DNA from: Candidatus Tepidiaquacella proteinivora
GTDB lineage: Bacteria > Bacteroidota > Ignavibacteria > Tepidaquicellales > Tepidaquicellaceae
NCBI GenBank assembly: GCA_013348845.1
Contig: CP054675.1
Coordinates: forward strand, 2,241,501 to 2,305,500
Direction of reading: 5' to 3'
Length of the DNA: 64,000 bases
Positions within the stretch are counted from its first letter, which is position 1, and each line of letters begins with the position of its first letter. Below, one piece after another: positions 1 to 64,000 of the stretch. A program made the position numbers and the translations under genes. The notes below the pieces were generated by a model. It did no database searches. It saw only the letters and a list, made by a program, of their open reading frames with translations, and was not told the origin of the DNA.

Positions 1-2
1 AT

Positions 3-755
3 TTAAAGTGATTTTCTAATTTCCTGAAAAAAACCATTGATTCTTTTATAATGGGAACCCTGCCAGTAAATTTTCTTGCATTTATTGCAAAGATAGAATT
101 CGTCGAAATATTTTTTCGTTCCTGAAAGCAGTTCATCTTCAATTAATTCTTTATCAACTTTTACAAGCTCACCATTACAAAGGCTGCATCTCTTAAATGG
201 ATTTAATTCTGATATTAAATCTAACTGAATTAATATTTGTATTAATTGTTCAATCGGATTTTCAGATCTTATCCAGTATCCAAACCGAACCTCATTATTT
301 TTTAAAAGTAGAATGCTTCTTGTGAGAATAATTCTTTCTTCTTCCTTTGATTGTTTTATAATTTCCTCTGCTTTAAAATTATTGCTATATAATGTATCAA
401 AGCCAAGCAGTCTTAAATATTTTGCTAATTTCCCAAGTTGAACATCGCAAATGAACTTTAACTTGCCTTCAGTTTTTTTTAAAAGATGCAATTTGTCATG
501 TAAAATTATCTTTTTAAACTCAGGATATACTGAAATATAATCTCTGTCTTTTAGCTTATATTTAAAATCTACAGGGGTACCATTCGCTATGATTAAATCA
601 ATTTCTGTATGGGGAACATTTAAAGATTCAATTGTATCTTTTACTGAAGGGTTGCCAAAGAATTTTATTTCAAATGGAACCCTTCTTTTATTTTCAGGAA
701 GAAAATCATTCAGGCTATGATAAAACCTGAAACTCGCAGAATTAAAGTATTTCAT
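3..755 (-). CDS. Mut7-C RNase with N-terminal ubiquitin-like domain
   Basis: Putative RNase of the Mut7-C (PIN-like) family. Residues 1-90 fit the beta-grasp, ubiquitin-like Ub-Mut7C domain. Residues 100-165 are the nuclease core, opening with FICDVQLGKLAKYLRLLGFD (acidic D104 and D120), followed by the ERIILTRS strand. Residues 188-240 form a zinc ribbon with Cys pairs C190/C193 and C223/C226 and the family-typical GSHYKRI tail. At 250 aa it is full length. Its start codon overlaps the stop of the PEBP gene (4 bp), so the two are probably cotranslated. The substrate is unknown. Domain identity is confident from motif order; cellular role is not. Confidence 0.85.
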   Translation of the reverse strand: MKYFNSASFRFYHSLNDFLPENKRRVPFEIKFFGNPSVKDTIESLNVPHTEIDLIIANGTPVDFKYKLKDRDYISVYPEFKKIILHDKLHLLKKTEGKLKFICDVQLGKLAKYLRLLGFDTLYSNNFKAEEIIKQSKEEERIILTRSILLLKNNEVRFGYWIRSENPIEQLIQILIQLDLISELNPFKRCSLCNGELVKVDKELIEDELLSGTKKYFDEFYLCNKCKKIYWQGSHYKRINGFFQEIRKSL

Positions 756-1318
756 CTTTTATATTTTCCCATTAGTGAAGTTTCTGCAATTATATGACCT
801 TCCATTGCTTTAAGTAATTCTTTCTTTGTAAGTCCGTAATCTTTTTCAAGAACAATATCAAGAGCATATAATTTAAAATAATATCTGTGAATTCCGCCGG
901 GTGGACAGGGACCATCATACCCGATTTTCCCGAAATCATTTTTTCCCTGCTTTGTTCCGTCTTTCAGTTCTTTATCACGAGGAAAATTTTCCTTTAATTC
1001 GTTTGTCGTTGGTGGAATATTGTATATTACCCAGTGTACCCAATCTCCTGTGGGAGCGTCAGGGTCATCTGAGATTATCGCAAGTGATTTTGTATTTGCA
1101 GGTATGTCTGAAAATGATAATTGCGGAGATATATTCGCCCCGTCACATGTATATTTTTCCGGCATTAACTCTCCTTCTTTGAAGGATTGACTTGTGATTT
1201 TCATATTTTTTTGACTCCTTTCTTCAATTGGTTGTTTTTCCTGATTTTTTATATCAGTATTTTGTCTTGTACAACCGCAAAAGACTAAAAATATTAAGAT
1301 AAAAATTGAAACTTTCAT
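752..1318 (-). CDS. YbhB/YbcL-type PEBP family lipoprotein
   Basis: Phosphatidylethanolamine-binding-protein family (Raf-kinase-inhibitor-like, YbhB/YbcL type). The N-terminus is a lipoprotein signal with lipobox VFCGC, so the protein is probably anchored in the envelope. Ligand-pocket motifs are visible: DPDAPTGDWVHWVIYNIP and GPCPPGGIHRYYFKLYALD. The start is supported by a strong Shine-Dalgarno (AAGGAGG) about 8 nt upstream of the ATG. It is first in a two-gene unit with the Mut7-C RNase downstream. The family is known to bind small anionic ligands, but bacterial function is mostly undefined. Confidence 0.9.
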   Translation of the reverse strand: MKVSIFILIFLVFCGCTRQNTDIKNQEKQPIEERSQKNMKITSQSFKEGELMPEKYTCDGANISPQLSFSDIPANTKSLAIISDDPDAPTGDWVHWVIYNIPPTTNELKENFPRDKELKDGTKQGKNDFGKIGYDGPCPPGGIHRYYFKLYALDIVLEKDYGLTKKELLKAMEGHIIAETSLMGKYKR

Positions 1319-1535
1319 ATTTTTCCTCCTTACTATATTATAGTAAAAATAAATAAAAAAAGTAATAAAATTATTTTTACTTAAAATAATTTTAGCCGTT
1401 TTCTTATTTAGATTTTTATCGCATTACTATAAATCTATATTAAATAGATTTTCCCTCCGTGTTATTTTAAATTAATAATATGGTGTGAGTATTCTTATAA
1501 AATCAGGAAAATTTAATTTTATCCGTCCCGTGTAT

Positions 1536-1568
1536 AAAAAAATACCCTGAATTATTATACATTCAGGG
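1536..1568 (-). terminator. Rho-independent terminator of tRNA-Thr
   Basis: Read on the minus strand, an 8-bp stem (CCCTGAAT/ATTCAGGG, 8-nt loop) begins 8 nt after the tRNA 3' end and is followed by a TATTTTTTTA run. This is a classic intrinsic terminator for the tRNA-Thr transcript. Confidence 0.85.
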
Positions 1569-1575
1569 TTTCTTG

Positions 1576-1648
1576 AGCTGGCAGAGGGACTTGAACCCCC
1601 GACCGGTTGATTACAAATCAACTGCTCTACCAACTGAGCTATGCCAGC
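1576..1648 (-). tRNA. tRNA-Thr (anticodon TGT)
   Basis: A 73-nt cloverleaf on the minus strand. The acceptor is GCTGGCA/TGCCAGC, the D-arm has AGCTCAGTTGGTAGAGC, the anticodon stem is GTTGA/TCAAC with loop TTTGTAA (anticodon TGT), and the T-loop is TTCAAGT. The discriminator is T. No CCA is encoded. It complements tRNA-Thr(GGT) at 55821. Confidence 0.96.
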
Positions 1649-1706
1649 AGTATATGCAAATATAGATTAAATGATAAACTTTTTCAACGGATTATTAAAG
1701 TATATA

Positions 1707-4379
1707 TTATTCTGATACCTTAAGTACCTGCCCGACTGTAATTTTATCTGATTTGAGTTTATTCCATTTTTTCAGTTGATTTACTGTAACCCCGAATTTG
1801 TCCGCTATGGAGGCAAGCGTATCACCTTTTTTTACTGTATAAGTTTTTGTTTTGGTTGTCTTTTCCTTTTTGTTTTTTTCTTTGTCAGTCTTTTCTTTTT
1901 TGGTTTTATCTTCCTGAATATTTTTTTTGGTATAGATTACTAAAGTTTGCCCGACTGTAATTAAATCGTCTTCAAGTTCATTCCATTCCATAATATCATC
2001 AACTGTTACGGCATATTTGTCTGCTATTTTACTTAAAGTTTCACCTTCTTTTACTGTATGTGTTATTTTATTTCCTGCGGGTTTTTTATCCTTTGTAGTT
2101 TTTTCAGTGTCGGATACAATTAAAACCTGACCTACTTTAATTACATCGGACTTTAAGTTATTCCATTTTTTAATGTCTTCTACTGTTACATTATACTTAT
2201 CTGCAATTATTGTTAGATTTTCTCCTTCCTTTACAGTATGAGTCTTTGCCTTTGTTTTATCTGTTTTTTCTTTCTTTACCGTTGCAGGTTTTGTTAAGCG
2301 AAGCTCCTGCCCAACATAAATTATATCGCTTTCAAGATTATTCCATTCTTTTAAATCACTTACTTTTATATTATATTTTTCTGCTATTGATGAAAGAGTC
2401 TCTCCTGCTTCAACAATATGAACTTTTGGTTTTTCTGTCTTTTTCTTTTTTACATACTGTTCTTTTGGATATAGTTTTAATTTTTGACCTACATATATAA
2501 CATCACTTGTTAAATTATTCCATTCCTTTATATCGGATACTTTTAATCCAAACTCAGCAGCAATTTTACTTAATGAATCACCCTCTTTTACTTCATATGT
2601 TACCTCATTTTCCTTATTCACCTTATCCTTTTTTTCTTTCTTTACTTCCTTTTCGACTTTATTTTCATCTTTTTTAAGATTTTCCTCTTCTTTTACATTT
2701 TCTTCTTGCCCCTTTTCATTTTCATTTATTGATGTTGTGTCTTTTTCTTCAATGTATATTATTTCTTTCTTTTCTTCTTTTTTTTCTTCCTCTATACCAT
2801 AAAATTTATTATACTGCTTTTCGCTTAAATAAACATATAATATTGTGCTGTCCTTTGGTAAAGAACCATAGGAAATATCATTCCATTTTCTGATATCAAT
2901 TACTCTTACTCCGAAAGAGTCTGCTATTGATTCTAATGTTCTTGGCTTTCTGTATAATACTTCTATTTTTTTCTTGTTCTCTGTAATCCCGATTGACTTT
3001 ACATCTTCCGGTGTGTAATCTTTAATTCTGTAATATCTTATTTGTTCTGTTTCAACAAAAAGTGAATTTTCATTTCCTGCAAACTCCGGAATTTGCATTC
3101 CGTTTGAATAAAATTCCTCACTGCTCTTATAATTTTTCAGGAAGGTTTTGAATGAACCTTTTGGTATTCTCATTTGATATGGAACATCATAATTCGGAAT
3201 TACATCTGCTATCAATTCCGGATTTAAGTCTCTTATTGTTTCAACCTCTGTTTCGCAAAGCTCTGCTAAACGCTCAAGTGTTAAAGTACCTTTGAAATTA
3301 ACCCTGTCGAATTCAATGGGCTTTGCGAATTCAATATTCGTAAAACCGTAATCAGATGGATTTCTGAATATAAATGAAATTGCAATTATTGAAGGTACAT
3401 AACTTCTTGTTTCAGATGGTAAGTAACTTCTGATTTTCCAGTAATCCCTTGAACCTGCCTTATTAATAGCACTTGTTATTCTTCCTGCTCCTGCATTGTA
3501 AGCAGCAAATGCGAGATACCAGTCGCCAAAATCCCTGTATAAGTCTTTTAAATGTCTTGCAGCAGCATCAGAAGATTTTTCAAAATCTCTTCTGTCATCG
3601 CGGTAAGAATCAGCATATAAACCATAGGCAGCACCTGTTGCCGGCATAAACTGCCATAACCCAACCGCGCCTGCTCTTGATACTATGGTGGGGTTTAATC
3701 CTGATTCCTGGACTGATAAGAATACAAGGTCTTCGGGAACGCCGTAAAACCGAAGGATTTTTCTCATTGTAGGGAAAAATCGACCTGACCTGTAAATTGT
3801 TTTATCAATAAAACCTTTACCTCTTGAAGTCTGAGTAAAAAAATCAATCCATTCATTTACAGCATCATTTTTTTCGAAATTGATTTCCTGAATGCCGGGT
3901 ATTATTTCATTATCAATGAATTTTGAACCTTCAATTATTTCTTCATACTCAATTGAAAGAAAATTTGTGAAATAAAATACATTGCTTGATGATTCAATAT
4001 CCTTGTGAATTGTTAAATAATCGTAAGTAATATTCGTTGCAAGTTCTCTGTAATCTTTCTGCCACTCGCTATAGGATTTATCTTTCAGAAATTTTTCATC
4101 TGTTTTCCGAAGTATCTTTAACGCTTTTTCGAATTCGTTTTTAGATTTTTCTTCTTTCCCTTCATAGTTTAATTGAAGTGATTCTTTATAATGTTCCAAA
4201 CTTTCTTCCAGATTTTCGTAGAAAGCAATGGAATCAGCTTTTCTTTTCTTTCTGAGTTTTTCCTCATCCGTTATTATAACTTCCTCTGGAGCAGAACAAC
4301 TATACAGGAAAAATATATTTAGTGTTAAAACCCCGAAAACTATTATTAACAAAATTTTACTCAAAGCATATTTAGACAT
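1707..4379 (-). CDS. LysM-repeat lytic transglycosylase (MltD-like)
   Basis: Peptidoglycan lytic transglycosylase of 890 aa, predicted envelope lipoprotein (hydrophobic N-terminus with YSC lipobox at C28). A helical N-terminal region precedes an SLT/GH23 domain near residues 195-330. The catalytic Glu is E225 in VQESGLNP, followed by [14 protein letters not shown] and [11 protein letters not shown]. Two degenerate LysM-like segments follow, then a Lys/Glu-rich linker and five clear LysM repeats in the last ~290 residues, each with a GD/ET-LxxIA core and a VGQxL end. MltD normally has two or three LysM modules, so the tail is long. The near-identical repeats, separated by K/T/E-rich linkers, suggest recent internal duplication. 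It probably acts in wall turnover or cell separation. Confidence 0.92.
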
Positions 4380-4452
4380 TGCGAAAAAAATAATTACCTT
4401 TAAAATATATAAGTTATTATATGTAATTTCAAGTTATTTATTAATTAAACTA

Positions 4453-4495
4453 AAAAAAGCCGCCTAAGTTTCACTTTACTTTAGACGGCTTTTTT
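4453..4495. terminator. Bidirectional-looking terminator hairpin
   Basis: An A-rich/T-rich stem: AAAAAGCCG followed after a bulge by CTAAG, pairing across a ~10-nt loop with CTTTAG and CGGCTTTTT. It lies between the lytic transglycosylase start and the 3' end of the small exported protein gene. On the minus strand it sits just after the 4524-4883 gene, whose transcript it probably ends; T runs exist on both strands. Confidence 0.75.
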
Positions 4496-4523
4496 ATTTA
4501 AGTAATATGGAGGTTTTTCTAAA

Positions 4524-4883
4524 TTACCTTGATATAATTTTGAATTTATATAAAGTTCCGGCTGAGTCAGGGTTTGTCCATAAATTTCTTGTATTAACTA
4601 AAGTTCTGATGTAATTATTTAAAATATTATTTTCTCCGTTAATATCAGATATAAATAATCTTCCATTGTCAGCAACTACTATTGTAATGAAGGATTCACC
4701 TTTAAGGTTTTTGTCTTCATATATCAGTGGTATTGGTTTTTCAAAAAGCGTTACCAATTCCTTATAGATTTGAATTCTTAAATTATCAGGATTTGGAATT
4801 TCAGTAGCATTTGATTTAGAGACTGAAATTGTTAGCACCAATATTAATATTAAAGATAATAATTTTAATGTTTTCATTTTCAC
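4524..4883 (-). CDS. Small exported protein of unknown function
   Basis: A 119-aa protein with a cleavable signal peptide (Lys start, Leu/Ile core, cleavage near SNATE). The mature part has alternating beta-strand character (SFITIVVADNGRLFISDING), faintly like small Bacteroidota periplasmic proteins, but I do not recognise a family. There are no Cys and no lipobox. The start is supported by an AGGAGTG Shine-Dalgarno about 6 nt before the ATG. It is a single-gene unit with its own downstream terminator. Confidence 0.75.
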   Translation of the reverse strand: MKMKTLKLLSLILILVLTISVSKSNATEIPNPDNLRIQIYKELVTLFEKPIPLIYEDKNLKGESFITIVVADNGRLFISDINGENNILNNYIRTLVNTRNLWTNPDSAGTLYKFKIISR

Positions 4884-4970
4884 TCCTTTTTTTTAAATTG
4901 AATGTTGTTTACTTATTTATACGAATGGAAATAAGTTTTGTTACAGTTAAGTTAATTTAAACAAATTTTT

Positions 4971-5945
4971 ATGGAAAGATTTTACAAACTTTCTGTACCG
5001 AATGTTAAGGAGAAAATAAGAATAGATAAATATATTGCCCGTTTTATTGAAAATGTTTCCAGAACCAAAGTACAGAAAGCAATAAATCTCGGCTTTGTTA
5101 CTGTTAATGGAAACTGTGTAAAATCAAATTATATTGTAAAACCTTTTGATGATATAGAAATTGAATTACCGGCTGCAGAAAAACAGGAAATATTGCCAGA
5201 AAATATTCCGCTCGATATTTTATATGAAGATGAATATCTGATAGTAATTAATAAACCTGCGGGTATGGTAACTCATCCTGCATATAAAAATTTCTCCGGT
5301 ACTCTTGTTAATGCTTTAATGTTTTATTCACAAAAGAGTGGTGATAAACTATCTGATTTAAATGGATTTGAAAGGGCAGGAATTGTTCATAGACTTGATA
5401 AGGATACATCAGGAATCCTCGTTGTTGCAAAAGATGAAGTGACCCACAGATTGTTAGCTGACCAGTTTTATAACCATACAATAAATAGAGAATATACCGC
5501 TTTAGTCTGGGGTATATTGCATAAAAAGAATGACGTAATTTCTAAGCCTATTGGACGTGATAAAAGAGATAGGACAAAAATGGCTATAGTTAATGAAGAA
5601 GAAGGGAAATTAGCAATAACAGAATATAATGTAATTGAAGAATATGAATTTTTAAGTCTTGTTAAACTTAAACTCCGGACAGGCAGAACCCATCAGATTA
5701 GAGTTCATATGTCATCAATTGGACATCCTGTGTTTGGAGATGAAACCTATAATGGAAGGAAACCACATTCAGTCAATATGACTGTTAAAATAAAAGAGAA
5801 AATAAACCATCTATTAGAATTAATGCCAAGACAGGCGCTTCACGCATCATTACTCGGATTTGTTCATCCTAAAAGTAAGAGTTATATTGAATTTAAATCT
5901 GACTTGCCTGATGATATTAAAAATATTTTAAATATTATTAAATAG
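4971..5945 (+). CDS. rluD: RluA/RluD-family 23S rRNA pseudouridine synthase
   Basis: Isomerises uridine to pseudouridine in rRNA, most likely in large-subunit helix 69 if it is the true RluD orthologue. An S4 RNA-binding domain (residues ~17-75) leads into the RluA-type catalytic domain. The catalytic Asp is D143 in HRLDKDTSGILVVAKD, with INKPAGMVTHP before it and the LRTGRTHQIRVHM motif after it. At 324 aa it is the normal family length. It converges with and overlaps the DUF302 gene by 8 bp at their 3' ends. Exact target site (RluD versus RluC type) is inferred. Confidence 0.93.
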   Translation: MERFYKLSVPNVKEKIRIDKYIARFIENVSRTKVQKAINLGFVTVNGNCVKSNYIVKPFDDIEIELPAAEKQEILPENIPLDILYEDEYLIVINKPAGMVTHPAYKNFSGTLVNALMFYSQKSGDKLSDLNGFERAGIVHRLDKDTSGILVVAKDEVTHRLLADQFYNHTINREYTALVWGILHKKNDVISKPIGRDKRDRTKMAIVNEEEGKLAITEYNVIEEYEFLSLVKLKLRTGRTHQIRVHMSSIGHPVFGDETYNGRKPHSVNMTVKIKEKINHLLELMPRQALHASLLGFVHPKSKSYIEFKSDLPDDIKNILNIIK

Positions 5946-6315
5946 TTTCATCAATAATTTTTTTCATAATTATACCAACTTCCTTTGCTATATCCTTAAC
6001 ATCTTCCATATTAAATTTATTGATTAAAACTTCCGGGTCTTGCATAGTCAGATATACCTTTCCGTTCTCTGCATACAATATAATTTTACAGGGCATTAGA
6101 ACGCCATATTCTTTATTTTTATTTATTATTGTGTTCGCAAATTTTGCATTGCAGATTTCAATAATTCTATATTCATCAATATTAAACCCTTTTTCTGCAA
6201 GGGTCTCTTTGACATTATGAATATGTAATATTCTGAAACCATTTGCAGAAATAACATTTTGCAGATCTGATAATGTCTGAAAAAAATCTTTGCTACTTTC
6301 CTTTTTATAATTCAT
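5938..6315 (-). CDS. DUF302 domain protein
   Basis: A 125-aa cytoplasmic protein matching the DUF302 pattern: an N-terminal helix, then YRIIEICNAKFANTII, then GVLMPCKIILY and a short C-terminal strand-helix. DUF302 proteins are small alpha/beta dimers of unknown function, often near redox or lipid genes. There is no signal peptide. The last codons overlap the end of the pseudouridine synthase gene on the other strand. Confidence 0.8.
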   Translation of the reverse strand: MNYKKESSKDFFQTLSDLQNVISANGFRILHIHNVKETLAEKGFNIDEYRIIEICNAKFANTIINKNKEYGVLMPCKIILYAENGKVYLTMQDPEVLINKFNMEDVKDIAKEVGIIMKKIIDETI

Positions 6316-6496
6316 ATTATTTTATTTAATTTATTATTTAAACAAAAATTTGTATTTAATAATTCAATAAAATATAGGTAAATTTTTATTTAAATTTTAC
6401 AAAGATTAATTTTAATATTTTATTAAATAAATGAATATTTAAATTAAAAAATTAATCATATTTTTATGTTTTTTGTGTTAACTTATATTTCTATAT

Positions 6497-8587
6497 ATGA
6501 TTACGATAGTAAATCAATTGAGAGAATTATCTTACAACCTTTACTGGTCTTATAATAATGATTTCTTTGAAATTTTTGAAGAAATAAATAAAGACATTTG
6601 GAAGTGGAGTCAGAAAAATCCCGTAAAATTTCTTGCCTCTATTAATAACGAATATTTGCTTGATGTTATTGAAAAGAAAAACCTTCGGGAAAAAATATAT
6701 AATATATACAGAGATTTCCGTAAGTACCTGAATGAGGAAAAAACTTATTTCAATGAAAAATATTATAAAGCAACTACTCCACAGTTTTGTTATCTATCTG
6801 CTGAATATGGAATTACAAAATGCTTAAAATTCTATTCCGGAGGACTTGGCACTCTCTCAGGTGATCATTTAAAATCTGCATCAGACCTTGGATTGCCATT
6901 AATTGGTATTGGTTTAGCATATTCACATGGTTACCTTAGACAATATATCAATAATGAAAATAGGCAGGCAGAATTGTATGAGGTGCATGATTTTAACTTT
7001 CTTCCTATGATTCTTGTACTTGATGAAGAATATAAACCTCTGAAAATTTCTATAAGTTTACCTGGTAGGGAAGTTTTTGCACAGATATGGGAGTTAAGCA
7101 TTGGCAGAGTTAAATTGTATTTACTTGATACCTTTGTTGATGAGAACGATGTAGAAGATAAAAGAATTACCGATATTCTTTACGGCGGGGATAATGAAAA
7201 GAGAATTCAACAGGAAATTCTTTTAGGTATTGGTGGTATGAAATTACTTGATAGACTTGGTTTTAATATAAAAGCATTTCATATTAATGAAGGGCATTCT
7301 GCTTTTCTTTGTCTGGAAAGAATTAAGAATGCAATGAAAAAGTTTAATCTGAAATTTGATGAAGCAAAAACTCTTTGTTATTTTTCAAATATTTTTACTA
7401 CTCATACACCTGTGCCGGCAGGAATTGATGTCTTCCCGAAATTTTTAATGGAAAAATATTTTAAAAGATTTGCTGAAGAAGAATGTGAAATCTCTTTTGA
7501 CAGATTGTTCGAAGAGGGAGATTTAAACAGAAACGGACAGAATAATAACCATTTCAATATGGCTTACCTTGCGATAAATAATTCTCAATTTGTGAATGGA
7601 GTTAGTAAGCTTCATAGTGAAATAGCAAGAAAAATGTGGTCTTTGCCTCCAACCAGAAGTCAAATTGTATCAATTACAAATGGTGTACACTTTAAAACTT
7701 ATCTTGCAAAAGCTTCAGAAAAATTATTTATTAAACGCTTTGGTAAATATTGGTATAAAGATGAAAATATCTGGAACAGAATAAATGAAATTCCTGATGA
7801 AGAAATATGGCAAGCCAGAGTAAGAAACAGAAAAGAGTTAATATATTATGTTAGGGAAAGAATTTCAGATAAGTTGAAATTAGCTAAAGCATCTGAAGAG
7901 AGATTGGCAGAAGTAGAAAATTTACTTGATGAAAATGCTCTTACGATTGGTTTTGCGAGAAGATTTGCAACCTATAAACGAGGTACTCTGCTTTTCAATA
8001 ACATTGATAGATTAAAGCAAATTATTTCAAATCCCAATTATAAAATTCAGTTTATCTTTTCCGGTAAAGCACATCCGAAAGATGAAGGGGGTAAAAATCT
8101 TATAGCAGAAATTGTATCATATTCTTATGACCCGATATTTAAAAACAAATTGATATTTATAGAAAATTATGATATCGATGTTGCAAAACAATTGGTATCA
8201 GGATGTGATTTATGGTTGAATAATCCACGAAGACCTCTTGAAGCATCGGGAACCAGCGGTATGAAAGTCGTAGCAAATTTCGGGCTTAATTTTAGTATTC
8301 TTGATGGGTGGTGGATTGAGGGATATAATGAAATTAATGGTTGGAAGATAGACAGTCCTGAAGAAGAAAATTTACCCGATTATGAGGTTGATAAATACGA
8401 GGCGGAAAGCTTATACAATACTCTTGAGAAAGATATTATACCACTATTTTACAAAAGAGATGAAAGAAACATTCCGATAGAATGGATACAAAAAATAAGG
8501 AATTCTGTATTAACACTTGCTCCGTATTTTAATACAGAACGAATGGTTAAAGAATACAACGAAAAATTCTATATGAGAGTAAAATAA
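6497..8587 (+). CDS. glgP: Alpha-glucan (glycogen) phosphorylase, short bacterial type
   Basis: Cleaves alpha-1,4-glucan with phosphate to release glucose 1-phosphate (GT35 family, PLP-dependent). At 696 aa it belongs to the shorter alpha-glucan phosphorylase branch, not the ~800-aa MalP/GlgP type. Visible motifs are the glycine-rich SGGLGTLSGDHLKSASDLG, the INEGHSAF segment, and EASGTSGMKV, where K590 is the expected PLP lysine. The ATG start follows 180 bp of A+T-rich non-coding DNA without a Shine-Dalgarno. No other glycogen gene is adjacent, so glycogen use is encoded here as a single gene. Confidence 0.95.
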   Translation: MITIVNQLRELSYNLYWSYNNDFFEIFEEINKDIWKWSQKNPVKFLASINNEYLLDVIEKKNLREKIYNIYRDFRKYLNEEKTYFNEKYYKATTPQFCYLSAEYGITKCLKFYSGGLGTLSGDHLKSASDLGLPLIGIGLAYSHGYLRQYINNENRQAELYEVHDFNFLPMILVLDEEYKPLKISISLPGREVFAQIWELSIGRVKLYLLDTFVDENDVEDKRITDILYGGDNEKRIQQEILLGIGGMKLLDRLGFNIKAFHINEGHSAFLCLERIKNAMKKFNLKFDEAKTLCYFSNIFTTHTPVPAGIDVFPKFLMEKYFKRFAEEECEISFDRLFEEGDLNRNGQNNNHFNMAYLAINNSQFVNGVSKLHSEIARKMWSLPPTRSQIVSITNGVHFKTYLAKASEKLFIKRFGKYWYKDENIWNRINEIPDEEIWQARVRNRKELIYYVRERISDKLKLAKASEERLAEVENLLDENALTIGFARRFATYKRGTLLFNNIDRLKQIISNPNYKIQFIFSGKAHPKDEGGKNLIAEIVSYSYDPIFKNKLIFIENYDIDVAKQLVSGCDLWLNNPRRPLEASGTSGMKVVANFGLNFSILDGWWIEGYNEINGWKIDSPEEENLPDYEVDKYEAESLYNTLEKDIIPLFYKRDERNIPIEWIQKIRNSVLTLAPYFNTERMVKEYNEKFYMRVK

Positions 8588-8612
8588 AATTTTTAAATTA
8601 AATAAATTAATT

Positions 8613-9569
8613 ATGGATAAAATTTTAATTATAGGAGCATCTGGACAAATTGGTTCAGACCTAACTATTGCATTAAGAGAAATTTTCGGAAATGAAAATG
8701 TTTTTGCCACTGATATTAAGCAACCCCCTCAGGATGTGTTAGAATCTGGTCCCTTTCAAATTCTTGATGTTATGAATGAAAATGCCCTGAATGATTTTGT
8801 AGTGAAAAACAAAATAACTCAGATTTATCATCTTGCAGCAGTGCTTTCAGGAAACGCAGAAAAATTGCCTTCGAAAGCATGGGAAATAAATATGAAGAGT
8901 CTGTTAAGTATTTTAAACCTTGCAAAAGAAGTTGGTGTTAAGAAAATTTTCTGGCCAAGTTCTATTGCTGTTTTTGGTAATACAACTCCTAAAATTCGTA
9001 CACCTCAGTTGACTTATACCGAACCAAATACAGTATATGGTATTAGCAAACTTGCCGGTGAAAGATGGTGTGAATATTATTATAATAAGTATAATATTGA
9101 TGTAAGAAGTATCAGGTATCCCGGTTTAATTAGTTATAAAACTGAAGCCGGTGGTGGCACAACGGATTATGCTGTTGAAATTTTTTATGAAGCGATTAAA
9201 TTTCATAAATATGAATGTTTCCTTAAAGAAGATACTGTTTTACCTATGATGTTTATGCCGGATGCAATTGAGGGAACAATTAAATTAATGGAAGCTGATT
9301 CAAACAAACTTACTATTCGTTCAAGTTACAATATGGCTGCTATTAGTTTTTCACCAAAAGAAATTGCTGAGGAAATTAAAAAACATATTAATGACTTTAC
9401 AATAACATATAATCCTGATTTCAGACAGAATATTGCGGAATCATGGCCACAAAGTATTGATGATAGTGTGGCTCGAAAAGATTGGGACTGGCAGCATAAA
9501 TATTCATTACCTGATATGGTTCAGATAATGCTTAATGAAATAAGTAAAAAATTAGGAAAAAATTATTAA
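8613..9569 (+). CDS. tdh: SDR-type L-threonine 3-dehydrogenase
   Basis: Extended short-chain dehydrogenase/epimerase of 318 aa. The Rossmann motif GASGQIG is at residues 8-14 and the catalytic YGISK (Y142, K146) is in place. The segment RYPGLIS followed by a GGGTTDYAVEIFYEA stretch is characteristic of SDR-family L-threonine dehydrogenases, which oxidise threonine with NAD+ to 2-amino-3-ketobutyrate. It lies 25 bp after glgP on the same strand and could be cotranscribed. A generic sugar-nucleotide epimerase is the alternative, but the TDYAVEIF signature argues against it. Confidence 0.85.
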   Translation: MDKILIIGASGQIGSDLTIALREIFGNENVFATDIKQPPQDVLESGPFQILDVMNENALNDFVVKNKITQIYHLAAVLSGNAEKLPSKAWEINMKSLLSILNLAKEVGVKKIFWPSSIAVFGNTTPKIRTPQLTYTEPNTVYGISKLAGERWCEYYYNKYNIDVRSIRYPGLISYKTEAGGGTTDYAVEIFYEAIKFHKYECFLKEDTVLPMMFMPDAIEGTIKLMEADSNKLTIRSSYNMAAISFSPKEIAEEIKKHINDFTITYNPDFRQNIAESWPQSIDDSVARKDWDWQHKYSLPDMVQIMLNEISKKLGKNY

Positions 9570-9580
9570 TAATTTTTATA

Positions 9581-9610
9581 AACCAATATAAAATAAACTT
9601 TATATTGGTT
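9581..9610. terminator. Hairpin between convergent genes
   Basis: A perfect 12-bp stem (AACCAATATAAA/TTTATATTGGTT, 6-nt loop) lies between the convergent tdh and nfeD-like genes. T runs next to the stem are short, so it may be a weak bidirectional terminator or an mRNA-end stabilising hairpin. Confidence 0.6.
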
Positions 9611-9648
9611 ATTAATTACTGAAATATATTTTTAGTTACTAAGTAATT

Positions 9649-10113
9649 TTATTGTTTATTATCAATAGTTTTAACTTTCAGGGTTATATTATCTCTTTCA
9701 ATAATTTCAACAACTTCATCTTTCTCAATTTTTTCATCTGATATGGCATTCCAGAGAGTCCCGCGAAATTCTACTTTACCTGGAATACTTCCCGGTATAA
9801 TTTCCTGCACTACTTTGGCTCTTTTCCCTTTAAAACTTTCCAATATTTCATCATCTGCATTTTCTAATGTTTTTACTTTCCCTTCAAAAATTTTCTTACC
9901 TTCTTTACGAAATAGTATTAAACTGATTAGTGAAGAGCCAAGAAAAACTGCAAGTTGGATATTTATATCTCTTACACCGAACAATGTTACTATACCTGTT
10001 ATCCAGGCACCAACCCCAAAGAAGAAAATTACAAAACCGGGAATTGCAAGTTCTGCTAAAAAGAATATTATTCCAGCAATAAACCAAACGAGAGGACCGA
10101 AATTAACTTCCAT
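9649..10113 (-). CDS. NfeD-like membrane protein (short form)
   Basis: A 154-aa NfeD family protein of the short class. There are two to three membrane helices in residues 5-65 (WFIAGIIFFLAELAIPGF is typical) and a C-terminal OB-fold domain, residues ~90-150, with GKVEFRGTLWNAIS. It lacks the protease domain of long NfeD. It follows the stomatin-like gene by 14 bp, which is the conserved stomatin/NfeD partnership. Together they are thought to organise or protect membrane microdomains. Confidence 0.92.
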   Translation of the reverse strand: MEVNFGPLVWFIAGIIFFLAELAIPGFVIFFFGVGAWITGIVTLFGVRDINIQLAVFLGSSLISLILFRKEGKKIFEGKVKTLENADDEILESFKGKRAKVVQEIIPGSIPGKVEFRGTLWNAISDEKIEKDEVVEIIERDNITLKVKTIDNKQ

Positions 10114-10127
10114 ATATGTATAATTAT

Positions 10128-11060
10128 TTATTCTACTTTTTGTTCTTTTGATATTTGTGAAAATACCTTAGATACCATTGCTACTACTGAAGCAATGTTT
10201 GAAAGGTCTGCAGGAATAATCATAGTGTTATTTTTCATTGCAAGTTTTCCAAACTCATTCAAATATTGTTCTGCGATTCTCAGATTTACAGCATTAATTC
10301 CACCTTTTTCATTAATTGCAGATGCTATCTCTCTAATACCCCATGCAGTTGCTTTTGCAACTCTTTCTATTTCCGCAGCTCTACCTTCCGCTTCATTTAT
10401 TCTTTTCATCTTTTCCCCTTCTGACCTTGCTATTGCTTCCTGTTTATCTCCTTCTGCTCTGTTTATCTTTGCTTGCTTTTCTCCTTCTGATTCAGCTATT
10501 AATGCCCTTTTCTCTCTTTCTGCACGCATCTGTTTCTCCATTGCGTCCTTAATACTTGTTGGGGGAGTTATATTCTTAATCTCATGTCTTGTTATTTTTA
10601 TTCCCCACGGATCTGAAGCTTTATCTACCGCAGTAACAATCTCGCTATTAATCTTTTCTCTTTCTTCAAAAGTTTTATCAAGGTCAATTTTTCCTATTTC
10701 ACTTCTCATTGTTGTTTGTGCAAGTTGTGTTGTTGCTATTATGTAATTACTTATTCCGTAAGACGCTTTTACAGGATCCACAACTTGTAAGTATAAAATC
10801 CCATCTACTTCAACCTGAATATTATCTTTAGTAATACAAATTTGAGGCGGAACATCAATAACCATTTCTTTCAAAGAATGCTTATAAGCAATCCTGTCAA
10901 TAAAAGGAACAAGTATATGAAATCCTGCTTCGAGAGTGGCATGATACTTACCAAGTCTCTCCACAATATATACAGTTCTTTGGGGAACAACATACGCAGT
11001 TTTAAGTAGCAGGATAATAAAAAATAAGATTAGAAAAATAATAATTATTGTTGCTGCCAT
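10128..11060 (-). CDS. SPFH/Band 7 stomatin-like protein
   Basis: A 310-aa membrane-anchored SPFH protein of the QmcA/slipin type. An N-terminal hydrophobic anchor (residues 3-22) is followed by the Band 7 domain beginning VPQRTVYIVERLGKYHATLE. A long charged helical region (~180-245), rich in Ala/Glu/Lys with repeated AEGEKQ/AEGDKQ units, is the oligomerising coiled coil. It is first in a two-gene operon with NfeD. It likely forms large ring or cage oligomers at the inner membrane. Confidence 0.93.
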   Translation of the reverse strand: MAATIIIIFLILFFIILLLKTAYVVPQRTVYIVERLGKYHATLEAGFHILVPFIDRIAYKHSLKEMVIDVPPQICITKDNIQVEVDGILYLQVVDPVKASYGISNYIIATTQLAQTTMRSEIGKIDLDKTFEEREKINSEIVTAVDKASDPWGIKITRHEIKNITPPTSIKDAMEKQMRAEREKRALIAESEGEKQAKINRAEGDKQEAIARSEGEKMKRINEAEGRAAEIERVAKATAWGIREIASAINEKGGINAVNLRIAEQYLNEFGKLAMKNNTMIIPADLSNIASVVAMVSKVFSQISKEQKVE

Positions 11061-11326
11061 TGTGATATGTTTAAGTTTTTAAAATTTATATAATATATGA
11101 AAATATTTTTCCTTATAATATAAAGAAATTTATCGCAAATTACATTACAATAATTTTGTTCTTATCAGTTTTTTGCATTTAGCATAAGATATTTATTGGG
11201 GAAATTAAAATTTGTATTCAGGTATATTCTATGTTAAAATTTAGACTTTCTGGAACAAAAATTAATATTAAATTGTATAGAAAATGTAATTAAGAAAAAA
11301 TATCTTTAAAAAAATCGTAAAATAAT

Positions 11327-11536
11327 TTGATATTCATATTTGGTTTTGGACATACAACTGAAAAAGATACAGGAAAAATTCAGGAACGATATTGTCCTGT
11401 ATGTAGGCAAAATGTATTTACTAAAATAATTGAAATTAAGAAATGGTTCACTTTTTTCTTTATTCCAATGATTCCTTACAGTAAATCTTTCTGGGAAGTA
11501 TGTCCAAACTGTGGAAATCTTAATAGAATTAATTAA
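11327..11536 (+). CDS. Small zinc-ribbon protein
   Basis: A 69-aa protein with two Cys pairs, CPVC and CPNC, separated by a hydrophobic WFTFFFIPMIPYSK segment, matching the bacterial zinc-ribbon small proteins that may dock to membranes. The only start in frame is TTG at 11327, without a visible Shine-Dalgarno. It sits 17 bp before the next exported-protein gene. Function is unknown. The paired Cys and conserved-looking core argue that it is real despite its size. Confidence 0.75.
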   Translation: MIFIFGFGHTTEKDTGKIQERYCPVCRQNVFTKIIEIKKWFTFFFIPMIPYSKSFWEVCPNCGNLNRIN

Positions 11537-11553
11537 AAATTAATAAAAAAATT

Positions 11554-13152
11554 ATGAGAATAAAAATTTTATTTCTGACCATTTTAACTTTGTTTTACGT
11601 TATTAGTTTTAATGCTTATGCTCAAAAATATAACAGACAAAAAGTTACTTTAAGTTCAGCAATTGCTCCGATAACAGTAAATCTTAAGTCTCTTTCAGTG
11701 CCAAGTCCAATAGTTGAAAGAGGTATTGAAGAGAATAAAGAAATGGGACCATTCAAATCACTCGAAGAATTTGAGATGGAACAAAAAAGACAAGTAATCC
11801 CGAAACAATTTTTTAACATTCATTTCTCTGATAAAGAGGAAATCTCATATTTATCTAATATTAATATAGTTTCTTCTTTTGTTGAAAATTCAAGGATAAA
11901 ATTAACACTTGAGCCCGGAGATCCTTCTATCGCTGTTGGTAAATCTCATGTTGTATTATTGAATAATGATGGAATTTATATTTACTCAAAGCAGAATAAT
12001 CAATTGGTTTATAAAAACAGTTTCAGAAATTTCTTTAACTCTGCAATGCCGATTTTTGACCCGATAATTATTTATGATGTTGATTATGAAAGATGGGTCT
12101 TTACAGTTGTTGCAAGGGATGATAATTATTTTCAATCTTTCATTTATATTGCTGTATCTCAATCTAATGATCCTACCAAAGATTGGTTCTATTATATTAT
12201 CGATGGGGGACAGGATGGGATGATTAAATCTAAGTATTGGGCAGATAGACCCTATTTATCAATTTCAAGTGATATTAAAGATAAAAAGAAAGGTGCGGTA
12301 GTTATTACCTCAAATCAATATGATTTTTATTCCTGGTATTATCAGTATTGTAAAATAAGATTATTTAAGAAAGAGGATTTATATAGCGGTAATCCTTTAA
12401 TTGAGTATTGGGACTTCTGGCGTTTTCAAAGTAATTTAACATCAGATATATTTAATTTAGCTCCTGCTACTCATTTGACTCCAACAAATAATGCAGAAAT
12501 TTACTTTTTCCAGACAAATGCTAATGGAGGTAACAGGGTTTATTTGTGGAAGTTGAGTAATCCATTATCCAATAATCCGGAGTTAAAAGAAATTAGCAGT
12601 ATCTCTGTAACGAATTATTATATTCCCCCTATGTCTCCTGTAAAAGATCAGAATAAGTTTATAAATATCTTCGACTGTAGAGTTTTAAATATTATGTATG
12701 CTGATAATATTTTGTATGCAGCGTATAATACTAAATATGACTGGGGGGAAGGGAATAACTGTATTTTTCGTGTGTTGAAGATATCAACACAAAATGGAAA
12801 CCTCATATCAGAAAGTGGATTTGGAGCTAAAGGATATTGGTATATGTTTCCTTGTGTAATACCTATTAAGAATGGAGATAGATTCAGTGATACTTTACTC
12901 GTTGGTTTTGCTCGAAGTTCAAATACAATATATCCGGAAGCAAGGGTAGTTTTATATGATGGAATTTCGAAATGGGGAAAATCATATTTAGTCTCCGAAG
13001 GTGTTAAACCAAAAGAACCAATGGGAAGATTAGGTGATTATAATTCAATAACTATTGACCCTTATAATTTTTCTAATTATTGGTTTGCTTCTTGTATTGC
13101 CGGTACTAATTTATGGGCTACAGGTATTGCAAATATTGAGATTATCAGATAA
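11554..13152 (+). CDS. Large exported protein of unknown function
   Basis: A 532-aa protein with an N-terminal signal peptide (cleavage near NAYAQ). The mature part has repeated aromatic-rich beta strands, for example DPIIIYDVDYERWVFTVVA and SNDPTKDWFYYIIDG, a pattern seen in Bacteroidota exported proteins with propeller-like folds. No sorting domain of the NPFNP type is seen at the C-terminus, so secretion by T9SS is not supported. There are no catalytic motifs I recognise. It is followed by the metK riboswitch region. Confidence 0.8.
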   Translation: MRIKILFLTILTLFYVISFNAYAQKYNRQKVTLSSAIAPITVNLKSLSVPSPIVERGIEENKEMGPFKSLEEFEMEQKRQVIPKQFFNIHFSDKEEISYLSNINIVSSFVENSRIKLTLEPGDPSIAVGKSHVVLLNNDGIYIYSKQNNQLVYKNSFRNFFNSAMPIFDPIIIYDVDYERWVFTVVARDDNYFQSFIYIAVSQSNDPTKDWFYYIIDGGQDGMIKSKYWADRPYLSISSDIKDKKKGAVVITSNQYDFYSWYYQYCKIRLFKKEDLYSGNPLIEYWDFWRFQSNLTSDIFNLAPATHLTPTNNAEIYFFQTNANGGNRVYLWKLSNPLSNNPELKEISSISVTNYYIPPMSPVKDQNKFINIFDCRVLNIMYADNILYAAYNTKYDWGEGNNCIFRVLKISTQNGNLISESGFGAKGYWYMFPCVIPIKNGDRFSDTLLVGFARSSNTIYPEARVVLYDGISKWGKSYLVSEGVKPKEPMGRLGDYNSITIDPYNFSNYWFASCIAGTNLWATGIANIEIIR

Positions 13153-13232
13153 AATCTTCTTTTAAAGTAACCGGAAGATATTTTATTTAATTTCTTATTT
13201 GAAAAAGTGAAATAATATTAATATTTTTATTC

Positions 13233-13317
13233 AGCATCAAGAGTATCAAATATTTTTATTTGATCGGCAACCGAGGTGAGACCCCACGGTGCTAAAATGA
13301 TGCGCGGAAAAATTCCG
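13233..13317 (+). promoter_or_regulatory. Compact SAM-I-clan riboswitch aptamer upstream of metK
   Basis: SAM-I hallmark elements occur in order: ATCAAGAG (13236-13243), CGGCAACC (13265-13272) and GGTGCTAA (13288-13295). P1 is GCATCA (13234-13239) with TGATGC (13298-13303). P2 is only 7 bp with a 6-nt loop (13245-13264), too short for the usual kink-turn. P3 (13270-13290) is ACCG/CGGT, a mismatch, then GG/CC. P1 closes immediately after the GCTAA joining segment, so P4 is absent. A 5-bp hairpin (13305-13317) follows P1 instead. The P2 loop could pair with the A-rich segment after GCT, and the P3 loop with GTCTC at 13324. I read it as a SAM-I/SAM-IV-like variant that shuts off metK when SAM is high. 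Confidence 0.8.
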
Positions 13318-13323
13318 AAAAAA

Positions 13324-13389
13324 GTCTCTCAATAAGAAAACCGCTTATTGAGAGCTATAGAAATGCTTGAAATAAGCGGTTTTTATTTT
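13324..13389 (+). terminator. Riboswitch expression platform (antiterminator/terminator)
   Basis: Two mutually exclusive hairpins share CTTATT. The first pairs CTCTCAATAAG (13326-13336) with CTTATTGAGAG (13344-13354). The second pairs AAAACCGCTTATT (13337-13349) with AATAAGCGGTTTT (13371-13383) and runs into a T-rich tract, as an intrinsic terminator does. The terminator ends 37 bp before the metK ATG. This is the expected layout of a transcription-terminating OFF switch. Confidence 0.8.
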
Positions 13390-13420
13390 AATATGAAAAT
13401 TTATAAATAAAAAAATAAAT

Positions 13421-14548
13421 ATGGAAAGAGAATTTCTTTTTACATCTGAATCAGTATCAAACGGACATCCTGATAAAATTGCTGACCAGATTTCCGATGC
13501 AATTCTTGATGCCTATTTAAAAGAAGATGAAAATGCGAAAGTTGCCTGTGAGGTTCTTATTACTGAAAACCTTATTGTTATAACAGGTGAATTTAAAAAG
13601 AATTCAAATAATAGTATTGATGTTGAAAATATTGCCAGAGAGGTTCTTAGAAATATTGGATATGAAAAAAGATGGAACTTTGACCCGGATAATTGTAAAA
13701 TTATTCCTATTATTAAAGAACAATGTGAAGAAATAACAAAAGGTGTAGAAAAATCACAGGGAAAAATTGGTGCCGGTGACCAGGGAATGATGTTCGGTTA
13801 CGCTACTAATGAAACATCAGAATTTATGCCATTACCTTTGGTGCTGGCACATAAATTAATGATGGAACACGATAAATTAAGAAGGGTAAAAGGTTTTGAA
13901 TGGATTGGTCCGGATGCTAAGTCTCAAGTTACTGTAAGATATAAAAACAACAAACCACTTTATGTAGAAAATGTAGTGGTATCAACTTTACATTCTAATA
14001 ATATGAGTGAAAAGGATGTTAAAGAACAAATAAAAACTTACTTAATTGATAAGGTTGTTCCTAAGGAAATTCGTTCTGATAATTTTTCCACATTTATAAA
14101 TCCGGCAGGTGCATTTACGAAAGGTGGGCCAAAAACTGATACAGGTTTAACTGGAAGAAAAATTGTTGTGGATACTTATGGTGGGTTTTGCCCCAATGGA
14201 GGCGGATGTTTTTCTGGTAAGGATGCTACAAAAGTAGATAGGTCTGCTTCATATATGGCAAGATTTCTTGCTAAAAATATTGTTGCTTCCGGATATGCTG
14301 AGAGATGCACTATTCAAATTGCTTATGCTATTGGATGTACAAGTCCGGTTTCTCTTATGGTTGACTTGCATAATACCGGAAGAATTGAAGAAAAAATACT
14401 TGAGAAAAAAATAACAGATAAGTACGATTTGTCTCCGGGAGGCATAATTGAAAAACTCAAATTAAAACAACCTATATATCAGAAGACAGCCGCATTTGGT
14501 CACTTCGGAAGAGCAGATTTTGAATGGGAAAAAATTGAAAAAATTTAA
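13421..14548 (+). CDS. metK: S-adenosylmethionine synthetase
   Basis: Makes SAM from ATP and methionine. At 375 aa all signature motifs are present: GHPDKIADQISDAILDAYL, GAGDQGMMFGYA, KSQVTVRY, and the P-loop-like GGGCFSGKDATKVDRSASYM. It is cytoplasmic and tetrameric or dimeric in known members. The ATG is 37 bp after the terminator of a SAM-I-clan riboswitch, so the product likely feeds back on its own gene. No neighbouring methionine-cycle gene is present. Confidence 0.98.
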   Translation: MEREFLFTSESVSNGHPDKIADQISDAILDAYLKEDENAKVACEVLITENLIVITGEFKKNSNNSIDVENIAREVLRNIGYEKRWNFDPDNCKIIPIIKEQCEEITKGVEKSQGKIGAGDQGMMFGYATNETSEFMPLPLVLAHKLMMEHDKLRRVKGFEWIGPDAKSQVTVRYKNNKPLYVENVVVSTLHSNNMSEKDVKEQIKTYLIDKVVPKEIRSDNFSTFINPAGAFTKGGPKTDTGLTGRKIVVDTYGGFCPNGGGCFSGKDATKVDRSASYMARFLAKNIVASGYAERCTIQIAYAIGCTSPVSLMVDLHNTGRIEEKILEKKITDKYDLSPGGIIEKLKLKQPIYQKTAAFGHFGRADFEWEKIEKI

Positions 14549-14650
14549 TCTTCATTTATTAATTTTTTAATAGAAATTTATTTTCGTAAATCTCTTTATT
14601 TATTTATATAAAAGAAATAAATTACAAAATAAACAAATAAATTATTTTTT

Positions 14651-17176
14651 ATGAAAAACTCAAAAATTACATTCATTAGTTTATTAATCTTTTGTGGATT
14701 AATTCTTTTTAGTTTTACAGATATGAACGATACAAAGTATCTTATGATGAATGAAAGAGTTATTAAAAGACTAAGTGATGGTGCTTTATATCAGAAAGGA
14801 ATTATTAATATTAAGTTCAAATCTGATATTATCCTTCAGGATAAATATAATTTTGGGATCCCTTCAATTGATGATATGTTAAAAGATATAAACCTTACTT
14901 CAATTGAACAGAGACATCCACTTAACCCTAATGTTTCAAAACGGAAAATTGGTGACGAAGAATTAGCAAAGATTTATAAAATTGAGTATAAATCAGATAA
15001 AGACCCCGGAGAATTTGCAGATGAAGTTTTCAAAAGAAATAGTTTTATATTAGATTGGGCAGAACCAGATTTTGTTATGGAAGCTGATTTTATCCCTAAT
15101 GATCCTTCCATTGGCTTACAGTGGTTTTTAAATAAAGTCAGCGCTTATGCAGGCTGGGATTTAAATCAGGGTGATACCAATATGGTTATTGGTATGGTAG
15201 ATTCTGGTAGTGACCTTGACCATCCGGATTTATTTGCGAATATTAAATTTAATTATCTTGAAAATCCTACTAATAATATTGATGACGATATGAATGGATA
15301 TATTGATGATTGGCGTGGTTGGGATTTTGCTGGTGCTGATTACCAGAATTTGAGCCAGGATAATGATCCTAATATATATGGACCTAACTGTGACCACGGT
15401 TCTCATACTTCCGGATGCGCATCTGAAGTTACTAATAATAACACGGGTGGAGCAGGTATAGGATTTAAATGTAAATTATTAATTTGCAAACATGGTGCAG
15501 ATAATGATTATACTAATGGCGGAACTTCTTATTTATATAATACTAATCTTGGAATGATTTATGTCTATCAAAATGGCGGAAAGATTATGAATTGTAGTTT
15601 CGGAAGTTCTACATATAGTGCATATACACAAACAATAGTTACTAATGCCTGGTATAATAACTGCATTTTAGTTGCTTCGGCTGGTAATGCCGGTACGAAT
15701 TCTCCAAGATATCCTGCTTCTTATGATTATGCTGTTTCTGTTGCTGCAACTGACCAGAATGATTTAAAAGCATGGTTTTCCAATTATCACTCAACTGTTG
15801 ATGTATGTGCCCCCGGAGTAAGTATTTACAGTACATTATGGAATAATACATATCAATATTATGATGGAACCTCAATGTCTGCTCCAATTACATCTGGAAC
15901 ATTAGCACTTATCAGGTGTAAGTTCCCGTCTATGAATTGTGAACAGGCGGTAAATAAATTGAAAGCTGGTGTTGACAGCATTTACCACCTTAACCCGGGA
16001 TATGTTGGTTTATTAGGTACAGGAAGGGTTAATGTCCTTAAATGTTTAACCCCAACAAGTGGATCTTTACAGGCAGATTTTATTGCTAATCAAACAAATA
16101 TTTCTCCGGGTCAAAGTGTGAATTTCACAGATTTATCAACTGGTGGTCCAACAAGTTGGAACTGGTCTTTCCCGGGTGGTAATCCATCTTCATCGACGCA
16201 ACAACATCCTCAGAATATTATTTATAATACAATTGGTTCTTATGATGTTACTTTACAAGTAAGTAATGGAAGTAATACCAGTACCTTAACAAAGCCAAAT
16301 TATATTAATGTTAGTCAGGGAAGTGTTTATAAATTATTCGAATCTTTTGAAAATACAACATTCCCACCGTCTGGCTGGATTAAAATTAATCCACTCGGTG
16401 GTCAATCAACAGGATGGGAAAGACAATTAAATGGTGTTACACCAGTTCCAGGTTTTGTTGGTGGTACTTTATATACTCCCCCAGGTGGTGGTAATGCTAT
16501 GGCTTTTTGCAATTATATTACAGGCAGTCCCAATGGCGGTAGTTCTGGTCCTTGTGACCAATGGTTAATTACACCACAAATTACAAATATACAACCGGGT
16601 GATTCACTTACTTTTATGTTGAGAAAATTTGGTGCTTATGTAGATAATTTATTTGTGAGAATATCAACAACTACACCAACTGTTGCAGCAATGAATATTA
16701 ATGTTGCAGATTTGACTTTTTCTGTTACGGACTCAGGATGGGTTATGTATAAATATAACATTGGCTCACTTGTTCCATCGGGTTCAAATATTTACATTGG
16801 ATTTAGAGAATATGTTACAAATGTTGCTGTTGATGGCGCTTCCTTTTCACTCGACCTTGTCAGAGTTACAAGACAATCATCAGGTATTACAATAAATCAC
16901 GGTGAAATTCCAAACTCATATATACTTGAGCAGAATTATCCAAATCCTTTTAATCCGGTAACAAATATAAAGTTTGGAATTCCTGTATCGACAAATGTTA
17001 AACTTATTGTATATGATATTACAGGTAAAGAAGTTGCATTATTATTGAACGAATATAAACAGGCAGGTCTTTATACATATTCCTTTGATGGTTCGCAACT
17101 TTCAAGTGGAGTATATTTTTACCGCATAATCGCAGGTAATTTTGTAGATACAAAAAGAATGATTATCGTAAAATAA
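14651..17176 (+). CDS. Secreted subtilisin-like protease with PKD domain and T9SS signal
   Basis: An 841-aa S8 serine protease. A signal peptide and an N-terminal prodomain (~40-150, ending FVMEADF) precede the catalytic domain with D184 (MVDSGSDLDHPDL), H249 (DHGSHTSG) and S408 (GTSMSAP). A PKD-type domain (~475-555, NWSFPGGNPSSS) and a carbohydrate-binding-like jelly-roll (~560-745, FENTTFPPSGW) follow. The last ~85 residues are a type IX secretion sorting domain, beginning near NYPNPFNPVTNIKFGIP and ending KRMIIVK. It is predicted to be exported and cell-surface attached or released, and to degrade extracellular protein. All three catalytic residues are intact. Confidence 0.95.
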   Translation: MKNSKITFISLLIFCGLILFSFTDMNDTKYLMMNERVIKRLSDGALYQKGIINIKFKSDIILQDKYNFGIPSIDDMLKDINLTSIEQRHPLNPNVSKRKIGDEELAKIYKIEYKSDKDPGEFADEVFKRNSFILDWAEPDFVMEADFIPNDPSIGLQWFLNKVSAYAGWDLNQGDTNMVIGMVDSGSDLDHPDLFANIKFNYLENPTNNIDDDMNGYIDDWRGWDFAGADYQNLSQDNDPNIYGPNCDHGSHTSGCASEVTNNNTGGAGIGFKCKLLICKHGADNDYTNGGTSYLYNTNLGMIYVYQNGGKIMNCSFGSSTYSAYTQTIVTNAWYNNCILVASAGNAGTNSPRYPASYDYAVSVAATDQNDLKAWFSNYHSTVDVCAPGVSIYSTLWNNTYQYYDGTSMSAPITSGTLALIRCKFPSMNCEQAVNKLKAGVDSIYHLNPGYVGLLGTGRVNVLKCLTPTSGSLQADFIANQTNISPGQSVNFTDLSTGGPTSWNWSFPGGNPSSSTQQHPQNIIYNTIGSYDVTLQVSNGSNTSTLTKPNYINVSQGSVYKLFESFENTTFPPSGWIKINPLGGQSTGWERQLNGVTPVPGFVGGTLYTPPGGGNAMAFCNYITGSPNGGSSGPCDQWLITPQITNIQPGDSLTFMLRKFGAYVDNLFVRISTTTPTVAAMNINVADLTFSVTDSGWVMYKYNIGSLVPSGSNIYIGFREYVTNVAVDGASFSLDLVRVTRQSSGITINHGEIPNSYILEQNYPNPFNPVTNIKFGIPVSTNVKLIVYDITGKEVALLLNEYKQAGLYTYSFDGSQLSSGVYFYRIIAGNFVDTKRMIIVK

Positions 17177-17206
17177 TTATTTAAAAAATCTTAATGGTTT
17201 ATAAAT

Positions 17207-17238
17207 AAAGGGCTGTCTATCAGCCCTTTATTTTTTTT
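17207..17238 (+). terminator. Terminator after subtilase gene
   Basis: A 9-bp stem AAAGGGCTG/CAGCCCTTT with a 5-nt loop is followed by an A and a run of eight T. It is a strong intrinsic terminator 30 bp after the subtilase stop. Confidence 0.9.
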
Positions 17239-17387
17239 CTCTGATAAAGGTATTCGTAAGAAGTACATTTTAAGAAAGTATAACTTGATTTGAAACTGAT
17301 TTTTAAGTATTTTATTTTTTTAAAAAATAAGAAAGGGTTTTCTTTTGCCTTTACAATTAACATATTTTTTTAACCAAATTAAAAATT

Positions 17388-17849
17388 ATGGATAACACTT
17401 ACCAAAATCAAATTCAGGGGTTTACTCCACAAAATCAAACCCCATCAAATTTTACTCCATTCATCATACAAAAAATGAAAGGTACTGCTACCTGGATGAA
17501 TGTAATAGGTATTATTTTAATTATTTTTACGGCTTTAATTTTTATTCTTGCAGCTTTTATTCTAACAGCCGGAAGTAAATCAAAACTTATTGGATTAAGT
17601 GGAGGGGTGAGTACTGCTGTTGCAATAGTTTATATTATTTTTGCAGTTCTGTTTTATCTTATTCCTGGTATTTTATTAATAGCACATGCAAATAAATTAA
17701 GGAGTTTTTCACTAACTAATAACCTCCCGGATTTTGAAGATGCAATTTCTAAAGGAAAAACTTTCTGGACTTATACCGGGGTACTTGCTCTAATTGTAAC
17801 AATATTATTCTTTATCGTTATTATAGTTTCAATTGCTGCAGGAAGTTAA
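17388..17849 (+). CDS. Small integral membrane protein (DUF5362-like)
   Basis: A 153-aa protein with a Gln/Asn-rich cytoplasmic N-terminus (~30 residues), then three hydrophobic spans near residues 35-62, 72-104 and 128-150. The second span is long and contains a glycine-rich start. The pattern resembles the DUF5362 family of Bacteroidota membrane proteins. No catalytic motif is present. It is a single-gene unit flanked by terminators. Confidence 0.75.
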   Translation: MDNTYQNQIQGFTPQNQTPSNFTPFIIQKMKGTATWMNVIGIILIIFTALIFILAAFILTAGSKSKLIGLSGGVSTAVAIVYIIFAVLFYLIPGILLIAHANKLRSFSLTNNLPDFEDAISKGKTFWTYTGVLALIVTILFFIVIIVSIAAGS

Positions 17850-17867
17850 TAATTTTAGTTAAATAAA

Positions 17868-17902
17868 AAAAGACAGCCATCTTATGTAGGTGGCTGTCTT
17901 TT
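17868..17902. terminator. Bidirectional terminator between convergent genes
   Basis: A 12-bp stem AAAAGACAGCCA/TGGCTGTCTTTT with an 11-nt loop lies between the membrane protein gene (plus) and the Gly/Trp/Arg-rich exported protein gene (minus). The A and T arms let it terminate in both directions. Confidence 0.88.
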
Positions 17903-17923
17903 AATTTTATTTAATAAAAAGGA

Positions 17924-18439
17924 TTATTTATTTCTGTATGGACAGTTTCTCCAGCCATATCCACGTCCCCAACCTCTACCTTGCCAATTATCATTATCAT
18001 CAGAATTTTGCCATCTCCAACAGCAGCAACATCCACGACCCCAGCCTCTGCCTTTTTTCCATCCATATCCTCTGTTGTCCCAGTTTTTACCACCTCTTGA
18101 CCAAAGAGGAAATCCTTTTTCATCTGCAAGTTTTATTACATTGTTGTTTTGAGTAATTTCATAGGGATAAATTTCATTGTATTTTGTGTTAACTTCGCCC
18201 TTAATTGTTGTAGAAGCATTAGTTTCTAACTTATAATTATTATTAGTCCAAAACCAATAAGGTCCTAATCTAACCTCATATTCTGTCCCGTCATCTGTTT
18301 TAAAAGTGGCAATTGGGTGATTTACATTTGTAATTGTACCGTTTAGTTCTTTTACATTATCTGGGTCAAGAGTCCTTTGGCCGAAAGTTATCGAAAAGGT
18401 TAATAGTACAATAACAAGAATTAAGATTTGCTTTTTCAT
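17924..18439 (-). CDS. Exported protein with Gly/Trp/Arg-rich, tetra-Cys tail
   Basis: A 171-aa protein with a cleavable signal peptide (cleavage near TFGQR). Residues ~25-95 look like a small beta-barrel, OB-like domain (ELNGTITNVNHPIATFKTDD, then TIKGEV). The last ~60 residues are low-complexity and basic: two GRGWGRG units, a run of four Cys (GCCCCWRW) and many Trp and Asn. Such a tail could bind metal, nucleic acid or polysaccharide; none is proved. The ATG follows an AAGGAG Shine-Dalgarno. I do not recognise a named family. Confidence 0.75.
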   Translation of the reverse strand: MKKQILILVIVLLTFSITFGQRTLDPDNVKELNGTITNVNHPIATFKTDDGTEYEVRLGPYWFWTNNNYKLETNASTTIKGEVNTKYNEIYPYEITQNNNVIKLADEKGFPLWSRGGKNWDNRGYGWKKGRGWGRGCCCCWRWQNSDDNDNWQGRGWGRGYGWRNCPYRNK

Positions 18440-18675
18440 TTTTGTTTTCTCCTTATATTTAATTTTTTATTTTTCATTTTTCACTTTAATTAATATGATA
18501 CAAATATTGTGCCAAACAATTTTCTTTGATTTTATTATTAAAATTACTAATTTTTTTATAATTACCTAATAATATCCTTATTCCTGCGACAAAATTGACG
18601 AAATGTTAAATTTATTCATTATATTAAATTTAGTTATTTTAAATTGAAAATTTACTAAATTTATAAAAAAATACT

Positions 18676-20106
18676 ATGAACCCCGAGAATTTTTTAATAA
18701 AAAACGAATTTTTATCATCAGAAAATGTTATTAATGTAATTAATCCTTACACTAACGAAATTGTTAAACAGTATTTTAAAACGCCCTCTGAATATATTGA
18801 TGTTTCTCTTGATTATTTAAATGAAGTTTTTGAAAAATACAAGAAAATTCCTATTTATCTTCGTTCACAGTTATTAGAAAGAATTACTAACAAATTACAG
18901 GATAGAAAAGAAGAGCTTGCTTATTTGTTAACTCTTGAGACAGGAAAACCAATAAAACTATCAAGAATAGAATTAGAGAGGGCTATATTTACATTTAAGT
19001 GTGGTGTTGAAGAATCAAAGAGAATTCAGGGGGAAATTATAGATTTAGATCAACTTCCCGGTTCAGAAGGTAAAAAGGGATTTATTAGAAGATTTCCCAT
19101 TGGAGTTATTTTAGCTATTACTCCATGGAATTTTCCTGTTAATCTTGTTGCTCATAAAATTTCTCCTGCTCTTGCCTCTGGAAATGTTGTTCTTTTAAAA
19201 CCAGCGAGTGCTTCTATTGGATGTGGTCTTGAAATTGGTAAAATTGTAAAAGAAGCGGCAGATGAGCTGAATCTTGGTTATACCCCGGTTAATGTTGTTG
19301 TGTGTTCTGGAAGTGAAATAGAAACTTTCGTATCAGATGAAAGAGTTAAGATGATTAGTTTTACTGGAAGTCCACTCATCGGTTGGAATTTAAAAAAGAA
19401 AATTTCTACTCAAAGGATTTCTTTAGAACTTGGTGGAAATGCCGGAGTTATAGTTGATGAATCTGCTGATTTGAAATTAGCAGTCAATAAAATAATTCTG
19501 GGCGGATTTGCTCATGCAGGTCAAAGTTGCATTTCAGTACAAAGAGTATATGTTCATAATAAAATATTTAATGAGTTTAAAGAATTAATCTTAGATGAAA
19601 CAAAAAAGATTAAATATGGTAATCCATTTGAAGAAGATACTATTGTAGGACCAATGATAACTGAGTCTGAAGCTATTAGAGTTGAAAACTGGATTCAGGA
19701 AGCAATTCTTTCTGATGGTAAAATACTTACAGGGGGTAAACGGGAGAGAGCACTTCTTGAACCAACTATAATGTATAATGTACCTAAAAAATGTAGCGTA
19801 AATTCTAAGGAAGTATTTGCTCCTTTAATTACTATTGAAGAGTTTAATGATTTCAAAGAGGCGGTTGAAAAAGTTAATGATTCTGATTTTGGTTTACAAG
19901 CTGGGGTATTTACGAATAATTTTTCTAATGTTATGTATGCATTTGAAAATATTGAAACTGGAGGTGTTGTTATAAATGATGTTTCTACTTATAGAATGGA
20001 TTCAATGCCTTATGGTGGAGTAAAACGTTCCGGAATTGGTAAGGAGGGTATTAAATATGCAATTGAAGAAATGACAGAAAGGAAAATTTTAATTTTACAA
20101 ATGTAG
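18676..20106 (+). CDS. NAD(P)-dependent aldehyde dehydrogenase
   Basis: A 476-aa member of the ALDH superfamily that oxidises an aldehyde to an acid. Key motifs are ITPWNFPVNLVAHKISPALA (cofactor site), SFTGSPLIGW, the general-base Glu in LELGGNAG, and the catalytic Cys in HAGQSCISVQRVYV. It resembles the lactaldehyde/phosphonoacetaldehyde-type ALDH branch, but the substrate cannot be fixed from sequence. It is followed 18 bp later by the GDP-fucose synthase gene on the same strand. A link to fucose or lactaldehyde metabolism would fit but is inference. Confidence 0.9.
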   Translation: MNPENFLIKNEFLSSENVINVINPYTNEIVKQYFKTPSEYIDVSLDYLNEVFEKYKKIPIYLRSQLLERITNKLQDRKEELAYLLTLETGKPIKLSRIELERAIFTFKCGVEESKRIQGEIIDLDQLPGSEGKKGFIRRFPIGVILAITPWNFPVNLVAHKISPALASGNVVLLKPASASIGCGLEIGKIVKEAADELNLGYTPVNVVVCSGSEIETFVSDERVKMISFTGSPLIGWNLKKKISTQRISLELGGNAGVIVDESADLKLAVNKIILGGFAHAGQSCISVQRVYVHNKIFNEFKELILDETKKIKYGNPFEEDTIVGPMITESEAIRVENWIQEAILSDGKILTGGKRERALLEPTIMYNVPKKCSVNSKEVFAPLITIEEFNDFKEAVEKVNDSDFGLQAGVFTNNFSNVMYAFENIETGGVVINDVSTYRMDSMPYGGVKRSGIGKEGIKYAIEEMTERKILILQM

Positions 20107-20124
20107 CTGAAAGGAAGAAAAAAT

Positions 20125-21063
20125 ATGAATAAAAAATCTAAAATAGCTGTTTTCGGTGGTTCTGGTATGCTTGGTGGTGCTGTTACAAGAAGATTAAAAG
20201 CACATGGTTATGGGAATATTGTTACCGCAAGTCTTGAAGATGGTTTTAATTTACTCGAAAAAGAAAGTGTAAATAATTTTTTTAGAAAAAATCAACCAGA
20301 TTGTTTATTTATGGTGGCGGGTCTTGTTGGTGGAATTAATGCAAATAATACAAGGCAAGCGGATTTTCTATATCAAAATGCTATGATGATTTTGAATACT
20401 ATGGAAAGTTTAAAAAATTTTTCACCACACACAAAAATTTTATACACTGGCTCAACTTGTATTTACCCAAAGGAGAATCCTCAACCCATTAATGAAAAAA
20501 GATTTATGGCTGGATATCTCGAAGAAACAAATAAGGGATATGCTGTTGCAAAGGGACTTGGAATTGTTGCCTGTGAATTATACAGAAAACAATATAATAT
20601 TAATGCAATTGCTGTTATGCCTACTAATATGTATGGTCCTGGTGATAATTATAATGTTGAAACCGGTCATTTTATTGCTGCAGTAATTAAGAAAATTGTT
20701 GACGCAAAATATAAAAATATTGTACCTGTGTTCTGGGGAACAGGGAAACCGAGAAGGGAAGCACTTTATTCTGAAGATTGTGCTGATGCATTGATATATT
20801 TGATGGAAAATTATGATAAACCCGAAATAGTTAATATCGGAACGGGATTTGATTATTCAATAAAAGAATATATTGATATTACAAGTCGTATTGTCGGATA
20901 TGATGGTGAGATTAAATGGGATACTTCAAAGCCTGATGGTATGTATGAAAAACGTACAGATATTACATACTTAAAAACTTTAATGCCTCATTTCAATCCA
21001 AGACCCTATGAAGAAGGGCTGAAAGATGTTTTAAGAATTGATTTTGGAATACATATTAAATAA
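20125..21063 (+). CDS. fcl: GDP-L-fucose synthase
   Basis: A 312-aa extended SDR that converts GDP-4-keto-6-deoxymannose to GDP-L-fucose (epimerase/reductase). The NAD(P) motif is GGSGMLGGAV (residues 10-19), followed by the family signature VGGINANNTRQADFLYQN, the Ser of YTGSTCIYP, and the catalytic Tyr/Lys in GYAVAK. A GGAAG Shine-Dalgarno precedes the ATG. The partner GDP-mannose dehydratase (gmd) is not in this window. The product probably feeds surface polysaccharide synthesis. Confidence 0.93.
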   Translation: MNKKSKIAVFGGSGMLGGAVTRRLKAHGYGNIVTASLEDGFNLLEKESVNNFFRKNQPDCLFMVAGLVGGINANNTRQADFLYQNAMMILNTMESLKNFSPHTKILYTGSTCIYPKENPQPINEKRFMAGYLEETNKGYAVAKGLGIVACELYRKQYNINAIAVMPTNMYGPGDNYNVETGHFIAAVIKKIVDAKYKNIVPVFWGTGKPRREALYSEDCADALIYLMENYDKPEIVNIGTGFDYSIKEYIDITSRIVGYDGEIKWDTSKPDGMYEKRTDITYLKTLMPHFNPRPYEEGLKDVLRIDFGIHIK

Positions 21064-21092
21064 TTTTGTTTTGTTAAAATAAAATAAATATT

Positions 21093-21746
21093 ATGAAGAG
21101 AATTAAAATTTTATTGTCTTTATTTTTAGTAATTAGTTTTACGATATTATTTATTTCTTGCGGGAGTAAAGAAAGAGATAAAACTTTAAAATATATAAAT
21201 GAACTCAATGAATATGTTAAATCAATGGAGTTCAGAAATCTGACATTTAATTTATTAAATACTGCTATCGTTAAAGGTGCTACAGGAGAAATAAATTTTG
21301 ATAATGCGAAGTTTTCTCTTGAGTTTAATAATGTATTAGGAAAAAAGAAAGAAGAAATAGCTAAAAAATATGGTTTTAAAGATTCCAAAGAAGCAGAATC
21401 TACATTGGATAAATTAAAGGATGAAAAGGATATAAAAGAAATATATGAACAATTCAATTCCGTAATAAAAAAATTGCAGGATGAACTTGAAAAGGAAGGG
21501 CTTAGAAAGGTAGAAGAAATGAAGCAAAATACTGATAATATCAATAACGAAACTGGGGAAGTTAATGACGATGGTACGTTCCGTGAAGATAAAACAAAAC
21601 CTAAAGAGCCTCAAAAAGAACCCCCTAAAAATAAAGTTGAGACAAAAGAAACACCCCCTGTAAAGAAAGAAGTCAAAGAAAATAATCAGGAAAAAACAAA
21701 CAAAAATAATATTAAAACAGAACACCCGGAAGATAATCTTCCTTAA
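21093..21746 (+). CDS. Hypothetical lipoprotein with charged, Lys/Pro-rich tail
   Basis: A 217-aa protein with a lipobox (LFISCGS) and a helical mature domain (residues ~25-140) with coiled-coil character around 85-140. The last ~75 residues are a disordered Lys/Glu/Pro/Asn tail, such as KPKEPQKEPPKNK. Such tails often tether or interact electrostatically. No family is recognised. It follows fcl by 29 bp and is closed by a strong terminator. Confidence 0.75.
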   Translation: MKRIKILLSLFLVISFTILFISCGSKERDKTLKYINELNEYVKSMEFRNLTFNLLNTAIVKGATGEINFDNAKFSLEFNNVLGKKKEEIAKKYGFKDSKEAESTLDKLKDEKDIKEIYEQFNSVIKKLQDELEKEGLRKVEEMKQNTDNINNETGEVNDDGTFREDKTKPKEPQKEPPKNKVETKETPPVKKEVKENNQEKTNKNNIKTEHPEDNLP

Positions 21747-21774
21747 AAAATAAAAATAAATGTTAAACTTTTTA

Positions 21775-21806
21775 CTGCCCAAAATTATTTTTGGGCAGTT
21801 TTTTTT
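21775..21806 (+). terminator. Terminator after lipoprotein gene
   Basis: A 10-bp stem CTGCCCAAAA/TTTTGGGCAG with a 4-nt loop, followed by eight T. It closes the aldehyde dehydrogenase-fcl-lipoprotein run. Confidence 0.92.
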
Positions 21807-21906
21807 AATTTTTTTATCATATTTTTATTATAAGTCTGTAAGTTAATCTGTTTAATCAATGTATCTATAATTTTAAGTTTGTTTTAAAAATAAATTGTCT
21901 TTGTCA

Positions 21907-22365
21907 ATGTCTTTTACAACATTAATTTGGGAACAGGTAATAAACTCTACAGTAGAAAAGGTTTGGGATTTTATTGCTACGCCTAAAAATCTTAGTGTTA
22001 TCACTCCTGACTATATGGGATTCAATATCATTTCAAAAGAATTACCTGATAAAATGTATGAAGGATTAATTATTGCATATAAGGTAAAACCTTTATTGGG
22101 TATTCAGCTAACCTGGGTATCTGAAATTGTATGTATAAAAGAATTTCATTATTTCATTGATGAACAGAAAATTGGTCCATATAAATTCTGGCATCATACA
22201 CACATTATTACTCCGGTGGAAAACGGAGTTCTTATGAAGGATATATTGAATTATAAACCACCATTATCCTTTATTGGAAGTGTTTTAAATCAGATTGTTA
22301 TTAAAAAGAAACTTTATGAAATTTTTGCTTATCGAAGGAAAAAGATTGAGGAAATTTTCAGATGA
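21907..22365 (+). CDS. SRPBCC (START-like) ligand-binding protein
   Basis: About 152 aa with the helix-grip fold pattern of SRPBCC proteins: INSTVEKVWDFIATPKNLS at the N-terminus, central strands ending in HHTHIITPVENGVLM, and a long C-terminal helix. It resembles the cell-division-inhibitor/YfcH-linked SRPBCC group, but no enzyme activity is implied. A TTG at 21895 would add four residues. The ATG at 21907 is preferred since residues upstream are not typical of the domain. Confidence 0.82.
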   Translation: MSFTTLIWEQVINSTVEKVWDFIATPKNLSVITPDYMGFNIISKELPDKMYEGLIIAYKVKPLLGIQLTWVSEIVCIKEFHYFIDEQKIGPYKFWHHTHIITPVENGVLMKDILNYKPPLSFIGSVLNQIVIKKKLYEIFAYRRKKIEEIFR

Positions 22366-22568
22366 TACTGTAAAGCTTTATTTGCAGATTATAAATCAGA
22401 AAATTAATTTAGAATTTAAAAATCTCTCTTACTTCATAATTCACTAATATAATTTATGATGTAAAAATACTATCAGAGGAATTTTTATAATTCTATTTAA
22501 TATTACCTATAAAATATAGATTAAGTTAATTAAATTTGAACTTTTAAACAAATTATAACTGAATTAAA

Positions 22569-23900
22569 TTGAAAACCAAAGATTTATTTGATAAAATAGT
22601 TTCACTTTGTAAAAGACGGGGATTTATTTTTCAGTCTTCTGAAATATATGGTGGTTTAAATGGATGTTATGATTATGGTCCTCTTGGTGTTGAATTACTT
22701 AGAAATATTAAAGAAGCATGGTGGCGGGATTTAACTCTAAGAGAAGATATTGAGGGGCTTGATTCATCAATATTGATGCATCCGCGGGTATGGGAAGCAT
22801 CAGGTCATGTCGAGAATTTTACTGATCCTATGGTAGATTGTAAAGAGTGTAAAGCAAGATTTAAAGCTGACTCACTTGAAGATAGTGAATGCGGTAATAA
22901 GGCATATAAAGGACGGAAAGCAATAAAATGTTTTCAGGAAGGAAAGTTTACAGAAGCAAGGAATTTTAATTTGATGTTTAAAACTTTTATAGGTCCTGTT
23001 GAAGATTCATCAAGTGTTGTATATCTGAGACCAGAAACAGCACAGGGTATTTATGTGAATTTTACTAATGTTAAAGATTCAATGCGTCAGAAAATTCCTT
23101 TTGGTATTGCTCAAATTGGTAAAGCATTTAGAAATGAAATAAACACGAAAAATTTTCTTTTCAGAACCCGTGAATTTGAGCAAATGGAGATGCAGTATTT
23201 TATTAATCCAGCTGAGGATGAAAAGTGGTTTGAATATTGGAAAGAACAAAGATTTAACTGGTACCTGAAATACGGAATGCGTAAAGATAAGATGCGAATT
23301 ACTGTTCACGAAAAATTAGCACATTATGCAAAATCTGCAATTGATATTGAATATGAATTTCCTTTCGGATGGGGTGAAATAGAAGGAATTCATAACAGGA
23401 CTGATTTTGATTTAAGGAGACACTTTGAATTTTCCGGAAAAAAACTTGAGTATTTTGATGAAGCAACTAAAGAAAGATATATCCCTTATGTTATTGAAAC
23501 TTCTGCTGGAGCTTCCCGCGGTTTAATGGCTTTTCTTATGGACGCTTACTATGAAGAAGAAGTAAATAATGAACTTAGAGTCGTTTTGAAATTCCATCCT
23601 GCAATTGCTCCTATTAAAGCGGCTGTGTTTCCACTTGTTAATAGAGATAATATGCCTGAAGTAGCAAGAAATATTATTGAGGATTTAAAAAAACATATTA
23701 GAGTTTTCTATGATGATTCTGGAGCGATAGGCCGACGTTACAGAAGGCAGGATGAATGTGGAACACCTTATTGTATTACTGTTGACTCAGATACTCTAAA
23801 AGATGGGACCATAACAATCAGGGAAAGGGATTCAATGTTACAAGAAAGGGTCAATAAAGATAATTTACTTAATATTCTAAAAGAAAAGATTTCCTTTTAA
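22569..23900 (+). CDS. glyQS: Glycyl-tRNA synthetase (single-chain class II)
   Basis: Charges tRNA-Gly. A 443-aa dimeric-type enzyme rather than the bacterial alpha2beta2 form. Class II motif 2 is in FRNEINTKNFLFRTREFEQM and motif 3 in TSAGASRGLMAFLMDAYYEE. The glycine-specific GCYDYGPLGVELLRNIK is near the start, and the C-terminal anticodon-binding domain covers ~350-443. A pair of Cys (CKEC) lies in the insertion near residue 93. It starts at TTG (22569), with no in-frame ATG nearby and the protein beginning exactly at the family N-terminus. It is preceded by 200 bp without a recognisable regulatory RNA. Confidence 0.97.
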   Translation: MKTKDLFDKIVSLCKRRGFIFQSSEIYGGLNGCYDYGPLGVELLRNIKEAWWRDLTLREDIEGLDSSILMHPRVWEASGHVENFTDPMVDCKECKARFKADSLEDSECGNKAYKGRKAIKCFQEGKFTEARNFNLMFKTFIGPVEDSSSVVYLRPETAQGIYVNFTNVKDSMRQKIPFGIAQIGKAFRNEINTKNFLFRTREFEQMEMQYFINPAEDEKWFEYWKEQRFNWYLKYGMRKDKMRITVHEKLAHYAKSAIDIEYEFPFGWGEIEGIHNRTDFDLRRHFEFSGKKLEYFDEATKERYIPYVIETSAGASRGLMAFLMDAYYEEEVNNELRVVLKFHPAIAPIKAAVFPLVNRDNMPEVARNIIEDLKKHIRVFYDDSGAIGRRYRRQDECGTPYCITVDSDTLKDGTITIRERDSMLQERVNKDNLLNILKEKISF

Positions 23901-24075
23901 GTATTATCAAATTTTACCTGAATTAAAAAATTCTTAAATAGAATTTTTATTATTTATTTTCAGATATTAAAATCTAAATTTTTATTTTACTAAAATTTAA
24001 GTTTAGAATTATTAAATAACTTACTGTTATTTCTTTTAATTTGGAGTGAGATAATTTCTTGTTTTACTTTTGCAT

Positions 24076-25761
24076 TTATTTTAAAAGAACCATTCTTTTA
24101 GTCTCAGTATATTTCCCTGAATAAATGCTATAAAAATAGACACCACTTGAAAGCCCACTTGCATCAAATGTTATAGTATAAAATCCTGCCATTTTAAATT
24201 CATTTAAAATGGTTCTTATTTCTTTCCCGTTTATGTCGTATACTTTTATTGTTACGAAATTATCTTCCGGTATAGAATACTTTATTGTAGTTATTGGATT
24301 AAAAGGATTCGGATAGTTTTGTGATAAAAAGAATGTCGGAATTTCCGATGAATTCAACTCTTTGATTAAACAGCCGGCATTTAAATAGTATCTTCTTATT
24401 GTATCTCCCGGCAGTTGACCAAAACCTAAATTAAAATTTATACCACCACCATATCCGATCCAAAGATGACAGTAACTCATTATTGTACCTATAGAAGCAT
24501 GTGGATAAGTAAAACAAAATCCGAATTCCGGATAATAACATGAATCAAGCGCCCCAATTGTGTAATTTGGTAATGGCCACCAGCACGCATGTGTATGCAT
24601 AGAACCAAGATTGTGCCCAATTTCGTGAGTAACGCAACCAACAGTCCAACTATATGTTGGGAAATTATTGTAGTATGGTTCTATATTACTAAATGCAAAT
24701 CTACCTGATGAATCAAGATTATTAAATTCCTGGCATAAAACTCCAACCCATGCGATTCCACCTAATTCCTGATTGTGCCCTGTTGATAAAAGATGAGCAA
24801 GGTTTCCTTCAAAATTGTCTTCCAATGTACCCCCGAAAGCTAAAAGAATATCAACAGAATTATCGTAGTAAATATAAGGGTCTGGTTCTGTCCAGACTTC
24901 AATTGTCTGAATAGTGAATGGGATACTTTCGTTTTGATATATGAATATTGATACATTGAAAAATGAAGTAACAAAGTCTGCAACTTCGGAAATACTATAA
25001 TAAAATTCTTCATACATATCATAATCACATTCAAAATACATTTTAACTGGTAAGTTAGGAAATGTATCGTCCGGTTTTTTTATTTTCTTGTGGATGTAAT
25101 CTGCGCTCTTGTAAAATTTATCCACACCATCTCCTGTTCCGCATTTAAAATTACTTTTTATTTTTAAATTATTATCGTTGTAAAATATATAATTTTTCCT
25201 ATCGGTATAATTTCTATTTTCACCTAAAATATAATTTCCGTTATCATCCGATATTATTCCGATTATTTTATTATTAAATATACTTATAGAAGCAATAGAG
25301 TTTGAATTACCTTTTATTCTTCCTCTGTAATGTAAACCGGGTTTATATGATATTTTTGTCCTTATTCTTTGTTTTGATAATGAATATAAATTAAAATCCT
25401 CTGATAAAACCTCAGATTTATATAATTCAAGCTCAATATTTTTTCTTTGGTTAATAGGGATTGTTAATATTAATTCATTAGTAGGAGAATTAAAGAATTT
25501 AGTGAGCTTATCTGTATTCAGGATTAAAGTCGTAGCATCTTCGACATATTTTTCAATTTTTTTTATTGAAGCTGCTGAGTTGTCAAGTGTAAAAAATTCT
25601 ACAGGAATTGAATTTTTAATTTCTTCCGTATTTTCTTTGCCCACTAATGACTTTTGATAATTAATACTATTCGAATTATTATTATCTTTAAAAAATAGTG
25701 AACCGGAAATTAATAATAATATTGGGAATAATATAATAAAATTAATTGTAGTTTTTCTCAT
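24076..25761 (-). CDS. Secreted M12-type metalloprotease with T9SS signal
   Basis: A 561-aa zinc metalloprotease with a reprolysin-like active site HEIGHNLGSMHTH (H379, E380). A signal peptide is present, then a propeptide-like region (~40-210) and the peptidase domain (~225-460). The C-terminus is a T9SS sorting domain (NYPNPFNPITTIKYSIP, ending KRMVLLK). It is therefore likely exported by T9SS and active outside the cell. An upstream small lipoprotein gene ends 6 bp before its start. The sorting domain is clearly paralogous to that of the subtilase at 14651. Confidence 0.92.
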   Translation of the reverse strand: MRKTTINFIILFPILLLISGSLFFKDNNNSNSINYQKSLVGKENTEEIKNSIPVEFFTLDNSAASIKKIEKYVEDATTLILNTDKLTKFFNSPTNELILTIPINQRKNIELELYKSEVLSEDFNLYSLSKQRIRTKISYKPGLHYRGRIKGNSNSIASISIFNNKIIGIISDDNGNYILGENRNYTDRKNYIFYNDNNLKIKSNFKCGTGDGVDKFYKSADYIHKKIKKPDDTFPNLPVKMYFECDYDMYEEFYYSISEVADFVTSFFNVSIFIYQNESIPFTIQTIEVWTEPDPYIYYDNSVDILLAFGGTLEDNFEGNLAHLLSTGHNQELGGIAWVGVLCQEFNNLDSSGRFAFSNIEPYYNNFPTYSWTVGCVTHEIGHNLGSMHTHACWWPLPNYTIGALDSCYYPEFGFCFTYPHASIGTIMSYCHLWIGYGGGINFNLGFGQLPGDTIRRYYLNAGCLIKELNSSEIPTFFLSQNYPNPFNPITTIKYSIPEDNFVTIKVYDINGKEIRTILNEFKMAGFYTITFDASGLSSGVYFYSIYSGKYTETKRMVLLK

Positions 25762-25767
25762 TTCAGT

Positions 25768-26223
25768 TTATCTAATGTTTTCTGATGAGTTATTTATACC
25801 AGAACCTTGAATTTCAGGCTCATTTGGATTAATAATGTTTATTTTATAGTAAAATAAATTTCTCGATACATTTTTTCCATATAATTCTAATCGGGTTTCG
25901 CTCGTGGTTGTAAAAACATAGAAGTCAAAACTTACCCCTGTCTCTGTGTATGAAAGAACCCCATTCTTTGCGGAGTAATGTCTTGTGATTGAAGGTTTAT
26001 TTGGACATTGCAATATTGCTGTGCTATCAAATCTGAAAGTAATTCGTTCCTGAGGACATACATCCTGCAAAGCGCCTGTCTGTTTATATAATTCCCAAGA
26101 ACCTATAAGATCACTTGGATTTGTACTGCCATGTTCTTGTAGTAAAGTACAGCTTATTGTTGAAAATGATAATAACAATAATAAAAATAGAGAATAACTT
26201 AATTTATTTCTTTTCAAATTCAT
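25768..26223 (-). CDS. Lipocalin-like hypothetical lipoprotein
   Basis: About 151 aa from the ATG at 26223, which gives a textbook lipoprotein signal (Lys/Arg start, poly-Leu core, lipobox TISC). A further in-frame ATG at 26283 would add 20 residues before the signal and is less likely. The mature part begins with LIGSWELYKQTG, the opening of many lipocalin-like domains, followed by beta strands (RITFRFDSTAILQC). It is next to the metalloprotease gene with a 6-bp gap and probably cotranscribed. It could be an inhibitor or accessory protein of the protease; this is inference. Confidence 0.75.
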   Translation of the reverse strand: MNLKRNKLSYSLFLLLLLSFSTISCTLLQEHGSTNPSDLIGSWELYKQTGALQDVCPQERITFRFDSTAILQCPNKPSITRHYSAKNGVLSYTETGVSFDFYVFTTTSETRLELYGKNVSRNLFYYKINIINPNEPEIQGSGINNSSENIR

Positions 26224-26392
26224 TAATTTTTTTATCAATATATTATCAAATTTGAAAAAATTCAACATATTTAAATTTTTCATATCATTTTTTATGATTT
26301 AGAAACCCTTTTTATAAGTTTAAGATTTACAAAATAAAAATCTGTAATTTGAAATTTTTATAGACTTGATTTTGTTATATAAAATAAATAAA

Positions 26393-26424
26393 TTGCTAAT
26401 AACAAATATTGCTAATAGCAAATA
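26393..26424 (+). repeat. Tandem 16-bp palindromic repeat before thioredoxin gene
   Basis: Two adjacent 16-bp units, TTGCTAATAACAAATA and TTGCTAATAGCAAATA, differ at one base. The second contains the perfect dyad TTGCTA-A-TAGCAA. They end 9 bp before the ATG of the membrane-anchored thioredoxin, a good position for a repressor operator. A TATATAAAAT promoter-like box lies just upstream. Confidence 0.55.
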
Positions 26425-26433
26425 TTATAAAAT

Positions 26434-26949
26434 ATGAAAAATAAAAAAATATACATTTGGTCAGCAGTAATAATCGTAATAGTTTCGGTATTATTACTTG
26501 TTACTTTTATCGGTTCTGGTGAAGACATAAAAAATAGTCCAGTTACCGAAAATAAATTTAAAAAAACAGATTCTAATAAAATAAATAAAAAAAATAATAT
26601 GGAATATCTAACAGAACAAACATTTAAAGAGAAAATCTTCAATTATGAAACTAATAAGGAATGGAAATATGAGGGGGATGCTCCATGTATAGTAGATTTT
26701 TATGCAGACTGGTGCGGACCTTGCAAGATGATATCCCCGATTCTTGAAGAATTAGCTACGGAATACGAAGGTAAAATAAAAATTTATAAAGTTGATACTG
26801 ATAAAGAACAAAATCTTGCTGCTTTATTTGGTATAAGAAGCATTCCATCTTTACTCTTTATACCAAAGGAAGGTACTCCTCAGATGGCTGTTGGTGCTAT
26901 GACTAAGGAAAGTTTTGTACAGGCTATAAATGAAATACTTCTTAAGTAG
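26434..26949 (+). CDS. Membrane-anchored thioredoxin-like protein
   Basis: A 171-aa protein with a single N-terminal membrane anchor (residues ~6-28) and a Lys/Asn-rich linker, then a thioredoxin domain with active site W93-C-G-P-C97 in DFYADWCGPCKMISP, and the cis-Pro loop IRSIPSLLFIP. It is predicted to face the periplasm and work as a dithiol reductant or exchanger. It is preceded by a tandem palindrome and followed by a strong terminator, so it is a single-gene unit. Confidence 0.9.
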   Translation: MKNKKIYIWSAVIIVIVSVLLLVTFIGSGEDIKNSPVTENKFKKTDSNKINKKNNMEYLTEQTFKEKIFNYETNKEWKYEGDAPCIVDFYADWCGPCKMISPILEELATEYEGKIKIYKVDTDKEQNLAALFGIRSIPSLLFIPKEGTPQMAVGAMTKESFVQAINEILLK

Positions 26950-26981
26950 GAATTTTTAAAATATTTTGTTCGTTTATTTAA

Positions 26982-27020
26982 TCAGAATGTAAATATAATT
27001 TTACATTCTGATTTTTATTT
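26982..27020 (+). terminator. Terminator after thioredoxin gene
   Basis: A 12-bp stem TCAGAATGTAAA/TTTACATTCTGA with a 6-nt loop and a following TTTTTATTTTT tract. Confidence 0.85.
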
Positions 27021-27085
27021 TTAGATTAAAATTTTTAATTTCATTATTAAATATATTTTGCATAAATAATAAATTAATAAATTAT

Positions 27086-28183
27086 ATGAAAAATTTTGTG
27101 AATAAATACAAACTTGTAATATTGATTTTTGTATTGCTCTTAAATTTCACTGTAAAATCAGAAGAAGTAAATTTCGCCCAAGGAAATTATAAAGATATTC
27201 TTGAATTAGCTCAGAAGGAAAATAAGATAGTTATGATTGATTTTTTTACTGATTGGTGCAAATGGTGTGTAGAACTTGATAATGTAGTATATAAAGATGA
27301 AGCTGTTGCTCAGTATGCAAATACATATCAAATCAATTGGAAAATAGATGCTGAAAAAGGAGAGGGGATTGAACTTGCTAAACAATATAAAGTAAAAGGT
27401 TATCCAACCGTTGTCTTTGTCCAGGCAGATGGAACAGAAATTGACCGAATTGTTGGGTATTTAAAGCCGAAACAGTTTTTAGAGAAAATGAAAAATTTCA
27501 ATGAAGGTATTAATACAATTGGAAAAATTAAATTAGTACTACTTCAAAATCCTGATGATATAGAAGCAAATTTTCTAATGGGGAAGAAATATGTTGATTA
27601 TTATGAAATGGAATCCGCTTTACCATATTTTAAAAAAGTAATGGACCTTGACAAAGGAAATAAAGCAGGTTTTACTGATAATGCTATTTTATATTATGCT
27701 TATATTACAAATAATAAAAATTTATTTATAGAACTTTTAACTATGGATACTGATTCAGAAGTTTTTATTCAAGCACTTATGTTTATTGCTGAGAATACAT
27801 ATCAAAATGATAATGACTATGAGAAAGCTTATGAATATTATATTAAATTGTTAGATGAATACAAGGATAACGAAGATGTTAAGTTCAGTTATTCGCAATT
27901 TTTGTTAACATGGATTTATTCGATTGCAAATAATCCAAATTCAAGCATTGACGAATTGAACAAAGCAATCAAATTGTCTGAAGAATGTCTTGATTATGTA
28001 AGAGGAACCACAAACGAAGCAAGTTTATATTATAGAATGTCAACTATTTATTACCAAACTTCTGAATATCGAAAAGCACTTGAGTATATCAATAAAGCAA
28101 TTGAAATTTTCGATAATAAAAATTATCAACAGCAAAAGCAAAAAGTATTAGAAAAAATAACATCTAATGGCATACAGAAGTAA
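27086..28183 (+). CDS. Exported thioredoxin-fold/TPR protein
   Basis: A 365-aa protein. After a signal peptide, a thioredoxin-like domain (~35-145) carries W57-C-K-W-C61 in DFFTDWCKWCVEL and the cis-Pro GYPTVVFVQADG. The WCKWC centre is typical of the Thioredoxin_7/DUF255-like group. The rest (~150-365) holds at least three TPR-like helical hairpins. The TPR part may dock a redox partner in the periplasm. The stop overlaps the next gene by 17 bp, so the two are translationally coupled. Confidence 0.88.
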   Translation: MKNFVNKYKLVILIFVLLLNFTVKSEEVNFAQGNYKDILELAQKENKIVMIDFFTDWCKWCVELDNVVYKDEAVAQYANTYQINWKIDAEKGEGIELAKQYKVKGYPTVVFVQADGTEIDRIVGYLKPKQFLEKMKNFNEGINTIGKIKLVLLQNPDDIEANFLMGKKYVDYYEMESALPYFKKVMDLDKGNKAGFTDNAILYYAYITNNKNLFIELLTMDTDSEVFIQALMFIAENTYQNDNDYEKAYEYYIKLLDEYKDNEDVKFSYSQFLLTWIYSIANNPNSSIDELNKAIKLSEECLDYVRGTTNEASLYYRMSTIYYQTSEYRKALEYINKAIEIFDNKNYQQQKQKVLEKITSNGIQK

Positions 28184-28637
28184 ATTTATGCTTAAAGCAA
28201 TTCGTCTATCCGAAGAGAATTTTAAAAAATATGAGGGTGGTCCCTTTGGTGCGGTTATTGTTAGAAATAATAAAATTATTGCAAAAGGGATTAATCGTGT
28301 TATTTCTCAATATGACCCGACGGCACATGCAGAAATTATTGCAATAAGAAATGCGTGTAAAAAACTAAGAAGAATATGGCTCAACGATTGTGAAATTTAT
28401 ACTTCATGCGAACCTTGTCCAATGTGTATGTCTGCTATTTACTGGGCTCGTATAAAAAAAATTTACTTTGCTAATTCAAGATTGGATGCCGAAAAAATTG
28501 GATTTATTGATAAAAAAATATATAAAGAATTATTGATCTCTCCAGAGAAAAGAATAATTCCATCAGAACAACATTTAAGAAGCAAAGCAATTAAGATATT
28601 TAATAAATGGGCTAAAGTTGTTAATATTATATATTAG
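28167..28637 (+). CDS. guaD: Guanine deaminase-like nucleoside deaminase
   Basis: A zinc-dependent deaminase of 156 aa. The zinc site is H54-A-E56 (DPTAHAEIIAIRNAC) and C84/C87 (CEPCPMC). The GGPFGAVIV opening and the C-terminal half closely match Bacillus-type guanine deaminase rather than TadA, which would carry a shorter tail. It converts guanine to xanthine. The ATG at 28167 overlaps the preceding gene; a second Met at 28188 is possible. It converges with purF and overlaps its 3' end by 4 bp, linking it only by position to purine metabolism. Confidence 0.88.
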   Translation: MAYRSKFMLKAIRLSEENFKKYEGGPFGAVIVRNNKIIAKGINRVISQYDPTAHAEIIAIRNACKKLRRIWLNDCEIYTSCEPCPMCMSAIYWARIKKIYFANSRLDAEKIGFIDKKIYKELLISPEKRIIPSEQHLRSKAIKIFNKWAKVVNIIY

Positions 28638-30139
28638 TCCTCAAACTTTTCTTTATTTACATCTTCAATATCATCAATTGGAATTGGATATTCACAGGTA
28701 AAACATGCTGTACAATATCCAGTTTTTTTCGTAGAAAAAGGTACTGATTCCAGAAGTTTATCAATAGAAAGGTATTCAAGAGAATCTACATCTAATTCTT
28801 TTCTTATTTCTTCAACATTACCTTTGTGTCGGTATGCAATCAGTTCTTCTTTTGAAGGAAAATCCATACCATAAAAACAGGGTGAAATTATTGGTGGGGA
28901 AGTGATCCTTAAGTGAATTTCTTTTGGTTTTGCTTTTCGTATTAATTTCACTAAAAGTTTTAATGTATTACCTCTTACAATGGAATCATCAACAATAATA
29001 ACCTTTCTGCCTTCTAAAACCCCCTTTATGATACTGAATTTTGTTTTTAATCTAATCTCTCTTATATCTTGTCCAGGTTGAATAAATGTTCTTCCGACAT
29101 AATGGCTTCTAATCAGCCCGATTTCATGTTTAACATCTTTTCGATTTTTTGAAACTTCGCTTACATATCCTATAGTAGCAGTATTAGAAGAATCTGGTAC
29201 ATTAATAACAATTATTCTTTTGTCTTCTTTTTCTTGTTTTGGTGGTGGTTTTTCCACAGCAAGATTCTTACCAATTTTTCTGCGTACTTTGTCAACTTTT
29301 TCATTAAAAATTATACTATCAGGCCTTGAAAAATAAATATATTCAAAAATACAATGCTTGTATGATTTTTCATTTGCAAATTTATATGATTTTTCTTTAC
29401 CAGTCTCAACGACCTCTTTATCAATTTGTATTATTTCTCCGGGTTCAACTTCTCTGATATATTCTGCTTCTATAATATCAAAGGAGGAAGTTTCTGAAGC
29501 AAATACATAAGAGTTACCTAATTTTCCAAAAGATAATGGCCTAACACCAAAAGGATCCCGCGCTGCAATTACTGAATCATCAGTAAGAATGCACAGAGAA
29601 TAAGAACCTCTAATTATACTAAAAACCTCTTTTAATTTATCTATTATATTTTTTTCCTGACTTTTGGCAATTAAATGAAGAAAAATTTCACTATCACAGG
29701 TAGTTTGAAATATTGTTCCTTCCTGTTGTAATTTTAATCTTAAAGAATTTGCATTGGTAAGATTTCCATTATGTGATAAAGCTATATTTCCATCTTTATA
29801 GACTACTTTAAAAGGTTGTATATTTGTGCGTCTGTCACTTGCACCTGCAGTTGAGTACCTATTGTGAGCTATTGCTGAATTACCTTTTAAGATTTCCGTA
29901 AGAATTTTTGCATTAAAAATATTCAATGTGAGTCCGAAATCCTTGTGAACATTAAAATGATATCTTTTTTTGTCAGGTAAATATTCTGATGTAACTATAC
30001 CTGCAGATTCCTGACCCCTATGCTGTAAAGCATGTAAGCCATAATAAGCCATAATTGCTGCCTGTGGATGATTATAAATTCCGAATACACCACAATTAGA
30101 ATGAATTGATTTAGTATCTTTTATTTTATATCTCTTCAA
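28634..30139 (-). CDS. purF: Amidophosphoribosyltransferase, Fe-S type
   Basis: The first step of de novo purine synthesis (PRPP plus glutamine to phosphoribosylamine). At 501 aa the class II glutaminase nucleophile is C16 (NCGVFGIYN), so a 15-residue propeptide is expected to be cleaved. The PRPP motif is VIIVDDSIVRGNTLK. Cysteines match the Bacillus-type [4Fe-4S] ligands: HCIFEYIYFSRPDS, ISPCFYGMDFPS and GYCTACFTCEYP. That form is oxygen-sensitive in known examples. It is the last gene of the hrcA-grpE-dnaJ-PHP-purF run (6-bp gap to PHP). Confidence 0.96.
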   Translation of the reverse strand: MKRYKIKDTKSIHSNCGVFGIYNHPQAAIMAYYGLHALQHRGQESAGIVTSEYLPDKKRYHFNVHKDFGLTLNIFNAKILTEILKGNSAIAHNRYSTAGASDRRTNIQPFKVVYKDGNIALSHNGNLTNANSLRLKLQQEGTIFQTTCDSEIFLHLIAKSQEKNIIDKLKEVFSIIRGSYSLCILTDDSVIAARDPFGVRPLSFGKLGNSYVFASETSSFDIIEAEYIREVEPGEIIQIDKEVVETGKEKSYKFANEKSYKHCIFEYIYFSRPDSIIFNEKVDKVRRKIGKNLAVEKPPPKQEKEDKRIIVINVPDSSNTATIGYVSEVSKNRKDVKHEIGLIRSHYVGRTFIQPGQDIREIRLKTKFSIIKGVLEGRKVIIVDDSIVRGNTLKLLVKLIRKAKPKEIHLRITSPPIISPCFYGMDFPSKEELIAYRHKGNVEEIRKELDVDSLEYLSIDKLLESVPFSTKKTGYCTACFTCEYPIPIDDIEDVNKEKFED

Positions 30140-30145
30140 AGCTGT

Positions 30146-31240
30146 TTATTTTTTAGTAGTTATTCTAATATTATTTGAAAATATCCATGCTTTTTCTCCC
30201 AGCCAGCATTCAACCCTATAATTACCAGGTCCATCATAATTCCAGATACCGCTAATGCTATCAGTTTCATATATACATTTTCCATTTTTTATTAATTTAA
30301 TCCTTGCTTGCTTTGGAACAAAACATTTTAAAATAACATTATCTTTCTTTTCATTTTCTATATGGAAATCTTCCCCAATATTATAATATTCTCCTTTATA
30401 TTCAGCAAAAAACCTAAATCCTTTTGCATCACCATAATAATTATTTACAATAAAAGATCTCCCATCTTTTAGAGCATTGATGATTTCTTTTTTGAATTTT
30501 CCGAAAGATTTTTTATCTGCCGGATTGATTTTTTCGTCAAGAAGAACATTAGTTCTTATTGATTTGAATAAAACTTTATAAGGAAAAATATCAAGTGTAA
30601 AAAATCCCAGTACATTTTGTTTATGGCAATGAGCATCGATAGAACCTATTGCACTGACTTTTCTTTTCAAGTTTAATTCATCCCATTTTTTGACTGCTTC
30701 GATATCAGGTGATATTACTGATTTTAATGGATGTATTAATCTGTTAAATTTGTTGCTGTCAGTCAATCCCTCCATCCACTCACTCATATGATTCCATATC
30801 TCAATACCATCAAAGTAATCAGATTCCCAGCAAGTCCACGGAAACTGTGGATGTTGAGGGAAGTATGTTCTTTTTTCAAATGGATGAGCTATAAAACCTA
30901 TTGCACCAAGTTTATGAAATTCTTTAACATATTTACTTGCAGGTAATTCATTCCCATATTCATTATTCCCAATATCTCTAAAGGTTCCAACTAATTTATC
31001 AACACCAAGAACTAAATAATGATTTTTGTTATTTATATCATTAATTTCACTACCAACAATCAGCATCGTTTTCCCATAGAACTTTTCATAACCAAACTGT
31101 AAAGCATTTAAAGTATTGTGGTCAGTAATTATTATATAATCAAGCCCTACTTCATTTGCAATATTTGCAATTTCATCTGGTTTTAAACTTCCATCTGAAT
31201 AAGTTGAATGAATATGAATTGCACCACTATATACAAACAT
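30146..31240 (-). CDS. PHP-domain phosphoesterase-like protein
   Basis: A 364-aa protein whose N-terminus has the PHP metal-binding signature HIHSTYSDGS, then IIITDHNTL, and a later HPFEKRT and IGSIDAHCH, consistent with a trinuclear metal phosphoesterase. The C-terminal ~100 residues form a beta-sandwich-like region ending in SNNIRITTKK. The substrate is unknown. It lies 18 bp after dnaJ and 6 bp before purF on the same strand, so it is probably in the chaperone operon. It lacks a signal peptide. Confidence 0.88.
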   Translation of the reverse strand: MFVYSGAIHIHSTYSDGSLKPDEIANIANEVGLDYIIITDHNTLNALQFGYEKFYGKTMLIVGSEINDINNKNHYLVLGVDKLVGTFRDIGNNEYGNELPASKYVKEFHKLGAIGFIAHPFEKRTYFPQHPQFPWTCWESDYFDGIEIWNHMSEWMEGLTDSNKFNRLIHPLKSVISPDIEAVKKWDELNLKRKVSAIGSIDAHCHKQNVLGFFTLDIFPYKVLFKSIRTNVLLDEKINPADKKSFGKFKKEIINALKDGRSFIVNNYYGDAKGFRFFAEYKGEYYNIGEDFHIENEKKDNVILKCFVPKQARIKLIKNGKCIYETDSISGIWNYDGPGNYRVECWLGEKAWIFSNNIRITTKK

Positions 31241-31258
31241 TAAAATTAATTTTCTTTT

Positions 31259-32392
31259 CTAAAAAAATTTTTTATCACTTTTTCTTTTTACTTCAGGATT
31301 AAAATTTTCTGATTTATACAATTCGTTTAGTAACTCTTTTTCTTTTGATGTAATTTTTTTAGGAATATGAATATTTATTTTTACGAGTTGATCACCTCTT
31401 CCGTAACCGTTTAAATGTTTTATACCTTTATCTCTCATTTTATAGATATAACCTGATTCAGTTCCCGGTTCAATTTTTAATTTTGCTTTCCCTTTAAGTG
31501 TTGGTACAACAACCTCTGCTCCCATTACAGCTTCAGGGAAACTTAATCTTAAATCATAGATTATATCGTCTCCTTCTCTTTTAAAATATTCGTGTTCAAG
31601 TTCTTCAATAAATATTAGCAAATCTCCTGCTGGTCCGCCACGAACACCAGCGTTTCCCTGTCCGCGTAAAGGTATATAATTACCTTCAACTACTCCTGCT
31701 GGAATGTTAACCTTGATTGTAGATTCTGATTTAATTCTTCCCGTACCATCACATTCACTACATTTGTCTTTTATTATTTTCCCTTCACCATTGCAATGAT
31801 TACATACATTAATATTGATAAACTGACCAAAGATAGACCTCGATACTTGCCTGACTTCACCTGTACCATTACAATAAGAACAGGTAATATAAGACGATGG
31901 AGATTTTGCCCCAGTTCCATTACAAGTTGGACAAGTTTTTAACCGTTTAACTTTTAAAGTTTTTTCAACACCTTCAGCAATTTCTTCAAGAGTTAGTTTT
32001 ACTGTAAGTTTTAGATCTGAACCCTGAATCCCTGATTCTCTTCTCCTTCTGGATGATGAACCTGTACCGAAAAAATCATCAAAAATACTACCACCAAAAC
32101 CAAAGATGTCACTAAACCTTGAAAATATATCATTGATGTCACCAAACCCATAGAATCCGGTTGAACGGACTCCTTCGTGACCGAATCTATCATATTGAGA
32201 ACGCTTTTGCGGGTCTGATAGTACTTCATATGCTTCTGCAAGTTCTTTGAATTTTTCTTCTGCTTCCTTATTACCGGGATTTCTGTCGGGATGGTATTTC
32301 ATTGCTAATTTTCTGTATGCACTTTTAATTTCATCAAGCGATGAATTCCTGTTCACACCTAAAATTTCATAATAATCTCTTTTGGTCGTCAT
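31259..32392 (-). CDS. dnaJ: Chaperone protein DnaJ
   Basis: Hsp40 co-chaperone of DnaK, 377 aa. The J domain (residues 1-72, with HPD at KYHPDRNPG) is followed by a Gly/Phe region, the four-repeat zinc domain ([32 protein letters not shown]) and the C-terminal substrate-binding domain. Full length. It is 6 bp after grpE and 18 bp before the PHP gene. dnaK itself is not in the window. Confidence 0.98.
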
Positions 32393-32398
32393 TTGAAA

Positions 32399-33013
32399 TT
32401 ATTTATTTTGAGTTCCTGATTCCTCGGATGATACTATTACTTTTGCGTGTCTTATAATTTTGTCTTTTAGAATATATCCCTTCTCAGCAACATCAATAAC
32501 AGTATGAGGTTTGACATCTGGTTTCGGAATCTGTAAGAGCGCATCACAGGTATTAACATCGAATTCCTTACCTAAACAATCAATTTCTTTTAATCCTTCT
32601 TTGTGTAAGATTTTTTTGAATTTATCAAAAATGTTTAACACACCAGCTTTCAAAGTTTCAAAATCTTTAGTTTCACCTTTTTCTATTGATTCAGTTGCTC
32701 TATCGATATCATCTAATACAGGTAAAAGTTCTTTGATTAGGTTTTCAGAAGCATATTTAATGTAATCGGAGATTTCATTTTCAATTCTTTTCTTATAGTT
32801 TTCAAATTCAGCAGCTTTTCTTAGAAGAGCATCTTTTGTTTTCTCTAATTCTGCTTTAAGTAATTCTAATTCCTGTGTCTCTTTTTTCTCTTGCAATTCT
32901 TCTTGAACCTTTTGGTTTTCATTCGTTTCTTTTTGAACAGAATCTTTTTCCTGCTGTTGCTTTTTCTCATCTTTCTTGTTTAAATGACTATCACCTGTAT
33001 TATGTTTTCCCAT
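32399..33013 (-). CDS. grpE: Nucleotide exchange factor GrpE
   Basis: The nucleotide-exchange factor for DnaK, 204 aa. An acidic, Gln/Glu/Lys-rich disordered N-terminus (~1-45) is followed by the long coiled-coil helix (residues ~48-100, AEFENYKKRIENE) and the beta-domain ending with KGYILKDKIIRHAKVIVSS, the GrpE signature. It sits between hrcA (41 bp) and dnaJ (6 bp). Confidence 0.97.
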   Translation of the reverse strand: MGKHNTGDSHLNKKDEKKQQQEKDSVQKETNENQKVQEELQEKKETQELELLKAELEKTKDALLRKAAEFENYKKRIENEISDYIKYASENLIKELLPVLDDIDRATESIEKGETKDFETLKAGVLNIFDKFKKILHKEGLKEIDCLGKEFDVNTCDALLQIPKPDVKPHTVIDVAEKGYILKDKIIRHAKVIVSSEESGTQNK

Positions 33014-33054
33014 AATTATTTATTTTATAATTTTATTATTTATTGGATTATTTA

Positions 33055-34098
33055 TCAGGAAAAAATTTCGCTAAATAATTTTGAAGTGTATTCTAAAAGC
33101 GAAACCATTTTCGCATAGTTTATCCTACGAGGCCCGATAATACCCAATTTTCCTTTTATATCACCAATTTTATAGTTAGTGCAAATTATGCTATACTCTT
33201 TGAGTAAAACATCTTCATTCTCTTGTCCAATAGAAATATTTACATTAGTGTCGTCTTCGCCACCCAAATGGTGAAATATATGCACAACAAGGTCCTTATT
33301 TTCTGTAAGTTCAATTATATTTTTAAAATTCTTCGGATCATCAAATTCAGGTTGTGTAATTATTTCTCCCGTTCCTCCAATATATACATTCCCGCCTGTT
33401 TCTTCTTCATGATAAATTTTGTCAATTGAATTAATAAACATCTGGAATAATTCTGGCTCATCAGTTCTTATGTTACCTACCCTTTCAGAATAAGTTTCTC
33501 TTATTTCCTTTAATGTCAGTCCGCTTAGTTTTTCGTTTAGATAAGAAGATATATATTCAAGTTTTGGTTTTGTTACTTCTGTATCTATCTCCATAATAAT
33601 TGTTTTAACGAAACCCGATTTTAAATTAATAACCACTAAAACTTTATTAGAAGAAATCTGTACTAACTCTAATTTTTCGAATATACCAGTATTTAATAAG
33701 GGTTGTGTTACAACAGATAATTGTCTGGATATTTTACCTAATATTTTTGATGTTTCCTTAAAAAGGTAATCTTCCTCAGTAATTTTATTCTTTATTTCTT
33801 CGAGTTGAGATTTAATAAATTCGATTTCTTTTGTTTTTAAATTCTCTTTATTCATTAATGTATCGACATAATATCTTAATCCTTTATCAGTTGGTACTCT
33901 ACCTGCAGAAGTATGGGGTGTATGTAAAAGTTTTTTATCACCTAAATCGCTCATTATGTTTCTAATAGTCGCAGAAGATAAATTTAATTTCGTTTTTTTA
34001 GAAAGCATTCTCGACCCAATAGGTGTTGCATACCTAATGAAGTTTTCCACTACATATTTTAGTATTTCTTTTTCTCTATTGGTTAATATGTCCTGCAT
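33055..34098 (-). CDS. hrcA: Heat-inducible repressor HrcA
   Basis: Transcriptional repressor of class I heat-shock genes, 347 aa. An N-terminal winged helix (residues ~1-75, with YATPIGSRMLSKKTKLNLSS) and a C-terminal GAF-like dimerisation domain ending IIGPRRINYAKMVSLLEY are present. It is first of the minus-strand run hrcA-grpE-dnaJ-PHP-purF. HrcA normally binds CIRCE (TTAGCACTC-N9-GAGTGCTAA); I find no such site in the ~440 bp upstream here, so its targets may be at dnaK or groESL elsewhere. Confidence 0.97.
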   Translation of the reverse strand: MQDILTNREKEILKYVVENFIRYATPIGSRMLSKKTKLNLSSATIRNIMSDLGDKKLLHTPHTSAGRVPTDKGLRYYVDTLMNKENLKTKEIEFIKSQLEEIKNKITEEDYLFKETSKILGKISRQLSVVTQPLLNTGIFEKLELVQISSNKVLVVINLKSGFVKTIIMEIDTEVTKPKLEYISSYLNEKLSGLTLKEIRETYSERVGNIRTDEPELFQMFINSIDKIYHEEETGGNVYIGGTGEIITQPEFDDPKNFKNIIELTENKDLVVHIFHHLGGEDDTNVNISIGQENEDVLLKEYSIICTNYKIGDIKGKLGIIGPRRINYAKMVSLLEYTSKLFSEIFS

Positions 34099-34540
34099 AA
34101 TCGCTTTATTTTATAAATTTAATAAATTTAACCCATTAATAAAATTCATTTCGAAGTTTAGTATTATTTATGTTAGTTATTGTTATATCAATATCTTAAA
34201 CATTTTTTTATTGTATTTTGTTGCGTCTCAAAATGTATTTAATTCAATAGTCTATAATTTAAAACTGCAATAAAGTTTTTAAAATGAAAAATTTTTAATT
34301 CTTTCAATGATTATTACTTAATGATTTTTCAGAAGTATTTTATCTCTTAATAAAAACAAATATTTCTATGATAATCAGAAGAGATAATGTTTCGGTTGCG
34401 GATATTTGTTTATACAGGCAAAGGAACAGTCGTGATTCCAATGATATAAAAATTATAAATCAACGGGAAGAGGTTACATTTTATGCGTTGTTATGAGTGG
34501 ATAATGGTAAAAGAATATTATGAAGTTTTTATGATAACTT
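34099..34540. other. Intergenic stretch with a possible 42-codon ORF
   Basis: This 442-bp gap is upstream of hrcA and downstream of the glycosyltransferase. Most of it is A+T-rich without motifs. The segment ~34365-34500 is clearly richer in G+C. It can encode a 42-aa peptide on the plus strand (ATG 34368, TGA 34494-34496, Arg-rich with DICLYRQRNSRDSNDIK), and an open frame also runs through on the minus strand. It may be a repeat remnant or small gene; nothing further is supportable. Confidence 0.35.
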
Positions 34541-35410
34541 TTATTTACTGAATATTCTGCGTAAAAATCCTGTAGTATTTAAAAAGATTAGTAGAAGAGG
34601 ATAAAGTATAATATTAAAATGAAATTTCTTGAAATATCTTAAGCAGTCACGATTCCAGAGTGAAATCATATAAGCACGGTTTTTATATACGCTGATTCCT
34701 TTTCTATGAATAATTTGGGCGGAAGGGTAAAATATGATTTTATATCCGCTAAGAAAAACTCTTTTACATACATCTACATCATTAAAGAACATATCATATT
34801 GTATGTCAAGATAATTTATTTTTTCAAGTACATTTCTTTTAAACATAAGCGCTGCTCCCATAGGTTGTTCAACTTCCGCTTCTTCGTCATGTGAAAAATA
34901 GTTCATTTTCCAGCGGGAAAAAAATTTACTTTTGGGGAATATTTTAGAAAGTAAAAACATTTCACAAAACATATCTTTGTAAGTCGGGAATCTCCTGACA
35001 GATTTTTGTATTTCTTTATTCCTGAAAACAAGTTGAGGCGCAACTATCCCGATATTTTCATCACTATCAAGTTTATTACATAATTTTAGAAGACAGTCAT
35101 TAACAAGTTCTGTATCAGGATTGAGAAGGAAAATTCTTTTTCCTTTAGCCATTTTAAGACCTATTTGTGCACCACGTGTAAAACCAAGATTCTCTTCGTT
35201 TTTAATTAAAATTATTTTTTTGTCGAAATGTTCTTTAAATGACTCAACTACTTTTACAGTACTATCAAGTGATGCATTGTCAACAACAATTGTTTCAATA
35301 TCACCTAAAGGTTCATTATGCTTGTTTAAGTAAATAGAGCGTAAACACTCCGCTATCTCCTCTTCATTATTCCAGGAAACTATTACTATTGAGAGCTCAA
35401 TATTTTTAAT
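34541..35410 (-). CDS. Family 2 glycosyltransferase without a canonical start codon
   Basis: An inverting GT-A glycosyltransferase of rhamnosyltransferase/WbbL type. The open frame starts just after the nadB stop and has the classic beginning SIVIVSWNN, then IVVDNASLD, the ENLGFTRGAQIG segment, and LLNPDTEL (metal-binding DxD position). No ATG, GTG or TTG exists between the upstream stop and these essential motifs; the first ATG, at 35152, would remove a third of the domain. The best start is ATT at 35410, giving 289 aa, close to family length. Either ATT is used or the start codon has been lost. It is the last gene after nadB (13-bp gap), so translational coupling is possible. Confidence 0.8.
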   Translation of the reverse strand: MKNIELSIVIVSWNNEEEIAECLRSIYLNKHNEPLGDIETIVVDNASLDSTVKVVESFKEHFDKKIILIKNEENLGFTRGAQIGLKMAKGKRIFLLNPDTELVNDCLLKLCNKLDSDENIGIVAPQLVFRNKEIQKSVRRFPTYKDMFCEMFLLSKIFPKSKFFSRWKMNYFSHDEEAEVEQPMGAALMFKRNVLEKINYLDIQYDMFFNDVDVCKRVFLSGYKIIFYPSAQIIHRKGISVYKNRAYMISLWNRDCLRYFKKFHFNIILYPLLLIFLNTTGFLRRIFSK

Positions 35411-35423
35411 ATCTGTATTGATG

Positions 35424-37076
35424 TTATTGTAATTTTATTCTTTTAAATATTATTGTATCTTTTTTAAAATTTATATCATCTCTCTTAGGATAATCAAGCA
35501 TATAATGTAATCCTCGGGATTCTTTTCTTTTCATTGCAGATTTTATAATAATGTATGCTACAGTAACAAGATTTCTTAATTCTAATAAATCTACGCTTAC
35601 TTTCGTTCTATCATAAAATTCTTTTATTTCATCTTTCATCATTTTAATTCGTCTTAATGCTCTTTTTAATCTATATGTGCTTCTAACAATACCTACATAA
35701 TCACTCATAATTTCTTTTATCTCAAGTTTATTATGTTTTATCAATATCCATTCTTCTGCATTTGCTGTGCCTTTTTCACTCCAGTTGAATATAAATTTCT
35801 CAATGTTTTTTACTTCAGTATTTTGTTTATTGTTGTTATTCCTTTTATATTCATTTCTTATTGATTCATAAATTTTCTTTGAGAATACGACTGCTTCGAG
35901 TAAAGAATTTGATGCAAGTCTGTTGGCACCATGTACACCAGTCATTGCTACTTCGCCGCAGGCATAAAGATTTTTAATATTTGTTTTTCCTTCAATATTT
36001 ACTTTTAGTCCACCACAGGAGTAGTGAGCCGCCGGAACAACAGGAATCATTGATTTTGAAATATCCAATCCACGGTTTAAACATTGCTGATATATATTGG
36101 GAAATTCTTTTTTTAGTCGCTCTTCTCCGATTACTGTTGCATCTAAATATACAAAATTATCACCGGTTCTTTTCAATTCAGAGTCTATGGCTCTTGCAAC
36201 TATATCGCGGGGAGCAAGTGATTTTCTTTTATCATATTTATGCATAAACTCTTTACCATTTTTATTTTTAAGAATAGCGCCTGCTCCTCTCACTGCTTCA
36301 GAAATTAAAAAAACCTGTGTATCTTCTTCAATTTCCTTTTGATATAAAGTTGTCGGATGAAATTGAACGAATTCCATATTTGCAAGTTCGCACCCAGCCC
36401 TATATCCTAATGCGAAGCCGTCTCCTGTTGCTATTGCAGGATTGGTTGTGTGAAGATATACTTGTCCCAAGCCACCTGTTGCAATTATTGTTTTATTTGC
36501 AACAATTTTCTCTACTTTACCTGTTTTTGCATTTAAAGTATATGCTCCAAAACAAGTATATTTGTTCTTTATTACTTTTCTGAATTCAGGTTTAATATTT
36601 CTGACAGTTAAAAGTTCTATTGCGAAATGGTATTCAAGAATTTTAATTTTAGGATTTTTTGAAGCTTTATATAATAAAACTCTTTCAATTTCCTTTCCTG
36701 TAAGGTCTTTTGCATGAACAATTCGATTTTTTGAATGTCCGCCTTCCCTACCAAGTTTTAGGTTTCCGTTTTCATCTCTTGTAAATTTTACACCAAGAGA
36801 AAGCAATTCATAAATACTCTCAGGACCTTCTCTTACAATAGTTTCAACTGCTTTAACGTTACAAAGGCCAGCACCACATTCCAATGTATCTTTTATATGT
36901 AAATCGAAATTATCTTCTTTACCAAGAACTGAAGCAATGCCACCCTGTGCATAGTTTGTATTGGATTCAGCTTTCTTTTTTTTGGTAATTATTATTACTG
37001 TTCCAAATTCACTTAGTCTTAATCCAAGAGATAAACCAGCAATTCCACTACCAATAATTAGAAAATCCGTTTTCAT
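35424..37076 (-). CDS. nadB: L-aspartate oxidase
   Basis: Oxidises L-aspartate to iminoaspartate for NAD synthesis, 550 aa. The FAD dinucleotide motif IIGSGIAGLSLGLRL is at the start, TNYAQGGIASVLG follows, and EFVQFHPTTLY and ACGEVAMTGVHGANRLASNS are diagnostic for the succinate dehydrogenase/aspartate oxidase flavoprotein family. The C-terminal helical domain is complete. nadA and nadC are not in the window. It is followed 13 bp later by the glycosyltransferase frame. Confidence 0.96.
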   Translation of the reverse strand: MKTDFLIIGSGIAGLSLGLRLSEFGTVIIITKKKKAESNTNYAQGGIASVLGKEDNFDLHIKDTLECGAGLCNVKAVETIVREGPESIYELLSLGVKFTRDENGNLKLGREGGHSKNRIVHAKDLTGKEIERVLLYKASKNPKIKILEYHFAIELLTVRNIKPEFRKVIKNKYTCFGAYTLNAKTGKVEKIVANKTIIATGGLGQVYLHTTNPAIATGDGFALGYRAGCELANMEFVQFHPTTLYQKEIEEDTQVFLISEAVRGAGAILKNKNGKEFMHKYDKRKSLAPRDIVARAIDSELKRTGDNFVYLDATVIGEERLKKEFPNIYQQCLNRGLDISKSMIPVVPAAHYSCGGLKVNIEGKTNIKNLYACGEVAMTGVHGANRLASNSLLEAVVFSKKIYESIRNEYKRNNNNKQNTEVKNIEKFIFNWSEKGTANAEEWILIKHNKLEIKEIMSDYVGIVRSTYRLKRALRRIKMMKDEIKEFYDRTKVSVDLLELRNLVTVAYIIIKSAMKRKESRGLHYMLDYPKRDDINFKKDTIIFKRIKLQ

Positions 37077-37145
37077 TTATTTGAAGTTTGCTATAGAAAT
37101 TTTCTTATTAGATTTAATTATGTTTTACCGATGAATTAGAATTTT

Positions 37146-37198
37146 AAGCCCCGAGTTCAAAAATTAACATAAATAATTTTAATTTGAAACCGGGGCTT
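37146..37198. other. Long interrupted hairpin between aminotransferase and nadB
   Basis: AAGCCCCG at 37146-37153 pairs with CGGGGCTT at 37191-37198, with an inner TTCAAA/TTTGAA and ATTAA/TTTAAT-type extension. Neither side has a strong T run, so a terminator role for the upstream (minus-strand) aminotransferase is only possible. It may be a processing or attenuating stem before nadB. Confidence 0.5.
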
Positions 37199-37284
37199 TA
37201 AGTGTATAAATAAATTTAATAACTAAAAATCATATTTATAAGCATATTCTTCAGATTCAAAGACATCAAAAATTCTTTTTTCAA

Positions 37285-38439
37285 TTATAAAACCTCTTTA
37301 ATTTTTTTAATTGCTTCTTTAATATTTTCTCTTGAGTTTGCATAGGAAAATCTTAAATATCCTTCACCATAAGCACCGAAAGAAGTCCCTGCAAGAGAGG
37401 CAACTCCGGCTTGATACAACAGATGGTCCTGTAATTCCTTAGATTTATATCCGGTCTTAGTTATATTTGGGAATGAATAAAATGCTCCATGTGGCATAAC
37501 GCAGGAAAATCCTGGTATTGAATTCAGTCCATCAACGATAATTTCTCTTCTGGCTCTGAATTCTTCTCTCATTTTATCTACCGAATCCTGTGGACCTGTC
37601 AATGCTTCTATGCATGCTTTTTGAACAAAAGTATTTGTACAGGATACACTATTAGTTACAAGTTTTGCAATATGTGGAGCTATTTCTTTATTCATTACTC
37701 CAAAACCTGCACGCCAACCAGTCATTGCATAATATTTTGAATACCCATCAAGTATAATTGTTCTATCCTTAAATCCATCAACCGATGCAATGCTAAAATG
37801 CTCTCCTTCAAAAATTAATCTGCTATAAATTTCATCGCTCAAAACCCATATATCTTTATCTTTAATTACTTCAGCAATTTGGAGTATATCATCTTTGGTT
37901 AAAACCCCGCCAGTTGGATTATGGGGTGTGTTTAGAATAACCATTTTAGTTCTATCTGTAACGAGTTTTTTAAAATCCTCAATATCAAAAGCAAATCCTT
38001 TTTCTTCCTTTAAAGGTATGGGGACTGCTTTTGCTCCTATAAAATTAATCATAGATTCGTATATCGGAAATCCTGGGTTTGGATAGATAACCTCATCCTC
38101 TTCTTCTACGATTGCAAGAATTGCATAGAACATAACAGGTTTTCCACCTGGCATAACTACCACTTCATCAGAAGTGAAATTAAGCCCTCGTGTTTTTGAC
38201 ATATAGTCAGCAATTGTTTGCCTTAATTCCGGTAAGCCGGGGGAAGGATTATAATGAGTGAAACCTTTTTTTAATGCATCTATAGCAGCATTGCTGATGT
38301 TTTCGGGGGTATCAAAATCCGGTTCACCAATTTCAAGATGAATAATCTTCTTTCCTTCCGCTTCAAGTTTTTTTGCTTTTGCTAATACTTCAAAAGCTGT
38401 CTCAGTCCCGAGACGTTCCATTCTTTTTGCAAGCTTCAT
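37285..38439 (-). CDS. PLP-dependent class I aminotransferase
   Basis: A 384-aa fold-type I aminotransferase, most like aspartate/aromatic aminotransferases of the gamma group. Conserved residues are visible: N174 in NTPHNPTGG, D202/Y205 in LSDEIYSRL, and PLP-lysine K235 in DGYSKYYAMTGWRAGFG. The R of the C-terminal YLRFSYA binds the substrate carboxylate. An aspartate aminotransferase would suit the neighbouring nadB, but the exact substrate is not fixed. It lies 39 bp after livF. Confidence 0.9.
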   Translation of the reverse strand: MKLAKRMERLGTETAFEVLAKAKKLEAEGKKIIHLEIGEPDFDTPENISNAAIDALKKGFTHYNPSPGLPELRQTIADYMSKTRGLNFTSDEVVVMPGGKPVMFYAILAIVEEEDEVIYPNPGFPIYESMINFIGAKAVPIPLKEEKGFAFDIEDFKKLVTDRTKMVILNTPHNPTGGVLTKDDILQIAEVIKDKDIWVLSDEIYSRLIFEGEHFSIASVDGFKDRTIILDGYSKYYAMTGWRAGFGVMNKEIAPHIAKLVTNSVSCTNTFVQKACIEALTGPQDSVDKMREEFRARREIIVDGLNSIPGFSCVMPHGAFYSFPNITKTGYKSKELQDHLLYQAGVASLAGTSFGAYGEGYLRFSYANSRENIKEAIKKIKEVL

Positions 38440-38478
38440 ATATTTATAGTTTAGTTTTTATAATTATTTTAGTTTAGG

Positions 38479-39186
38479 TTATTCGCCGAGATAAGCTTTC
38501 CTGATTCTCTCATCTTTTATTAACTCATCTGATTTACCTTCCATAACTACATTACCTGTTTCAAGAACATAAGTATAGTCTGATATTGCAAGAGAAAAGT
38601 TAGCATTTTGTTCTACTAATAATATCGTAATTCCCGCTTCTTTATTCAATGCAACAATTTTTTCAAAAATCGTTTGGACAAGTTTCGGAGCGATTCCTAA
38701 AGATGGTTCATCTAAGAGAAGTAATTTTGGTTTAGACATTATTGCCCTTGCGATTGCAAGCATTTGTTGTTCTCCTCCGCTTAAAGTACCTCCAGACTGT
38801 TTCATTCGCTCTTTTAGTCTTGGGAATATTGAAAATATAAATTCAAGTTCTTTTTTATATTCTGTTTTATCTTTTCTTGTATATGCGCCCATCAATAAAT
38901 TCTCTTCTACAGTAAGATTTGAAAAAATCAGACGTCCCTCAGGAGTTTGACTTATTCCAAGTTCTACAATTTTATTTGGTGGTAAATTTATAATTTCTTT
39001 TCCAAAGTATTTTATACTTCCTTTCGTGGCTTTAATGAGTCCTGATATTGTCCGTAATGTAGTTGTTTTTCCTGCACCATTAGCCCCGATCAGGGAAACA
39101 ATACTTTTTTCTTTTACTTCTAAATTAATTCCTTTAACTGCATTTATAGCGCCGTAGTTTATATGTAAATTTTCTATTCTTAACAT
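38479..39186 (-). CDS. livF: Branched-chain amino acid ABC transporter ATPase LivF
   Basis: A 235-aa ATP-binding subunit. Walker A GANGAGKTT, signature LSGGEQQMLAIARA and Walker B LLLLDEPSLGIAP are all intact. The family-typical ISQTPEGRLIFSNLTVEENL segment and length identify it as LivF. It follows livG by 30 bp. Confidence 0.95.
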   Translation of the reverse strand: MLRIENLHINYGAINAVKGINLEVKEKSIVSLIGANGAGKTTTLRTISGLIKATKGSIKYFGKEIINLPPNKIVELGISQTPEGRLIFSNLTVEENLLMGAYTRKDKTEYKKELEFIFSIFPRLKERMKQSGGTLSGGEQQMLAIARAIMSKPKLLLLDEPSLGIAPKLVQTIFEKIVALNKEAGITILLVEQNANFSLAISDYTYVLETGNVVMEGKSDELIKDERIRKAYLGE

Positions 39187-39216
39187 TCAGAATATATTTG
39201 TATTACCTGTAAAGAA

Positions 39217-39990
39217 TTATTTAGTCGGGCTTTCACCTAAATATGCTTCAATTACTTTAGGATTATGTTGTATCTCAATTGGTAAGCCCTCAGCAATTTT
39301 TTTCCCATAATCCAGAACAATTATCCTTTCACAAACACCCATTACAACATTCATATCGTGTTCAATCAGGAAGATTGCAATTTTGTATATATCTTTTACT
39401 TCTTTAATTAATCTCATCAGAGCTTTTTTCTCCGCAGGATTCATTCCGGCTGCTGGCTCATCAAGTAGCAATACTTTGGGAAATGTTGCAAGCGCTCTGA
39501 CTATTTCAAGTTTTCTCTGTTCTCCGTATGGCAGTGAAGTAGCTAATTCGTTCTTGAATTTTAGCAAATCAAAAATTTCAAGTAAGGTGTTTATTTTTTT
39601 TTCTATTTCAATATCTTCTTTTAACTGAGATGGTACTTCTAATATGGTTTTAAAAAACCTGTGTTTAACATTCATTGCAAAAGATACTCTAACATTGTCA
39701 ATAACTGAATATGATTTAAATAGTCTTATATTTTGAAATGTTCTGCTAATCCCAAGTTTAGCAATCTGATAAGGCTTTTTCCCGGTTATATCATTACCTT
39801 CTAAATATACTTTACCTTTTGTTGGTAAATATACACCTGTTATTATGTTAAAAACCGTAGTCTTACCTGCACCATTAGGCCCAATCATCCCCAGTAGTTC
39901 ATTATCGTATATATGCGCATTAAGATTATCTATACAAAGTAATCCACCAAATTTCATTGTACAATCTTTAATCTCTAATATTTTATTCAT
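39217..39990 (-). CDS. livG: Branched-chain amino acid ABC transporter ATPase LivG
   Basis: A 257-aa ATPase with Walker A GPNGAGKTT, ISRTFQNIRLF, the degenerate signature LPYGEQRKLEIVRAL and Walker B VLLLDEPAAGMNP, characteristic of LivG. The C-terminal VIEAYLGE end is typical. It lies between livM (29 bp) and livF (30 bp). Confidence 0.95.
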   Translation of the reverse strand: MNKILEIKDCTMKFGGLLCIDNLNAHIYDNELLGMIGPNGAGKTTVFNIITGVYLPTKGKVYLEGNDITGKKPYQIAKLGISRTFQNIRLFKSYSVIDNVRVSFAMNVKHRFFKTILEVPSQLKEDIEIEKKINTLLEIFDLLKFKNELATSLPYGEQRKLEIVRALATFPKVLLLDEPAAGMNPAEKKALMRLIKEVKDIYKIAIFLIEHDMNVVMGVCERIIVLDYGKKIAEGLPIEIQHNPKVIEAYLGESPTK

Positions 39991-40019
39991 AGTTCTAAAA
40001 AATTCAATCTAATCATATT

Positions 40020-41258
40020 TTAAGCTTTTGAAATGATTTTCTTCAACGGGGTAATTGAAAATTTTGTACCAAATAATCCTTGTGGTCTGTTTGCCATCAT
40101 TATTATTAATAATAAAGCATAGATTATCATTCTCAAAGTACTAATGTTAGGAATATTGGCAATCATAATTGGCATAAGAATATATATTGCGAGAACAAAA
40201 ACCCCACTTGTTAACAAAGTAATAAGAGATATTATAAATAAACTATATTTTTCTTTGTATTTACCGTAAAATTTATAAATAAACAAAAGATAGGGGAGTG
40301 AAAATATTATGATAATAGATATTTGAGGATTTCTGAGTAATTCAGGTAAAATAGATAATAAAATAGCTGCTATTACAACACCAGGTATATTCCCCATTCC
40401 TCCTAAAATTACCATAACAACAATTTCAACAGACCTTAGGAAATTAAAATCTTCCGGTATTAAAGTTTGAGTATGATGACCAAGTAATGAACCAGCAATA
40501 CCGGCGAAGAAAGCACCAGTAACAAATGCAATAATTTTATATTTCGTAGTATTAATGCCCATTCCTTCGGCAGCAATTTCATCATCTTTAACAGCAATGA
40601 AACCTTTACCGTATGTGGATTTAACAAGATTAACAATAATGAAAATAATTAATATTACAAAAAAATATGTCCAGAAAAAGTTTGTGAACTTTGGAACTTG
40701 ATATACGGTAAAAGGAACTTCTTCTAATCCTGTAATCGATTGTAAAGCCTTTTGTCCATTTTCATAAATATAAACTACACTAAATCCCTGTGGACCTCCT
40801 ACGATATCAAGACCTTGAATTACGACTCTTATTATTTCACTAAAACCAAGAGTAATAATTGCTAAATAATCACCTTTAAGTCTAAAAGATGGAATTCCTA
40901 CAAATACTCCTACTATTGCTGCAGAAATACCAGCAATAATTAGCAGTATACAAAAAGAAATAATATCACCAACCGGGCTATCACCGAACAATTTTATAAA
41001 TAATGGCCTAAAATAAGTTGCCAAAGATATTGAAACATAACCGCCAACTGCCATAAAACCAGCATGGCCAAGAGAAAATTGACCCGTGAATCCATTAATT
41101 AAATTAAGACTTGTTGCAAGAATTATGTTGATTCCAATAAGAATAATAACATTCTTATAATAATCATTTATTAGAGTGTTTAGGGAGGTTTTATATAATG
41201 CGAGATTAAATAGGAAAGCACATAGAACCAGAAGGATAAATAGAAGTTTTCTTTTCAT
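40020..41258 (-). CDS. livM: Branched-chain amino acid ABC transporter permease LivM
   Basis: A 412-aa membrane permease with about ten helices. The LivM/LivH-type motif GFSLGHAGFMAVGG-like segment (TGQFSLGHAGFMAVGGYVS) and the loop FAGIAGSLLGHHTQTLIPEDF are present. The C-terminus carries extra helices and ends with NRPQGLFG, typical of LivM. The partner permease livH and the binding protein livK are not next to it; a tRNA gene lies 15 bp upstream instead. They must be elsewhere if the transporter works. Confidence 0.93.
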   Translation of the reverse strand: MKRKLLFILLVLCAFLFNLALYKTSLNTLINDYYKNVIILIGINIILATSLNLINGFTGQFSLGHAGFMAVGGYVSISLATYFRPLFIKLFGDSPVGDIISFCILLIIAGISAAIVGVFVGIPSFRLKGDYLAIITLGFSEIIRVVIQGLDIVGGPQGFSVVYIYENGQKALQSITGLEEVPFTVYQVPKFTNFFWTYFFVILIIFIIVNLVKSTYGKGFIAVKDDEIAAEGMGINTTKYKIIAFVTGAFFAGIAGSLLGHHTQTLIPEDFNFLRSVEIVVMVILGGMGNIPGVVIAAILLSILPELLRNPQISIIIIFSLPYLLFIYKFYGKYKEKYSLFIISLITLLTSGVFVLAIYILMPIMIANIPNISTLRMIIYALLLIIMMANRPQGLFGTKFSITPLKKIISKA

Positions 41259-41273
41259 TAAGTTTCACTTGCG

Positions 41274-41350
41274 TGGTGGGCGATTAAGGACTCGAACCTC
41301 AGACCTCTTCGGTGTAAACGAAGCGCTCTAACCACCTGAGCTAATCGCCC
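41274..41350 (-). tRNA. tRNA-Val (anticodon TAC), CCA encoded
   Basis: Minus-strand cloverleaf: acceptor GGGCGAT/ATCGCCC, D-arm TAGCTCAGGTGGTTAGAGC, anticodon stem CTTCG/CGAAG with loop TTTACAC (anticodon TAC), T-loop TTCGAGT, discriminator A, then CCA in the DNA (41274-41276). It lies 15 bp upstream of the livM start codon, same strand, so tRNA and livM may share a transcript. Confidence 0.96.
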
Positions 41351-41599
41351 TGAAAAAAACAAAATTAAATTTAAATTATTTAATTTTCAAATCATTTAGA
41401 GAAGAAAAATAAAAGTTTAATTTTTTTAAAAATAACATTTTATATTATTATTCATTATCGTCTGAGATATAATATTAATATAGATTAACTAAAGATGTTT
41501 TTTAAATTCTGATTGAATGTAAAATAAACTTCTGTAAATTTTTACATTTGATTTCTATCAGTTAAACTGAATATCTAATAATATCTATAGAAGAAAAAA

Positions 41600-42202
41600 T
41601 TATTCGCTTCTAAATTCTTTGTCTATAACTGAGATTTCACCAGGATAAGTTATTGGTCCAAGGAAAGTTTCAATCGTTGGTTTTATTTTGAGAGTTAACC
41701 TTGATGAATTTCCGTTTTTTCCTCCTATTGCAAGGGCAAGATTAATCAAATCATCATAGGACTTGTTTAAAAATTGTAGTAAATCAAGAGAGATTTGTAT
41801 TGGAATTACAGTTTCCTGCCCAACACCCGGTACCTGAATATCCTGAATTGCTCCACTGATTGTTTCATTATTATCAATTAATAATCTCCAATCTAAATTT
41901 TTTATTATTGCAGTGGTTTGGGTTGTTCCACCCGTTCCGTCATTGGGATTTTTTGCAAGTAAATTTAAAGTGAAATTTGTTGGAAATTTTCCACTTGCAA
42001 AAGCGTTTGTAATTTTTAAAATATCAAGAGCATTGATATCCTTCAATTGACTAATATTACTAATATTTACCCCGGCGATTTTGAAATCACTAACAGAGCC
42101 AAGTTTAAATTTTAACCTTTGAACATTTGTTAGAGTGTGATAAACGGAACAAGCATTTATAATAGTTATTAAAGCCAAAAAAATAAGAAATATTTTTTTC
42201 AT
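41600..42202 (-). CDS. LEA type 2-like lipoprotein
   Basis: A 200-aa lipoprotein (lipobox INACS). The mature part fits the LEA14/WHy-type beta-sandwich: LNLLAKNPNDG, then an IKNLDWRLLIDNNETISG strand pair and a QETVIPIQISLDL strand. Such proteins occur as single or tandem domains in many Bacteroidota envelope proteins, with poorly known roles. The 13-bp gap to the next membrane protein gene suggests an operon. Confidence 0.8.
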   Translation of the reverse strand: MKKIFLIFLALITIINACSVYHTLTNVQRLKFKLGSVSDFKIAGVNISNISQLKDINALDILKITNAFASGKFPTNFTLNLLAKNPNDGTGGTTQTTAIIKNLDWRLLIDNNETISGAIQDIQVPGVGQETVIPIQISLDLLQFLNKSYDDLINLALAIGGKNGNSSRLTLKIKPTIETFLGPITYPGEISVIDKEFRSE

Positions 42203-42215
42203 ATGTTTATAATAT

Positions 42216-42518
42216 TTATTTTTTTGTTAATTCTTCTTTAATAGCTTCAAGGTGTTTATTACTTTCTTTAAGTACTTCATAAATTTCAAATACCACTATA
42301 ATTTGTTCTAAACCCAATCTTATAATTATTTGAAATGGTATAAATAGGATAACAATCAAAATTGCAGTAATAAACTCTCCGTTCATTATTGTTATTATTA
42401 ATGCAAATATTGCTAATAGCGTGTAAATAAGCACGAATATTATGTAAACAAATTGTATAACTTTTGGGGCTATTAATGTCTTGAAATTGAAAAAATCTTG
42501 ATTAACTTTTAATTTCAT
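42216..42518 (-). CDS. DUF4282-like small membrane protein
   Basis: A 100-aa protein with two hydrophobic spans (residues ~22-47 and 50-68) and a C-terminal charged coil ending HLEAIKEELTKK. The opening FFNFKTLIAPKVIQFVYII matches the DUF4282 pattern. It is upstream of the LEA-like lipoprotein on the same strand and divergent from the methyltransferase (34-bp gap). Confidence 0.75.
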   Translation of the reverse strand: MKLKVNQDFFNFKTLIAPKVIQFVYIIFVLIYTLLAIFALIITIMNGEFITAILIVILFIPFQIIIRLGLEQIIVVFEIYEVLKESNKHLEAIKEELTKK

Positions 42519-42552
42519 TGTAAAATATTTTTTATTTTGTTTTGAATTAAAT

Positions 42553-43275
42553 ATGTATAAAGTAATATCAAAATACTATAATAAAATTTTCCCACTAAAA
42601 CGCGAAAAGATTGATTTTGTTATAAACCTTATGAAAACAAAAAATGATAAAATTCTTGATATAGGTTGCGCTACCGGTGAACTTATAATCCATCTCAGCA
42701 AATTGGGATATTATACTGTCGGATTAGATATTGATGAAGAAATGATTTCATATGCAAGAAAAAGGGCTAACACTTTAGGAGTCGAAGCAAGTTTCATCAA
42801 CGGTGATATGTTAAGATTAAATGAGTATTTTCAGATGAATAAGTTTGATGTTGCAATTTGTTGGGGTAATACAATAGCCCATTTAAATGACCTGAATGAA
42901 ATAAAAAAATTTATCTCCGGTTGTTATAATATATTAAATCCTGAAGGTTGTTTGAGTTTACAGGTTATCAATTTTTCTAAAATAATTAAAAAGGATAGTT
43001 TTTCACTACCTGAGATAAATAATGATTATGTTATATTTAAAAGAAACTATTATTTTAATTCAGAAAAAAAACTAAATTTCCATACAGAAGTAACTATTAA
43101 AGAAACAGGAGAGGTCTTTGGATTTGATACTATTCATTTCCCAATATTAAAAGACGAATTATTGGGCATATTAAAGGATGAAGGTTTTAATTCTTTTAAA
43201 TTGTATTCGGATTTTAATTATAAATTATTTGAAGAAGATGACACTTCGGTAATAGTTAATTGTTTCAAAATGTAG
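42553..43275 (+). CDS. Class I SAM-dependent methyltransferase
   Basis: A 240-aa methyltransferase. Motif I is ILDIGCATGELIIHLS, motif II VGLDIDEEMISYARKRA, and FDVAICWGNTIAHL follows. The C-terminal half is typical of small-molecule or ubiE-like methyltransferases with an extra beta region. The substrate is unknown. It is divergent from the DUF4282 gene and convergent with the aldo/keto reductase. Confidence 0.88.
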   Translation: MYKVISKYYNKIFPLKREKIDFVINLMKTKNDKILDIGCATGELIIHLSKLGYYTVGLDIDEEMISYARKRANTLGVEASFINGDMLRLNEYFQMNKFDVAICWGNTIAHLNDLNEIKKFISGCYNILNPEGCLSLQVINFSKIIKKDSFSLPEINNDYVIFKRNYYFNSEKKLNFHTEVTIKETGEVFGFDTIHFPILKDELLGILKDEGFNSFKLYSDFNYKLFEEDDTSVIVNCFKM

Positions 43276-43307
43276 ATGATTATATCTATTGATTTAAAAT
43301 TGTTGGA

Positions 43308-44255
43308 TTATAAAATCATTTTATTTAATTCATCAATTTCTTCTTTTGTAAGGGAAACATTTTCAACAGAGATTAATAAATTAACCTGTTCAGGATTTCT
43401 TACTCCAACAATTGCGCCTGTAACACCACTCAGTCTTAATGTCCATGCTATAGCAACTGCACCTGCTTCAACACCATAATTCTTTCCTATTTCTTTCAGC
43501 TTTTCAACTATTTTTAAATTTTTACTTAATTTGGGTTCCTGGAATTCCGGATAGCGTTTTCGCCAATCATCATCGGGCAAGTTATTAATTCTTTCTTTTG
43601 TCATTTTTCCCGATAATAAGCCTGACATCATTGGAGAATATACAATAACACCTATGTTATTATTTTCGCAGTAAGGAATAATTTCTTTTTCTGTTTCAGG
43701 TTGACATAAAGAATAAGGTGGTTGTAATGAACTAATTGGGGCGATTTTCGCAATGCGTTCCATTTGGCTAACATTAAAATTCGATACTCCGGCATATTTT
43801 ATTTTGCCTTCTTTTTTCAATTCTTGTAATGCTTCCCATCCTTCTTCTATATCGGGGTCCGGATCTGGCCAATGTATTTGATATAAATCAATTATCTCGG
43901 TTTGAAGTCTCTTTAAACTTGCTTCACATTCTTGCTTTATTGAGTCTTTTTTCAGGCATCCATATATTTCTCCTTTATCATTCCATCTGAGTTCACATTT
44001 TGTAAAAACGAAAGGCTTCTCATGCATACCTTTCAAAGCTTTTGCTACTACTTCTTCTGAATGTCCTAACCCATAAATTGCAGCTGTATCAATCCAGTTA
44101 ATCCCTGAATCAATTGCTTTGTGTATAGCTTTTATAGATAATTCATCATCCTGCCAACCCCAACCATATAACCAATTATTACCACCCATTGCCCATGCTC
44201 CGACTCCTACTGATGTGATTTCAAAATCTGTATTACCTAATTTTTTCTTTTTCAT
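43308..44255 (-). CDS. Aldo/keto reductase
   Basis: A 315-aa TIM-barrel NADPH-dependent reductase. The catalytic tetrad is visible: D in NWIDTAAIYGLGHSEE (with its Tyr), the Lys of FVFTKCELRW and the His of DLYQIHWPDPD. The C-terminal cofactor segment IVGVRNPEQV is present. It belongs to the AKR group typical of aldehyde or sugar reduction; the substrate cannot be assigned. Confidence 0.93.
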   Translation of the reverse strand: MKKKKLGNTDFEITSVGVGAWAMGGNNWLYGWGWQDDELSIKAIHKAIDSGINWIDTAAIYGLGHSEEVVAKALKGMHEKPFVFTKCELRWNDKGEIYGCLKKDSIKQECEASLKRLQTEIIDLYQIHWPDPDPDIEEGWEALQELKKEGKIKYAGVSNFNVSQMERIAKIAPISSLQPPYSLCQPETEKEIIPYCENNNIGVIVYSPMMSGLLSGKMTKERINNLPDDDWRKRYPEFQEPKLSKNLKIVEKLKEIGKNYGVEAGAVAIAWTLRLSGVTGAIVGVRNPEQVNLLISVENVSLTKEEIDELNKMIL

Positions 44256-44480
44256 ATTAAATTAATTTAATTTTCAATTTGTTAATTTAAATTTTTATAC
44301 AAAAATTATAGAAATTTTTTTAATTTTTAAATTTATAATCAGCCAAAATTTATATATGATTTTGTTTAAAAAAAGGTTTTAAATTTTATTACTTTAAATA
44401 ATTATTTTATTATAATTTAATAATTTGAAAGAAAAAATTATTAATAGTATATTGCAATATTTGAAATTAAAATTTAATTA

Positions 44481-45515
44481 ATGATTAAGAAAATAACATT
44501 CATTTCGGTTTTTTTCATTATTCTAATTTCTTTTATTTCTTGTAATAAAGAAGAGATTGGAAAAACTCTAAGTTCTTCTGCTAATAGGAATGAAGATTTA
44601 ATCGTAAAAGATGAAAAGGGAGAAAAAATTATTCTTAAGTTTAAGCCAGAGGTGGGTGATAAATTTAAATATAAACTGAAAATTGAGCAAAACAGTACAG
44701 ACAAATCTTCTTTAAATAAAAATAAAGAAGTTAAAACCTCTCAAATTCTGGAATTATATTATACAAATGAAGTTACGGAGATTAACGAATCGGGAATTAT
44801 TACTTTTAAAGTGAATTATGATAGTGTGAAAATGGATTTATCCGCTGTTTCTCCTGACTCAAGTATTACTATGAGTTATAATTCTAACAATAAAGATGAG
44901 AAAAGCAAGAATAAAGATTTTATGTTATTTGATGCTCTTGTAGGAAAAGATTTTAAAGCAAGAGTTACTAATTCAGGAGAAGTAACAACTTTATATGACC
45001 TTGAAAAAGTTTTTGAATATATATATAAAGAATATGGTGATACACTTAAAAGTACGGATAAAGAAATAGTTAGAAAATCAATCGAGGATGAATTAAAAGA
45101 GTTAATTCAATCTCAATTTCAAGTATTACCAGAAAAAGAAGTTTATAAGGATTCATCCTGGAGTTTTAATCAGGAAGCAGCACTTGGCAGTTTTCCCGCA
45201 GAAAATGTTCTAACATATAAAATTGCGTCCATAGATAAAACTGACAATGGAATTATAATCGGTCTTGACGCAAGTTTGGATTTTAAAGTAATTGAAAATT
45301 CCTTTAAAGATAAATCAACCGGCTTATCATATAAACTCGAAGATGTTAAAGGAGAAGGTTCCGGTAAAATTGAATTTAATTTATCCCGTGGATGTATATC
45401 TAAAAAAAATACAAAAAAGTATTTATTCGCTGTGATATCAGCATCCGCAAAGGGACAAACTGCACGTGTACAAAAATCAGATGAAATTATTCTTACTCTT
45501 GAACTTATACAATAA
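44481..45515 (+). CDS. DUF6263-like lipoprotein
   Basis: A 344-aa lipoprotein (lipobox SFISCNK). After the anchor comes a beta-rich domain with KPEVGDKFKYKLKIEQNS, a pattern shared with the DUF6263 family, and the last third has IKFNLSRGCIS-like strands. No catalytic residues are recognised. It is a probable periplasmic or outer-membrane protein. It is a single gene, 73 bp before upp. Confidence 0.75.
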   Translation: MIKKITFISVFFIILISFISCNKEEIGKTLSSSANRNEDLIVKDEKGEKIILKFKPEVGDKFKYKLKIEQNSTDKSSLNKNKEVKTSQILELYYTNEVTEINESGIITFKVNYDSVKMDLSAVSPDSSITMSYNSNNKDEKSKNKDFMLFDALVGKDFKARVTNSGEVTTLYDLEKVFEYIYKEYGDTLKSTDKEIVRKSIEDELKELIQSQFQVLPEKEVYKDSSWSFNQEAALGSFPAENVLTYKIASIDKTDNGIIIGLDASLDFKVIENSFKDKSTGLSYKLEDVKGEGSGKIEFNLSRGCISKKNTKKYLFAVISASAKGQTARVQKSDEIILTLELIQ

Positions 45516-45588
45516 GTGTTATTAATTTTTATTTATAGATTTTTAATTTTATTTTCATTTTAAATATAAAACATTATATCTTTTTATA

Positions 45589-46230
45589 ATGATTGAAGTT
45601 GTATGCATAGAACATCCTGTAGCTTCAAATTTGTTAGTTCATTTAAGGAACAAAAGAACTACATATTATAATTTCAGACAAAACCTTGATAGATTGTCTT
45701 ATATACTTGCAGTTTATTGTCTTGCTCATTTAAATGGGAAGAAAGTAAAAATCGATACCCCTCTTTCACCGGCAAAAGGTATTATTACAATTGATAAAGT
45801 AATACTTGTTCCTGTTTTAAGAGCTGGAATTGGTTTAGTTAAAGGATTTTTAGATTTATATCCGAAAGCTGTTGTTTCACATATCGGTATATATAGAGAG
45901 GAATCAACTTTAAAACCTGTAAGGTATTATTTTAAATACCCTAAATTTAAAAATAAAAAGAACCTTTTTACAATTGTCCTTGATCCTATGATTGCTACTG
46001 GTGGTAGTATGATAGATACAATCAATGCTCTTAAAGAAATTGGTCTGAAAAATATCTTTGTAGCGAGTCTGTTATGTGCACCAGAAGGAATAAATGCTAT
46101 TTCCAGAGAATTCCCGGGTAAAAATATTAAGATAAGAATTTTTACTTTTAGTATTGACAAAAATTTAAATAAAAAAGGATATATTATGCCGGGCCTTGGG
46201 GATGCTGGTGATAGGTATTTTGGAACTTAA
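45589..46230 (+). CDS. upp: Uracil phosphoribosyltransferase
   Basis: Salvages uracil with PRPP to UMP, 213 aa. The PRPP loop is IVLDPMIATGGSMIDTI, and the uracil-binding C-terminus PGLGDAGDRYFGT is present. The N-terminal LVPVLRAGIGLVKGF is the family's tetramer/binding loop. Full length. It is the sole pyrimidine gene here. Confidence 0.96.
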   Translation: MIEVVCIEHPVASNLLVHLRNKRTTYYNFRQNLDRLSYILAVYCLAHLNGKKVKIDTPLSPAKGIITIDKVILVPVLRAGIGLVKGFLDLYPKAVVSHIGIYREESTLKPVRYYFKYPKFKNKKNLFTIVLDPMIATGGSMIDTINALKEIGLKNIFVASLLCAPEGINAISREFPGKNIKIRIFTFSIDKNLNKKGYIMPGLGDAGDRYFGT

Positions 46231-46335
46231 AAAATTAATAGATTAAATTGAACTTTTAATAATAAGAGCGGGTTAAATTTTTATATTGATTTTTAAATTT
46301 TTTTAGTAATATTAATTTTTTAGATGTGATATAAT

Positions 46336-48561
46336 ATGTCAAGCAATTTTTACAAAAAGAAGCTGGAAGAATTACTATTCGTATGTAAAAGAAATATAGG
46401 TTCCGAAAAGGTAAACGAAGACCTTATATCAAAAGCCTTCAGGTTTGCTTTGGAAGCTCACAAAAATGATAAACGTGCTACAGGAGAACCTTATTTCCAT
46501 CATCCATACGAAGTAGCTATGATTATGGCTAAGGAAATACCTATTGATGATGTTTCTGTTGCTTCTGCTTTATTACACGATGTTTTAGAAGATTCAGAAT
46601 TTACAATCAAAGATGTAAGGGCAGAATTCGGAGACGAAATTGCAGAAATAGTTGAAGGTGCTTCTCAGATTGAAGGAATATTTGAAAATTATGAAATAAC
46701 AGTTGCTGATTCATTTAAGAAACTTTTACTTTCAATGGCTTCTGATTTGCGTATATTGTTAGTAAAATTTGCTGATAGACTCCATAATTTACGCACTATT
46801 GAACAGTTACCTCAACAAAGACAAATCAGGATTGCTCAGGATACTTTGGAAATTTTTGCACCGTTTGCCCATAGGTTTGGGTTATCGAATATTAAAGCAG
46901 AAATGGAAGACCTATCCTTTAAGTGTTTAAACAGAAATGTCTATGATGATATTGCTAATAAGTTAAAAGAACGAAAACGGGAAAGAGATAAATTTTTAAA
47001 AAGATTTATTGAACCTATTGACGAAGCTCTGAAAAAAGAAAATTACAAGTTTGAAATTACAAGTAGAGTAAAGCACATATATAGTATTTACAGAAAGATG
47101 TTGAGAATTAATAAACCGATCGATGAAATATACGATTTATTTGCGGTAAGAGTTATACTTGATACAGCTAATAAATATGATTGTTTTTCGGCTTATGGAA
47201 TTATTTCTCAGATATATATTCCGGTTCCTGAAAGATTTAAAGATTATATTTCATTGCCTAAACAAAATGGCTATCAATCTATTCACACTACTGTTGTAAG
47301 CAAAGAAGGAAAACTTGTTGAAGTACAAATAAGGACTCGAGAAATGCATGAGTTTGCAGAGAAAGGTATTGCAGCTCATTGGAAATATAAGGAAAACATA
47401 AGAATCAGTGATAAAAAATTAGAAGAATGGATGAAATGGATTCGCGAAACTATTGAAAATGCAGGTAAAGATGATGTTTCTTCATCACAGATTTTTGAAA
47501 GTTTTAAACTTAATCTTTATCAGGATGAAATTTATTGTTTTACTCCCAAAGGTGAGTTGAAAATATTACCTTATGGAGCAACACCTCTTGATTTTGCTTT
47601 CGAAATTCACACAGAAATTGGGATGAGATGTATAGGTGCAAAAGTTAACGGGAAAATTGTCAGTCTTGATACACCACTTAAAAGTGGTTCGCAGGTAGAA
47701 ATTATTACCTCTAAAAACCAGACCCCTAAAAAAGATTGGGAAAAAATTGTTGTAACTCAGAAAGCTAAAGCTGATATAAGAAAATATTTCAATACTGAAA
47801 AAAGAAAAATAGCTTTAAAGGGGAAGGACATTTTTGAAAAGAAATTGAAAAAGAAAAAAATTCATATTAATGAAGATGAATTGATAAGAATTGTTCAAAA
47901 ATACAGATATAAGGATTTATTAAATTTCTATTATGCAATCGGAATTGAAGAATCAAGAGCAGATGAAATGATTGGAATTATTTTGAATAAAAGTAAAATT
48001 CTTACTGCTGAACAAACACCCGGACTTATAAAAGAAACAGAGTTATCTACCATTGACTTAAAACACGAAAAATTTATTAAAGAGATCAGAGAATCTATTG
48101 GTTCAATAACTATTGGAGACTCAAGCGATCCAAATACCATTCAGGGTATAAAGTATGATTTCGCAAAATGTTGCAATCCAATTCCGGGTGATGAAGTAGT
48201 TGGATATATTACACGGACAGAAGGACTTAGAATCCATAGAAGAAATTGTAATAATATAATCAACCTTTACCTGATGGATCCAAATAGAATTATTGATGTA
48301 AACTGGAATATTAGCATACATGATACCTTTTCAGGTGGTATCGTAATTATTGGTGAAGATAGGAAAGGATTGGTTAATGAAATTACTGAATTGATTTCAA
48401 AAAATTTTGGGGTTAATATTAAAAGTATAAATATAAATACAAAGGGTTCACTTTTTGAGGGGACATTGATTCTTGAAGTGAAGGACCTGAAACAATTGAA
48501 TTCTATTATTGAGAAGATAAGTCATCATAAAAGTATTATAAGAGCAAGCAGGTTTGGATAG
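46336..48561 (+). CDS. relA: Bifunctional (p)ppGpp synthetase/hydrolase, RelA/SpoT family
   Basis: A 741-aa stringent-response enzyme. The HD hydrolase half has FHHPYEVAMI and ALLHDVLEDSE intact, so hydrolysis is likely. The synthetase half has YSIYRKMLR, YDLFAVRVIL and KQNGYQSIHTTVV. A TGS domain (~385-450, IYCFTPKGELKILPYGATP), a helical/zinc-finger-like region with KCCNPIPGDEVVGYI and a C-terminal ACT domain (~670-741) follow. It is therefore a Rel-type single enzyme rather than a pure RelA. Confidence 0.95.
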   Translation: MSSNFYKKKLEELLFVCKRNIGSEKVNEDLISKAFRFALEAHKNDKRATGEPYFHHPYEVAMIMAKEIPIDDVSVASALLHDVLEDSEFTIKDVRAEFGDEIAEIVEGASQIEGIFENYEITVADSFKKLLLSMASDLRILLVKFADRLHNLRTIEQLPQQRQIRIAQDTLEIFAPFAHRFGLSNIKAEMEDLSFKCLNRNVYDDIANKLKERKRERDKFLKRFIEPIDEALKKENYKFEITSRVKHIYSIYRKMLRINKPIDEIYDLFAVRVILDTANKYDCFSAYGIISQIYIPVPERFKDYISLPKQNGYQSIHTTVVSKEGKLVEVQIRTREMHEFAEKGIAAHWKYKENIRISDKKLEEWMKWIRETIENAGKDDVSSSQIFESFKLNLYQDEIYCFTPKGELKILPYGATPLDFAFEIHTEIGMRCIGAKVNGKIVSLDTPLKSGSQVEIITSKNQTPKKDWEKIVVTQKAKADIRKYFNTEKRKIALKGKDIFEKKLKKKKIHINEDELIRIVQKYRYKDLLNFYYAIGIEESRADEMIGIILNKSKILTAEQTPGLIKETELSTIDLKHEKFIKEIRESIGSITIGDSSDPNTIQGIKYDFAKCCNPIPGDEVVGYITRTEGLRIHRRNCNNIINLYLMDPNRIIDVNWNISIHDTFSGGIVIIGEDRKGLVNEITELISKNFGVNIKSININTKGSLFEGTLILEVKDLKQLNSIIEKISHHKSIIRASRFG

Positions 48562-48563
48562 AA

Positions 48564-48800
48564 TTAAGATGTATCATTTATTATAACCCTGTTGCAGGTT
48601 TTTACTTCGAGCAACAAACAAATATACATTTCAATGAGAGCTCTTTTGGTCTTATATATAGTGCTGGTTGTTAATTTATCATCTTCGTAATTTATAATAT
48701 TTACAATAGCTGTCCTTTGTCTTGATATGGTTATATATCCGGTATTGAAACTAATATTTAAAGAAAATAAAAGAATTAAAATTATAAGCAACTTTTTCAT
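48564..48800 (-). CDS. Small exported protein, hypothetical
   Basis: A 78-aa open frame with a signal-peptide-like N-terminus (LLIILILLFSLNISF) and two later Cys. It converges with the Rel gene 3 bp away and has no Shine-Dalgarno. The signal-like start favours a real gene, but length and lack of homology make this weak. Confidence 0.4.
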   Translation of the reverse strand: MKKLLIILILLFSLNISFNTGYITISRQRTAIVNIINYEDDKLTTSTIYKTKRALIEMYICLLLEVKTCNRVIINDTS

Positions 48801-49131
48801 TATTTTAATATATTAAATTTTTCAAATTTGTTCAATTGTATTAATGTACCTTTATCAGAATATTAAAGAGAAAATATATAGTCATAAGATATGAACGAAA
48901 AGCAGGGTATTTAGTTAAAATGATTCAGGTAAATTTTCAAAAAATATAAATGTTAATGTGTAAAACTAATTATTTTTATCAGAGAAATGCATATTGCCTT
49001 AAGATTTACAGAATTGTAAATAAAAATGAAAAATCAAATCTGAAATTTATATGAGAATTCATTTTTAAACAAATTAAATTGAATATATAATTTATATACA
49101 CTAAATTATTTCAAAAATTAATTTTTAAAGT
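48801..49131. other. A+T-rich intergenic region without recognisable features
   Basis: 331 bp between the small exported protein gene (minus) and the LysE-type gene (plus). I see no tRNA, hairpin terminator, operator or credible ORF; only one 7-codon frame near 48893. It probably holds the promoter for the LysE-type gene, but I cannot place it. Confidence 0.5.
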
Positions 49132-49905
49132 TTGATTTTTAGTTTATTAATAGGTATTGCTCTGGGATTTATTTTATCTATGCCACCAGTGGGACCTACT
49201 AATTTTGCCGTAATATCTAAAGCATTTAAAAAACAGATTAAGGAAGGTATTGCTATTGGAGCAGGTGCCGGTTTTATTGATATGTTTTATATCCTCATTG
49301 CTTATGGAGGGTTATCTTTGCTAAAAACTTTTATCCCGACTTCGGTAGAAAACTTTTTTATTGATAATGAAATTTCTTTTAAAATAGGTATAACTGCAGT
49401 TGGCTGTATTGTAGTTTTGCTTTTTGGAATAAAGATATATAGAAGTAAGGTTTTTGAAGAAGACAAAGAAATATCTGAGGAAATAAAAGAGATTGAACAA
49501 GAAACAACTTCAAAGATTCTTTCAAAAGAGGAAGAATTGAAAAAAATAATAAAAAAAGCCCCACTCTCAAAATCAAATTCAAGAAACTTTTACGGTTATT
49601 TTATATCTGGTATTTTTTTATGTATGTCTTCTATTACTATTCCTGCATTTTGGATTGCTACCGTTGGATATTTAAAAAGCTACGGAGTAATTAATAACAA
49701 TATATTAACAGGTGTTATTTTAGCAGCCGGGGTTATGATAGGTACAACACTCTGGTTTTATACTCTGATAAAGATCATTTCTAATAATGTGCATAGAATT
49801 CTCCCTGCTACATTAAATAGATTAAATAAGTATGTTGGGGTCTTTTTAATGTTGTTAGGCGTTTTCCTATTCTATAAAATTTTTTGCTTTGCTTTTTCCA
49901 TATAA
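49132..49905 (+). CDS. LysE-family exporter
   Basis: A 257-aa membrane protein with about six helices. The opening of LysE-type amino-acid exporters is visible in GIALGFILSMPPVGPTNFAVI, and GAGAGFIDMFYILIAYGG follows. A central Lys/Glu-rich loop (~110-145) is longer than usual. The start is TTG at 49132. It is followed 17 bp later by the RING/TPR gene; likely an operon. The substrate is unknown. Confidence 0.85.
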   Translation: MIFSLLIGIALGFILSMPPVGPTNFAVISKAFKKQIKEGIAIGAGAGFIDMFYILIAYGGLSLLKTFIPTSVENFFIDNEISFKIGITAVGCIVVLLFGIKIYRSKVFEEDKEISEEIKEIEQETTSKILSKEEELKKIIKKAPLSKSNSRNFYGYFISGIFLCMSSITIPAFWIATVGYLKSYGVINNNILTGVILAAGVMIGTTLWFYTLIKIISNNVHRILPATLNRLNKYVGVFLMLLGVFLFYKIFCFAFSI

Positions 49906-49922
49906 ATTTTTTTTCTGCGAAT

Positions 49923-51002
49923 ATGGAAAGTAATACAAATATTAAGAAAGTTTGTGAGTTTTGTGGCTCTGTTATAGAATCAAAATATGATTTATTAACC
50001 TGCCCAAAATGTAAATCCCCTTACCATATTGAATGTTGGTATCAGAATAACGGGTGTACCAATAAAATCTGTAATTATAAAGTAGTTATTTGTCAAAATG
50101 AAGTCTTAAAAAATTATGATATCGATGATTTATTAATTAATGTAGAATATTTAATCAACAATAATCGTTTTATTGATGCTATCAATGAATGTAGAAGAAT
50201 TCTTGAAATAGATAAAGATAATCTAAAAGCAAAGGAATTTTTTAATAGGGCAATATCCAATATGAATATCAAAATGAAATTAATAGAAGCTGGTGATTCA
50301 GCATTATCTTCTGAGGATTTAGAAGCAGCCGAATTATATTATAACCGAGCTTTAGATTATGCGGATAAGTCTGAATCTGATTTGTTGAAAACGAAACTTT
50401 ATGTAATTAAAGAAAAATACCCTAAGCTAATTAAGAAAAGGAGAAAAAGTAAGTTTATTATAAATACATTCGGTATTGGTTTAATTCTTGTTTTAGGATT
50501 TCTTGTATTTTATAATCTATACCTGAAAGAATACCTTGATTTTAATTATTTGGAACAGAATGATAACTTTAGTAATATTGTTTTAATGGAACAACAGATT
50601 AAGCAGTATGAAGCTTTTATATATAAATATAAAAAGGGAGAATTTGTTGATAGAGCAAAATCTAAAATTAATACATTATCATTTTATCTGATTGAAAACT
50701 TATATAAAGACAACTGGCGAAATGCATTATTCTATTTAAATACTATGGATAGTTCTTTTAACCCTGTTATATATAAAGAGTTAAAAAATAAAATCCATAT
50801 TTCAGCTAATAAAGAAGTTGATTCTGTCTTGCAACTCTTCAATAAAAATTATTATTCTGACAATCTTGATGAGGCAAAAAATAATTTAAATGTGTTATAT
50901 GAAATTTCAAAATACTTCCCTGATACTGAAATAGAAAAATTAGTATCTAACCTGCAAAAGAAAATAAACTTTAAAGTAAAAAGGGGCAATCCTGATAAAT
51001 GA
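49923..51002 (+). CDS. Prokaryotic RING-like zinc domain, TPR and membrane protein
   Basis: About 359 aa from the ATG at 49923; an upstream TTG (49884) overlaps the previous gene and adds residues unrelated to the domain. The N-terminus is a RING-type zinc module: C11/C14, C27/C30, H35/C38 and C45/C50 (CEFCGSVIE, CPKCKSPYHIECW). A TPR-like helical region (~65-150) and one membrane helix (~175-197) follow, then a charged C-terminal helical domain. This matches the prokaryotic RING finger pattern; some such proteins occur with ubiquitin-like systems, but none of those partners is seen here. Confidence 0.8.
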   Translation: MESNTNIKKVCEFCGSVIESKYDLLTCPKCKSPYHIECWYQNNGCTNKICNYKVVICQNEVLKNYDIDDLLINVEYLINNNRFIDAINECRRILEIDKDNLKAKEFFNRAISNMNIKMKLIEAGDSALSSEDLEAAELYYNRALDYADKSESDLLKTKLYVIKEKYPKLIKKRRKSKFIINTFGIGLILVLGFLVFYNLYLKEYLDFNYLEQNDNFSNIVLMEQQIKQYEAFIYKYKKGEFVDRAKSKINTLSFYLIENLYKDNWRNALFYLNTMDSSFNPVIYKELKNKIHISANKEVDSVLQLFNKNYYSDNLDEAKNNLNVLYEISKYFPDTEIEKLVSNLQKKINFKVKRGNPDK

Positions 51003-51143
51003 TAAATTCTTTGTTTATTTTTTAATTAATAAATCTGTCTAAAAAATATTACTACTTAAATTTTAATTTTAAATTTTTACTTCTCTCTCAAATAATTCTT
51101 AAAGATATCTATAATATTTTTTTACTATATTAAAAAATATACC

Positions 51144-51184
51144 TTGACATTAATAAATGTAATATTTACATTATAAATGTAAAT
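51144..51184 (+). promoter_or_regulatory. TTGACA promoter with three-armed operator
   Basis: TTGACA is at 51144-51149. With a 17-bp spacer the -10 would be TACATT (51167-51172). Over it lie three arms of one motif with starts exactly 10 bp apart: AATGTAA (51156), TTACATT (51166), AATGTAA (51176), alternating in orientation. The outer pair forms the perfect dyad ATTTACATT-ATA-AATGTAAAT (51164-51184) and the inner pair AATGTAA-TAT-TTACATT. One-turn spacing suggests cooperative repressor binding on one face of the DNA. The regulator is unknown. Confidence 0.55.
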
Positions 51185-51216
51185 AAATTAATTAAATAAA
51201 TAGAGGGAGAGTATCC

Positions 51217-52310
51217 TTGAAAAATTTCATTTTTTCAATTGTTTTACTTGCTGCCATTTCTACTTTTTATTTTCTAAGCTGCGAAAAAGATATGGGAGTA
51301 AGTCAAAATCCATCTAATCCAGATGTGATTGTTATCAATACTACACAGACAAACTGTGTACAGATTATTGCCGGGCAAAACATCGTTGCTGGCGAACTAT
51401 GTTTTGATGATGTTGATACTGATAATAATGGTTATGATGATATGTTGAAAGTAACATATACAACCACTAATGATTGGGAATTGACAGAAGCACATTTCCA
51501 TATTGCACCGGCCTATCGGGAATTCCCGTGACTAAAAAAGGAAACCCTATTCCAGGACAATTTGCTTACAATTCCGGACCAATTACCGGGACTACTTACA
51601 CATTTAATATTCCATTTAGTTCTCTGAATATTACATGCCCAAGCACTGCTCCATTTAGCAGATATTATGCTGCTCACTGCGTCGTAAGAAAAGATTTAGG
51701 TGGTGGAAGCTGGCAGACTGAAACAGGCTGGGGCGCAGGTCCTGGATTCTCAGGTTCTAACTGGGGAATGTATAATCAATTTACACTGTATTGTGATAAT
51801 CCACCCCCACCTCCTCCACCAAACTATAGATGTGAAACTGCTTTCGGAAAGGGAATAGGATCACTTGCAACATGTTTTATTTGTAATTTTGAAGATCCAC
51901 CTTATTTATTGCAAAATTGTGGTGGCTCACAGGGTGGAAGATGGGGATGGTCAAATGGTCCATACAATACTGGAACTTATACTCTTGAACTATGGGCTGG
52001 TGCTGGTCAATGCATTACCTCAAATGGGACTCTTGTTGGTAGTATTAATATTAATTATTCAGGTTCAACAGCAGTTGTTACGTTTACAACGACGAGTGGT
52101 TTTACGCTTGATGAAGTTCACTTATATGTAGGTAGTGAACCCCTTTATAAAAGAACAGTCGGACAACAAGAATATACAATTGCTCCAGGACAATTTCCCA
52201 ATATTGCAGAAGGGTTACCACCAAATACAACAAGTTATTCATTTAATATAAATAATCTGAGCGGCCCGATTTATGTAGTTGCTCATGCGGTTGTTTGTGG
52301 AAATTTCTGA
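51217..52310 (+). pseudogene. Frameshifted gene for exported Cys-rich two-domain protein
   Basis: The 5' frame (51217-51531, TTG start with GGGAG Shine-Dalgarno) encodes a lipoprotein signal (lipobox LSC) and the first domain through ELTEAHFHIA. The same domain continues in the next frame from about 51508 (GLSGIPVTKKGNPIPGQF) to 52310. One missing base near 51504-51508 would join them into a ~363-aa protein. The two halves share the pattern TEAHFH/DEVHLYVG ... PGQF, so the protein has two related domains separated by a poly-Pro linker (CDNPPPPPPPNYRC). The break lies next to a 12-bp perfect palindrome. It may be decay, a sequencing error or, less likely, programmed. Confidence 0.75.
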
Positions 52311-52337
52311 TACATAAGAATCTGTAACAAAAATATT

Positions 52338-52365
52338 AAAGGCAGTTGTTTTCAACTGCCTTTTT
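52338..52365 (+). terminator. Terminator after exported Cys-rich gene
   Basis: A perfect 11-bp stem AAAGGCAGTTG/CAACTGCCTTT with a 4-T loop, followed by more T. It ends the transcript of the frameshifted gene. Confidence 0.9.
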
Positions 52366-52844
52366 CTATATCTTTAAAATTTTGCAATTAATCTAAGGTT
52401 AATTTTTTAAGTATTTTACAGCAGAGCAATATAAATCAAGAACTTAGCTTAATTCTTCATGTAAAAACCAATTTGGCTTTATTTACCCTTATTTTCTCAT
52501 TATATAAAATTAATTTCAGGTATCTTTTATTTTTTTATCTTATACCAAATTTTATTAATATTATAAAAAGGATATTTTATAAGTACCTTGTTTTTATAAT
52601 AATTTTGATTATATATTTAATCTACTGATACTTTTTATCATAATATATTATCAAAAATAATTTATAAATGTTTTTAAACGAATATAGTACATTCTGAATA
52701 TAATTAAAGTATAGTATATTGAAAAATTTTTAAGAAATATATAAATTAATATATTATAATTAAGTTTTTATATAAAAAAATTGCTAACATTTATTAAGAT
52801 AATAAAACAAATAAATAAATGTAAAATAAACTATAAATTAATTA
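52366..52844. other. A+T-rich non-coding flank of the restriction-modification genes
   Basis: 479 bp, mainly A/T homopolymer-rich, without a credible ORF, tRNA, inverted repeat or insertion-sequence end. It must hold the methyltransferase promoter. No direct repeat flanking the restriction-modification pair was recognised by eye. Confidence 0.5.
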
Positions 52845-54449
52845 ATGAACCAATTAACAATTTTTGGAGAAGAATATAAAAAACTAATAAGTTTAAAAGA
52901 GGCGAGCATCTGGGCTTCACAATATTTAAAACGCAAGGTCTCAATTTCAAATATATTATATCTAATTCAATATGGGAGAATAAAAAAATATGGATCCAAT
53001 GGGTATTCTTATATAAATATTGATGAATTAAAAAAATATTATGATTCTTTATCTAATGAAATACACTGGAGAAAGAAATATGGAAATGATATAAACTGGC
53101 ATCTCTCGTTTATTGAATATAAAGAAGCGGAGAGAACAAAGCATGTCCATAGATTGCATCCATACAAAGGTAAGTTTATTCCTCAGCTTGTAGAATACTT
53201 TCTTGATTCTCATACTGATGAGTATAAAAAAGAAGTTTATTTTAGAAAAGGGGATATTGTATTGGATCCATTTTGTGGTAGTGGAACAACTCTTGTTCAA
53301 GCAAATGAATTGGGTATTCATTCAATTGGGATAGATATTTCATCTTTTAATGCATTGATTTCGAATATAAAAATTAAAAAGCATGATTTATCTCTGTTAT
53401 CTGAAAAGATAAGAAAATTAAATTTGAGATTAAAAGATTTCCAAAAAGAAAGAAATAATACTAAGTTTGAAGAAAATTTGCTTTCAGAACTAACCAGATT
53501 TAACAATAAGTATTTCCCATCACCAGAATATAAGAGGAAAATATTAAATAATGAAATAAATGAGAATGAATACTCAAAAGAGAAGGAGATAGAATTCCTT
53601 TCTATTTTTAATGAATTGGTACAAAATTATGGAATTCAGATAATCCAAAGTGGAAATGAAACTTTTTTAGAAAAATGGTTTTTGGAACCTGTAAGAAAGG
53701 AAATTGATTTATTATCGCAAGAAATAAGAAGTATTAAAAATAAAGATATACGAGAAGTTCTAACCGTCATTTTAAGTAGAACAGCTCGTTCATGCAGGGC
53801 TACAACACATTCAGATCTTGCTACATTGAAAGAACCAATAACAACAACCTACTATTGTAAAAAACATGGTAAAATATGTAAACCATTATTTTCTATTAAC
53901 AAATGGTGGGAATTCTATACAGAAGATACACTTAAACGGCTTAAAGAATTTGATAAATTAAGAACTAACACTTTTCATATCTGTTTGAATGGTGATAGCA
54001 GAAAAATTAATATTTATAAAGAGCTAAAAAACAAAAACAAAAAGTTTTTGGAGTTATTATCTCGAAATAAAATTAAAGGTATATTTTCAAGTCCACCATA
54101 TGTTGGACTTATAGATTATCATGAACAACATGCTTATGCGTATGAAATTTTTGGTTTTGAGCGGAAAGATGAATTAGAAATAGGACCTTTATTTAAGGGG
54201 CAAGGAGAAGAACAAAGAAATTCCTATATTAACAGTATTGCGGAAGTTCTTGTAAATTGTAAGAGGTATCTTCAAAAAAATTACGATATCTTTTTAGTAG
54301 CAAATGATAAATTTAATCTATATCCTAAAATAGCTGATTTTGCAGGGATGAAAATAATTAAACAATTTAAAAGACCAGTTTTAAATAGAGTGGAAAAAGA
54401 TAGAGGAACCCCATACTCTGAAATAATATTTCATCTAAAGGAGAAGTGA
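52845..54449 (+). CDS. DNA amino-methyltransferase of a type II R-M system
   Basis: A 534-aa DNA methyltransferase. Residues ~12-65 resemble an excisionase/MerR-like helix-turn-helix (LISLKEASIWASQYLKRK, ending in a KKYG-type wing). HRLHPYKGKFIPQL precedes motif I, DPFCGSGTT (D141-T149), and motif IV is SPPY near residue 416. SPPY favours N4-cytosine or N6-adenine methylation. Motif I comes before motif IV, with ~270 residues between; the target-recognition part probably lies there. It abuts the restriction gene by 3 bp. The N-terminal DNA-binding domain may also control transcription of the pair, as in some solitary-regulator methyltransferases. Confidence 0.9.
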   Translation: MNQLTIFGEEYKKLISLKEASIWASQYLKRKVSISNILYLIQYGRIKKYGSNGYSYINIDELKKYYDSLSNEIHWRKKYGNDINWHLSFIEYKEAERTKHVHRLHPYKGKFIPQLVEYFLDSHTDEYKKEVYFRKGDIVLDPFCGSGTTLVQANELGIHSIGIDISSFNALISNIKIKKHDLSLLSEKIRKLNLRLKDFQKERNNTKFEENLLSELTRFNNKYFPSPEYKRKILNNEINENEYSKEKEIEFLSIFNELVQNYGIQIIQSGNETFLEKWFLEPVRKEIDLLSQEIRSIKNKDIREVLTVILSRTARSCRATTHSDLATLKEPITTTYYCKKHGKICKPLFSINKWWEFYTEDTLKRLKEFDKLRTNTFHICLNGDSRKINIYKELKNKNKKFLELLSRNKIKGIFSSPPYVGLIDYHEQHAYAYEIFGFERKDELEIGPLFKGQGEEQRNSYINSIAEVLVNCKRYLQKNYDIFLVANDKFNLYPKIADFAGMKIIKQFKRPVLNRVEKDRGTPYSEIIFHLKEK

Positions 54450-54452
54450 AAA

Positions 54453-55226
54453 GTGAGCCTTACAAGAGAACAATTAAGTATTATTAAAAATACAATTAAA
54501 AGAAGTCTCATGGAAAAATTAAGGAATTATAGACCGGAGACGAACAATATGCCGTTTCATTATAGGCTTCTTGGCCAAGATAGAATGGCTCTGTTTTCTT
54601 TTATTCATTCTTTAAATACAACATTTGGTACCTCTATCTTTGAACCAATTGCAGAAATTTTAGCAAGATTTAATTATCCCTTTGCTGAAAAACAATATGT
54701 CGTTGGGAACTCTATTAGCCAGGACGCCCTAAATGTGATACAAGATATTATTAACGAACTATCCACAACAGGAAATCCAAATAAAGTAAATGAGATTATA
54801 AGAATAAGAAATGTATGTCAAAGAGGTAATCAAAATAATTTAAGAACTGTAAAAGTAGATTTATGTATACATGACACTAATGGTAATATTTACTTTTTTG
54901 ACATAAAAACGGCTAAACCCAATATAAGCAATTTCAAAGATTTTAAGAGAACTTTATTAGAATGGATTGCTATTTATTTATTTGAGCATCCAGAGGCAAA
55001 TGTTCATTCATATATTGCTATTCCTTACAATCCTTATGAACCTAATCCTTATGAAAGATGGACATTAAGAGGTATGTTAGATTTAAATAATGAACTTATG
55101 GTGGCAGAAGAATTCTGGGATTTCCTTGGAGGTGAAGGCGTTTATTCAGAATTATTAGATTGTTTTGAAGAGGTAGGTATAGAGTTAAGACCCGAAATAG
55201 ATGGTTATTTTTCAAGATTTAATTAA
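54453..55226 (+). CDS. TdeIII-like type II restriction endonuclease
   Basis: A 257-aa endonuclease. The N-terminal PFHYRLLGQDRMALFSFIHS and TTFGTSIFEPIA segments match the TdeIII family as I know it. A PD-(D/E)XK-type site is visible as VKVDLCIHD (D136) and FFDIKTAK (D150, K152). It starts with GTG 3 bp after the methyltransferase stop and has a good GGAG Shine-Dalgarno inside the end of that gene, so synthesis is coupled. TdeIII is reported to recognise GGNCC; whether this enzyme does is inference. Confidence 0.88.
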   Translation: MSLTREQLSIIKNTIKRSLMEKLRNYRPETNNMPFHYRLLGQDRMALFSFIHSLNTTFGTSIFEPIAEILARFNYPFAEKQYVVGNSISQDALNVIQDIINELSTTGNPNKVNEIIRIRNVCQRGNQNNLRTVKVDLCIHDTNGNIYFFDIKTAKPNISNFKDFKRTLLEWIAIYLFEHPEANVHSYIAIPYNPYEPNPYERWTLRGMLDLNNELMVAEEFWDFLGGEGVYSELLDCFEEVGIELRPEIDGYFSRFN

Positions 55227-55647
55227 CTTTTTATATAACTTATGTTTTTAACAAATATAAATATTCACTTCTCTAAAGTAAAAACCGTAAACTGATATCT
55301 AAAACAAAAAGTATATTTAAATTTCTTAAAAAAATATTATTGAAATTAATAATAACTATTCAAATTTTTAAAAAAATTAATGTGTAATTTTTCCATCTGG
55401 TTTATATAGGGAAAAATGGTTATGAATTCATTCAAAAAAAGAATTTATAATTGTTCTTTTGAATTGTTTTATTTAAACATTTAATTTTATGTGTAAACTT
55501 AAAATTTTATTTTAATTTTAAATTATAAACTTATATTCTTTGCAGTTTTACTTATTTTTAACAAAAGTAAGATTCTGATTAAATATATAAAATTTTCTAT
55601 TGATTTAAATAAAAAAAATTAATAATTTACAGGTTTGATATGACTAT
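55227..55647. other. A+T-rich gap between R-M genes and tRNA cluster
   Basis: 421 bp of A+T-rich DNA without a credible ORF or clear terminator. It probably contains the promoter of the tRNA cluster near 55600-55640. No attachment-site-like repeat of the tRNA ends was seen by eye. Confidence 0.5.
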
Positions 55648-55730
55648 GGGTAGGTAGCGAAGTGGTTAAACGCATCAGACTGTAAATCTGACGGCTTAGG
55701 CCTTCGGAGGTTCGAATCCTTCCCTACCCA
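55648..55730 (+). tRNA. tRNA-Tyr (anticodon GTA)
   Basis: An 83-nt class II tRNA with a long variable arm. The acceptor is GGGTAGG/CCTACCC, the anticodon loop CTGTAAA (GTA), T-loop TTCGAAT, and discriminator A. No CCA is encoded. First of a four-tRNA cluster. Confidence 0.97.
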
Positions 55731-55740
55731 CAGACCCCGC

Positions 55741-55813
55741 GCGGGAGTAACTCAGTTGGTAGAGTCACAGCCTTCCAAGCTGTTGGTCGCGGGTTCGAGT
55801 CCCGTCTCCCGCT
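55741..55813 (+). tRNA. tRNA-Gly (anticodon TCC)
   Basis: A 73-nt cloverleaf: acceptor GCGGGAG/CTCCCGC, anticodon loop CTTCCAA (TCC), T-loop TTCGAGT, discriminator T. It lies 10 bp after tRNA-Tyr. No CCA is encoded. Confidence 0.97.
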
Positions 55814-55820
55814 CTGATTT

Positions 55821-55893
<73 letters not shown>

Positions 55894-55991
55894 CATGAAG
55901 ATATGTTTACCAAATAGAGATAGGTGTACAAATTATGAGAACATTTTTTTATTTGAAAATAATCTTTTTATTTCTTATTATTATCAAAAAT

Positions 55992-56064
55992 ACGGGTGTA
56001 GCTCAATTGGTAGAGTAGCGGTCTCCAAAACCGTCGGTTGGGGGTTCGAGTCCCTCCTCCCGTG
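55992..56064 (+). tRNA. tRNA-Trp (anticodon CCA) with acceptor U-U mismatch
   Basis: A 73-nt cloverleaf with anticodon loop CTCCAAA (CCA), D-arm AGCTCAATTGGTAGAG and T-loop TTCGAGT. The acceptor ACGGGTG/CTCCCGT has a mismatch at pair 6-67 (T-T). Discriminator G. It is 24 bp before secE, the usual arrangement. Confidence 0.96.
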
Positions 56065-56088
56065 CTACCCTATTAATTTTTAATATTT

Positions 56089-56271
56089 ATGAAAGATAAA
56101 ATTATTAACTTTTTTGTTGATATCTACAGGGAGATGAAAAAGGTCAGTTGGCCTAAAAAACAAGAGATTATCGATTCAACTAAAATCGTAATTGTTACTA
56201 TGATTATTTTTGCTGTAATTGTGTATGTTATAGATAAAGCTTTAGAAGCAATTTTACAATTATTATTTTAA
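56089..56271 (+). CDS. secE: Preprotein translocase subunit SecE
   Basis: A 60-aa SecYEG subunit. REMKKVSWPKKQEIIDSTKI is the conserved SecE segment, followed by one membrane span (residues ~36-56). It is the short, single-helix form common outside gamma-proteobacteria. It sits between tRNA-Trp and nusG (3-bp gap), in the universally conserved order. Confidence 0.97.
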   Translation: MKDKIINFFVDIYREMKKVSWPKKQEIIDSTKIVIVTMIIFAVIVYVIDKALEAILQLLF

Positions 56272-56274
56272 TTA

Positions 56275-56898
56275 ATGATGGCTGAAGAATTATTAGAAAA
56301 TAGTGAGATAAAAGAGACAACCGAGAACCCACCTCAGGAATTAAGTCAGGATTATAAATGGTATGCGCTTAGAATTATTTCCGGTCATGAGAAAAAAGTT
56401 AAGCAATATCTTGAAAAGGAAATTAAAGAGGAAAAGCTTGAAGAAAAAATAAAAAATGTTATTTTACCAGAAGAGAAAGTTTTTGAGGTGAAAAGTGGCA
56501 AGAAAAAAGTAAGAATGAAAAATTTTCTGCCAGGTTATATATTAATTGAAGCTGTATTAGATGATGAGGTGAGAGCATTTATTAAGAAAGCACCTTCTAT
56601 ATTAAATTTAGTAGGGACAAAAAGAGGTAAGGAACAAAAATTAGAACCAATTCCATTAAGACCTGATGAAGTAAAAAGGTTAAAAATGTTATTGAGTGAA
56701 GAAAATCAGACAGAAAAAATTGATTTAAGATTAAATATTGGTGACCCTGTTAAAGTTGTAAGTGGTCCTTTTAATAATTTTAGTGGTAATGTACTTGAGA
56801 TTTATCCTGAAAAAATGAAGGTAAAGGTTATGGTTAGTATTTTTGGAAGAAAAACCCCAATTGAATTAGAATTTTCACAAATAGAAAAGGAAAAATAA
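56275..56898 (+). CDS. nusG: Transcription termination/antitermination factor NusG
   Basis: A 207-aa RNA polymerase-associated factor. The N-terminal NGN domain begins at YKWYALRIISGHEKKVKQYL (residue ~27), and the C-terminal KOW domain with GDPVKVVSGPFNNFSGNV is at ~150-205. There is an extra acidic N-terminus of about 25 residues. Two adjacent Met codons at the start. It is 12 bp before rplK. Confidence 0.98.
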   Translation: MMAEELLENSEIKETTENPPQELSQDYKWYALRIISGHEKKVKQYLEKEIKEEKLEEKIKNVILPEEKVFEVKSGKKKVRMKNFLPGYILIEAVLDDEVRAFIKKAPSILNLVGTKRGKEQKLEPIPLRPDEVKRLKMLLSEENQTEKIDLRLNIGDPVKVVSGPFNNFSGNVLEIYPEKMKVKVMVSIFGRKTPIELEFSQIEKEK

Positions 56899-56910
56899 AA
56901 ATATATTTGT

Positions 56911-57333
56911 ATGGCAAAAAAAGTAGTCGGATATATTAAACTTCAGATTCCAGGCGGACAAGCAACAATGGCGCCTCCTGTAGGACCTGCTTTAGGACAA
57001 AGAGGTGTTAACGGAATGGAGTTTTGTAAACAATTTAATGCAAGAACAAGTGATAAGCAGGGAATTATTATTCCTGTTGTTATTACAGTTTATTCTGATA
57101 AATCCTTCACTTTTATTACAAAAACCCCACCCGCTGCAGTATTGCTGTTAAAAGCTGCCGGTGTTCCAAAAGGTTCTGGAGTTCCAAATAAAAATAAAGT
57201 TGGGAAAGTAACTTTGAAACAAGTTAAAGAAATTGCCCAGGTAAAAATGCCTGATTTAAATACTAAAGATATAAATCAAGCTATAAAAATGATAAAAGGA
57301 ACTGCAAGAAGCATTGGAATAGTTGTTGAATAA
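56911..57333 (+). CDS. rplK: 50S ribosomal protein L11
   Basis: A 140-aa ribosomal protein of the GTPase stalk base. [20 protein letters not shown] and the C-terminal MPDLNT-type rRNA-binding domain are typical. Position between nusG and rplA is canonical. Confidence 0.98.
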
Positions 57334-57367
57334 TGAAATTTTATCTATTAAAGAAATAAATAATTTT

Positions 57368-58072
57368 ATGAAGTTAACCAAGAAACAAAAAGAAATAGTT
57401 AGTAAGGTAGATTTAAAGAAAGATTATAAAATTGATGAAGCTGTAGCAATTGTAAAACAATTTGCAAAAGCAAAATTCGATGAATCTGTTGATATTGCTG
57501 TAAATCTTGGGGTTGACCCAAAGCATGCAGATCAAGTTGTCAGAGGAACTGTTTCACTACCTAATGGAACTGGTAAATCAGTAAGGGTTCTTGTAATTGC
57601 AAAACCAGAAAGACACTCTGAAGCAATAGAAGCTGGGGCTGATTTCGTTGGCTATGAAGATTATCTCCAAAAAATTCAGGAAGGTTGGACTGATGTTGAT
57701 GTTATTATTGCTACACCAGATGTAATGAGTGAGCTTGGAAAACTTGGTAAAATACTTGGACCAAGAGGTCTTATGCCAAATCCCAAAAGTGGAACTGTAA
57801 CACCTAACATACAACAAGCTGTAAAAGAAGTTAAAGCAGGAAAGATAGATTTCAGGGTAGATAAAAACGGTACAATACATGCATCAATTGGAAAAGCTTC
57901 ATTCGAACCTGAAAAATTGAAAGAAAATATTGTCACTTTTCTTAATACAATTATAAAATTAAAACCTGCATCTGCGAAAGGAACTTATATACGAGGAATA
58001 ACTTTGTCAAGCACAATGGGACCTGGTGTGTCAATTGATAGAAATTTAACAGATATTAAAACTTTTTCTTAA
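57368..58072 (+). CDS. rplA: 50S ribosomal protein L1
   Basis: About 234 aa. The start is taken as ATG at 57368, where the family N-terminus ([13 protein letters not shown]) begins; a TTG at 57323 would overlap rplK and add 15 untypical residues. Conserved segments include [27 protein letters not shown]-type [17 protein letters not shown] and the C-terminal [16 protein letters not shown]. In E. coli L1 also represses the rplK-rplA mRNA; no such site was assigned here. Confidence 0.97.
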
Positions 58073-58217
58073 AATTACTTTTGAATATTACGCACTTATT
58101 ATATATATACTTAAATAGTCTGCTAAAAAGGACATTTAAGAAAATGCTTCTAAGTCAGATTTAAAACTGATATAGAGATATATCAGAAATTAATTCTGAA
58201 TTTTTAATTTATGTAAA
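58073..58217 (+). promoter_or_regulatory. Leader region before rplJ
   Basis: A 145-nt gap before rplJ, the position where an L10 (or L10-L12)-binding mRNA leader is often found. The clearest element is a hairpin at 58167-58186: CTGATATA/TATATCAG closed by a GAGA (GNRA) tetraloop, 31 nt before the rplJ ATG. Weaker pairing upstream is possible. Assignment as an autoregulatory leader is inference from position. Confidence 0.5.
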
Positions 58218-58751
58218 ATGGAAAGAGAAAAAAAAGCTGAAATTGTTGAAGAGATAAAAAAGTTAATGTCGGATTCAAGTGCTTTATACTTTATTGACTT
58301 TTCAGGGTTAACAGTTGCGGAGACAAATGTTCTTCGTAATGAATTTTATGACTCAAATATAAAGTATAAAGTTGTAAAAAACACATTAGCTTTAAGGGCT
58401 CTGCAAGGTTCGGAGAAATATAACAATTATGTAGATAAACTATCTGATACCCTTGTCGGACCAACCGGTATTATATTTGCAAGTGATGATCCGGTGAAAC
58501 CAGCAAAAATAATTAAAAAACATTTTGATAAAATTGGTAAACCAAAATTTAAGGTTGCAGTTCTTGAAGGAAATGTTTATGGTTCTGATAAATTAACAGA
58601 ACTATCTTCTTTACTTTCTAAGAACGAAATTATTGCTTCAATTTGTGGAAGTCTTGGTTCACCTGTTGCTGGTATCGCTGGAGCGATAAATTCACTTATC
58701 AGAGACCTTGCAAGTATAATAGAAGAAGTCGCAAAAAAGAAAGCGGCATAA
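58218..58751 (+). CDS. rplJ: 50S ribosomal protein L10
   Basis: A 177-aa stalk protein that anchors L7/L12. The N-terminal rRNA-binding domain (YFIDFSGLTVAETNVLR) and the C-terminal helix (~150-177) that carries L12 dimers are both present. It is 40 bp before rplL. Confidence 0.97.
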   Translation: MEREKKAEIVEEIKKLMSDSSALYFIDFSGLTVAETNVLRNEFYDSNIKYKVVKNTLALRALQGSEKYNNYVDKLSDTLVGPTGIIFASDDPVKPAKIIKKHFDKIGKPKFKVAVLEGNVYGSDKLTELSSLLSKNEIIASICGSLGSPVAGIAGAINSLIRDLASIIEEVAKKKAA

Positions 58752-58791
58752 ATTTTTTTGAAAATTTTTAAAAAAAACAGGAAGGTATAAA

Positions 58792-59166
58792 ATGTCAGTA
58801 GTAGAAGAATTATTAGAAAAAATTTCAAATTTAACTTTACTGGAAGCTGCCGAATTGAAAAAAGCCTTAGAGGAAAAGTTCGGTGTTACTGCTGCAGCTC
58901 CTATGGTAGTTGCAGGCGCTGCTCCGGCTGGCGCAGCAGCACAACAAGAAGAAAAGACTGAATTCTCAGTAATTCTTCAGGAAATAGGTGCAAATAAAAT
59001 TAATGTAATTAAAGTTGTTAAGAATGTTACCGGTTTAGGATTAACAGAGTCGAAAGCACTGGTAGAAAGCGCACCAAAACCAATTAAGGAAAATATACCA
59101 AAAGCAGAAGCAGAAAAATTAAAAGCGGAATTAGAAGCTGCAGGTGCTAAAGTAGAAATTAAATAA
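58792..59166 (+). CDS. rplL: 50S ribosomal protein L7/L12
   Basis: A 124-aa acidic stalk protein. The N-terminal dimerisation domain, the Ala/Gly-rich hinge (residues ~35-55) and the C-terminal factor-binding domain ([39 protein letters not shown]) are intact. A GGAAGG Shine-Dalgarno precedes the ATG. Confidence 0.98.
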
Positions 59167-59178
59167 TAAATTTAATAC

Positions 59179-59206
59179 GGGTCTTGAGTTTAAATACTCA
59201 AGACCC
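59179..59206 (+). other. Hairpin between rplL and rpoB
   Basis: A perfect 11-bp stem GGGTCTTGAGT/ACTCAAGACCC with a 6-nt loop, 12 bp after the rplL stop. No T run follows, so rather than a full terminator it resembles the partial attenuator or RNase III site known between rplL and rpoB in other bacteria. Confidence 0.7.
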
Positions 59207-59376
59207 TGTTACTTTAAAAATAAAAAGTAAAAAAAATTCTTATTAAGACTAAAATCGCTACTTACAAATTGATTGGTGAGAAAATTATTCTTTCAATCTC
59301 GCACTATTCTCAACACAAAAATTTTTTTAATATTATTTGAGTTTAAATCAAATTAAAATAAAATTTATATTCATTT

Positions 59377-62300
59377 ATGGATGTTAACAATAACATTTTA
59401 GGTCTCCCTTTCCTAAATCAAAAAAACAAAAGGTTAACTTTCTCAAAAGCTCAGATTAATAAGGAAGCTCCGGATTTACTTGATGTACAGATACAATCAT
59501 TTAAGGATTTTTTGCAGGAAGATGTCCCGATTAGTAAGAGAAAGTCTATAGGATTGCAGAAAGTATTTGAAGAAAGTTTCCCGGTTACTGATTCGAGAGA
59601 GACTGCTATTCTTGAATTTATTGAATATCATATTGAAAAACCACCTGCATCAATAATTGAGTGCCAGGAACAAGGATTAACCTATTCAGTTCCGGTAAAG
59701 GCAAAGTTAAGATTATCTACAAGACCAAGTCCAACGGCGAAAGAATATAATTATCAGATTGAGCAGGATGTGTATCTCGGTCATTTACCTTATATGACTC
59801 CGAGAGGTAGTTTTATTATTAATGGTGCTGAAAGGGTTATTGTAAGTCAGCTTCATAGGTCTCCGGGGGTTGTATTTTCAGAATCAACGCACGCAAATGG
59901 TACGCAGCTATATTCTGCAAGAGTAATTCCTTTTAAAGGTTCATGGGTTGAGTTTTCTACAGATATCAATGGTTTGCTTTATGCCTATATAGACAGGAAA
60001 AAGAAATTCTATTTTTCAACCCTGTTAAGAGCGTTAGGATTTAATGAAAAAATTAAAATGCTTGAACTTTTTGACCTGATTGAGAATGTTCATATTAATG
60101 AGAAAAATTATATGGATTATGAAAATAGAATAGTTGCTGAAAATGTTATTGATAAGGAAACCGGAAATGATCTTGAAATTCCTGAAGGTACTCCACTTTC
60201 AAGTGAAAATTTGGTTTCTATTATTAATTCTAAAATTAAGTCTCTTTATTTATTAAAAGCAGACGCTACTGATGGTGAAAAGGTGATTTTTAATACAATA
60301 ATCTCTGATAATGATGAGTATGAAACAGAAAAAAATTCTGAAACTTCAGATAAGAAAAAAGATAAAACATTAGCATTACTTGCTGAAAGCGAAGGAGAAA
60401 GCGCAAAATCATATATCGAAAAACAATTCTTTAATCCAAAGAAATATGACCTTAGTGAAGTAGGAAGATATAAAATCAACAAGAAATTAAATCTTAAAAT
60501 TGATGAGAATATAAAAATTCTTACTCTTGAAGATATTGTTGCCATAATTAAGTCTATTAAAGATTTAATCGACGGGAAAAGAGAAGTAGATGATATCGAC
60601 CATCTTGGGAACAGAAGAGTAAGAACCGTCTGTGAACAGCTTTCTCAACAATATGCTCTTGGTTTAACAAGGATGATTAGAACTGTTAAGGAAAAGATGA
60701 GTATTCACGATGAAGATAGTCTTACTCCATCAAGACTAATAAGTGCGCGACCTATAACAAGTGCATTATCATCATTTTTTGGGACGAGTCAGTTATCTCA
60801 GTTTATGGACCAGACAAATCCTCTTGCTGAAATGACTCACAAGAGAAGAATTAGTGCTCTTGGTCCTGGTGGATTATCGAGAGAAAGGGCAGGATTTGAA
60901 GTTCGTGATGTCCATTATACGCATTACGGCAGGCTTTGTCCAATTGAAACTCCTGAAGGTCCCAATATTGGTCTTATATCTTCACTTTGTATTCACTCAC
61001 GAATTAATGAATTAGGATTTATAGAAACTCCATATAGAAAAGTTGAAAATGGTAGGGTTACTGACAAAATTGAGTATTTATCCGCAGATAAAGAAGATGA
61101 CTATAAAATTGCTCAGGCTAATGAACCAATCGATACAAAGGGATATTTTATAAATCAAAGAATAAAAGCAAGATACAGAGGTGATTTTCCATTCTTCAAA
61201 CCCACAGAAATCGATTATATAGATGTAGCAACGAATCAGATAGTTAGCGCAGCAGCATCTTTGATACCATTTTTAGAACATGATGATGCCAACAGGGCAC
61301 TTATGGGTAGCAATATGCAAAGGCAAGCTGTTCCATTATTAAGGCCTGAAGCTCCGATTGTAGGAACAGGTTTTGAAGAAATTGTTGCGAGAGATTCACG
61401 CTCAATGATTGTGGCAGAAGCAGATGGTATTGTTGAATATGCTTCAGCAGATAAAATAATTGTAAGATATAATATAAGAGAAGATTCTGAAGAAGCATTA
61501 GTAAGTTTTGATGATAAAAAAGTTGTAGAATATAATTTAGTTAAATTTTTAAGGACCAATCAAGATACATCAATAAATCAGCGACCGGTTGTTAAGGAAG
61601 GTGATAGAGTTAAAAAGGGTGATATCCTTGCTGATGGCTCCTCTACTCAAAACGGTGAATTAGCGCTTGGTAGAAACATCCTTGTTGCTTTTATGCCCTG
61701 GCGTGGTTATAATTTTGAGGATGCTATTGTTATAAGTGAGAGAATCGTTCATAAAGATATTTTTACTTCGGTTCATATTGAAGAGTTTTCTCTCGAAGTG
61801 CGGGACACAAAAAGAGGTGAAGAAGAATTAACCCGTGAAATACCCAATGTTAGTGAAGAAGCTACTAAAGACCTTGATGAGAATGGTATTATTAGAGTTG
61901 GAGCAGAAGTAAAAGAAGGTGATATATTAATCGGAAAGGTTACTCCGAAAGGGGAAACGGAACCTTCACCTGAAGAAAAATTATTGAGAGCAATTTTCGG
62001 TGATAAAGCTGGCGATGTAAAAGATGCATCGTTTAAAGCGCCTCCCGGATTAAAAGGAATAGTGGTGAATACTAAATTATTCTCGAGAAAAACCCGCAAT
62101 ACGGAAAGTAAGAAAGATGAGAAGAAAAAAATTGATAAATTAGAAGCAGAAAGAAAAAGAGATATTAAAGAATTAAACATCAAATTTGCCGAAAAACTTG
62201 GTATTCTCTTAGATGGGAAAAAATCGCTTGGTGTAAGAGATTCAAAAGGGAATGTCGTAATAAAAAGCGGAGTTATTTTCAAGAGAGAAACCTTCTTAAA

Positions 62301-63210
62301 TCTTTATGAAAACGGAATAGATTTTAAAAATCTTGATTACGAAAAAGATTGGACAGAAAGTAAAAGAGCAAATACATTATTATTAGATATATATAAAAAT
62401 TATTCTTATAAAAATATTGAAATTGAAGAAAGATATAAAAGATTGAAAGTTAAGGTTGCTTTGGGTGATGAATTACCTACAGGTGTTGTAAAACTCGCTA
62501 AAGTTTATGTAGCTAAGAAGAGAAAATTATCTGTCGGTGATAAAATGGCAGGAAGGCATGGTAATAAAGGTGTGGTTGCAAAGATTGTACCTGTAGAAGA
62601 TATGCCATTTTTACCCGATGGAACACCTGTTGATATCGTATTGAATCCATTAGGTGTACCATCAAGAATGAATTTGGGGCAATTATATGAAACTGCTCTT
62701 GGATGGGTAGGAAAGAAACTTGGTGTTAAATTTGCTACTCCGATTTTTGATGGAGCAACTTCAGAAGAAATTGAAGAAGCACTAAGAAAATCAGGCTTAC
62801 CTGAAAATTCAAGGATTGATTTATATGATGGTATGACAGGAAATAAATTCCATCAAAAAGTTACCGTGGGATATATTTATATGATGAAGTTATCACATCT
62901 TGTTGATGATAAAATCCACGCAAGGTCTATTGGACCATATTCTCTAATTACACAACAGCCACTTGGCGGAAAGGCGCAATTTGGTGGCCAAAGATTTGGA
63001 GAAATGGAGTGCTGGGCATTACAAGGTTATGGTGCTGCACATACATTACAAGAAATGTTAACCATAAAAAGTGATGATGTTCAGGGAAGAAGTAAAGCAT
63101 ATGAAGCAATAATAAAAGGTGATAATATTCAAGAACCTTCTATTCCGGAAGCATTTAATGTGCTTATGAAGGAATTGCAGGGTTTATGCCTTGATATAAA
63201 TATTGAATAA
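59377..63210 (+). CDS. rpoB: RNA polymerase beta subunit
   Basis: A 1277-aa catalytic subunit. Signature blocks are seen in order: RSPGVVFSESTHANG, the rifampicin region SQFMDQTNPLAEMTHKRRIS, then RPEAPIVGTGFEEIVARDS, NILVAFMPWRGYNFEDAI, KLSVGDKMAGRHGNKGVV and QPLGGKAQFGGQRFGEMECW. Lys/Glu-rich insertions near residues 310-335 and 900-935 fit Bacteroidota-type lineage-specific insertions. 210 bp separate it from rplL. Confidence 0.99.
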   Translation: MDVNNNILGLPFLNQKNKRLTFSKAQINKEAPDLLDVQIQSFKDFLQEDVPISKRKSIGLQKVFEESFPVTDSRETAILEFIEYHIEKPPASIIECQEQGLTYSVPVKAKLRLSTRPSPTAKEYNYQIEQDVYLGHLPYMTPRGSFIINGAERVIVSQLHRSPGVVFSESTHANGTQLYSARVIPFKGSWVEFSTDINGLLYAYIDRKKKFYFSTLLRALGFNEKIKMLELFDLIENVHINEKNYMDYENRIVAENVIDKETGNDLEIPEGTPLSSENLVSIINSKIKSLYLLKADATDGEKVIFNTIISDNDEYETEKNSETSDKKKDKTLALLAESEGESAKSYIEKQFFNPKKYDLSEVGRYKINKKLNLKIDENIKILTLEDIVAIIKSIKDLIDGKREVDDIDHLGNRRVRTVCEQLSQQYALGLTRMIRTVKEKMSIHDEDSLTPSRLISARPITSALSSFFGTSQLSQFMDQTNPLAEMTHKRRISALGPGGLSRERAGFEVRDVHYTHYGRLCPIETPEGPNIGLISSLCIHSRINELGFIETPYRKVENGRVTDKIEYLSADKEDDYKIAQANEPIDTKGYFINQRIKARYRGDFPFFKPTEIDYIDVATNQIVSAAASLIPFLEHDDANRALMGSNMQRQAVPLLRPEAPIVGTGFEEIVARDSRSMIVAEADGIVEYASADKIIVRYNIREDSEEALVSFDDKKVVEYNLVKFLRTNQDTSINQRPVVKEGDRVKKGDILADGSSTQNGELALGRNILVAFMPWRGYNFEDAIVISERIVHKDIFTSVHIEEFSLEVRDTKRGEEELTREIPNVSEEATKDLDENGIIRVGAEVKEGDILIGKVTPKGETEPSPEEKLLRAIFGDKAGDVKDASFKAPPGLKGIVVNTKLFSRKTRNTESKKDEKKKIDKLEAERKRDIKELNIKFAEKLGILLDGKKSLGVRDSKGNVVIKSGVIFKRETFLNLYENGIDFKNLDYEKDWTESKRANTLLLDIYKNYSYKNIEIEERYKRLKVKVALGDELPTGVVKLAKVYVAKKRKLSVGDKMAGRHGNKGVVAKIVPVEDMPFLPDGTPVDIVLNPLGVPSRMNLGQLYETALGWVGKKLGVKFATPIFDGATSEEIEEALRKSGLPENSRIDLYDGMTGNKFHQKVTVGYIYMMKLSHLVDDKIHARSIGPYSLITQQPLGGKAQFGGQRFGEMECWALQGYGAAHTLQEMLTIKSDDVQGRSKAYEAIIKGDNIQEPSIPEAFNVLMKELQGLCLDINIE

Positions 63211-63243
63211 ACATTAAAAAATAATAATTAATTTTTTACTTAT

Positions 63244-64000
63244 ATGCATAAAACTGAATTTAAAAAACCCAAAAGAATAACAAAGGTTACGATAAATCTT
63301 GCTTCCACGGAATCAATCGTCGCTCAATCAAGAGGTGAGGTAACAAAACCTGAAACAATCAATTACAGGACTTTTAAACCTGATAAAGATGGTTTATTCT
63401 GCGAGAAAATATTTGGTCCTGTTAAAGATTGGGAATGCCACTGTGGTAAATATAAAGGTATAAGATATAAAACAATAATATGCGATAGATGTGGTGTTGA
63501 AGTAAATATGAAAAGTGTGAGAAGGGAAAGAATGGGGCATATATCGCTATGTGTTCCTGTTGCTCACATTTGGTATTTCCGAACTTTACCATCGAAAATC
63601 GGCAGCGTACTTGGTATAACTTCAAAAGAGCTTGAGAAAATTATATATTATGAATCTTATGTTGTTATAAATCCCGGGAAAACTAAATATAAAAGATTAC
63701 AATTAATAAGTGAAGAAGAGTATCTCGATATTTTAAACCAACTACCAAGTAATAATGATGAACTTGAAGATACAAATCCTAATAAATTCGTAGCAGGTGA
63801 AGGTGGATTAGCAATACAGAAATTATTGAAGACTGTTAATGTCGAGGAGGAAATTGAAAAATTAAGAAAAACCATTATTGAAGAACAGTCTGCTGTTAAA
63901 AGGCTGGATATAATTAAGAGATTAAGAATTTTAGAAGCATTCAGACCGCGTGAGGGTGCAAAAATAAATAAACCGGAATGGATGGTTCTTGAAGTTATTC
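63244..64000 (+). CDS. rpoC: RNA polymerase beta' subunit (5' part)
   Basis: Begins at ATG 63244, 33 bp after rpoB, and stays open to the window edge (252 codons seen). The encoded N-terminus [17 protein letters not shown] is followed by [20 protein letters not shown] and the zinc-1 module CHCGKYKG...CDRCGVEV. The conserved [17 protein letters not shown] follows. The gene is cut by the window, not by a stop codon. Confidence 0.97.

Follow-up and report, generated by a model that had tools for sequence, protein, structure and literature searches.

A SAM-I/IV riboswitch before a divergent metK paralogue of Candidatus Tepidiaquacella proteinivora, with a pseudoknot predicted to gate a transcription antiterminator

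The window, a 64,000-nucleotide stretch of contig CP054675.1 of Candidatus Tepidiaquacella proteinivora, carries on its plus strand a gene (13421-14548) for a divergent second paralogue of methionine adenosyltransferase (MetK, 375 aa). The product matches TIGR01034 (519 bits) and the N, M, and C domains of Pfam, and its nearest named record, the MetK of locus L019 (SKW224), is 81% identical. The genome encodes two metK genes with 52% identity between them, the other being located on the minus strand of L114 (2893-4038). The window copy forms a clade of its own with two copies from the same genus (support 100/99, on long branches), and the L114 copy, which begins some 17 nt past the gene before it, groups with the ordinary MetK of Ignavibacteria. 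Two metK genes are also present in genome G005, and only the divergent one was found in genome G090. The SAM riboswitch described here is attached to only one of the two paralogues. The product of the gene upstream of the leader (11554-13152) has 532 aa, begins like a signal peptide, and matches nothing in Pfam or NCBIfam, and a cluster of four tRNA genes lies further downstream (55648-56064, plus strand). A weak snoRNA match inside metK was dismissed as chance (E 0.84, below the cutoff). No leader peptide was found: in each of the three forward frames of the leader, stops leave only short open stretches.

Positions 13229-13333 of the plus strand match the SAM-I/IV riboswitch model RF01725 over its full length (cmscan score of 63.6 bits, gathering cutoff of 41.1, model positions 1-99 of 99), and metK starts 87 nt past the end of this match. 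SAM is the ligand predicted from family membership. The SAM-I-type core motifs occur in order, where the earlier note had placed them, together with a 6-bp P1 (GCATCA, 13234-13239, with TGATGC, 13298-13303) on which the sequence, the minimum-energy fold, and the covariance-model alignment agree. P1 encloses P2 (13245-13252/13257-13264) and P3 (13266-13293). P2 is present as that note had described, except that it folds as 8 rather than 7 bp, uninterrupted, with a 4-nt loop and no internal loop in the minimum-energy fold. On the 3′ side of P1, the fold and the structure line of the covariance model place a further hairpin, P5 (13305-13317, CGGAA-AAA-UUCCG), which is followed by a 6-nt A-rich linker and then by the 3′ strand of the pseudoknot PK-2. 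Once P5 is recognized, the anatomy is that of SAM-I/IV.

The earlier note had overlooked P5 and had described a SAM-I riboswitch that lacks P4 and has an added pseudoknot. Judged from its sequence, the element upstream of metK is instead an ordinary SAM-I/IV aptamer. Only a few nucleotides separate P3 from P1, and the sequence, the fold, and the covariance model all show no hairpin between GGTGCTAA and the P1 3′ strand; no standard P4 had been missed. Such an absence is normal for RF01725, as the Rfam consensus lacks P4 and so do all 30 aligned family members. Neither of the two marks of SAM-I (RF00162), a P4 helix between P3 and P1 and an internal loop or kink-turn in P2, is present, and P2 is one helix, unlike the split P2a/P2b of SAM-IV, a family that also has a PK-1. 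The score and length of the match, the P2 without an internal loop, the P5 located 3′ of P1, PK-2, and the downstream metK all point to SAM-I/IV. A search for RF00162 found no match in the whole genome or in the three genomes of the genus, while such matches are present in 18 of the 44 genomes of the order.

SAM-I/IV aptamers turned up in 17 of the 391 class genomes, in 34 of 395 from the phylum, in 6 of 29 from the own family, and in 4 of 80 from a second family belonging to the class. Nine leaders were selected by eye for strong terminators, before the P1-exchange analysis, and are referred to as terminator-type: the window, L002, and L003 before metK, and L004, L007, L008, L011, L018, and L116, in which the following gene, named from its reading frame, resembles one for O-acetylhomoserine sulfhydrylase (metY type). 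The metK leaders of the genus number three, two of which are almost identical in their platforms.

The 5′ strand of PK-2, GAGAC in the P3 loop (13278-13282), is the exact complement of GUCUC (13324-13328), which lies 6 nt after P5. This complementarity is as the earlier note had read it. In the window alone, a loop/tail match equal to GAGAC/GTCTC arises in 63 of 5,000 shuffles (about 1%). Measured in eight terminator-type leaders, the spacing from P5 to PK-2 is 5 to 7 nt; the crystallized SAM-I/IV sequence has 6 nt. Differences of a base or two among P3 loops and P5 linkers threw the PK-2 strands out of register in a MAFFT alignment; column-wise pair counts were left unused and a swap test was applied instead. 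Among 31 nonredundant aptamers, loops paired with their own tails at a mean of 10.26, versus 8.05 (standard deviation, 0.39) with swapped tails (z 5.7), and none of 50,000 permutations was as good; the signal is weaker in six terminator-type aptamers alone (518 of 50,000). The sequences themselves vary widely. GAGAC/GUCUC is seen in L001 and L002, L004 and L008 have CCAAG/CUUGG, L007 has CGGG/CCCG, and L011 and L018 have UCCAGGA/UCUUGGA. The metK leader of L003, from the same genus, has AGCCGGAA/UUCUGGCU, a wholly different sequence in which both sides have changed and the pairing is kept, which is the covariation that the earlier note had called for. GAGAC/GUCUC is PK-2, a regular feature of the SAM-I/IV family, and the comparison with relatives shows that the pairing is real. 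A clear PK-2 is absent from some members (e.g., L005, L087, and L089). Aptamers without a clear PK-2 in L005, L006, and L013 precede genes for proteins of 205 to 219 aa that are not obvious methionine genes.

Two alternative structures follow the aptamer on the plus strand. The antiterminator pairs 13326-13336 with 13344-13354 (11 bp), with an optional 2-bp extension (13323-13324 with 13355-13356); its segment folds at -14.9 kcal/mol (z -4.8, 0 of 200 shuffles as good), and the 11-bp stem is identical in L002. The intrinsic terminator (13337-13389) pairs 13337-13349 with 13371-13383, encloses an apical 4-bp hairpin, and ends in a T-rich tract, with a fold of -22 kcal/mol (z -6.8, 0 of 200 shuffles). 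Its stem has the 13 bp that had been proposed for it, or 14 bp in the minimum-energy fold. The two structures are mutually exclusive and the antiterminator is able to form first, being seen from about position 13350 in the growing transcript and the terminator from about 13382. A scan also reports the 11-bp stem with a T tract as a minus-strand terminator (13354-13326), which would place it outside the switch altogether. We regard this as extremely improbable and rejected it: no long minus-strand open reading frame reads into 13354-13326, both neighboring genes are on the plus strand, and the minus-strand T tract is the opposite strand of the linker between P5 and PK-2, a linker that is rich in A in most relatives.

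Of the 11 antiterminator pairs, the 3′ strand of PK-2 covers the outermost 3, and it takes in part of the two-pair extension as well, in agreement with the overlap between GTCTC and the first bases of 13326-13336 seen at the outset. As the 3′ end of the folded leader was moved stepwise from 13318 to 13390, P1, P2, P3, and P5 stayed unchanged in every minimum-energy fold, and among the aptamer parts only the PK-2 strand is therefore seen competing with the platform. With 13324-13328 barred from pairing, the antiterminator is 6.0 to 8.3 kcal/mol less stable, and the predicted barrier to its conversion into the terminator falls from 11.5 to 4.9 kcal/mol; these figures come from the pseudoknot-free model of ViennaRNA and do not include the energy of PK-2 itself. 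The proposal that capture of GTCTC by P3 weakens the antiterminator thus holds in computation, and we infer the step in which bound SAM would bring it about. The contact is one of a loop with a single strand, not the loop-loop contact that had been suggested. When the price of retaining P5 and PK-2 was compared with that in shuffled platforms, only L007 and L008 gave a clear signal; the window was borderline (53 of 1,000), and L002, L003, L004, L011, and L018 did not reach significance. As this test is only partly positive, a general claim of PK-2 exchange in terminator-type leaders remains unproven.

The intermediates (ligand-free folds) predicted for the six metY-type leaders draw in the PK-2 strand, often together with the 3′ strand of P5. 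In L004, L007, L008, and L116 an intermediate is predicted to pair CUGAAA of the P5 3′ strand with UUUCAG inside the terminator, and the same pairing is predicted in L011/L018 at some transcript ends. These folds would suit a switch in which the whole P5/PK-2 subdomain is exchanged, the ligand-free state opening P5 too and PK-2 being one of two exchanged strands. For the window we consider this quite unlikely, as its P5 remains folded at all transcript lengths, next to the antiterminator as well as the terminator.

Exchange of a P1 strand is the usual logic of SAM-I riboswitches. Applied here, the antiterminator would capture a P1 strand when SAM is absent and PK-2 would be a structural brace only. 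Many SAM-I/IV relatives in the same phylum (L009, L065 to L068, L070, L083, and others) have a complement of the P1 5′ strand in their platforms, which suggests switching by recapture of P1; in L070 and L083 it occurs together with a terminator-like hairpin. Across the family, the P1 5′ strand pairs with the platform in 14 of 30 other members (no more than 10 of 1,000 shuffles as good), for example, CATCAAGA with TCTTGATG. In the window, however, neither strand of P1 matches the platform better than shuffled sequence does (5′ strand, 215 of 1,000 as good; 3′ strand, 33 of 200), and P1 is intact in every minimum-energy fold of the leader, so we judge P1 exchange unlikely at this locus. The 5′ strand gives the same null result in all nine terminator-type leaders (121 to 908 of 1,000). 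The contrast between terminator-type leaders and those with P1 exchange has a Fisher p of 0.015 with shared ancestry ignored. A switch without exchange of a P1 strand, as the earlier note had envisaged, agrees with these results.

Computation and comparison show the parts of the aptamer, an antiterminator and a terminator that exclude each other, and a PK-2 strand that overlaps the antiterminator. Building on them, we consider it likely that the element is a transcription-terminating SAM-I/IV riboswitch that provides feedback control of the metK paralogue through an antiterminator gated by PK-2, not through P1 exchange. When SAM is scarce, PK-2 would not be held and GUCUC would join the 11-bp antiterminator once 13354 has been transcribed, allowing RNA polymerase to pass and metK to be made. 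When SAM is bound, PK-2 would be stabilized and the antiterminator left with only 8 A/U-rich pairs; the apical terminator hairpin would then be free to form, the terminator would zip up, and transcription would stop. The signal would travel through PK-2 with both P1 strands kept in place. The antiterminator must act by delay, since the terminator is the more stable final fold, and PK-2 in the SAM-bound state would be expected to shorten that delay. The expectation that SAM turns metK off through the terminator is supported as well.

Such a PK-2-gated switch would be in large part the expected use of a family-defining pseudoknot, with component parts that are already known, and the abstract of the 2014 SAM-I/IV structure reportedly calls PK-2 part of the regulatory switch. 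The remaining interest lies in the platform, whose transcription antiterminator would be gated by PK-2 with no part played by P1, next to relatives that apparently use P1. A wider proposal, on which our judgment is evenly balanced, is that the terminator-type SAM-I/IV riboswitches of the class represent a separate type of platform, where P5/PK-2 supplies the exchanged strand and P1 is freed from switching, and that other relatives in the phylum recapture the P1 5′ strand. If right, the locus would be a clean natural example of a peripheral pseudoknot, not the P1 helix, carrying the ligand signal to a terminator. With relatives in the same riboswitch family that apparently use P1, the family would then be a good test bed for platform swapping behind one aptamer.

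The SAM-I/IV crystal structure 4L81 is reportedly that of Trausch et al. 2014. Like SAM-I (S-box) riboswitches, the window element has the SAM-binding core motifs and appears to exert transcriptional OFF control over a metK-type gene. SAM-I riboswitches have a P4, an internal loop or kink-turn in P2, and switching by P1-strand exchange, none of which was found in the window. The cryo-EM structure of SAM-IV shows P5 followed by a PK-2 formed by the 3′ end and has no P4 (PMC6890682). The window element shares the lack of P4, the P5 hairpin, and the PK-2 formed from the 3′ end; unlike SAM-IV, with its split P2a/P2b and PK-1, it has a P2 of one uninterrupted helix. SAM-I/IV riboswitches likewise have a P2 without an internal loop (PMC2864571), and the crystallized SAM-I/IV RNA has the same order of elements, with a 6-nt linker followed by GUCCGU that pairs with ACGGAC of the P3 loop (PMC5393176). 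The window element resembles this family in its core motifs, uninterrupted P2, P3, P5 3′ of P1, PK-2 strand 6 nt after P5, and location before SAM/methionine genes. Between its P3 and P1, the crystallized RNA carries an additional hairpin, CACCGGAGACGGUG, that is absent from the window element and from all 30 aligned members, and the window element differs from it further in that its PK-2 strand overlaps a transcription antiterminator.
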